Part shown: positions 1 to 34,010 of the stretch, piece after piece | Numbering within the stretch: the stretch's first letter is position 1 | Layout of the letters: each line of letters opens with the position of its first letter | Assembly (NCBI GenBank): GCA_902622705.1 | Contig: CACNQT010000013.1 | Span: 1 to 34,010, forward strand | Length of the DNA stretch: 34,010 bases | DNA from: an uncultured Prochlorococcus sp. | GTDB taxonomy: Bacteria > Cyanobacteriota > Cyanobacteriia > PCC-6307 > Cyanobiaceae | Direction: 5' to 3' | Notes under the pieces: model-generated | What the model was told of the DNA's origin: nothing | What the model saw: only the letters and a program-made list of their open reading frames with translations | Databases searched by the model: none | Position numbers and translations under genes: made by a program

Positions 1-1
1 A

Positions 2-1375
2 CTCATCCCATACGTAAAAAAGAGAGGATTTACACATATTGAACTAATGCCAATATCTGAACATCCTTTCGATGGTTCATGGGGATACCAGGTTACAGGC
101 TGGTATGCACCAACAAGTAGATTTGGCACCCCAAATGAATTTAGAGAGTTTGTGAATAAATGTCATCAAGAGGGCATAGGAGTAATTCTTGATTGGGTAC
201 CTGGTCATTTCCCAAAAGATAAGCATGGGTTAGCATTTTTTGATGGTTGTCATCTTTATGAGCATGGAGATTCACGCATAGGTGAACACAAGGAATGGGG
301 AACCTTAATATTTAATTACAGCAGAAACGAAGTAAGAAATTTCTTAGTAGCCAACCTCGTTTATTGGTTTGAAGAGTTTCATATTGATGGCATAAGAGTA
401 GATGCTGTAGCTTCAATGCTTTATAGAGATTATCTAAGGCCAGACGGGGAATGGATACCCAATGAAAATGGTGGGAATGAAAATATTGAAGCCGTTAAAT
501 TTCTTCAACAGGCTAATCATGTACTCTTCCAACATTTCCCAGGTGCACTTTCAATAGCCGAAGAATCAACAACTTGGCCAATGGTTACCAAACCTACTGA
601 TATGGGAGGGTTAGGATTTAATTTGAAATGGAATATGGGATGGATGCATGATATGCTCGATTATTTTGAGATAGATCCTTGGTTTAGGCAATTCCACCAG
701 AATAGTGTAACTTTCTCAATAACATATAACTATACAGAGAACTTTATGCTTGCTCTTAGTCATGATGAGGTTGTCCATGGGAAGAGTCATCTTTTGCATA
801 AAATGCCTGGCGATGACTGGAAGAAATATGCAAATACTCGAGCTTTACTAACTTATATGTGGACCCACCCTGGTAAAAAAACGATATTTATGGGAATGGA
901 ATTTGGGCAAAGACAAGAATGGAATGTTTGGGATGATCTGCAATGGGAGTTACTAGAATTTGAGCCTCATAAAGGTATCAGAAATTTGATTGATGACCTA
1001 AACGTACTTTATAAAAATGAACCTGCGTTATGGAAAAACGACTTTGATCCTTATGGATTCCAATGGATTGATTGTAATGACAAATCTAATTCGGTAATAA
1101 GTTTTATGAGAAGAGAAAACGATACCAATGAGTGGCTTGTTGTAGTTGCCAACTTTACACCTAATACTCATGGTTCATATAAAGTAGGTGTTCCTGTAGA
1201 AGGATTTTATAAGGAGATATTTAATTCAGATGGATCTAGATATGGAGGCAGTAATAAAGGAAATATGGGAGGTAAAGAAACTATAAATTACAATATTCAT
1301 GATTATCAAAATGCTCTAGAACTTGCTTTACCCCCATTAAGCGTGAGCATCTTCAAACATCAATCAAAAAAATAA
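2..1375 (+). CDS. glgB: 1,4-alpha-glucan branching enzyme, C-terminal part (5' end outside window)
   Basis: The reading frame is open from base 2, so the gene begins upstream of the window; about 457 residues are visible of a family usually 630-770 long. GlgB makes alpha-1,6 branches in glycogen, the cyanobacterial carbon store. The visible part holds most of the GH13 barrel: [19 protein letters not shown] at the start, [11 protein letters not shown], the nucleophile region [11 protein letters not shown], the acid region SIAEES and the LSHDEVVHG motif, followed by the all-beta C-terminal domain. The first in-frame ATG (47) lies inside the conserved barrel and cannot be the true start. A stem-loop follows the stop codon. 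The call is secure from the motifs. Confidence 0.96.
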
Positions 1376-1392
1376 GAAAACTCATTTAACTT

Positions 1393-1425
1393 AGTGTTTC
1401 ATATAAATGTTCATATAACACTTTT
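1393..1425 (+). terminator. Possible weak terminator after glgB
   Basis: AGTGTT and ATAT pair with ATAT and AACACT around an eight-base loop, with a two-base bulge on the left arm, and a short run of T follows. The stem is AT-rich and the T-run is only four bases, so this is a weak candidate. It lies 18 bases after the glgB stop and before hemE, where a transcript end would make sense. Confidence 0.35.
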
Positions 1426-1499
1426 ACTCGGCTTAGCATTGTAAGATTTTTAAGTTGGAATTTTAAAAAATTTTTTTTAAAAACATATTGAATTGAAAA

Positions 1500-2540
1500 A
1501 TGGGTGAAAATTTACCGCTACTACTTTCTGCCGCATTAGGTAAAAAAGTAAATAGGCCTCCAGTATGGATGATGAGGCAAGCAGGAAGATATATGAAAAT
1601 CTATAGAGATTTAAGGGAGCGTTACCCAAGCTTTAGAGAGAGGTCTGAGAATCCAGAACTATCATATGAGATTTCAATGCAACCTTTTCATGCTTTCAAA
1701 CCAGATGGTGTGATCCTTTTTTCAGATATTCTCACACCTCTTCCAGGGATGGGCATAAATTTTGAAATAATAGAAAGTAAAGGTCCAATAATTGAGGACC
1801 CAATAAGAACTCTTAACCAAGTAGAAAATTTAAAAGAATTAAATCCAAGTGAGAGTTTAAGTTTTGTTGGGCAAGTTCTTTCTTCGCTAAAAAAAGATGT
1901 GAATAATGAGGCAACAGTTTTAGGTTTTGTTGGCGCACCTTGGACTCTTGCTGCATATGTTGTTGAAGGTAAAAGCAGTAAAAATTATTCTTTAATAAAA
2001 TCAATGGCTTTTAAAGAACCAGATTTACTTCATAAACTTCTTGATCATTTCGCAAAATCTATTGGTGAATATCTTAAATATCAAATAAATTCTGGAGCTC
2101 AAGTAGTACAAATTTTTGATTCATGGGCAGGCCAACTAAGCCCACAAGATTACGATATCTTTGCTGGGCCTTATCAAAAAAAAGTTGTTGATATTGTAAA
2201 AGCGGAATACCCTGAAACACCAGTAATACTTTACATTTCAGGAAGTGCTGGTGTTATAGAAAGAATGGCAAAAACTGGAGTAGATATAATCTCATTAGAC
2301 TGGACAGTAGATATTGAAGAGGCTTGTAAAAGAATCCCTAGTGGGATAGGCATTCAAGGTAATGTTGACCCTGGCATTTTATTCGGAAACAAAGAATCAA
2401 TAAAAGAAAGGATAGATAATACTTTCAATAAAATTAAAGATAGGAAATATATTCTTAATTTGGGTCATGGAATTTTACCTGGGACTCCAGAAGAAAATGC
2501 TCAAACTTTTTTTGAACATGGAAAAAAACTCACTTACTAA
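1500..2540 (+). CDS. hemE: Uroporphyrinogen decarboxylase
   Basis: This cytosolic enzyme removes the four acetate carboxyls of uroporphyrinogen III to give coproporphyrinogen III, on the shared path to heme, chlorophyll and bilins. The 346 residues match the family's usual length. The N-terminal signature [13 protein letters not shown] (residues 19-31) supplies the substrate-binding arginines R26 and R30. The catalytic aspartate is D76 in ILFSDILTP. The second signature, [16 protein letters not shown], is present, as is the C-terminal [11 protein letters not shown] motif. An ATG start is used without an obvious Shine-Dalgarno sequence. The next gene begins 8 bases after the stop, which suggests cotranscription. 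Confidence 0.98.
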
Positions 2541-2548
2541 TCAAAGTC

Positions 2549-3532
2549 TTGGCATATAAAAACTTACTAATCACAGGTGCGAGTGGATGTGTTGGCCAAT
2601 ATTTAGTTAATTGGTTTTTAAAAAACACAAAATTCAGGCTTTATCTCATGGTAAGAGACAAAAGTAAGTTGCCAATTTCTTTTCAAGAAAATAAAAAAGT
2701 CAAGTTAATGGTCTGTGATATAAGGGAATCAAATATATATAAAAAGGAAATTAGTCAAATTAATTACCTAATTCATACTGCTACAGCTTGGGGAGATCCA
2801 AAAAGAGCCTATGAAGTAAACATTAAAGCTTTTGAAGAATTACTTGAAATGCTTGATATTGAAAAGTTAGAAAAGATTATTTATTTTTCAACAGCTAGTA
2901 TTCTTGATCCACAAACAGAATTAATAAGGGAATCATTGATTTATGGAACAGAGTATATTCAAACAAAATACGAATGTTTCCAGAGACTTAGAGAAAGCTC
3001 ATTTGCAGAGAAAACTTTCGCTGTTTTCCCTACCTTGGTTTTTGGAGGAAATCTTGGAAAAAAAAGTAAATATCCAGTAAGTTATTTAACTAGTGGATTG
3101 AAAGAAATCGGGAAATGGCTTTGGCTAGCAAGATTTTTAAAACTCGATTCTAAATTTCACTTTATACACGCAAATGACATAGCCCAAATTTGCGGGTTTT
3201 TAATTAAAAATCATAAAGAAGAGCAATACAAAGGCTTTAGAAAATTTGTCCTAGGTCAGAAATTCATTTCAATTGATCATGCCATAATTACACTTTTAAA
3301 AAGAAACAATATGAGGAGATATTTTGCGATACCCCTTACAAAAAAAATTCTAAAAATATTATTAAGAATTCTCCCCATCCAAACCACCCCTTGGGATAGC
3401 TTTAGTATCAAAAAATATGACTTTAATCATGTCCCCATCACTAATCCTGAGACTTTCAAACTTAAAAGTTATGCCAAATCACTAAATGATATTTTAAGGT
3501 TATCAAAGTTACCAAGCTGTAATAACAATTAA
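2549..3532 (+). CDS. NAD-dependent epimerase/dehydratase family protein (extended SDR)
   Basis: The protein has 327 residues and starts at a TTG codon 8 bases after hemE. The N-terminus gives a Rossmann dinucleotide motif GASGCVGQ (about residues 10-17). An acidic D follows in VCDIRES, and a HTATAWG segment corresponds to the third strand. The active-site pair seems to be in EYIQTKYE, of the YxxxK type. This places it among the extended short-chain dehydrogenases such as nucleotide-sugar epimerases, ketoreductases and 3-beta-HSD-like enzymes. The C-terminal half, which sets the substrate, is lysine-rich and not recognisable, so no substrate is proposed. Its position behind hemE may be only an operon convenience. 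Confidence 0.85.
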   Translation: MAYKNLLITGASGCVGQYLVNWFLKNTKFRLYLMVRDKSKLPISFQENKKVKLMVCDIRESNIYKKEISQINYLIHTATAWGDPKRAYEVNIKAFEELLEMLDIEKLEKIIYFSTASILDPQTELIRESLIYGTEYIQTKYECFQRLRESSFAEKTFAVFPTLVFGGNLGKKSKYPVSYLTSGLKEIGKWLWLARFLKLDSKFHFIHANDIAQICGFLIKNHKEEQYKGFRKFVLGQKFISIDHAIITLLKRNNMRRYFAIPLTKKILKILLRILPIQTTPWDSFSIKKYDFNHVPITNPETFKLKSYAKSLNDILRLSKLPSCNNN

Positions 3533-3591
3533 AATTCTCGCAGTTAGGCTCCCAAAGCCTTGTAATATATATAAATAAGTAAATTTTAATT

Positions 3592-3942
3592 ATGCTACGT
3601 TCAATCTTCGCAGGGTTATTCGCAATAGTTTTAACTCTAGGTTTAGGAATTTCATCAGTTTCAGCTAAGACTGTTGAAGTAAAACTTGGAACGGATGCTG
3701 GAATGCTTGCATTTGAACCAAGTACGGTAACCATTAGTGCTGGTGATACAGTTAAATTCGTCAATAATAAATTAGCTCCTCACAACGCAGTTTTTGATGG
3801 ACATGAGGAATTGAGTCATGCAGATCTAGCTTTTGCTCCAGGAGAATCTTGGGAAGAAACATTTGATACTGCAGGAACTTATGATTACTATTGCGAGCCT
3901 CACAGAGGAGCTGGAATGGTAGGTAAAGTTATTGTTGAATAA
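3592..3942 (+). CDS. petE: Plastocyanin precursor
   Basis: Plastocyanin is the soluble blue-copper protein of the thylakoid lumen that carries electrons from cytochrome b6f to photosystem I. The 116-residue precursor has a signal peptide with a hydrophobic core at residues 5-20 and a likely cleavage after SVSA at 25. The mature protein is about 91 residues, slightly shorter than the usual 97-105. All four copper ligands are visible: H64 (APHN), C101 (YYC), H104 (EPH) and M109 (AGM). The gene stands alone with its own AT-rich upstream region of about 60 bases, in which a TAATAT sequence could serve as a -10 box. Confidence 0.98.
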
Positions 3943-4006
3943 ATGTTTTAATAATTAACTACTTTTTTACTTAAAACTTAATACACTCACAATTATATTT
4001 TGATTG

Positions 4007-6589
4007 ATGAAAATAGTCCCAAGCGAATTTTCTGATTCTGCTTGGGACTGTTTTATTTTGGCCAAAGAAATTGCTTATAAAAATCATCAACAAAACGTAG
4101 ACTCTGACAATTTATTTTTAGCTCTTATAAAAAAAGACGATTTTACAAAAAAAATCTTAAAAAATAATAATGTAAATATCAAAGAGATTGAGAAAGAAAT
4201 AATGTCTTCTTTAAATTTGAAGGCAAAAATGAAAGATAAACAAGATAATTTATATATCGGAGAGACTCTTCACAAAATATTTTTGAAAGCGAATGATATT
4301 AAAAATACTTTAAATGATGTAGTGATATCAACAGAACACTTAGTTTACGGTTTCACTTATGATGATAAATATGGATTTCAAATTTTAAATCAAAAAGGGT
4401 TTCCAGAATTTATTGAAACTATAAAGAAAATGAAGTCAGATCCAGGCGTAAAAAACGAATTTGATACTTCTAATGAGTCTTTGGAAAAATATGGTGTTGA
4501 TCTAACTCAATCTGCACGAGATGGAATTTTAGACCCAGTTATTGGAAGGGATGAAGAGATTAGAAGAACAATTCAAATATTGAGTAGAAGAACAAAAAAC
4601 AATCCGGTTCTCATTGGAGATCCTGGGGTTGGGAAAACGGCCATTGTTGAAGGGTTGGCTCAAAGAATTATTAATGGCGATGTACCTTCTGCTCTACAAG
4701 ATAGGCAACTAATTTCATTAGATATGGGTTCACTTATAGCTGGAGCAAAATATCGTGGAGAATTTGAAGAAAGAATAAAAAATGTCCTTAAGAAAGTTAA
4801 GGAATCAGAAGGAAAGATCATTCTTTTTATTGATGAAATTCATACAGTCGTTGGAGCTGGTGCTAGTGGAGGTTCTTTAGATGCAAGCAACCTATTAAAA
4901 CCAATGCTTGCAAGAGGAGAACTAAGATGTATTGGTGCTACAACTATTATTGAACACAAACAAAATATAGAAAAAGACCCTGCTTTAGAACGAAGATTTC
5001 AGAAAATAAAAATTGATGCTCCTTCAATAGAAGATACTGTATCAATATTAAGAGGATTAAGAGAAAGATATGAAGTCCATCATAGTGTAAGAATTTCTGA
5101 TAATGCTTTGGTTGCAGCAGCCACCCTAAGCGAAAGATACATTAACGATAGATTTCTTCCAGACAAAGCGATAGATCTAATCGATGAAGCAGCCTCAAGA
5201 TTAAATATGGTCATAACTTCCAAACCCGAAGAAATTGATGAGATTGATCGAAAAGTCCTTCAGTTTGAGATGGAAAAATTATCTTTAAAAAGAGAAACAG
5301 ATGATTTTTCAATAGAAAGATTAAAAAAAATCAATAATGAACTTATATCCCTTAAAGATAAACAGGCAGAATTAGGCGCTCAATGGAAAAAAGAAAAAGA
5401 TGAAATTGATGAGATTAGCACCATAAAAGAAGAAATTGAATCTGTTCAATTGCAAATAGATCAAGCCAAAAGGAGTTTTGACCTCAACAAAGCAGCAGAA
5501 TTAGAATTTGGAACTTTAAATTCTTTACAAAAAAAATTGAAAGAGAAAAGTGAGTCCTTAGTAAATTCTCAAAAAAATGGAGATACAAATCTTTTAAGAC
5601 AAGAGGTGACTTTTGATGATATTGCAGAAGTTGTCTCTAAGTGGACCTCTATTCCAGTACAGAACTTAAACCAGTCAGAGAAAGATAAACTCTTGAGCCT
5701 TGAGTCAATCCTTAAAGAAAAAATTATTGGTCAAGATAGTGCAATTAGGGCAGTTGCAGATTCCATTAAGAGATCAAGGACTGGTCTAAATGATCCAAGC
5801 AAGCCATTAGCCAGTTTTCTCTTTTTAGGTCCAACTGGTGTTGGAAAAACAGAGCTAAGTAAAGTAACAGCCAAATTAATATTCGATTCAAATTCTTCAA
5901 TTACGAGACTGGACATGTCTGAATATATGGAAAAGCATTCAGTGAGCAAAATTATAGGTGCGCCTCCTGGATATTTAGGTTTCGAATCAGGCGGTCAACT
6001 AACTGAAGCTGTACGCAAAAATCCTTATTCATTAATCCTCCTTGATGAAATAGAGAAAGCTCACAAAGATATTTTAGATATTCTCTTACAGGTTCTTGAT
6101 GATGGAATCATTACTGATGGTCAAGGTCGTACAATCAATTTCAAAAATTCAATCATCGTTCTTACAAGTAATTTAGGAAGTCAATCAATAAATGATTTAT
6201 CCGTTAGAAAAGAAGATACGAATGAAATTAAAAAAGTTGTAGATAAAGAAATTAAAAAATTTTTCAAGCCTGAGTTTTTAAATCGACTTGATGAAATAGT
6301 TATTTTTAATAATTTAGAATTAAATGATATAAAAGAAATTGCAAAAATCCAGCTTCAACATTTAGAAAAAAGACTTAACAAAAAAAACTTAAAATTCAAA
6401 ATTACGGATGAAGCAATTAACCAACTTGTCGAAAATAGTTTCGATCATGCCTATGGTGCAAGGCCTTTAAAAAGAATTATTCAAAAACAAATTGAGACAA
6501 AAATTTCAAATAATATATTGAATAATCATTACCTTAATAAAGACGAGATTAATATTTATCTGATTAATGGAGAGATAAATGTTGATTAA
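4007..6589 (+). CDS. clpB: ClpB-type AAA+ disaggregase (probable second ClpB paralogue)
   Basis: ClpB threads aggregated proteins through a hexameric ring with help from DnaK. The 860 residues (ATG start; a TTG lies one codon earlier) match the full ClpB plan. There is a divergent Clp N-domain at about 1-150, then AAA module 1 with Walker A GDPGVGKT (about 204-211) and Walker [12 protein letters not shown] charged coiled-coil M-domain runs from about 400 to 525. AAA module 2 has Walker A GPTGVGKT (about 608-615), [10 protein letters not shown] and the C-terminal [10 protein letters not shown]. The M-domain separates it from ClpC and ClpA, and there is no IGF/IGL-type ClpP-binding loop. The N-domain is unlike the canonical one, which suggests the non-heat-shock cyanobacterial paralogue; that last point is inference. 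Confidence 0.92.
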
Positions 6590-6637
6590 ATATCTAATTT
6601 AAGAAGCCTATATGACTTTAAAATTAACAATTTTAAT

Positions 6638-7111
6638 CTAAGATTTGAACCAATCAGGAATTTCCTCATAACTTGCTTTATTCGATTTATTTTCTTTTGA
6701 TTCTGTTTTCCAACAACATGTTCTGCCCTTATCCTTATCCTGTAAGTATTCATTAGCCCATCTCCAAATTAATTCAGAGGTGAACTCCATTCCCACATTA
6801 TCCATAATTCTCAGATCTAAAGCATCTAAGTCATGTAATTTTTCCCAGTAATTCAGCAAAGGGTCATCTTTATTTATTAGAAAAGTATGGTCAAATTGCT
6901 CCTTTAGTCTATTTTCTAGGGGCTTTAGACTTGAAAAATCGACAACAAATCCGTTTAGGTCTAATTTTTTTGCAGTGAACCAAAAGGTGAATGATCTTGA
7001 ATATCCATGCACAAATCTGCAGTGGCCTTCATGGCGCCATTGCCTATGTGAACAGGGAAAATCCTCGTAACTTTTGCTGCATGAAAATTTCAGAGAATGA
7101 ATATACATCAA
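6638..7111 (-). CDS. 6-pyruvoyl tetrahydropterin synthase / QueD-family protein
   Basis: The 157-residue protein belongs to the T-fold PTPS/6-carboxytetrahydropterin synthase family, which acts on dihydroneopterin triphosphate in pterin or queuosine synthesis. The N-terminal FSCSKSYEDFPCSHRQ segment resembles a variant subgroup. The core motif reads C31-R-F-V-H35-G-Y37, where family members normally have CxxxHGH. The cysteine at the catalytic position and the first histidine are kept, but the second zinc histidine is a tyrosine. The C-terminal section has the acidic MEFTSELIWRWANEYL helix expected for the fold, then a lysine-rich tail of about 30 residues. It converges with clpB, ending 48 bases from it. 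Family membership is good; activity is uncertain because of the tyrosine. Confidence 0.8.
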   Translation of the reverse strand: MMYIHSLKFSCSKSYEDFPCSHRQWRHEGHCRFVHGYSRSFTFWFTAKKLDLNGFVVDFSSLKPLENRLKEQFDHTFLINKDDPLLNYWEKLHDLDALDLRIMDNVGMEFTSELIWRWANEYLQDKDKGRTCCWKTESKENKSNKASYEEIPDWFKS

Positions 7112-7171
7112 TTAACTGTTAAGATAATTTTTAATAAAACACATTGAGTAGGATTTAACATAACGAACATA

Positions 7172-7831
7172 ATGACTTATTCAACTAATTTTTCGATAGA
7201 GGATCTACGCTTTGATAATTATGGATTAATCCCTGCAATAGCACAAGATTGGCTTGACGGATCAATTCTTATGCTTGCTTGGATGAACAAAGAATCTTTG
7301 ACAATGACAATTGAAACCAAAAACGTTCATTATTGGAGTAGATCAAGATCCGAAATTTGGAGAAAAGGAGCTACAAGTGGAAGTACCCAAATTCTTAAGG
7401 AGATAAGATTCGACTGTGATAATGATGCACTAATCCTTTTGATTGAACAAAATGGTTCAGGAGCATGTCACACTGGGGAAAAAAGTTGTTTTTTCAACGA
7501 AATCAAAATTAATCAAAGTGATAAAAAAGAGAAGAAAACAACGCCCTTCTCAAATATTTGCTCTGAATTATTTAATACAATTAACGAAAGATCAATAAAT
7601 CCATCAGAAAAAAGTTATACAAATCATTTATTAACAAAAGGTAGTAATACTATTTTGAAAAAAATAGGAGAGGAATCTGCAGAATTTATAATGGCTTGCA
7701 AAGATAATGATAAAAATTCAATCTCAAATGAAGCTGCTGATTTAATTTATCATCTGCAAGTAGCCCTTATGCATAAAGGGGTTGAGTGGAGAGATATACT
7801 TGCTGTTCTAGAATCAAGAAGAAAAAATTGA
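7172..7831 (+). CDS. hisIE: Bifunctional phosphoribosyl-AMP cyclohydrolase / phosphoribosyl-ATP pyrophosphohydrolase
   Basis: HisIE catalyses steps 2 and 3 of histidine synthesis. The 219-residue length is normal for the fusion. The HisI half (about 1-110) has LAWMNKESL, HYWSRSRSEIWRKGATSG and the zinc/magnesium cysteines C82, C99 and C106 in the CDNDALIL...GACHTGEKSCF block. The HisE half (about 120-215) has GSNTILKKIGEESAEFIMACK and NEAADLIYHLQVAL, the metal-binding acidic helices of the MazG-like fold. It is divergent from the QueD-like gene with a 60-base gap. Another histidine gene, hisG, lies elsewhere in the window, so the pathway is scattered as usual in cyanobacteria. Confidence 0.97.
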   Translation: MTYSTNFSIEDLRFDNYGLIPAIAQDWLDGSILMLAWMNKESLTMTIETKNVHYWSRSRSEIWRKGATSGSTQILKEIRFDCDNDALILLIEQNGSGACHTGEKSCFFNEIKINQSDKKEKKTTPFSNICSELFNTINERSINPSEKSYTNHLLTKGSNTILKKIGEESAEFIMACKDNDKNSISNEAADLIYHLQVALMHKGVEWRDILAVLESRRKN

Positions 7832-7876
7832 ATAATTAAAATTTATAATTTTGAATTCTTTTAGCTTAAATTTATA

Positions 7877-7935
7877 GAAAATAATGTTAATTAACTAATT
7901 AATAATTATTAATTAAATATTAATTAATTATTACA
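7877..7935. repeat. TTAATTAA-rich palindromic tract upstream of the sigma factor gene
   Basis: Overlapping TTAATTAA-type palindromes follow one another just upstream of the sigma gene start and make a region of almost pure A and T. The tract could be a flexible promoter upstream element. It is also what low-complexity drift gives in an AT-rich genome, so function is unproven. Confidence 0.4.
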
Positions 7936-7992
7936 TGTATGGCTTATTACTAAATTAACTATAAGTTGAATATATCGATAAAGAGGTTAATC

Positions 7993-8916
7993 GTGAGTTC
8001 ATTAAGCGATTTTCTTGGTGAAATAGGGCGTCATCAACTCTTGACTCCCGAAAGAGAACTCACAATGGGCAGAAAAGTCCAAGAAATGGTTGTGCTTGTT
8101 AATAGATGTCAAGAGGCTGGAGGTAAAGGGCCTGCTTGCGAATATTCAGATTCTGAGAGAAAAAAAATCAAAATTGGTGAAAAAGCCAAAAATGAGATGA
8201 TAACAGCCAACCTAAGATTAGTTGTGAATCTTGCCAAGAGGTATCAAGGTAAGGGGCTAGAATTGCTGGACTTAATTCAGGAGGGGACATTAGGCCTTAC
8301 AAGAGCTGTAGAAAAGTATGATCCCGCTAGGGGACACAGATTCTCAACATATGCTTATTGGTGGATTAGACAAGGATTAAATAGAGCGTTATCAACTCAA
8401 AGTAGAACTATTAGGATTCCTGTAAATATTAATGAAAAACTTACAAAATTAAGATCGGCAAAATCAAAGCTCATGCAACTTAAAGGTATCCCCCCTACAA
8501 GCAATGAGCTAGCTGATGAAATGAACATAACTAAAGAGGAAGTTGATGAACTCCTCTCTTGTGAATTAAGAAGTATCACTGTTAGTCTCCAAGGTACAGT
8601 TAAATCAAAGTCAGATCCCTCTGAATTAGTAGATATTCTTCCAAGTGATCAGACTCCTCCTATGGAGTTAGCCGAATTAGCTGAGAGAACAGCCTCTGCT
8701 TGGAAGCTATTAGACAAGGCAAATTTAACTGAAAAAGAAAGAAAGATAGTAAGCCTGAGATTTGGTTTAGACGGTTCAAATGAGTGGAGAACTTTAGCTG
8801 AAGTTGCTAGACACATGAGTTGTAGTAGAGAATATTGCCGACAAGTCGTTCAACGTGCACTAAGAAAATTAAGAAAGGCTGGGATACAAAATGGATTAGT
8901 TGATAGTATCAGTTAA
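7993..8916 (+). CDS. Group 2 RpoD-family (sigma-70) RNA polymerase sigma factor
   Basis: A sigma factor of 307 residues that directs RNA polymerase to -10/-35 promoters. The start chosen is GTG 7993, because AGAGG lies at 7982-7986 at a good spacing and the protein then begins SSLSDFLGEIGRHQLLT, a typical cyanobacterial region 1.2. A TTG at 7966 in the same frame is less likely. Region 2 is complete: NLRLVVNLAKRYQGKG, LLDLIQEGTLGL and STYAYWWIRQ. Region 3 and region 4 (LTEKERKIVSLRFGL, then the SREYCRQVVQRALRKLRK helix-turn-helix) follow. The missing region 1.1 and the small size indicate a non-essential group 2 factor rather than the principal sigma. Confidence 0.93.
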   Translation: MSSLSDFLGEIGRHQLLTPERELTMGRKVQEMVVLVNRCQEAGGKGPACEYSDSERKKIKIGEKAKNEMITANLRLVVNLAKRYQGKGLELLDLIQEGTLGLTRAVEKYDPARGHRFSTYAYWWIRQGLNRALSTQSRTIRIPVNINEKLTKLRSAKSKLMQLKGIPPTSNELADEMNITKEEVDELLSCELRSITVSLQGTVKSKSDPSELVDILPSDQTPPMELAELAERTASAWKLLDKANLTEKERKIVSLRFGLDGSNEWRTLAEVARHMSCSREYCRQVVQRALRKLRKAGIQNGLVDSIS

Positions 8917-8941
8917 ACATTTAAAAATTTCATTTATAAGG

Positions 8942-9310
8942 ATGAAAAAGAAATATAAAAACCAAGAAAATATTTATGAAGCTGAAGTATTAGAAAGTTC
9001 AACATTTGATGAGAATATCATCATCAAAATACTTATTAAAGCCGGAAGAACAATTGCCAAACCTGCTTTAGAAGTTTTAGAGATGGCTTTAGATCCCTAC
9101 ACTCCAGCGCAAGTAAGAGTTTCCTTAATGGCTGCCTTAGCCTATTTGATTATGCCCTTTGATCTTTTCCCTGACTTTATGCCTTTAGTTGGTTTTAGTG
9201 ATGATTTTGTAGCCCTCACTGCAGTACTTAGCATATGGAGTAAATACATGTCTCCTTCAATAAGAGCAAGAGCAGAAAAAAAGCTTAATAAATTATTCCC
9301 TTTTTATTAA
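8942..9310 (+). CDS. DUF1232 / YkvA-like small membrane-associated protein
   Basis: The 122-residue protein has a charged N-terminus of about 45 residues, then the DUF1232 core. That core is VSLMAALAYLIMPFDLFPDFMPLVGFSDDFVALTAVL with the characteristic PFDLFPD and G-x-x-DD pattern (D near 78, DD near 89-90). The core contains one or two hydrophobic segments. Function of the family is not established. The start is ATG 8942, 26 bases after the sigma gene; a TTG-initiated extension that overlaps the sigma gene (8900) was set aside. The next gene starts directly at the stop, so the three form a likely operon. Confidence 0.8.
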   Translation: MKKKYKNQENIYEAEVLESSTFDENIIIKILIKAGRTIAKPALEVLEMALDPYTPAQVRVSLMAALAYLIMPFDLFPDFMPLVGFSDDFVALTAVLSIWSKYMSPSIRARAEKKLNKLFPFY

Positions 9311-9631
9311 ATGAGTAAACTATCTCAACAGGAAGAAAAAGAATTAGTCTCCTTCATTAAGGATTGGTTAAAATCTCATGGATATAATCAAAAAGATTTG
9401 GCATATGAATTAAATATTAAATCGAGTAGAACTTCTGAGATTATTTTAAAATTTAACGAATTACATAAAAAAGGAGGTATGTTCAACATCGCAAAAAATC
9501 TAATAAAGATTGAACAAAAATGGCTAAAAGAAATAAAAAATGATTTTCCAGAGAATCACCAAACTCCACCATATAATCAATTAGATATCGACTCTTTAGT
9601 AAAACAAATGAATCACGACACTAGTGAATAA
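9311..9631 (+). CDS. Small helix-turn-helix protein of unknown role
   Basis: The ATG follows the preceding TAA with no spacer, which points to translational coupling with the DUF1232 gene. The 106 residues include a segment, SHGYNQKDLAYELNIKSSRT (about 22-41), that reads like a Cro/CI-type helix-turn-helix. After it come a basic, lysine-rich stretch and an acidic-polar tail. No catalytic motif is seen. It could be a small DNA-binding regulator cotranscribed with the sigma factor, but that is inferred only from the HTH-like pattern and the neighbourhood. Confidence 0.65.
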   Translation: MSKLSQQEEKELVSFIKDWLKSHGYNQKDLAYELNIKSSRTSEIILKFNELHKKGGMFNIAKNLIKIEQKWLKEIKNDFPENHQTPPYNQLDIDSLVKQMNHDTSE

Positions 9632-9861
9632 ATATATTTTTAGAATTTAGTTTATGAACTAGAAATTATCTTCTTTATTAACAAAGAGATTAAAAATAAA
9701 ATTTATTCCAATTAAAATTCAAATTTAATATAGATATATCTTACTTATAAAATAATATAATCAAGGAATAAATTATTAATGAAGAATATTTTTACATATA
9801 AAATATAATATATTGATTAACCTATTAAAATTTAAAGTTAAAATATATCAATAAGTATTAT

Positions 9862-10131
9862 TTAAAAGGCCTGAACCCATGGATATATATCATAGGTGAT
9901 CCATATACCTTTTTTCCAATATATATCTTTCTCAATTAAATCTCTTAATTGATATTCATCGCTAGCATTAAAAATTCCAAACAAATATTTAGTACATTTT
10001 GTCGGTCCTAAAGTAACTAAAATATTGCAATCTTTTAATTTTTTAAGCCTTTTAAGATGTTGTTCACGGAATGGTTCTCTCTTAATGATTGCGTCTTTAC
10101 AATACTTCCCAAACACTACATACTTTTCCAT
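9862..10131 (-). CDS. YciI-family (YCII domain) protein
   Basis: An 89-residue protein with the short ferredoxin-like fold of the YCII family. It opens with KYVVFGKYCKDA, has REQHLKRLKKL with the conserved histidine (H25), then LVTLGPT, the FGIFNASDEYQLRDLIEKD helix and a WITYDIYPWVQAF end. These match the YciI plan of an N-terminal strand, an H-containing helix, a D/E-rich helix before a KGIW strand and the closing strand. The exact reaction in cyanobacteria is unknown. It stands alone, divergent from cyAbrB with about 100 bases between; the 230 bases on its other side (9632-9861) are AT-rich and show nothing recognisable. Confidence 0.85.
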   Translation of the reverse strand: MEKYVVFGKYCKDAIIKREPFREQHLKRLKKLKDCNILVTLGPTKCTKYLFGIFNASDEYQLRDLIEKDIYWKKGIWITYDIYPWVQAF

Positions 10132-10229
10132 TTTTAAAGATAACTAATAGAACAAATATATAATTAATAATTGCATATATCACACACAAATTGCTATCTT
10201 AATTAATAAGGACTTTCTTATAGTTAATT

Positions 10230-10586
10230 ATGCTAACTGGTAGCGATCTTCTTGCAAAAGTTAAAGAACTTGGAGATGTCAGCAAGTCCGAACTCGTTCG
10301 TGCTTGTGGATATGTTTCAGAGAAGAAAAATGGAGGGGAGCGCTTAAATTTCACCGCATTTTATGAAGCACTTTTAGAGGCAAAAGGGGTAAATCTTGGT
10401 GATGCTGGAGTCGCTGGTATTGGCAAAGGAGGAAGAAAACTAAGTTATATAGCTACAGTACAAGGGAACGGAAATCTTTTGATTGGCAAAGCATATACTG
10501 CACTTCTAGATTTAAAAGCAGGTGATGAATTCGAAATTAAACTAGGTAGAAAACAAATAAGATTATTGCCAACTGATGAAACTTGA
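10230..10586 (+). CDS. Cyanobacterial AbrB-like transcriptional regulator (cyAbrB)
   Basis: The 118-residue protein has the two-part layout of the cyAbrB family found in nearly all cyanobacteria. The N-terminal module (LTGSDLLAKVKELGDVSKSE, then LVRACGY) is specific to the family. The C-terminal AbrB-like DNA-binding domain includes YIATVQGNGNLLIGKAYT, LKAGDEFEIKLGRKQIRLL. In other cyanobacteria these proteins bind DNA broadly and tune carbon and nitrogen genes. It is a single gene converging on trpA, and the AT-rich upstream gap shared with the YciI gene presumably holds its promoter. Confidence 0.93.
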   Translation: MLTGSDLLAKVKELGDVSKSELVRACGYVSEKKNGGERLNFTAFYEALLEAKGVNLGDAGVAGIGKGGRKLSYIATVQGNGNLLIGKAYTALLDLKAGDEFEIKLGRKQIRLLPTDET

Positions 10587-10641
10587 AGATAACAAAAAAT
10601 TAATTTTAGATTTGATTTAAAAATTTTTAATTAGTTATTTT

Positions 10642-11502
10642 TTAATCACTCAATTTTTTAAGTTTTTTTTGATCTGCAGCTAAACGCATATCATTGCAAA
10701 ATTTACCAACATTATTAACAACATCTTTTTCACTTGAACTAGAAATTCTTTTTACAAATGCACTTCCGATAATTACTCCATCTGCCCCCCATTCACGAAC
10801 TTTATTAACATGTTCAGGGGTGGATATTCCGAAACCAACAGCAATTGGATTATTATTTATCTCTTTTAATTTAGCAATAAGATTTTCTACTCTACTTTCC
10901 ATTTTGTTTCTCTCCCCAGTAACACCAGTTACACTTACTAAATAAGTAAAACCTTTTGTATGATTGGATATCTTTTTCATCCTTTCGAAAGGAGTAGTTG
11001 GAGCAACCAATAAAACCAAGTCCATAGAGTGATTACTAACTATTTTAGAAAATTTATAAGCTTCCTCTAAAGGGAGATCAGGAATTATTAGTCCAGAAAC
11101 TCCAGCATTGGAAGCTAACTCGCAAAAGTGTTCAAATCCAAAGCACAATAGAGGGTTTAAGTAAGTAAAAAGTATTATGGGAATATTTAATTTGCTTTTT
11201 AAAGACTCTAAAAGTTCAATTACTTTTTTTGGTGTAGTTCCTGACTTTAATGCACGAGAGGCAGATAGTTGAATAATAGGCCCGTCTGCTAAGGGATCAC
11301 TATATGGAATTCCTAACTCAATAAGGTCAGCACCATTTTCTTGTAACTTTAATAAGATCTCAGATGTTTTTTCAATATTTGGATCCCCAGCCATTATGAA
11401 AGGCATCAAAGCTATTTTTTTATTATTTTTTAACTCATAAAACTTCCTATCCACCTTTGATAAAGCTTCATTTTTAGTAATTTGCATTTTGCTTTCTTTC
11501 AT
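10642..11502 (-). CDS. trpA: Tryptophan synthase alpha chain
   Basis: TrpA cleaves indole-3-glycerol phosphate and passes indole to TrpB. The 286 residues form the expected TIM barrel. The signature LIELGIPYSDPLADGPIIQ carries the catalytic E62 and D73. LIIPDLPLEEA, YLVSVTGVTG and the phosphate-binding VGFGIS and GVIIGSAFV motifs follow. Two in-frame ATGs, at residues 1 and 6, could serve as start; the upstream one is given. It is the last gene of the ndhL-DUF3007-trpA cluster, a neighbourhood also known in other cyanobacteria. Confidence 0.97.
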   Translation of the reverse strand: MKESKMQITKNEALSKVDRKFYELKNNKKIALMPFIMAGDPNIEKTSEILLKLQENGADLIELGIPYSDPLADGPIIQLSASRALKSGTTPKKVIELLESLKSKLNIPIILFTYLNPLLCFGFEHFCELASNAGVSGLIIPDLPLEEAYKFSKIVSNHSMDLVLLVAPTTPFERMKKISNHTKGFTYLVSVTGVTGERNKMESRVENLIAKLKEINNNPIAVGFGISTPEHVNKVREWGADGVIIGSAFVKRISSSSEKDVVNNVGKFCNDMRLAADQKKLKKLSD

Positions 11503-11529
11503 AAAATTTAGATTTTTTCTTGTTTAAAT

Positions 11530-11868
11530 TTATGAATTTTTTTCTAAATCTTCCATTAGTTTTTCCTGCTCTTCCTTTGACAATGAATTGAACTTAGTTT
11601 CCAGTTTATCACTAACAACTTTTTCGTACTCTTTTCTATAACGCTTCCTTTGTTCCATAAAAGTCATTTTTCCATTAACAACCCTATAAACATAAGATGA
11701 TACCCAAGTAATTACAATAAGAATTAATGTACAACTTGAAATAGTACTTGTTGTAAAATTATCGATGCCAAATTGTGGTGCCAAGTTGTAACTAATTAAT
11801 CCTAAAATAGAAACTAATATTCCTATTTGTACAACTTTACCTTTAGTCAACCATTTACCCTTTACCAC
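11530..11868 (-). CDS. DUF3007 family membrane protein
   Basis: The 112-residue protein has two hydrophobic segments, at about 12-28 ([17 protein letters not shown]) and 42-60 ([20 protein letters not shown]). A strongly charged C-terminal helix with [19 protein letters not shown] follows. This matches the cyanobacteria/plastid DUF3007 family, for which no function is established. Its start overlaps the end of ndhL by 14 bases, so it is translationally coupled to that gene. The coupling and the membrane nature suggest, but do not show, a role near the NDH-1 complex. Confidence 0.82.
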
Positions 11869-12088
11869 TTCCTCTTAATCTGAGATTTAAAAATGGAGAA
11901 AATATAATTAAACCTGGGAAAAAAAGAAATACTAGTCCATATATTCCTAATCTCTCGAATTTGCCCATAACATTCCATCTATTATTCATCCAATAGAATA
12001 GTACTAGTGGAACAACTAATAAATAAACAGATATAACACCAAGATAGGCAATTAATGTAGCGAATGAATTATTAAAAATATTTTCCAT
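11855..12088 (-). CDS. ndhL: NAD(P)H-quinone oxidoreductase subunit L
   Basis: NdhL is a small membrane subunit of cyanobacterial NDH-1, which drives cyclic electron flow and CO2 uptake. The 77 residues have hydrophobic helices at about 9-33 and 45-68, separated by the conserved polar stretch [20 protein letters not shown], typical of NdhL. It is the first gene of the leftward trio with DUF3007 and trpA. It is 78 bases from the 3' end of tRNA-Leu, which has the same orientation, so read-through from the tRNA promoter is possible. Confidence 0.93.
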
Positions 12089-12166
12089 TTTGATTTATGG
12101 CTTCTTAGTTAAAACATAACAATTATTGAAAGTTATCGTAAGAATTAAAAATAAATAATTAAAAAA

Positions 12167-12252
12167 TGGGAGTGGGGGGACTTGAACCCCCACGAGCTAA
12201 AGCGCTCGACGGATTTTAAGTCCGGCGCGTCTACCAATTCCGCCACACTCCC
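12167..12252 (-). tRNA. tRNA-Leu (anticodon TAA)
   Basis: On the minus strand the acceptor GGGAGTG (12252-12246) pairs with CACTCCC (12174-12168), followed by discriminator A at 12167. The D-arm reads GGCGGAATTGGTAGACGC. The anticodon loop is CTTAAAA with anticodon TAA. A long variable arm (CGAGCGC-TTTA-GCTCG region) marks a class II tRNA. The T-arm contains GTTCAAGTC. The 3' CCA is not encoded. The gene is complete at 86 bases. Its 5' half is duplicated at 13401-13441 (see the element entry), so this gene is an integration target. Confidence 0.97.
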
Positions 12253-12272
12253 AAGGGTTTTAGCGCATATTT

Positions 12273-12301
12273 ATTGTAGCTGGTCGTCTAAAATCTTCCA
12301 A
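12273..12301 (-). promoter_or_regulatory. Sigma-70 promoter of tRNA-Leu
   Basis: On the minus strand TTGGAA (12301-12296) and TACAAT (12278-12273) are separated by exactly 17 bases, with the -10 box about 20 bases before the tRNA 5' end. This is a good housekeeping promoter. It lies within the DNA between the tRNA and the decayed repeat, which suggests it arrived with, or was replaced by, the inserted element. Confidence 0.7.
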
Positions 12302-12347
12302 AAAACTGTAAAAAAGTGTTGATTACGGAACTTGTGGATCAGTTAGA

Positions 12348-12461
12348 TCATGCAATAGCAAGATCCTCAGACCATTCTAAAGAGTTCACTTGAGCAGCAA
12401 GTTTTTTGTCTGCTTCGTGTAGGTACTTTTCTGTTACATGTGTTTAGAAATGACCTATGTA
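12348..12461 (-). pseudogene. C-terminal fragment of a tyrosine recombinase (integrase)
   Basis: Read on the minus strand from about 12461, one frame gives YIGHF, a stop (TAA, 12446-12444), THVTEKYLHEADKKL, then about 15 more residues and a TGA at 12350-12348. The pattern GH, eight residues, then YxH is exactly that of the last catalytic box of XerC/D-type recombinases (LGHxxxxTTxxYTH). It gives the catalytic histidine at 12452-12450, the nucleophilic tyrosine at 12425-12423, and the conserved threonine three residues before it. One in-frame stop interrupts the box, another lies just upstream, and nothing upstream matches the rest of the family, so the gene is broken and truncated. Its place beside a tRNA with a duplicated half supports the identification. 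Confidence 0.65.
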
Positions 12462-12519
12462 GTCAGCTCAGCCACATACACAATGGAGTAGATAGATTAT
12501 GCAAGGAAGGAAGGTTGAT

Positions 12520-13110
12520 TTATTTTTTACACCATTCACCATCTAATGAATTTAGGTAGTCTTTAATTTCCTTATAACCCAATTCAGAAGACTTAAGATA
12601 ATTTGAACATGCCTCTTCTTCCTTTCCTAGTTCATAGAGGGCATCACCTTTATCAGCATAGAACATACCTTCCTTTGGCTTTATTTCTATTGCTTTATTG
12701 AAGTGTATTAAAGCATTATCATAATCTTCTAGTTGACTATAAGACCAACCAATATTATTTTGGGTATTTGCTTTATACATTTTTCCATCCATAGTCATTG
12801 ACTTTTTAAAATCATTTATAGCTTCCTGATGATTACCTAATTCTTGATTAGCTATCCCTCTGTTGTAGTAAGTAGCGGGATCTTTGTTATAAATTCCTAT
12901 AGCTTCAGTAAAAAAATCTAAGGCTTTTTGATAATTTCCTTTGTCCAAATGCCTAAAACCATTTTTAAATGCAATATTGTATTTATTCCAGTTTGTTGCG
13001 TGTACAGCTGTTGTTGGTGAGATTAAATGAAATAAATTAAGTGGCAAAACACCAACTGTTATAAGTGATATTGGAAATAGAAATAATCTAAAAATAGATT
13101 TCGCTTTCAT
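12520..13110 (-). CDS. Secreted/periplasmic TPR-repeat protein
   Basis: The 196-residue protein has an N-terminal signal or anchor segment (hydrophobic core about 8-35, possible cleavage after AVHA at 38). About four tetratricopeptide repeats follow, for example GNYQKALDFFTEAIGIYNKDPATYYNRGIANQ and LEDYDNALIHFNKAIEIKPKEGM; the last unit is cysteine-containing (EEACSNYLKSSEL, EWCKK). TPRs mediate protein contacts and no enzymatic domain is visible. It is the only intact gene in the remnant element, so it is either surviving cargo or a later arrival. It is flanked on both sides by several hundred bases without genes. Confidence 0.85.
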   Translation of the reverse strand: MKAKSIFRLFLFPISLITVGVLPLNLFHLISPTTAVHATNWNKYNIAFKNGFRHLDKGNYQKALDFFTEAIGIYNKDPATYYNRGIANQELGNHQEAINDFKKSMTMDGKMYKANTQNNIGWSYSQLEDYDNALIHFNKAIEIKPKEGMFYADKGDALYELGKEEEACSNYLKSSELGYKEIKDYLNSLDGEWCKK

Positions 13111-13235
13111 GGACTTCTTGAAAGATTTATAACTTAAATTTTATATAAATTTTGTTTTTTTGAACAACGTTTATAAGGTCTTTTATATATTTATTTATCA
13201 TCGATATTTTAATTTTAACTTTTCTAGTCCAACAC

Positions 13236-13379
13236 TTATAATTTACGCTCGAATTCCTGCTGATCTTCTATCTTTTTTTCGGTAAGCATGCTCGATAGAT
13301 AATTTTGCGGATTAACTATGTATCTTCGTACAGTTATAAAATAAAAAAGGGACGAGCTTTTTAAACTAATCCCATCCAC
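13236..13379 (-). CDS. Possible 47-residue reading frame or gene remnant
   Basis: A GTG at 13379-13377 opens a frame of 47 codons ending at TAA (13238-13236). The C-terminal half, with RRYIVNPQNYLSSMLTEKK and a charged EDQQEFERKL end, reads more like real protein than the surrounding noise, and base composition is less AT-rich there. There is no convincing ribosome site and no family is recognised. It may be a short gene, the tail of a lost element gene, or chance. Confidence 0.2.
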   Translation of the reverse strand: MDGISLKSSSLFYFITVRRYIVNPQNYLSSMLTEKKIEDQQEFERKL

Positions 13380-13400
13380 TCTTTTCTAGAATCCTCTGAA

Positions 13401-13441
13401 GATTTTAAGTCCGGCGCGTCTACCAATTGCCCACGAACCCA
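13401..13441 (-). repeat. Decayed 5' half of tRNA-Leu(TAA), putative attachment-site copy
   Basis: Bases 13401-13428 are identical to 12212-12239, from the anticodon loop to the start of the D-arm. The next bases (GCCCACGAACCCA) still resemble the tRNA 5' acceptor region (CCGCCACACTCCCA) after one small indel and three changes. The copy stops there and has no variable arm, T-arm or 3' acceptor, so it cannot make a tRNA. This is what remains when integration displaces the 5' half of a tRNA and the displaced half decays. Confidence 0.75.
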
Positions 13442-13542
13442 AAAGGAATTTACAATTTTTTATTGAAACCGAAAGTATCCCATTTAATAAGAAAATTGGG
13501 AAATTTAAACTTATGTTGAATGGTAGGATGCATACAAATTTT

Positions 13543-14592
13543 TTAATTTACTATCCCATCTACTTGCCATTTTAAAGTTTCACCAGCGTGTAATGGTTTG
13601 ATTTGTCCAACGATATTTTCCTGTTCAAAAACATCAATAAAATCTACGATTTTATTCGGTTTAGACACTAATTTTATTCTTTCTTTATTTGGGGGCACAT
13701 TATAAAATTTAGGACCATTCAAACTTGAAAACTTCTCAAAATTATCTAAAGCATTTTCCTCTTCAAATACTGTTAAATAGCTTTCTAATGCTACTGGGGA
13801 ATTAAAAATACCCGCACAACCACAAAAGGCTTTCCACTTTCTAAGATGTGGAGCCGAGTCAGTCCCTAAGAAAAAACATTCTTTCCCACTTGTTGCAGCT
13901 TTCCTTAATGCTAGTCTATGTTTTTCCCTCTTAGCTACTGGTAAGCAATAAAAATCGCTATTTAAGCCTCCAAAAAACATTGCATTTCTATTTATATGCA
14001 AATGATGTGGAGTAATAGTAGCTCCAATATTATTTTCTTGAACAAAATCCACTGCATAAGAGGTGGTTATATGTTCCAAAACAATTTTTAATTTTGGAAA
14101 TCTTTTAGCTATTGGTGAAAGTTCCCTATCTATAAAAACTTCCTCTCTATCAAATACATCTACTTCAGTATCAGTCACCTCTCCGTGTATTAAAAGAGGC
14201 ATTCCAGAATCTTGCATTAATTCAAAAATCTCGTATAGATTTTCTATTTTTTTAACTCCATAACTTGAATTTGTCGTAGCATTAGCAGGATATAATTTTG
14301 CGGCAAAAAAGACATTATTTTTGAACCCACTTATTAGTTCCCTTTTATCAGCCTCATCAGTGAGATACATAGTCATTAATGGTTCAAACTTAGAACTTCC
14401 TGGTAACGCTTCAACAATAGTTTTCTTATATGAAATTGCACTATCAATAGATGTAATTGGAATTTTTGTATTTGGCATGACGATAGCTCTTCCGAAATAT
14501 TCTGATGTAAAAGGAATAATATTTTTTAATACAGGGCCCTCTCTTAAATGTAAATGCCAATCATCAGGTTTTAATATGGTTAATGTCTTCAA
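13543..14592 (-). CDS. pyrC: Dihydroorotase (class II)
   Basis: PyrC closes carbamoyl-aspartate to dihydroorotate in pyrimidine synthesis. The 349-residue length and motifs fit the E. coli-type class II enzyme. Metal ligands H13 and H15 with R17 are in DDWHLHLREG. The lysine to be carbamylated is K99 in FFAAKLYPANATTNS. H136 (LLIHGEV) and H174 (VLEHITT) follow, and the catalytic D245 is in LGTDSAPH. The gene is single and divergent from the exchanger gene, with a 118-base AT-rich gap that must hold both promoters. Confidence 0.96.
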   Translation of the reverse strand: MKTLTILKPDDWHLHLREGPVLKNIIPFTSEYFGRAIVMPNTKIPITSIDSAISYKKTIVEALPGSSKFEPLMTMYLTDEADKRELISGFKNNVFFAAKLYPANATTNSSYGVKKIENLYEIFELMQDSGMPLLIHGEVTDTEVDVFDREEVFIDRELSPIAKRFPKLKIVLEHITTSYAVDFVQENNIGATITPHHLHINRNAMFFGGLNSDFYCLPVAKREKHRLALRKAATSGKECFFLGTDSAPHLRKWKAFCGCAGIFNSPVALESYLTVFEEENALDNFEKFSSLNGPKFYNVPPNKERIKLVSKPNKIVDFIDVFEQENIVGQIKPLHAGETLKWQVDGIVN

Positions 14593-14710
14593 AATTTTTA
14601 CTATTTAGTCAATTTTAACAACAAATTAAATTTGACAATAAATTATAGATATTCGAGGATAGTTATTAATCAATTTTTAAAGATTTAATTATCTAAGCTA
14701 GATCTTAAAT

Positions 14711-15790
14711 ATGAGTGATTTTTTATTTCCAATAATAGAAATAATATTAGGAGTAATTTTACTTTTTGCAGGAGGAGAGTTCTTCATAAGAGGAGCCATA
14801 AATTTATCTTTAATTTTAGGTATACCTCAAATAGTAATTGGATTAACAGTTGTTTCTCTGGGTACGAGCTCTCCTGAGTTATTGGTGAGTCTAAGTTCAA
14901 TTTTAAAAGGCAGTGATTCCCTTGCAGCTAGCAATGTAATAGGGAGCAATATTTTTAATGTTCTCGTAGTTTTAGGTATTAGCTCATTAATAAGACCACT
15001 TAAGGTAAAAAGCAGAATAGTCAGGAGGGATGTTCCTCTTTTAATGGCTATTTCTTGCGCAGTTTGGGCAATGTCATCAACAGGCCTCTTAACATTTCAA
15101 GCAGGAATCTTTCTAATATTTTGTTTATTGTTAAATACAATATGGGAAATTAATACCATTAATGAGAAAGGAGATGATACAAAAGATGCTGAACCAGAGA
15201 TAGAAGAATTGGATGATAATTACAAAGGGAAGCTAAATATTTTACTAAAGTTGATATTGGGAATATTTCTTTTAAGCTTTGGTTCAAATATCTTAGTAAA
15301 TGGTTCTCAAACTCTTGCTTCTCTTTTGGGGGTAAATGAAATTATTATTGGATTAACTATTGTTGCCACCGGAACATCTTTGCCCGAATTAGTAACTTCA
15401 ATAATTGCTGCATTTAAAGGTAAAACAGATCTTGCGATTGGGAATGTAATAGGAAGCAATTTGCTCAATCAACTTCTAATCCTTGGAAGTTGTAGTATTT
15501 TTTCAGGATTTAAAGGCTTAGTAATTGAACAAAGCCTAATAAAAGTTGACCTTCCCTTTATGGTTTTAACAACCTTTGCATGCTTGCCAATCTTCTGGAG
15601 TAAAGGAAAAATCTCCAGAATTGAGGGATTTATTTTGTTTAATCTTTATATTTTTTACATTCTAGATAAGATACTTTTCTTGAATGGATTTAATTATCTT
15701 TCTGAATTAAGGATAGGTTTGTTTATTTACTTTTCATTACTATTAATTTTTCTCTTTGCTCAAGAAAAATTAAAATTTTCTGAATCATAA
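14711..15790 (+). CDS. Calcium/sodium antiporter, CaCA family
   Basis: A 359-residue inner-membrane exchanger with about ten predicted membrane helices in two homologous halves. The two alpha-repeats are clear. Repeat one has GLTVVSLGTSSPELLVSLSS followed by SNVIGSNIFNVLVVLG. Repeat two has GLTIVATGTSLPELVTSI followed by GNVIGSNLLNQLLILG. The acidic residue in each GTS-PEL motif is the cation ligand known for this family. A charged cytoplasmic loop (about 155-175, rich in D and E) joins the halves. It probably exports Ca2+ in exchange for Na+ or H+; the ion pair cannot be read from sequence. It converges on gor, with 2 bases between the stops. Confidence 0.92.
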   Translation: MSDFLFPIIEIILGVILLFAGGEFFIRGAINLSLILGIPQIVIGLTVVSLGTSSPELLVSLSSILKGSDSLAASNVIGSNIFNVLVVLGISSLIRPLKVKSRIVRRDVPLLMAISCAVWAMSSTGLLTFQAGIFLIFCLLLNTIWEINTINEKGDDTKDAEPEIEELDDNYKGKLNILLKLILGIFLLSFGSNILVNGSQTLASLLGVNEIIIGLTIVATGTSLPELVTSIIAAFKGKTDLAIGNVIGSNLLNQLLILGSCSIFSGFKGLVIEQSLIKVDLPFMVLTTFACLPIFWSKGKISRIEGFILFNLYIFYILDKILFLNGFNYLSELRIGLFIYFSLLLIFLFAQEKLKFSES

Positions 15791-15792
15791 TT

Positions 15793-17172
15793 TTAGTCGT
15801 ACATAGTCACAAATTCTTCTGAGATAGTTGGGTGCAGAGCCATTGTAATATCAAAGTCTTTTTTGGTAATACCTGCATTTAATGAAATTGATACCATTTG
15901 AATAATTTCAGATGATGTTTCTCCGAACATATGGCATCCAAGTACTTTATCAGTTAATTTATTAACTACTATCTTTAACATACATTTTGATTTATCATCT
16001 TTTAAAGTATTTGACATAGGCGTAAATTTACATTTGAAAATTTTTATATTTTCCTCAGAGTAAATCTCTTTCGCTCTTTTCTCACTTAAGCCAACTGTAG
16101 AAATTTCAGGAATCGTGAAAACGGCCTTAGGGATATATTCATAATTAACTTTTCTTTTTTTGTGATTAAAAAAATTATCTGAAAAAACTCTGCCTTGTTC
16201 TATTGCTACTGGAGTTAAGTGTGGTTTATTTATGATATCTCCAACTGCAAAAATATTAGCGTTGCTTGTTTGATTAAGTTCGTCAACTTCTAAATAGGAG
16301 CCATCCATCTTGAGATTTAAAAAATCCAAATTTAAAGGCAAAAGATTTGGTTCTCTACCTGTGGCAATAAGGATATTATTAGTTAGGATTTTATGTCCAG
16401 AGCATAAGGTAGACTCCAAATTCCCATTAGCTTTTTTTATAGAATTTAATTGATTTCTGAAAATTATATTTATTCCATTAAAAGTAGTTGATTCTTCCAA
16501 GCTTGAAGATAGATCCTCATCAAAACCATTGAGCAAACCTTGGCCCCTAATTAATTGAGTTACTTCAGTACCCAAATTACTGAAGATAGAGGCAAATTCA
16601 CAGGCAATATATCCGCCTCCAACAATTAATATTGTGTCAGGAAAACTATCTAATTCAAAAATATCATCACTAGTCCATGCCAATTCTTCCCCAGGAATAT
16701 TCAATTTCTTTGGTTTACCTCCAACTGAAATAAGAATTTTTTTTGAACTTATTTTATTTATAATTTCCTTTGTTTTTGGACAAATTATCTCTAATTCATT
16801 TTGAGTTTTAAATCTCCCTAATCCCTCAAAAATAGTTACATTCAATTTATTTAAAGAATTCCTATGTACATTACTTAATCTGGAAACCTCCTCTCTTACA
16901 TTCTTCAATAGAATATTTGATTCAAAACTAATACCTTCATTTTTTAATCCATAGCCTTCAGAAGAATACATATTTTTTTTACTTTTAGCAGCATAAACCA
17001 TCAATTTTTTAGGAACACATCCTCTTATTACACAAGTTCCTCCTATTTTATTTACTTCTATGATCGCAACTTTTGCTCCATAACTAGCCGCACGTTTAGC
17101 CGCTGCCAGTCCACCAGATCCAGCGCCAACAACAATCAAATCAAATTCAAATTCCAAGACTTTTTTAATCAT
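15793..17172 (-). CDS. gor: Glutathione-disulfide reductase
   Basis: This flavoprotein reduces GSSG with NADPH in the cytosol. The 459 residues follow the family order: FAD-binding VVGAGSGGLAAAKRA (about 14-28), the redox pair C47 and C52 in GGTCVIRGCVPKK, and an NAD(P) Rossmann motif in ILIVGGGYIACEFASIF. A second FAD motif is in ANIFAVGDI, and the dimer domain ends with HPTISEEF, where H447 and E452 are the proton-relay pair. The CVIRGCVPKK form fits glutathione reductase rather than lipoamide dehydrogenase (CLNxGCxPSK). A GST-domain gene starts divergently 27 bases away, which puts two thiol-related genes on one promoter region. Confidence 0.95.
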   Translation of the reverse strand: MIKKVLEFEFDLIVVGAGSGGLAAAKRAASYGAKVAIIEVNKIGGTCVIRGCVPKKLMVYAAKSKKNMYSSEGYGLKNEGISFESNILLKNVREEVSRLSNVHRNSLNKLNVTIFEGLGRFKTQNELEIICPKTKEIINKISSKKILISVGGKPKKLNIPGEELAWTSDDIFELDSFPDTILIVGGGYIACEFASIFSNLGTEVTQLIRGQGLLNGFDEDLSSSLEESTTFNGINIIFRNQLNSIKKANGNLESTLCSGHKILTNNILIATGREPNLLPLNLDFLNLKMDGSYLEVDELNQTSNANIFAVGDIINKPHLTPVAIEQGRVFSDNFFNHKKRKVNYEYIPKAVFTIPEISTVGLSEKRAKEIYSEENIKIFKCKFTPMSNTLKDDKSKCMLKIVVNKLTDKVLGCHMFGETSSEIIQMVSISLNAGITKKDFDITMALHPTISEEFVTMYD

Positions 17173-17199
17173 TTATTATAGCGTTAGATTATAGCTTTA

Positions 17200-18438
17200 A
17201 TGCAAATGATGAATGGGATTTTGACATGGGATGATTTAAATAAGTTTGAAATTGATGATCTTGATAGAGTCAATGGTTTTAATAATTCCTACGCTGATTT
17301 AAGATTATTTGGGCATACTGAAAATGATGTAATAGTTACCTTCTACAGGGATAGACATTCATGGTGTCCTTATTGCCAGAAAATATGGTTGTGGCTTGAG
17401 TTTAAAAGAATTCCGTACAGAGTAAAAAAAATAAATATGTTTTGCTATGGTCAAAAAGAAACTTGGTTTCTTGATAAAGTTAGATCGGGTAAATTACCAG
17501 CTATTGAATTTAAAGGGCAAGTTATCACTGAAAGTGATAATATCATAGTTTTTTTAGAAAATGAATTTGGAGCGCTTGGGTCTTTTATAACATCAAGTCA
17601 CCTAAAGAAAACTCGAGAATTGGAAAGAGAAATTTTCAGAGCTTGGTGTAATTGGCTTTGCCGAGAAAACTTTAATTTCATAGACAACTCTTTTCGAAAA
17701 AAAAGATTTAAGGAATCTATTTCTAAATTTGATGAAATCTTAGGCAGTTCAGAATCAGGATTTATCGACCCAGCAGAATCTACTTCAAGTGAATTTGTGC
17801 CTGGTATTGGAGATATAATTTTTATTCCTTATATGGAAAGAATGAATGCTTCTTTAACTTACTATAAAGGGTTTAATCTAAGATCTAATTATCGATATAT
17901 AGATAAATGGCTTACCCTTTTTGAAGGGACGAGTGCTTATAGAGGAACTCAAGGAGATTTTCATACCCACTCTCACGATTTACCGCCGCAGATGGGTGGA
18001 TGTTATAAAGAAAGCAATGAAAAACAGATTTCTTTCTCTAAATCAATCGATACTGGAAAGGGGCTTGGCAATTTTGAATTTAATAACAATTATGATTCAA
18101 AATATTGCGCTAAATTTGCCCTTAAACGAATAATAAAGCATAAAAATAATTTAATAAAAGTAAATCCAAACGATAAAGAATACTTTGAAGAATCATTGAG
18201 ATCAGCCTTAACTCATATGATCACTGGTGAAGTAAGAATCCCTGAGAAACTTTCAGGAAAATCTCTGAGATATTTAAGAAATAGAATCTCAGTTCCAAGG
18301 GATATGCCAATTATTTCTGCAAGATTATTAAGGCAATCATTAAATAAAATTGAATTACTAGATCAAAATAATGATGTAGATAGGATACCTCTCAATCATA
18401 GATATGATCAAGATCCCAAGAATTTCATTTCTAATTAG
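17200..18438 (+). CDS. Glutathione S-transferase-like protein with long C-terminal extension
   Basis: The 412-residue protein starts with a thioredoxin-fold GST N-domain holding a CxxC pair, C56 and C59 in HSWCPYCQKIW, then KLPAIEFKGQVITESDNI, which gives the conserved cis-proline and the glutathione-contacting ESD. An all-helical GST C-domain follows to about residue 250. The remaining 150 residues are not part of ordinary GSTs: a HTHSHDLPPQMGGCY motif near 262-276, then a charged helical region. The CPYC pair suggests a glutaredoxin/omega-type thiol transferase rather than a conjugating enzyme. Its divergent placement beside gor supports a thiol role. ATGs at 17206 and 17209 are alternative starts. 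Confidence 0.85.
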   Translation: MQMMNGILTWDDLNKFEIDDLDRVNGFNNSYADLRLFGHTENDVIVTFYRDRHSWCPYCQKIWLWLEFKRIPYRVKKINMFCYGQKETWFLDKVRSGKLPAIEFKGQVITESDNIIVFLENEFGALGSFITSSHLKKTRELEREIFRAWCNWLCRENFNFIDNSFRKKRFKESISKFDEILGSSESGFIDPAESTSSEFVPGIGDIIFIPYMERMNASLTYYKGFNLRSNYRYIDKWLTLFEGTSAYRGTQGDFHTHSHDLPPQMGGCYKESNEKQISFSKSIDTGKGLGNFEFNNNYDSKYCAKFALKRIIKHKNNLIKVNPNDKEYFEESLRSALTHMITGEVRIPEKLSGKSLRYLRNRISVPRDMPIISARLLRQSLNKIELLDQNNDVDRIPLNHRYDQDPKNFISN

Positions 18439-19833
18439 CTATAAATTTTTTCTTGAATCTATTTGAAGTAAATCTCTAATTTTTTGAACTTGACTTGCAA
18501 TATTAGGATCGATAGACAATTTTTTTTCAACTTGTTCAATAGCATACATAACTGTTGTATGGTCTTTACCCCCAAATTCATCTCCAATTCTTGGCAGGCT
18601 TAAATCAGTTCCATGTCTCATAAGATACATGCCTATTTGTCTAGCTTGACTTACTGGTTTTCTTCTACTTGAACTAATTAATTCATCAGTAGAAACTTTA
18701 AAGAACTCGGATACTTTAGCAATAACTTGTTTTGGAGTTACAACTACTCCAACACTATTAGGATCAAGCATTGGAGCAATTGATTGGACAGTCATTGGCA
18801 AGCCTGTAATTGAAGCAAAGGCAACGGCTCTAGTAAATGCCCCTTCTAATTCTCGAATATTTGAAGTGAATCTTCCTGCTATAAATTGAATTAAATCTCT
18901 AGGAAGACTCATCCTCTCCTGTTCTGCCTTTTTTTGAAGAATCGCAGTCCTTGTCTCAAGATCAGGCGGTTGAATATCTGCAGTCATACCCATTGAGAAC
19001 CTAGAAATTAATCTCTCCTGAATTCCTGACAATTGATTTGGAGGTCTATCGCTTGCAATAACTATTTGACTGCCTGATTCGTGAAGAGCGTTGAAAGTAT
19101 GAAAAAATTCTTCTTGTGTATACTCTTTACCTTCTAAGAACTGTATATCGTCTATTAGTATCAAATCTACATTTCTATATTTATCTCTTATAGCTGTCAT
19201 TCCATCTCTTCTGATACCACTAATAACATCGTTAGTAAAGGTCTCTGTAGATACATATTTGACTTTTGCTTCAGGATCTATTTCAACTCGATAATGACCT
19301 ATTGCCTGCATTAAATGAGTTTTACCAAGACCTACTCCACCACAAATAAATAATGGGTTGAACTCTCTCCCGGGAGATTCGGCAACGGCTAAAGCAGCGG
19401 CATGAGCCAATCTACTATTTGGACCTACAACAAATCTTTTAAAGACATAACGTAAATTTAAGCCGTTAGGATTTTTGGATCGATTTTTTGAAGAAATTTC
19501 TTGACTACTATTAGAAAATGATTTGGTTTTATGATGAACTTTCTTTTCATCACCGTTATCTTTATTTGTGAAAGCGCTGCTGATATTTGTTTCAGATTTA
19601 AAAACAACTTTTACATCATGACCGCAAATATCTTTTGCAGCTTTTTCGATAGTTCCACAATAATTCTTTCTTAACCAATCACTGGAAAATGTATTTGGAG
19701 CAATTAAAGTCAATAAGCCATTCTCAAAACAATTAAATTTAGCAGGCCTAATCCACGTCTCAAATGAAGGCTTACTTAAAGTTTTTTGGAGTGATTGTTG
19801 AACTTCCGCCCAAATAGGATTAGTTGCTTGCAA
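18439..19833 (-). CDS. dnaA: Chromosomal replication initiator protein DnaA
   Basis: The 464 residues show the four DnaA domains: domain I (1-80), a polar linker (about 85-125), the AAA+ core and DNA-binding domain IV. Walker A GGVGLGKT is at 165-172 and Walker B is [10 protein letters not shown]. The arginine-finger region is RLISRFSMG, and the domain IV signature [18 protein letters not shown] is near 420-435. The gene stands between a GST gene and an unrelated pair of glycosyltransferases and not beside dnaN. The 171-base upstream gap has no TTATNCACA-type boxes that I can see, so there is no sign of oriC here. Confidence 0.97.
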
Positions 19834-20004
19834 AATTTTATTCTCTAGATTATTAATCTAGTTGGAATTTAATAATTGGCCATTATCAAATTGTAAGATC
19901 ACGACAAATTTAAAATTAATTAACAAAGTGTCATCTAAATTTATAAAAAAAATTTTTATTTTTTTTCAATTTGCATATAATTAATTTTAAAACTCTATAA
20001 AGTA

Positions 20005-20640
20005 TTGGATAAAGCATTACTTATTATCATGGCGAAATGGCATGGTTTTGGAAGATGCAAAACAAGATTATCGAAAGATATAGGTAAAAGTAATTCTGCA
20101 AAAGTACAAAGTGTGATGACCAAACACACTATTTCAGTCGCAAAATCACTCCAAAAAAGTAACCTTATTGATATTTCTATAGCCATATCTGGTCTAGGAA
20201 GGAAAAATTGTAGACGATGGTCTAGAGAATTAGGTATCAAAAAATTTAATTTACAGGGGAAAGGATGCTTAGGAGAGAAAATGAAAAGGCAAATAATCAT
20301 CAACAAAAAATTTTGTACTCAAAATAAGATCAAAAATATTATTTTTATTGGAACTGACCTCCCGGATTTATGCCATCAAGATTTATTGAAAACTTTAAAA
20401 GAGTTAAAGCAAAATGATCTTATTTTAGGACCGTCTAATGATGGAGGGTATTGGCTTATTGGTTTATCAGAAAAAACAATGTCAACACATCTGTATTCAC
20501 CCTTTATTAACATTAAATGGGGTACTAAAAATGTTCTTCAAAATACAATTGATAATTTTGCTTCTTCAAAATTTAAATATAAATTTTTAGATAAAAAAAT
20601 AGATATAGATACAATAATTGATATTGAAAATAGAAATTAA
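20005..20640 (+). CDS. TIGR04282/DUF2064-type glycosyltransferase, arsenosugar-associated
   Basis: The 211-residue protein belongs to the nucleotide-diphospho-sugar-transferase fold group annotated as TIGR04282 (DUF2064). Visible are LLIIMAKWHGFGRCKTRLS at the N-terminus, the FIGTDLPDLC segment with the metal-binding aspartate, and ILGPSNDGGYWLIGL. The family is linked to arsenosugar synthesis by association, along with TIGR04283 proteins such as the next gene. The TTG start at 20005 keeps the first beta strand; an ATG at 20029 would remove it. The next gene starts 5 bases after the stop. Neither ArsM nor the radical SAM ArsS is seen in the window. Confidence 0.82.
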   Translation: MDKALLIIMAKWHGFGRCKTRLSKDIGKSNSAKVQSVMTKHTISVAKSLQKSNLIDISIAISGLGRKNCRRWSRELGIKKFNLQGKGCLGEKMKRQIIINKKFCTQNKIKNIIFIGTDLPDLCHQDLLKTLKELKQNDLILGPSNDGGYWLIGLSEKTMSTHLYSPFINIKWGTKNVLQNTIDNFASSKFKYKFLDKKIDIDTIIDIENRN

Positions 20641-20645
20641 TCAAC

Positions 20646-21332
20646 TTGTCTAAAATCTCCATTATTATTCCAACTATCAATGAGGCCAATAATTTGCCCT
20701 TATTGCTTTCAGACTTGTCAGTTATTCAAAAAGAGGGAGAAATTATTATTGTTGACTGTGGAAGTGAAGATAAAACTATTGACGTAGCAAATATTTATGG
20801 GGCGAAAGTATTTAAATCTGAAGAAAGGAATCGAGGTTTACAATTAGATATTGGGGCTAAAAATTCAAAAGGAGACTGGCTTATATTTTTGCATGCAGAT
20901 ACAAGATTAACTCATGATTGGTTTAAAAAAATAAATTTTATTTTAAAGGGAGACAAGAATTATATTTACTATTTTACATTTAAAATTAATCACAAAAAAA
21001 TAATTTATAGAGTCTTAGAGATTCTTGTAAATTTTAGAAGTCAATATTTTAAACAGCCGTATGGTGATCAAGGTTTAATAATTCATAGAACTATTTATTT
21101 TAAGAATAATGGTTTTAGGAAGATACCAATAATGGAAGACATAGATTTTTTAAGGAGATTAAACAAAAAAAAAGATTTAAAACAATTAAATTTACCTATT
21201 TTTATAAGTTCAAGGAAATGGGAAAGAACTAATATTTTTCTCCAAGCACTCAAGAACTGGAAATTTAGAAGAAGGTGGTTAAAAGGCGAATCAACAAAAT
21301 CTATATATTCTGATTACTACAAAAATAATTAA
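20646..21332 (+). CDS. Family 2 glycosyltransferase, TIGR04283 (arsenosugar-associated)
   Basis: The 228-residue GT-A protein begins at TTG with SKISIIIPTINEANNLPLL. IIIVDCGSEDKT holds the nucleotide-binding acidic pair, LIFLHADTRL is the DxD-like metal site, and QPYGDQGLIIHR and IPIMEDIDFLRRL complete the family pattern. It forms a two-gene unit with the TIGR04282 protein upstream. Both are proposed to take part in attaching or processing sugars of arsenosugars or similar small glycosides; that role is family association and not proof. Its stop overlaps the convergent GNAT gene by 4 bases. Confidence 0.85.
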   Translation: MSKISIIIPTINEANNLPLLLSDLSVIQKEGEIIIVDCGSEDKTIDVANIYGAKVFKSEERNRGLQLDIGAKNSKGDWLIFLHADTRLTHDWFKKINFILKGDKNYIYYFTFKINHKKIIYRVLEILVNFRSQYFKQPYGDQGLIIHRTIYFKNNGFRKIPIMEDIDFLRRLNKKKDLKQLNLPIFISSRKWERTNIFLQALKNWKFRRRWLKGESTKSIYSDYYKNN

Positions 21333-21859
21333 TTTGCATACCAAAAGGCACATTTAGAGCCTCTTGGTTCCAAGGTCCAACCTTGTCTTTTGTAAAATGA
21401 AACGACTTCCGCATCCGCAAAAAGGGTGACTTTTGAAATGCCAATTTTTTTTAATTCTTTTAGAATATATTTCATTAATTCCTTACCCAATCCTAGTCCT
21501 TGATAGACAGGATTAATTGCCACATCCCACACTGTTGCTTCTAAAATTCCATCGCCAGTACATCTAGCAAACCCTACTAGCCTGGGGAATTTATCATCGT
21601 GACGCCATAACCCAACCACTAAAACACTAAAATCCAATGCTCTTTTAACTCTCCTTATTGGTCTTCTGCTCCAACCAACAGTTTGCAAAAGTTGATCTAA
21701 CTCTATTAGATCTAACTCTTTACTTTTACTACATACAAAAATTTCGTCTTTATTTTTTTGAGTGAATTCATAAGAATTCAAACCATAAATATCTAGAAGT
21801 TCATCTCTTGATATACTGTTCGAGTTTTTTATTGATGACCCTTGGTTTCTAAAAATCAT
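21329..21859 (-). CDS. GNAT acetyltransferase, Ycf52/NSI-like
   Basis: The 176-residue protein carries an acetyl-CoA-binding GNAT core: LVGFARCTGDGILEATVWDVAINP, then the pyrophosphate loop YQGLGLGKELM (motif A). VTLFADAEVVSFYKRQGW follows, with a FWY end. The segment order and the ATVWDVxxxP...LFADxxVVxFY pattern match the Ycf52-like group of cyanobacteria and red-algal plastids, related to plant NSI/SNAT acetyltransferases. The substrate here is unknown. The N-terminal 50 residues are outside the core. The ATG overlaps the stop of the upstream ABC transporter by one base (TAATG), so translation is probably coupled. Confidence 0.87.
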   Translation of the reverse strand: MIFRNQGSSIKNSNSISRDELLDIYGLNSYEFTQKNKDEIFVCSKSKELDLIELDQLLQTVGWSRRPIRRVKRALDFSVLVVGLWRHDDKFPRLVGFARCTGDGILEATVWDVAINPVYQGLGLGKELMKYILKELKKIGISKVTLFADAEVVSFYKRQGWTLEPRGSKCAFWYAN

Positions 21860-23655
21860 TAAAAATTCGCAAATCCTTTTTGTTGAAGCTCAGAGAGCTG
21901 AAAATATAAACCTTTTTTAATTCTCAATTCATTATGTGTTCCCTCCTCAATTAATGATCCCCCTTTTAAAACTAAAATCTTATCAGAACTTTCAATAGTT
22001 GCTAGTCTGTGAGCTATGACTAGTGCAGTTCTTTTTGTAAGAATTCTTTCAAGATCTTTCTGTAAAGTAGCTTCTGTAGAAGGATCCATGAACGCTGTAG
22101 CTTCGTCCATTATCAAAACAATAGGATTTCTTATCGCAACTCTTGCTACTGAAAGAAGCTGTCTCTCTCCCGAAGAGAGATTTCCCCCTCTTTCTCTAAG
22201 AAAAGTGTTCAAACCTTCTGGTAATTTTTTCAATAAGCTGTTTAATCCTAACTCTTTGCAAACATTTTCTAATTCGATATTGTCTATATTCGCATTTAGT
22301 TTCAAATTATCTGCAACATTTCCACTAAATATAAATGTATCCTGTAAAACAACCCCCAGCATATTTCTAAGAGTTGCGATAGGAATATCTTTTATGTCTA
22401 TATCATCAATTAAAATTTGGCCTGATTGAGGTTCATATAATCTACATAACAATCTAATTATGGTTGTTTTACCTGAACCAGTTGGTCCCACAAAAGCTAC
22501 ATGCTCTCCTGGATGGATCAAAAAAGATAAATCCTTTAAGATATGTTCACCTTCTTTATAAAAGAAATTAACGTTTTTGAATTCAATTTTTCCTTTAAAT
22601 TTGTGATTTTCACTTAAAACATCTTCTGCAAAATGCTTTGCGGAAATAGAATCTTTAATCTGAATTTCTTCATCCAATAATTCATTTATTCTCTCAACAG
22701 CTGTAAGTCCTCCTTGAATTTGAGTAAATCTTTCTGCAAGCTGTCTTAAAGGTTCAAAGAGTCTTTGAGAATATAAAATAAAAGTTGTTAATGTACCTAA
22801 ACCAATATTTCCAGAAGTAACAAGGTACCCTCCAACCGCTAAAACCAATGAAACTGCTGCAAGAGAAATCCATTCTATAAATGCTGAAATACTACTGTCA
22901 TAAAATATTGTTCCATTTACAGCTTTCTTATAAGCAACTCCAGTATTAGAAAATTTCTTGCTATTAAAAGCCTCTCTTCTAAACATCTGGACGACTTCTA
23001 GACCTTGAAGATTCTCTTGAAAATCAGAGTTAAGTTGAGATAGCTCTTCTCTTACTTGATAATTAGCCTTTCTATAGCGTTTTTGAAGCCAAATAATAAA
23101 ATATGAAACTGGAATCTGCGTTAATAGCAATAAAATAGCAAGTCCTCGATCAATTGACAGCATTGTCAAAGAAATTACTATAAGGCTAACAAAGTCAGCA
23201 ATTACTCCGACTGCCCCACTCCCAAAAACCTCGGATAAAGCATCAACATCATTGGTTAATCTCGTTAATAACTTACCAACAGGCATTTTATCGTGATACT
23301 TGAGAGATAATGATATTGAATGATCAAAAAGTTCTCTTCTTATCCTGGCAGTTAATCTCTGACCAACAGCTTGGATATTGTAAGTTTGGTATCCTTGCAA
23401 AACCAATCTAAAGATAACTGTTAAAAATAAAGTAAGGATTATGGCATTTATTGACTGCCCAAAAAAAGTTTTACTTAGCCAAACATCTGTACTTTCGTTT
23501 TTAAGAATAGTAATTGCTTGACCTACTAATAGTGGTTGAATTGCTCCAGAGAAAGATACTGGTAGCAATACTATTAAAATTAAATAGATTGTTTTTTTAT
23601 CTTTAGTTAAATATTTACCTAACTTTTTAATCCTTCTAAAATCATTGAAAAACAT
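21859..23655 (-). CDS. ABC transporter, fused permease and ATP-binding domain (MsbA/MDR type)
   Basis: The 598-residue half-transporter has an N-terminal membrane domain of about six helices (1-330) and a C-terminal ATPase. Walker A GPTGSGKTT is near 389-397, the Q-loop is in VVLQDTFIFSG, the signature LSSGERQ is near 490, Walker B is VLIMDEAT and the H-loop is VIAHRLAT. Such homodimeric exporters carry lipids, peptides or drugs; the substrate cannot be inferred. It lies 12 bases behind hisG and is coupled to the GNAT gene, giving a three-gene leftward operon without an obvious shared pathway. Confidence 0.93.
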   Translation of the reverse strand: MFFNDFRRIKKLGKYLTKDKKTIYLILIVLLPVSFSGAIQPLLVGQAITILKNESTDVWLSKTFFGQSINAIILTLFLTVIFRLVLQGYQTYNIQAVGQRLTARIRRELFDHSISLSLKYHDKMPVGKLLTRLTNDVDALSEVFGSGAVGVIADFVSLIVISLTMLSIDRGLAILLLLTQIPVSYFIIWLQKRYRKANYQVREELSQLNSDFQENLQGLEVVQMFRREAFNSKKFSNTGVAYKKAVNGTIFYDSSISAFIEWISLAAVSLVLAVGGYLVTSGNIGLGTLTTFILYSQRLFEPLRQLAERFTQIQGGLTAVERINELLDEEIQIKDSISAKHFAEDVLSENHKFKGKIEFKNVNFFYKEGEHILKDLSFLIHPGEHVAFVGPTGSGKTTIIRLLCRLYEPQSGQILIDDIDIKDIPIATLRNMLGVVLQDTFIFSGNVADNLKLNANIDNIELENVCKELGLNSLLKKLPEGLNTFLRERGGNLSSGERQLLSVARVAIRNPIVLIMDEATAFMDPSTEATLQKDLERILTKRTALVIAHRLATIESSDKILVLKGGSLIEEGTHNELRIKKGLYFQLSELQQKGFANF

Positions 23656-23667
23656 TTAGCTAGTCAT

Positions 23668-24306
23668 CTATAAAGCATTAGTTGATTCTATTGATAAAAT
23701 CGTATCTTTGAGATGATCATCATCTAACCTCATTGATAAGGGATTACCAATTAGTATTGCAGTTGAGTAAAAAAGATCATCAATTTTGATTAAACCATTT
23801 TCCTTAAGAGTTTTTCCGGTCGCTACCAAATCTACTATTGCCTCTGCCATACCTGTAATAGGACCAAGCTCGACAGATCCTGTCAAATGAACTATTTCTA
23901 CAGGTATATTTAATTCATCAAAATAAGATCTTGCCGTTTTTGTAAATTTACTTGCAACTTTACAATTCGCTGGGAGATCAGTTGGTTTGGAATAATTGCT
24001 ATTGTTCTTAACTGCCAAAGACATATGACAACCCCCAAATCCTAAATCTAATAACTTTGCAACTTTCAATTCAGATTCGCGTAAAACGTCATATCCCACA
24101 ATACCCAAATCAGCCTGACCATAACTTACATAAACAGGAACATCTCCATTTCTTACTAACAAAGCTTTAGCCCGCTTGCAATTTGATTCAAAAGTTAGTG
24201 ATCTATTATTTTCGTCCAACGCATCAGAGAAATCTAACCCAGCTCTTTTGAAAGTTGAAATTGAATCTTTTAGCAGAGCCCCTTTTGCTAAAGCTATAGT
24301 AAACAT
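23668..24306 (-). CDS. hisG: ATP phosphoribosyltransferase, short form
   Basis: HisG starts histidine synthesis by joining ATP and PRPP. At 212 residues it is the short form (HisG_S), which lacks the C-terminal regulatory domain and needs the HisZ partner; hisZ is not in this window. Motifs include [10 protein letters not shown] at the N-terminus, [15 protein letters not shown] and the PRPP-binding loop region [25 protein letters not shown]. It is divergent from the hydrolase gene with only 40 bases between, so both promoters must overlap there. Confidence 0.96.
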
Positions 24307-24346
24307 AGATCAATTTCTTCCTAGCATTCTTCATTCTAAGTTAACA

Positions 24347-25087
24347 ATGGAATTTAATAAAGCTCAAAACATAATAGGGCTAAAAGTTTTAAATGATAAC
24401 ATTATTTGGTTGTGGGTAAAAGATAAATCTGTGGTAGTAATAGATCCATCTATTCATGAGCCAGTAATTCGATATATTGAGGAAAATAATTTTCATTTAA
24501 AAGCTGTTCTTCAAACTCATCATCATTCTGATCATATTGGAGGAACGAAACATCTTATTGAAAGATGGCCAAATGTTGAGGTGATTGCTTCTTCAAAAGA
24601 AAAAAAGCGAATACCATTTCAAGATATATCTGTAGAAGATGGAGAAACTTTGAATATTTTAGGTGAAGAAGTAAAAATAATTGAAGTTCTAGGGCATACA
24701 AGCTCACATATTGCTTTCTTTTTAAATGGGGAAAATCCTGTACTTTTTATTGGTGATACATTATTTTCTGGTGGGTGTGGAAGAATTTTTGAAGGAACTT
24801 ATCAACAAATGTATTCTTCATTAGAAAGAATTAAGTCATTACCAAAAAATACTCTCATATATTGTGCACATGAATATACTAAGGGAAATCTATTATGGGC
24901 ATTGAATCTCAAGCCTAAAGATCAAGATATAAAGAATAAACTTTCGGAAGTTGAAAAAAAACTCTCTCTTAATAAATTGACAATTCCATTTTTACTAGAT
25001 GAAGAAATGAAAATAAACCTATTCTTAAGAGCAAAAAATTTAGAAGAATTTACTTTTTTGAGAGCAAATAAAGATTTATGGGTTTAA
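24347..25087 (+). CDS. gloB: Metallo-beta-lactamase fold hydrolase, probable hydroxyacylglutathione hydrolase
   Basis: The 246-residue protein has the binuclear metal motif THHHSDH (H58, H60, D62, H63). Further ligands are in [11 protein letters not shown] (first H), [17 protein letters not shown] (the D) and [15 protein letters not shown] (the H). The GCGR-FEGT and HEYT segments are specific to glyoxalase II, which hydrolyses S-lactoylglutathione. The start is ATG 24347; a longer in-frame frame reaches back into hisG and is not credible. The C-terminal glutathione-binding helices are present. RidA follows 24 bases later, so two metabolite-repair genes are probably cotranscribed. Confidence 0.92.
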
Positions 25088-25111
25088 ATAGATAGAAATT
25101 GTATTGAACAA

Positions 25112-25504
25112 ATGTCTCCAAAGCAAGTAATTAAAACATCAAATGCTCCAGATCCAGTAGGACCTTATAATCAAGCCATAAAAGCTGGTAATTTTATTTA
25201 TTGTTCTGGCCAAATCGCTATAGATCCAGATTTAAATGAAATAACATGTTTAGGTGATATTGAGAAGGAAACTATTCAAGTTTTAAAAAATCTCGCAGCA
25301 GTTCTTAAAGCTGGCGGAGCAAAAATAGAGGACGTAATAAAAACAACTATTTACTTAACCGACCTAAGTAATTTTCAAATTGTCAATAGAATATATAGTG
25401 ATTTTTTCAATGTAAAGAATCCTCCAGCGAGGGCCTGTGTGGAAGTTTCATCTCTACCTAAAGGAGTGTTAGTAGAGATAGATTGCGTTGCCTTTCTAGA
25501 TTAA
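25112..25504 (+). CDS. ridA: RidA family enamine/imine deaminase
   Basis: The 130-residue trimeric enzyme hydrolyses reactive 2-aminoacrylate and related enamines made by PLP enzymes. The typical features are all visible: SNAPDPVGPYNQAIKAGNFIYCSGQI at the N-terminus, GDIEKETIQVLKNLAAVLKAGG, and the catalytic block NPPARACVEVSSLPKGVLVEID, with the substrate-binding arginine in PARACVEV. It follows the glyoxalase II-like gene closely on the same strand. Confidence 0.95.
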   Translation: MSPKQVIKTSNAPDPVGPYNQAIKAGNFIYCSGQIAIDPDLNEITCLGDIEKETIQVLKNLAAVLKAGGAKIEDVIKTTIYLTDLSNFQIVNRIYSDFFNVKNPPARACVEVSSLPKGVLVEIDCVAFLD

Positions 25505-25589
25505 TTTCTAATTATTGAGAAATTTTAAATATGATCCAAATCTGAGCCATATTTGTATAGATTATTAATTGGTTATTCCTCTTTAATCT

Positions 25590-25817
25590 ATGACAGCAGC
25601 AAAGCTTAATATAGATGAATTAGAAGCAGGCTATCCCCTATTTTGTAAGGCTTTAAGACTATTAATTTTAAAAGGTAACTCAGTTAATGATATAAAAAAG
25701 ACAGTATGCTGGGGGCATCTTGAAACTTTAAATAGATGTTTACCAGGAAGATATAAAGCTCCCACATATTTAATGGCATTAATCAAAAGAGATATTGCAA
25801 ATCCAAATAATTATTAA
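25590..25817 (+). CDS. Small protein of unknown function
   Basis: The 75-residue protein begins MTAAKLNIDELEAGYPLFCKALRLLILKG and ends with a basic LPGRYKAPTYLMALIKRDI segment. It has two cysteines (near 19 and 40), mostly helical character, no signal peptide and no membrane segment. I do not recognise the family. It ends 4 bases from the convergent acRAF gene and starts 85 bases behind ridA, after a gap that could hold its own promoter. Clean length, ATG start and codon use similar to its neighbours support it as a real gene. Confidence 0.7.
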   Translation: MTAAKLNIDELEAGYPLFCKALRLLILKGNSVNDIKKTVCWGHLETLNRCLPGRYKAPTYLMALIKRDIANPNNY

Positions 25818-25821
25818 AAAA

Positions 25822-26061
25822 CTAATCTTCCAAATAAAATTTATCAATATCCTTTGAAAATTCTTTTTCCTTATCTGATATTTCATTATTATCTAAAAAT
25901 ATTGAAAAACTTACAAAATTCTTACCGAAGCTGATATTTGGATAGATATCCCTTTCTTTACATAATTTCTCAATTTTCCCAATGAATTTACTAATTTTTG
26001 AGTACTGCTCAAAATTAAATCTTTTTTCGATCCTCAAAGGTGATTCTCTTTCATTCCACAT
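25822..26061 (-). CDS. PCD-like Rubisco assembly factor of the alpha-carboxysome (acRAF)
   Basis: The 79-residue protein resembles a shortened pterin-4a-carbinolamine dehydratase: RIEKRFNFEQYSKISKFIGKIEKLCKERDIYPNISFG gives the helix and strand of that fold, followed by VSFSIFLD. The PCD active-site histidines (the HHP-type motif) are not visible: YPNISFG replaces it. PCD-like proteins in alpha-carboxysome loci without that site are known as acRAF and assist Rubisco assembly. Its place at the end of the cso gene string, on the same strand and 75 bases after csoS4B, fits this. The call rests on context plus a modest fold resemblance. Confidence 0.75.
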   Translation of the reverse strand: MWNERESPLRIEKRFNFEQYSKISKFIGKIEKLCKERDIYPNISFGKNFVSFSIFLDNNEISDKEKEFSKDIDKFYLED

Positions 26062-26136
26062 TTAAATTGTTTATTCAGGACTAATTACACTATACCTTCA
26101 ACAAAGTTTCTCAAAAAATTTTTGATGTTAAAATTT

Positions 26137-26385
26137 TTAGTCACACTCCCAATAATCAATAATACCGCCAATTGTTAAATCAGTTTGAACTTCTGGATTA
26201 GGGCATGCAAATCTAGCTGCGGAGCCACTAGAAGTAAAAACCCAGTTACCTTCTCTAGCTCCAACAGGATCAACAGCAACTAATTTCTTTCCTTTATTAT
26301 TTTCTAAAATTCGTAAATTCATATGACCTAGACCAGCGACTCTTTGAGTACATACCATCCTTCCTAATACCTTCATAATTTCCAC
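26137..26385 (-). CDS. csoS4B: Carboxysome pentameric vertex protein CsoS4B
   Basis: A BMC-P (EutN/CcmL) protein of 82 residues whose pentamers cap the vertices of the icosahedral shell. The sequence MKVLGRMVCTQRVAGLGHMNLRIL, then VAVDPVGAREGNWVFTSSGSAAR and DLTIGGIIDYW, is the family pattern. The start given is GTG 26385, because AGGAGG sits 9 bases before it; the ATG at 26376 would be 18 bases away. It follows csoS4A after 18 bases. Confidence 0.95.
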   Translation of the reverse strand: MEIMKVLGRMVCTQRVAGLGHMNLRILENNKGKKLVAVDPVGAREGNWVFTSSGSAARFACPNPEVQTDLTIGGIIDYWECD

Positions 26386-26403
26386 AATTTCTGTCCTCCT
26401 TTT

Positions 26404-26655
26404 TTATGACTTGTCAGGATCCCAATGATCAATTATTCCAACAATCGTTAAATCGCTTGGATAAGATTTGCTTCCCGCTGCTTCTCTAGCAGCAGAACTT
26501 CCAACACAAATAACCCAATCTCCTGGCTTACAGCCAACAGCATCAACTGCAACTTTGTTAGAAGAACCGTCTAATACAACCTGCAGATGTTTATGTTCAA
26601 AACCAGGAATCCTATTAGTAGAAACAAGTGGTTTTACAACCTTACAAATTAACAT
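26404..26655 (-). CDS. csoS4A: Carboxysome pentameric vertex protein CsoS4A
   Basis: The second BMC-P shell protein, 83 residues: MLICKVVKPLVSTNRIPGFEHKHLQVVL, VAVDAVGCKPGDWVICVGSSAAREA and DLTIVGIIDHWDP. The FEHKHLQVV and VGCKPGDWV segments fit CsoS4A, while the next gene fits CsoS4B. The ATG lies 2 bases after the csoSCA stop, and a GAGGAGG ribosome site lies inside the end of csoSCA, which implies coupled translation. Confidence 0.95.
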   Translation of the reverse strand: MLICKVVKPLVSTNRIPGFEHKHLQVVLDGSSNKVAVDAVGCKPGDWVICVGSSAAREAAGSKSYPSDLTIVGIIDHWDPDKS

Positions 26656-26657
26656 GA

Positions 26658-28187
26658 CTAGTGAGCCTCCTCTGTTTTTTTATCTAAAGACATTCCAATA
26701 ATTTGTGCGGAATGAATGTTGTCCCTATCTCTAATAGTAGAGCAAGTATGTAACAAACCTTGATCAACTAAATTTTTATATCTAATTGATATCGCATTAT
26801 TAACTCTTTCACAATCTTTTATTGCCCTATCTTTTGCGCCAGGTACTTTACCAGAATAATCAAATCTAATAACTACTGGAATTGGTAGATCAAGAGAAAC
26901 ATTTAATCCAGTGAAAATCTTAACTCCTACATCTAAATCTGGAGCCCCTTCTTCAACTGTATCTAAATGAGCAAAATAAGTTAAATTTCTTAGATGTACT
27001 TCTTTAAAACCTATACCTACTCCAATAAACCTCTCTGCATGTCCAATATCTTCATAAGAACCATTATGAAAACTCTTAACATAATCAATTTGAGAAATAT
27101 TATTGACAATTAATTTATACATAAATTTTTCCAGTCCATGGAGTTTATCTTTTGAAGATTGCTTAGAAATTATCTGGCAAATTTCTCTTTCCGCATCCTC
27201 TTTTGAAAAATTAATTGTTGAATTATAAATTTCTAATGTAGAAATTGTTTTTTCTAAATCTATATTGCCATCTTTAGTTGATAAATGTATTTTTAATGAA
27301 TCAGTATCTGTATCAAGTCCAATTAACATTAAATCTACGGAAGCCCCGCAACAAAAGCTATTCTCTACAGCCTCTTTGAAAGCATATAATTTATTTCTAC
27401 CTTCTTCTGCAGCTAACTCGTCATTACTCCCATGAGCTGCGCATCCCTGATGCAAAGGATCTACAGAACTAAAATGATAAGTTACAACTTTTAAGTACCT
27501 GGTATCTTTATGAGCTTCATTAGGAACGTTCTCTCTATATCTTTTATGTTCAGTTTTTACCCATCGATTAACGGTATTTTCAATATCGAAAAGTGCTCCA
27601 GCATGGGATCTTCTTCTTACTGAACTAAAAGGTATTCTCATTACATAAGCAACTGAATGAGCTAATCTTCCATCTGAACAAGGAGTTATATCAAGTAAAT
27701 GTATTCCACAATCTAAAAGAAATTTTTCAAAGTCTTCCGCATCCCTACTTCCAGCCGCACCTTCAAGTGGATCATTGTTAAAAAAATTGTCGCTAAGTTT
27801 CTCATGCTGTTTAAAAGCACACCATGCATATAAAGCTCTCATATCAAGGGGTTTTACCCAAGATTTATCTAATACATGTAGGGGTAAATCTATTCCCAAA
27901 TTATTTCTTGATATTTTCTGAGCCTTATTTATAAAATCTTGGTGATGTTGAATTCGAGCAATTTCCTTGAGAGTTGGAACAATTTCGTCAAAATCACTTT
28001 TTATTTTGCTTTCATACTTAAATAGATTTTCATTTTGAATATTATTTGTTAATTTATGAGATTTTCCAGAATTTCGGAAATTATTTGCTTCTTTAGTTTG
28101 TATATGGATATTTTCAGTAAAAGTTTTCATTGGAGCGGTTGGCCCCAATGTGAAGTTCTTGGCTTTAGCCAGTCCTCTTAAAGGCAT
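26658..28187 (-). CDS. csoSCA: Carboxysomal beta-type carbonic anhydrase CsoSCA
   Basis: CsoSCA (CsoS3) converts bicarbonate to CO2 inside the carboxysome. Its 509 residues match the family. The N-terminal tail of about 90 residues is flexible and basic to begin with (PLRGLAKAKNF), which in this family helps tether the enzyme to Rubisco. The catalytic domain has zinc ligands C170, H238 and C249 and the dyad D172-R174 in TPCSDGRLAH and TYHFSSVDPLHQGCAAHG. The C-terminal domain has lost a second active site, as in other CsoSCA. It begins 7 bases after csoS2. Confidence 0.97.
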   Translation of the reverse strand: MPLRGLAKAKNFTLGPTAPMKTFTENIHIQTKEANNFRNSGKSHKLTNNIQNENLFKYESKIKSDFDEIVPTLKEIARIQHHQDFINKAQKISRNNLGIDLPLHVLDKSWVKPLDMRALYAWCAFKQHEKLSDNFFNNDPLEGAAGSRDAEDFEKFLLDCGIHLLDITPCSDGRLAHSVAYVMRIPFSSVRRRSHAGALFDIENTVNRWVKTEHKRYRENVPNEAHKDTRYLKVVTYHFSSVDPLHQGCAAHGSNDELAAEEGRNKLYAFKEAVENSFCCGASVDLMLIGLDTDTDSLKIHLSTKDGNIDLEKTISTLEIYNSTINFSKEDAEREICQIISKQSSKDKLHGLEKFMYKLIVNNISQIDYVKSFHNGSYEDIGHAERFIGVGIGFKEVHLRNLTYFAHLDTVEEGAPDLDVGVKIFTGLNVSLDLPIPVVIRFDYSGKVPGAKDRAIKDCERVNNAISIRYKNLVDQGLLHTCSTIRDRDNIHSAQIIGMSLDKKTEEAH

Positions 28188-28194
28188 TATTTAC

Positions 28195-30492
28195 TTAACC
28201 TCTAGCACCACCTGAAAAGGTAACAAGTTGTCCTTCACGAGTATTACCACTAGATCCAGTTATCAAGAAATCTGGTTTTTCTGTTTCCTCATTTCTTTTA
28301 ACTTCCATAGGGGGCATTGCACTCATGAATCCTGCTCTTGATGGATTTCTCTTTCTAGAAGAAGCTCCCTCTGTACCTGTTACCTTATCACCGCGATCCC
28401 AATCGTCACCTGTTACGTTTCCCACTGATTGTCCTTCACCAGTAATCCTTGATGCCATTCTTTTCTCTGGTGTCTTAGCTGCACGGTCTGTCTCATCAAT
28501 TTCCATTTTTTGTTTATAAGTTATATTTTTATTCGGTTCAAATCTAAATTTTTCAGTCCCAGTGACCTTATCAACTGCCATATCAAAAGGTCCTGTTACC
28601 TTTGAACCATTTTCATATTCATTACCCGTAACACCTTGAGTATTTTTTTCAGAATATTTGTCTCTTGATGGGGATTTAACAGAGAATTCGTTCCAAGAGT
28701 TACCTGCTGACTTTTGTGGATTCGCATAAGCACTATCATGTGGAGGATTATCACAAGCTTGTGAGAACTGATCTCCACCGACATATGGAGTACCTGTTAA
28801 ATTCTTACAAGCACCTTTCTTAGCACCTGTCATTACTCCGCCAATTCCTGGTTGTTGGCCTGTAAGTCTGGCATTTGAATTATTTCCAGAATTAACTGTT
28901 GCTCGTAATTTCATATCTTCTGAAGTTTCATTATTACAATTCTCATTAATCTGATCTAAGCCTGCGTATGGTGTTCCTGTTAAAACTTTGCATGAACCTG
29001 GTTCATCTCCAGTTACTATTTTTGAACTTCCTGTCATAGTACCACTTATTAAATTTGACTTTGAAGAAAGACTTAAACCTACTTTTCTAGCTTCTGGTTT
29101 TGGTTTTGAACCGCAAAACTTCTCATATTGTTGAGATCCTATGTACTCATCACCAGTTACATTCTTGCAACTCCCATGTTCATTACCTGTCATAAGGTCT
29201 GATCTACCTACCCCTGTACCAGTTACATTATTCCCATTAAGAGTGTTGTAACTGCCAACTTTTTCAAATGCTTTACCTTTTGGATTTGGCTCTGAGCCAA
29301 GATATTGATCTCCAGTTAACTGATGTCCAGAACCTGATTCATCTCCAGTAACCAGGGTTGATCTACCAGGAAGTGATCCAGATACTTTTAATCCATCAGT
29401 TGTAGTACTATGTTTAACCTTTGAAGGATTTTTAGGAACATCACCACAATACTTCTGTGATTGATTAGCAGATACATATTCAGTTCCTGTTAGGTTTTTA
29501 CAAGTCCCAGGCTCATCGCCTGTGACCCTCTCAGATCTACCAACTTCATTTCCAGTTACTTTATTACCTGATGTTGTAGAGGTAACAGTAGATCTAAGTG
29601 GCTGTTTATAACTTGGTCTATCTTGACAAAATTGATCAACTACTTCTGATCCCATATATTGAGTACCAGTTACAGTCCTGCATGTACTTGCTTCATTACC
29701 TGTAGTTTTCACAGATCTATTAGCTTGTGTTCCAGTAACTATTTGACCTGAATCAGTTTCACTTTTACCAACTTTCCAGCTAGCATCTGCAATATTTTGT
29801 TTGGCTCCATTCTTATTTGGACCACATGGTCTACATTTACCATTACCTTTTTTGCCTGTGGCACCAGTTTTACTTCTTAGCTCTCTCACTCTCTGAGAAA
29901 TCTCTCTACTACTTAAATCTGGGTCTCCCCTTCTAGCTAAAGAAGCTGCACTGGTATTTTGTTTAGTTGCTGATTTACCATGCTTGGATTGAGCTTCTCT
30001 TCTAGCCAAAACAATATCTCTACTTGTATTAGTAATAGGCTTTCTCTTTTGTTTAATTCTTCTTTTAACGTTTGGTTTTGATGTTTGAATTTCTGTATTT
30101 TGTGAGCTTTGAACTTCCTGATTTTTGCTTATGGAAGTTTTAACTGTGTTTACAGGACTTTCTTTTTTAACATCAGTACGAGTTCTATCGGATGAAGTTA
30201 TTGCTGATTTACCATGAGTAGACATTGCTTTTCTTCTCTCTATTACTAACTCTTTACTAGATAAAGTTGTTGAAGAAGACTTTCTACTTACCTGGGTTTT
30301 TGGGATATGTTTTGTAACTGGTTTAGTAATATTTTGATTATTCGAAGAAGACTGAGTACCAGAAATCTGTATATCTTGAGAAGATCGAACTCTATCTTTA
30401 GTAGTCGAAGAATAAGCAGCAGCTTTTTTACCGCTATCACTCATCGCCTTTCTTCTTTCTAATGCAATCTCTCTACTGGTTTTTTTTGACAT
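28195..30492 (-). CDS. csoS2: Carboxysome scaffold protein CsoS2
   Basis: CsoS2 is the largely disordered scaffold joining Rubisco to the shell. The 765 residues start at ATG 30492; a TTG three codons earlier is possible, but GAAG lies well placed before the ATG. N-region helices of the RE-x-x-x-RRxAxSxxGK type lie at about 5-24, 78-97 and 156-176, with a divergent fourth at 194-211; these bind Rubisco. Six M-repeats follow at 251-289, 311-349, 369-410, 422-460, 481-519 and 542-580, each with a triplet of V/L-TG motifs. Five have a cysteine pair exactly 18 residues apart; the third has none. The C-region (about 600-765) ends in ITGSSGNTREGQLVTFSGGARG, the shell-binding tip. Confidence 0.97.
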   Translation of the reverse strand: MSKKTSREIALERRKAMSDSGKKAAAYSSTTKDRVRSSQDIQISGTQSSSNNQNITKPVTKHIPKTQVSRKSSSTTLSSKELVIERRKAMSTHGKSAITSSDRTRTDVKKESPVNTVKTSISKNQEVQSSQNTEIQTSKPNVKRRIKQKRKPITNTSRDIVLARREAQSKHGKSATKQNTSAASLARRGDPDLSSREISQRVRELRSKTGATGKKGNGKCRPCGPNKNGAKQNIADASWKVGKSETDSGQIVTGTQANRSVKTTGNEASTCRTVTGTQYMGSEVVDQFCQDRPSYKQPLRSTVTSTTSGNKVTGNEVGRSERVTGDEPGTCKNLTGTEYVSANQSQKYCGDVPKNPSKVKHSTTTDGLKVSGSLPGRSTLVTGDESGSGHQLTGDQYLGSEPNPKGKAFEKVGSYNTLNGNNVTGTGVGRSDLMTGNEHGSCKNVTGDEYIGSQQYEKFCGSKPKPEARKVGLSLSSKSNLISGTMTGSSKIVTGDEPGSCKVLTGTPYAGLDQINENCNNETSEDMKLRATVNSGNNSNARLTGQQPGIGGVMTGAKKGACKNLTGTPYVGGDQFSQACDNPPHDSAYANPQKSAGNSWNEFSVKSPSRDKYSEKNTQGVTGNEYENGSKVTGPFDMAVDKVTGTEKFRFEPNKNITYKQKMEIDETDRAAKTPEKRMASRITGEGQSVGNVTGDDWDRGDKVTGTEGASSRKRNPSRAGFMSAMPPMEVKRNEETEKPDFLITGSSGNTREGQLVTFSGGARG

Positions 30493-30517
30493 AATCTTCA
30501 AATGTGAAACTCTTTTG

Positions 30518-30552
30518 AAAAAACTTTCTCCAAAAATATTTTTTGGAGAAAG
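30518..30552 (-). terminator. Hairpin with U-tract between cbbS and csoS2 (putative attenuator)
   Basis: CTTTCTCCAAAAA (30524-30536) and TTTTTGGAGAAAG (30540-30552) are perfect complements with a 3-base loop. On the minus-strand transcript the second arm is followed by six U (30523-30518). This is the form of an intrinsic terminator, though the A-U rich top weakens it. Because csoS2 lies immediately beyond, partial termination would leave more Rubisco mRNA than scaffold mRNA. Confidence 0.6.
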
Positions 30553-30575
30553 ATATTTACTACATAAAAGTAGAT

Positions 30576-30917
30576 TTAACGTCCTTGGAAAACTACAAAA
30601 GCTGTTCCTTGGCTTTGAGTGTAAGCATCGTATCCGATGATTCTTACATGATGATCAGGGTATGCTCTATGACATGCCTCTAATTCACTTACAACCAAGT
30701 TAAGGTCTTTTTCCCCAAAGAATGGGAGCTTCCAATAAGACCAATAAGTTTGCATACTTCCACTAGGATGAACATGCTCAATAACAGGACTCCAGCCTTG
30801 AGCAATTATGTATGCAATTTGATCGTATATTTCCTCCTGGGTCATCGGTGGTAAGAAACCGAATGTTTCCAGGGTTGCAACTGTTTGATAGTCGCCTACT
30901 GTGCTCTGGAAAGGCAT
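30576..30917 (-). CDS. cbbS: Ribulose bisphosphate carboxylase small subunit (form IA)
   Basis: The 113-residue small chain caps the L8 core in the L8S8 enzyme. It begins MPFQSTVGDYQTVATLETFGFLPPMT. It has the IAYIIAQGWSPVIEHVHP and YWKLPFFGEKDLNLVVSELEAC blocks, which lack the plant-type betaA-betaB insertion, as expected for the bacterial carboxysomal form. HHVRIIGYDAYTQSQGTAFVVF ends the chain. It lies 90 bases behind cbbL. Confidence 0.98.
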   Translation of the reverse strand: MPFQSTVGDYQTVATLETFGFLPPMTQEEIYDQIAYIIAQGWSPVIEHVHPSGSMQTYWSYWKLPFFGEKDLNLVVSELEACHRAYPDHHVRIIGYDAYTQSQGTAFVVFQGR

Positions 30918-30971
30918 AATTAATTTAAATGTGAATGAAATTACTCGTAATAGAACGAGATTTGTAGAAGT

Positions 30972-30993
30972 TTGAGGAGAAGAATCTCCTCAA
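30972..30993 (-). promoter_or_regulatory. Hairpin between cbbL and cbbS
   Basis: TTGAGGAGA (30972-30980) and TCTCCTCAA (30985-30993) form a perfect 9-bp stem with a 4-base loop, 15 bases after the cbbL stop. No U-tract follows on the minus strand. It could protect the 3' end of cbbL mRNA or mark a processing site. Confidence 0.55.
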
Positions 30994-31007
30994 TTTTGAA
31001 ATCTGGT

Positions 31008-32423
31008 TTAACCTTGAACGTCTAGTTTGTCGACGGTATCAAATTCAAACTTAATTTCCTTCCAAGTTTCAAGAGCGATAGCTAATTCAGGACTGTGTTT
31101 AGCAGCTTCCATAAGAATGTCTCTACTCTCTTTTTCGATTTCGCGACCAGCATTACGTGCTTTTACGCAAGCTTCTAAAGCAACTCTGTTGGCTGCAGCT
31201 CCAGCAGCTGAACCCCATGGATGACCATGTGTTCCTCCACCAAACTGAAGACAAGAATCATCTCCAAAAATCGCTAGGAGTGCAGGCATATGCCATACGT
31301 GAATACCACCTGATGCGACAGCAAATACTCCTGGCATTGAACCCCAATCTTGATCAAAGAAGTTACCTCTTGATCTATCTTCGGGAACAAATGACTCTCT
31401 TAAGTTGTCAATGTAACCAAGAGTTGTTTGACGATCACCTTCTAGTTTTCCAACAACAGTTCCAGTATGTAGTTGATCGCCTCCGGAGAGTCTCAAACAT
31501 TTTGCTAGAACCCTGAAATGGATACCGTGTTTTGGATGTCTATCAATAACAGCATGCATCGCTCTATGAATATGTAGAAGCATGCCATTTTTACGACACC
31601 AGTTTGCTAATCCAGTATTTGCAGTGAAACCGCCAGTTATATAATCATGCATGATGATTGGCATATCTAGCTCTTTTGCAAATTCAGCTCTTTCGTAAAG
31701 TTCTTCAGGAGTGTTGGCAGTACAGTTTAGGTAGTGACCCTTAACTTCGCCAGTTTCCTGCTGAGCAAGCTTAACTGCTTCTGCAACAAACTCAAATCTT
31801 TCTCTCCAACGTTGGAATGGCTGAGAGTTTATATTCTCGTCATCCTTCGTTAAATCGAGACCACCTCTAAGGCACTCATATACAACTCGACCATAGTTTT
31901 TACCAGATAATCCTAATTTAGGTTTAATGGTACAACCAAGTAGAGGTCTTCCATATTTGTTTAAACGATCTCTTTCAACTACGATTCCATTTGGTGGACC
32001 ACCGCAAGTTTTGATGAAAGCGATTGGGAATCTAATATCTTCTAGACGTAGGTGTCTTAGAGCTTTAAATCCAAAAACGTTTCCTACAAGAGATGTTAGT
32101 ACGTTTGTAATAGAACCTTCTTCAAAAAGATCTAAAGGATATGCAATAAAAGCATAAAAAGCTTCAGGGTCTCCAGGAACGTCTTCGATTCGATAACAAC
32201 GTCCTTTATAAAATTCTAAATCTGTAAGTAACTCGGACCAAACTGTTGACCAAGTACCTGTTGAAGATTCAGCGGCAACAGCTGCTGCAACTTCTTCTCT
32301 GGGAACACCTTCTTGACCTGTACATTTGAAACAGGCTAGTAAATCGGTGTCTAGGGGTACATATTCTGGAGTCCAGTAGGTATCTCTGTACTCCTTTACC
32401 CCTGCGTCATACTTCTTACTCAT
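31008..32423 (-). CDS. cbbL: Ribulose bisphosphate carboxylase large subunit (form IA)
   Basis: The 471-residue large chain carries out CO2 fixation. Loop and active-site segments are all intact: the first catalytic lysine in [16 protein letters not shown], the carbamylated lysine with its metal-binding DDE in [49 protein letters not shown] with loop 6, and the C-terminal [10 protein letters not shown]. Sequence and genomic place identify the form IA type of alpha-cyanobacteria, packed in alpha-carboxysomes. The start [21 protein letters not shown] is standard. It lies 70 bases behind csoS1. Confidence 0.99.
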
Positions 32424-32463
32424 AAGGATAAATTTAGGTCTCTGTAGGGAAAATAATTATTGT

Positions 32464-32485
32464 GCAAAATTTATAAATTTTTTGC
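32464..32485 (-). promoter_or_regulatory. AT-rich hairpin between csoS1 and cbbL
   Basis: GCAAAATTTA and TAAATTTTTTGC pair across the stretch, with two unpaired T on one side. It starts 9 bases after the csoS1 stop. It is weaker than the two hairpins downstream in the operon, and its composition makes chance more likely. Confidence 0.35.
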
Positions 32486-32493
32486 TTTATTTA

Positions 32494-32805
32494 TTAGTCC
32501 TTTTGACCAAGAAATTCACCGTTACCAAGAGCTGGTTCAACTTCTCTATGAGGACGAGCAATAATGTGAGCTGCAACTAAACCGTCACCAACTCTTTCAC
32601 AAGCATCAGCACCAGCTCTTACAGCAGCGTTAACTGCTCCTGTTTCTCCTCTAACTAATACTGTGACATAACCGCCACCTACGAATTCACGACCAATAAG
32701 GCGAACTTCTGCAGCCTTTGTCATTGCGTCAGCTGCTTCGATTGCAGGTACAAGTCCGCGTGTCTCGATCATGCCGAGAGCGATACCCATTGTTTCTGTA
32801 GCCAT
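32494..32805 (-). CDS. csoS1: Carboxysome hexameric shell protein CsoS1
   Basis: A BMC-H protein of 103 residues that tiles the facets of the shell as hexamers with a central pore. The sequence TMGIALGMIETRGLVPAIEAADAMTKAAEV, the pore-loop region FVGGGYVTVLVRGETGAVNAAV and the end HIIARPHREVEPALG is typical of the major CsoS1 type. It is the first gene of the operon. No Shine-Dalgarno sequence precedes the ATG: the leader ends in GTAGACA directly at the start codon, one of two leader blocks repeated upstream. Confidence 0.97.
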   Translation of the reverse strand: MATETMGIALGMIETRGLVPAIEAADAMTKAAEVRLIGREFVGGGYVTVLVRGETGAVNAAVRAGADACERVGDGLVAAHIIARPHREVEPALGNGEFLGQKD

Positions 32806-32837
32806 TGTCTACTAATTACTAAATGTGGAATGTTCAA
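32806..32837. repeat. csoS1 leader blocks, copy 1 of a bipartite direct repeat
   Basis: On the plus strand TGTCTAC (32806-32812) and TGTGGAATGTTCAA (32824-32837) are 11 bases apart. The same two blocks, in the same order and orientation, recur at 33043-33068 with a 5-base spacer. Read on the minus strand this copy is the csoS1 leader just before the ATG. Confidence 0.85.
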
Positions 32838-32862
32838 TCCGAAGAATGCTTCATTAAGTACT

Positions 32863-32868
32863 TATAAG
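32863..32868 (-). promoter_or_regulatory. Candidate -10 box of the carboxysome operon
   Basis: TATAAG on the minus strand would start transcription near 32855 and give a csoS1 leader of about 50 bases. No good -35 box lies 17 bases upstream, as in many activator-dependent promoters. The call is inferred from spacing to the dyad at 32915-32929. Confidence 0.35.
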
Positions 32869-32914
32869 TCAAGCGTTTTCGACAAAATCTCCATTAATGT
32901 TTTTTCTATCATTC

Positions 32915-32929
32915 ATAAGTTAAACTTAT
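32915..32929. promoter_or_regulatory. Perfect dyad, candidate LysR-type (RbcR/CbbR-like) operator
   Basis: ATAAGTT-A-AACTTAT is a perfect 7-1-7 inverted repeat containing T-N11-A, the core of LysR-type sites. It also has the ATAAG-N5-CTTAT layout, close to the form reported for cyanobacterial and plastid RbcR sites. Its centre would be about 67 bases before the inferred csoS1 transcript start, where such activators usually bind. Confidence 0.5.
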
Positions 32930-32992
32930 CACCCTTGGTACTATTGATATGTCAATACTTATGCAAATTAGTTAGTGCATCAAAACATACTG

Positions 32993-33021
32993 TTGTGTTA
33001 AGAAAAAATTTACATTATGTT
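32993..33021 (+). promoter_or_regulatory. Candidate rightward promoter before the structured element
   Basis: TTGTGT (32993-32998) and TATGTT (33016-33021) are 17 bases apart. Initiation would fall near 33028, the first base of the foldable element. Each box matches the consensus in about four of six positions. Confidence 0.4.
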
Positions 33022-33027
33022 ATTTCC

Positions 33028-33086
33028 GTACGAGGCAGGCCCTGTCTACACAGGTGTGGAATGTTCAACCTTTCCTGTCTCCGTAT
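33028..33086 (+). ncRNA. Candidate structured RNA (rdgB leader or small RNA) complementary to the csoS1 leader
   Basis: TACGAGGCAGG (33029-33039) pairs with CCTGTCT-C-CGTA (33074-33085) in an 11-bp stem with one bulged C and one G-U pair. Inside it CCTGT-CTAC-ACAGG (33041-33054) forms a second hairpin. The stretch is clearly richer in G and C than its surroundings, as RNA genes are in AT-rich genomes. It contains both csoS1-leader blocks (33043-33049 and 33055-33068), so a plus-strand transcript could pair with the csoS1 mRNA leader. No clear terminator follows, so it may be the 5' leader of rdgB, which starts 47 bases downstream. No known RNA family was recognised. Confidence 0.45.
33043..33068. 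repeat. csoS1 leader blocks, copy 2 of a bipartite direct repeat
   Basis: TGTCTAC (33043-33049), a 5-base spacer and TGTGGAATGTTCAA (33055-33068) repeat copy 1 exactly in both blocks. The longer block is an imperfect dyad (TNGAA-N2-TTCNA), so a protein-binding site is an alternative to RNA pairing. Confidence 0.85.
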
Positions 33087-33132
33087 CTAGCTTTGAAGTA
33101 AGATAATATCCTCAATAAATTTATTTATTATT

Positions 33133-33717
33133 TTGAACCATCCAGTACTGACTATTGCGAGTGGCAACAAAAATAAAGTTTCTGAAATTTCGGCAATGCT
33201 GGATGTTTTGTCTTTAAGGGTTCAGAAGCAACCAGAATATTTAAATGTCGAAGAGACTGGAGACACATATTTTGAGAATGCGCTTTTAAAAGCAAAAGCA
33301 GCTGCTTTAGAGACAAAAACCTGGGCATTAGCTGACGATTCTGGACTTGAAGTAGATGTTTTAGATGGTCGACCAGGCATATATTCTGCTCGATATGCCA
33401 AAAACAACTCTGAAAAAATTAAAAAATTAATTAATGAACTTTCTGATAGTCCTTACAGGAGCGCGAGATTTATAAGTTGTATGGTTTTATGTGATCCCTC
33501 AGGAAACTTAGTGAAGGATTCAACTGGAATATGCTGGGGAGAAATTCTTAAGACTCCAAAATATCCAAATGGGGAGTTCGAATCTGTTTTTTGGGTAAAA
33601 GAAGCTAACTGTGTTTACGGTGAGCTATCACAATCACAACTAAGTAAGTTAGGAAGCAGGGGTAAAGCCGCCAGAATTATGTCACCTTACCTCAAAAAAG
33701 AAATTGGTTTAAATTAA
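33133..33717 (+). CDS. rdgB: RdgB/HAM1-family nucleoside triphosphate pyrophosphatase
   Basis: The 194-residue protein belongs to the family that removes ITP, dITP and XTP from the nucleotide pool. It starts at TTG, with LTIASGNKNKVSEI (nucleotide binding), TGDTYFENALLKAKAAA and ADDSGLEVDVLDGRPGIYSARYA with the metal-binding D68/D69. Two motifs differ from the standard. GFGYDP appears as NGEFES (146-151), and SHRGKA appears as LGSRGKA (173-179), so the usual base-recognition Asp and His are absent. The fold is certain; substrate range is not. It is divergent from the carboxysome operon and convergent with csoS1D (7-base gap). Confidence 0.9.
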   Translation: MNHPVLTIASGNKNKVSEISAMLDVLSLRVQKQPEYLNVEETGDTYFENALLKAKAAALETKTWALADDSGLEVDVLDGRPGIYSARYAKNNSEKIKKLINELSDSPYRSARFISCMVLCDPSGNLVKDSTGICWGEILKTPKYPNGEFESVFWVKEANCVYGELSQSQLSKLGSRGKAARIMSPYLKKEIGLN

Positions 33718-33724
33718 AAAATTC

Positions 33725-34010
33725 TCAATAATTTGAAATTTCATCAATTGCTCTTATAGCAGCAGCTGCTGCTTCTTCTACATCTCCTTCTTTCCCAGCG
33801 AGAGTTAATCTACCAAAAGCGCCAACTGCCTTTACATCTACAACAGTTATATTTGATGCTTTTTCTGCTTCATTTGCTGCTTTTAAGACATACCCAGCTG
33901 GTTCGGTTTCTAATATAAACATGCTCATTCCAGATTGAATCATTGATCCACTTCTGTTTTGTCTATTTATTAAAACAGCATGGTCTGGAGTAATAGCTCG
34001 AATAACTTCT
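33725..34010 (-). CDS. csoS1D: Carboxysome shell protein CsoS1D, C-terminal part (5' end outside window)
   Basis: The frame is open to the edge of the window, so the ATG at 33943 is internal and the gene runs further right. The visible 94 residues start [18 protein letters not shown], then [46 protein letters not shown] and [14 protein letters not shown], a circularly permuted BMC domain. CsoS1D is a tandem-BMC protein of about 250 residues forming stacked pseudohexamers with a gated pore. Its separate place next to rdgB, close to but not in the cso operon, is as known in Prochlorococcus. The first BMC domain is not visible, so a single-domain protein is not excluded. Confidence 0.85.

Follow-up and report, generated by a model that had tools for sequence, protein, structure and literature searches.

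A putative structured RNA beside csoS1 in Prochlorococcus and related cyanobacteria that may pair with the csoS1 mRNA leader

Described RNAs of picocyanobacteria and the csoS1-rdgB locus

Prochlorococcus and marine Synechococcus carry out a large share of ocean carbon fixation and possess few regulators. One small RNA of Prochlorococcus, Yfr28, is reportedly from high-light strains. Yfr28 is 72 nt long, its first 46 nt are complementary to the ftsZ leader and it has other predicted targets (PMC7368042). Yfr1, Yfr2 and Yfr10 are described as short intergenic small RNAs of Prochlorococcus (PMC2518516, PMC6778093), and csoS1 and csoS2 mRNAs were enriched in a pull-down with Yfr10 (PMC6778093). 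In Synechocystis, RblR is an antisense RNA for Rubisco (PMC5306279). The candidate described here, a predicted RNA encoded between csoS1 and rdgB, resembles Yfr1, Yfr2 and Yfr10 in that it is a short intergenic picocyanobacterial RNA which would act by base pairing. Unlike Yfr1 and Yfr10, it does not contain the motif ACUCCUCACAC (as given in the consulted text of PMC2518516) in the sequence analysed. It shares with RblR that RNA control is proposed for a Rubisco gene; in contrast to that antisense RNA, it does not overlap its target and would pair over about 16 nt. Like Yfr28, it is a short RNA with complementarity to an mRNA leader. However, Yfr28 overlaps the ftsZ leader, whereas the candidate RNA does not overlap csoS1 and was found in 28 of the 40 genera sampled.

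The nearest entry in the literature is a conserved structure that Axmann et al. (2005) predicted for MIT 9313 and WH 8102, upstream of the rbcLS cluster, as their cluster 87. In the parts of that article covered, cluster 87 has 336 columns, Z values of -4.24/-3.64 and a predicted structure, its comment speaks of a region containing a conserved promoter, and neither an RNA nor a target is named (PMC1242208). We infer that this region is the csoS1-rdgB gap. Within the open literature covered (supplementary tables and subscription papers being outside this scope), no RNA was described at the gap; the covered parts of PMC5069720, PMC5607370, PMC9692554, PMC3898218 and PMC13249358 belong to this scope. 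The names csoS1, HAM1 and rdgB do not occur in the searched parts of PMC2518516, PMC7368042 and PMC1242208, where some locus tags of the tables were unmatched. A 2026 review of cyanobacterial CO2-concentrating mechanisms deals with noncoding RNAs generally and cites the flv4 antisense RNA; "sRNA" and "small RNA" are absent from its main text as consulted (PMC13249358). At the RNA locus of the sequence analysed and of seven relatives, Rfam 15 gave no family at gathering score, and the best weak match was JA04 (18 bits against a gathering score of 81).

The window is the whole stretch of 34,010 nucleotides analysed, from an uncultured Prochlorococcus sp. The two genes that border the gap are as follows.

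32494..32805, minus strand: csoS1, alpha-carboxysome major shell protein (NCBIfam BMC_CsoS1, 9.1e-56)
33133..33717, plus strand: rdgB (RdgB/HAM1 family), 3′ of the RNA and in the same direction (TIGR00042, 7e-42; 142.9 bits against a cut-off of 145.35)

The first-pass annotation had reported that two blocks of the csoS1 leader recur in the same order about 230 bases away, with 5 and 11 bases between them. The coordinates agree with this. TGTGGAATGTTCAA is a direct repeat at 32824-32837 and 33055-33068, at a spacing of 231, and TGTCTAC is present at 32806 and 33043; therefore, 11 and 5 bases lie between the blocks. Two copies of the 10-base core TGGAATGTTC are present in the 34-kb window (0.11 expected), and none of 100 shuffles contained two. 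Outside the genus of the window, csoS1 and rdgB were divergent neighbours in all 26 loci compared (L076-L101), and an alignment of these gaps revealed TGGAATGTTCAACC or a close variant between complementary arms in most of them. An old duplication without function might also leave two near-identical blocks in the same order. This explanation is, however, extremely improbable because the RNA occurs in 28 of 40 genera with covariation and 51 of its 60 positions are invariant among 25 genus sequences.

Structure and promoters of the predicted RNA

The following features of the predicted RNA were assigned in the window.

33028..33087, plus strand: structured RNA with outer stem, inner hairpin and the loop AAUGUUCAA closed by GG/CC (model matches, covariation)
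33028..33039, plus strand: 5′ arm of the outer stem, with the predicted RNA start at about 33028 (fold, covariation; start from the -10 box)
33074..33086, plus strand: 3′ arm of the outer stem (fold, covariation)
33041..33054, plus strand: inner hairpin, whose 3′ arm lies within the antisense stretch (fold, stem covariation, RNA-mRNA covariation)
32993..33021, plus strand: predicted promoter of the RNA, TTGTGT, 17 bases, TATGTT (boxes conserved in relatives)

The window sequence folds into a stem with an inner hairpin as first described. As a single sequence, its folding energy is unexceptional (z -0.96; 36 of 200 shuffles were equally good). Therefore, the evidence for the structure is comparative. 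In an alignment of 44 rows, which is model-fitted and hence leans towards the structure, 90.1% of the stem cells were paired and 14 of the 17 pairs were doubly changed with pairing kept. The doubly changed cells numbered 49, as compared with 13.7 in shuffled alignments; none of 500 shuffles reached this value, and it was above all slid controls. In an unfitted set of 23 rows, 90.6% of cells were paired and six pairs were doubly changed. The compensatory changes in the stem that the first-pass annotation had proposed to look for were thus found. Among the remaining stem cells of the 44 rows, there were 39 G.U, 12 A.C, 60 other mismatches and 20 gaps. The excess of G.U over A.C favours a plus-strand RNA.

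It should be mentioned that RNAalifold on the raw alignment of 39 sequences (A1; A2 consists of 23 of these) gave six pairs and no double change. The structure used here was drawn from individual folds and replaces that result; it is therefore derived from the same sequences, and slid and shuffled controls were run. A further alignment, A4, consists of 44 matches from 45 given sources (L207 not among them); its input did not include L037, L095, L097, L102, L106 and others. Conserved, covarying secondary structure, one of the features by which a base-pairing small RNA is recognized, is present.

An 86-codon frame (32830-33090) covers this region, so the possibility of a small protein was considered. 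The frame is open in the window and in other genus members (L240, L241). However, a frame of at least 80 codons from the matching ATG was found in one of 27 sequences, namely the window itself, the other 26 being from outside the genus. We regard this explanation as practically negligible. Coding potential outside the genus was rejected, the 80-codon frame being open in none of the 26 outside sequences.

A TAnnnT box lies 5-10 bases before the stem in all 44 rows (5.7 in shuffled upstream sequences), and TTG is located 17 bases upstream of this box in 30 of them (0.1 in shuffled sequences). Because these boxes are conserved, transcription of the RNA is expected to begin close to the foot of the stem, and the RNA would thus have its own promoter. 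A rightward promoter at this place had been proposed from the window, and its boxes have counterparts in the relatives, although a consensus promoter scan of the window did not report it. On the opposite strand, the promoter of csoS1 was assigned.

32843..32848, minus strand: -10 box of csoS1, 7 bases before the predicted +1 at 32835 (121 of 126 loci)
32868..32872, minus strand: -35 element of csoS1, TTGAC, at one fixed spacing (120 of 121 loci)

The -10 box is exactly 7 bases before GAACATTCC in 121 of 126 loci with the intact motif, and TTGAC is found at one spacing in 120 of those 121. Therefore, the csoS1 mRNA should begin with GAACAUUCC, with +1 at 32835. The predicted leader is 26-34 nt long, and 30 nt in 80 of the 126 loci. 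Both this start and that of the RNA were predicted from sequence. Twelve bases of the 14-base block, which the first-pass annotation had taken to be complementary to the leader over its full length, lie in the predicted mRNA, but two are upstream of +1. The pairing in the window reaches about three bases further into the csoS1 leader than the repeat block (a run of 15). Axmann et al. (2005) cite a 2003 study for the csoS1 promoter (PMC1242208). A cis-antisense RNA was considered and rejected, since the predicted RNA start (33028) and the csoS1 +1 (32835) are divergent without overlap.

An inverted repeat, ATAAG-N5-CTTAT, is present at 32915-32929, and its centre is 87-88 bp upstream of the start predicted for csoS1. 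It is exact in 101 of 148 loci, 72 of them from the genus and 29 from the 76 others. The RbcR motif is quoted as ATTA(G/A)-N5-(C/T)TAAT in the part of PMC13249358 consulted. Because of this resemblance, the repeat may be a LysR-type site of the cso operon.

Complementarity to the csoS1 leader

The two partners of the predicted pairing are located as follows.

33052..33066, plus strand: antisense stretch complementary to nt 1-15 of the predicted csoS1 mRNA, with two G.U pairs (run of 15; family covariation)
32820..32835, minus strand: target, nt 1-16 of the predicted csoS1 mRNA (promoter boxes, covariation)

The antisense stretch reads AGGUGUGGAAUGUUC in the window and AAGGGRUGGAAUGUUC in many relatives. 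The RNA-RNA interaction prediction suggested by the first-pass annotation gave a duplex of -36.4 kcal/mol in the window, which none of 2000 shuffled leaders reached. Among 31 ORF starts (ORFs of at least 100 codons), csoS1 ranked first for pairing with the window RNA.

The pairing tests included only rows with GGAATGTTC in csoS1 and GG[AG]ATGTTC in the RNA, and nt 1-9 of csoS1 pair in all rows because the rows were selected for this motif. Beyond it, nt 10-15 of the leader pair in 25-30 of the 31 distinct pairings through several pair types, and nt 11-15 covary with the RNA (C-G, U-A, A-U and U-G types). For example, nt 12 is C-G in 23 pairings, A-U in four, U-A in one and C-A in three. Nucleotide 16 is paired in 18 of the 31 and nt 17 in five. 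Compensatory changes between the two copies, the second comparative check that had been suggested, are accordingly present at nt 11-15. Since the 16-bp duplex covaries, the pairing between the RNA and csoS1 is directly testable.

With one genome per genus (22 genera), cognate duplexes had a mean of -33.2 kcal/mol as compared with -30.7 kcal/mol for cross-genus duplexes (0 of 20000, with kinship ignored). When leaders were shuffled outside the 10-nt core, the cognate leader was better on average in 22 of 22 genera and at 0.05 or below in 18, again with kinship ignored. A distance of 1.6-1.9 kb separates the RNA from csoS1 in 11 genomes. For these distant genomes, and for the start-region tests described below, rows with GGACTGTTC in the RNA of distant genomes were also admitted; the summed duplex energy of the 11 was better than in 300 of 300 shuffles. 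Conserved complementarity to the predicted target mRNA near its 5′ end is thus present.

Alternatively, the two copies might be repeated DNA sites of one protein, which would occupy both the csoS1 start and a position about 230 bp upstream of it. Consistent with this idea, the copies have the same orientation, are strongly conserved and share a near-palindromic GAA-TG-TTC core, and 10 genomes in which no RNA was detected retain an intact csoS1 copy. However, the upstream copy is part of a fold that double changes and G.U pairs preserve, and the match is kept when the spacing changes from about 220 bp to 1.6-1.9 kb. Moreover, the copy differences at nt 11-15 are U-G in 16 cases and C-A in seven, a weak bias to the type tolerated by pairing. 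We consider the protein site very unlikely. Because the match is kept over 1.6-1.9 kb in 11 genomes, a simple duplication or local repeated site, the alternative named at the outset, is weakened.

It had also been proposed that the 7-base TGTCTAC block forms a second pairing site, so that the RNA would mask the csoS1 start region. These two claims were not supported across the family. Only some members of the genus have TGTCTAC in exact form, and its role as a conserved second site was not established: the longest stretch shared by the hairpin and the csoS1 start was 4.85, as compared with 4.63 when permuted (p 0.07 for sequences outside the genus; 0.014 after addition of one genus member). 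Pairing with the start region was no better than that with shuffled leaders: 8.93 bases were paired within -14 to +3 of csoS1, as compared with 8.38 (p 0.09). This pairing was above its own shuffled mean in 23 of 44 rows and touched the start codon in 16 of 44.

The motif GAACATTCCA was found in 82 copies in 12 genomes, as compared with 36 for the reversed pattern. By position, 22 of the 82 are the two copies at the locus and about 60 are elsewhere, which is still more than 36. Of about 60 off-locus sites, 40 were inspected; 34 are inside open frames of at least 90 codons and six are not (L229, L250, L251, L239, L262 and L263). L262 and L263 were rejected as extra copies of the RNA because the RNA structure is not formed. 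In L229, a 14-nt stretch on the other strand (1500-1513) is fully complementary to the RNA and is located upstream of a gene for an rpoD-type sigma factor, at a distance of about 290 nt. This non-coding site is kept in three genus genomes (L229, L250 and L251), and the sigma gene was identified in L229. The site may be a second target of the RNA or may have arisen by chance.

Distribution and possible mode of action

The RNA was present in 48 of the 79 sampled family genomes having csoS1 (79 of 81 sampled). Presence was scored from two pooled searches (E 0.01) and counted only at the csoS1/rdgB locus; G150 (a variant seen by eye) and G120 (a decayed copy) were scored as lacking the RNA. The csoS1-rdgB gap was matched in 82 of 101 genomes of the window's genus, and the genus gap alignment contains 72 sequences, 70 of them distinct. 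In a class-wide sample of 145 genomes with stricter filters, the RNA was found in 14 of 15 listed family members and in none of 130 others, 111 of which are not listed singly. Among the matches listed, a close RNA pattern occurred in records of Prochlorococcus, Synechococcaceae, Cyanobium and Vulcanococcus; one 25-base pattern had no exact match in viral contigs. In contig C17 of G101, csoS1, the RNA and rdgB occur twice in opposite orientation near both contig ends with identical scores, which is either an assembly artefact or an inverted duplication.

Of the 48 genomes with the RNA, 47 have an intact csoS1 motif, whereas the motif is changed in 21 of the 31 genomes lacking the RNA (Fisher 1e-10; with one genome per genus, median 3.5e-6 and worst 6e-4). 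An RNA match elsewhere in G114 (contig C37, E 9.4e-4) was not counted; counting it would give 48 of 49 and nine intact genomes without the RNA. As counted, 10 of the 31 genomes lacking the RNA keep the motif, so the motif may have another role. Five of these 10 share a genus with a bearer of the RNA, as compared with three of the 21 changed genomes, which would fit an order in which loss of the RNA comes first. Each trait shows at least 11 changes on the csoS1 tree. With just three supported independent pairs, the sign test for co-loss gave a median p of 0.5. Independent divergence of the two copies had been named in advance as evidence against pairing. The copies covary at nt 11-15, but they diverge independently in G164 and genus g20: in G164 and three g20 genomes the loop is decayed or changed and csoS1 has no matching change. 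A loop variant, TGGACTGTTCAACC, is present in G131, G150 and G170 (L252, L199 and L207; three genera), where csoS1 keeps TGGAATGTTC and the core run is interrupted; G131 and G170 are among the 11 distant genomes. In all seven distant loci tested (L176, L178-L181, L207 and L221), an Sbt_1 bicarbonate transporter gene lies between csoS1 and the RNA and rdgB, so that the RNA is divergent from Sbt_1 there. A P-II-like gene was seen in both of the two distant genomes tested for it.

The structure may alternatively be a cis-acting 5′ leader of rdgB (a structured UTR or processing element), the match to csoS1 being secondary or allowing the csoS1 mRNA to act on rdgB. In all 48 genomes with the RNA, rdgB follows it on the same strand (at a distance of 46-111 nt in 43 of them), also where csoS1 is distant, and a terminator scan of the window found none at the RNA's end. 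Therefore, the RNA may be the head of the rdgB mRNA. In the part of the MED4 study covered, terminator signals are given for few 3′ ends (11 among 337 3′ UTRs; >10 nt searched; PMC3898218). However, an intact RNA lies 180-215 nt from rdgB in four genomes and 682 nt from it in G142. Among 25 genus sequences, conservation within the gap is lowest over the 45 bases from the RNA to rdgB (0.77; the other six stretches, 0.88-0.97). Moreover, covariation with csoS1 would not be expected of a leader. We thus regard the rdgB leader as rather unlikely, and it is compatible with a csoS1-pairing RNA. Just 5′ of rdgB (33099-33107), TAAGATAAT or a near variant is found in most genus sequences shown; it may be a separate rdgB promoter 3′ of the RNA.

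Conserved structure, strand preference, promoter boxes, predicted csoS1 start and covarying complementarity were computed directly, and we infer that the RNA is made and regulates. The plus-strand structured RNA complementary to the csoS1 leader, as first proposed, is upheld by stem covariation, G.U excess, promoter boxes, covariation at nt 11-15 and the association with the csoS1 motif. Thus, the gap probably encodes a folded RNA of about 60 nt that would pair with the csoS1 leader and control the carboxysome/Rubisco message post-transcriptionally. In this mechanism, the RNA would be transcribed on the plus strand from its own promoter and would pair in trans with the first 15-16 nt of the leader of about 30 nt. 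A duplex over the first 16 nt would sit directly upstream of the ribosome site. We lean slightly towards an RNA that hinders ribosome loading or speeds decay of the csoS1 message. Protection of the csoS1 5′ end from RNase E-type decay is possible but less expected, and an action on the message in some other way seems unlikely.

It is quite doubtful, though conceivable, that alpha-carboxysome cyanobacteria possess a dedicated, ancient RNA which caps the 5′ end of the cso message and sets carboxysome/Rubisco output, and whose loop in some Prochlorococcus also meets the 14-nt site upstream of the principal sigma factor gene. If so, that site would link carbon-fixation capacity to global transcription. 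Carbon fixation would gain a post-transcriptional control if a conserved RNA acts on the first nucleotides of the carboxysome/Rubisco message.
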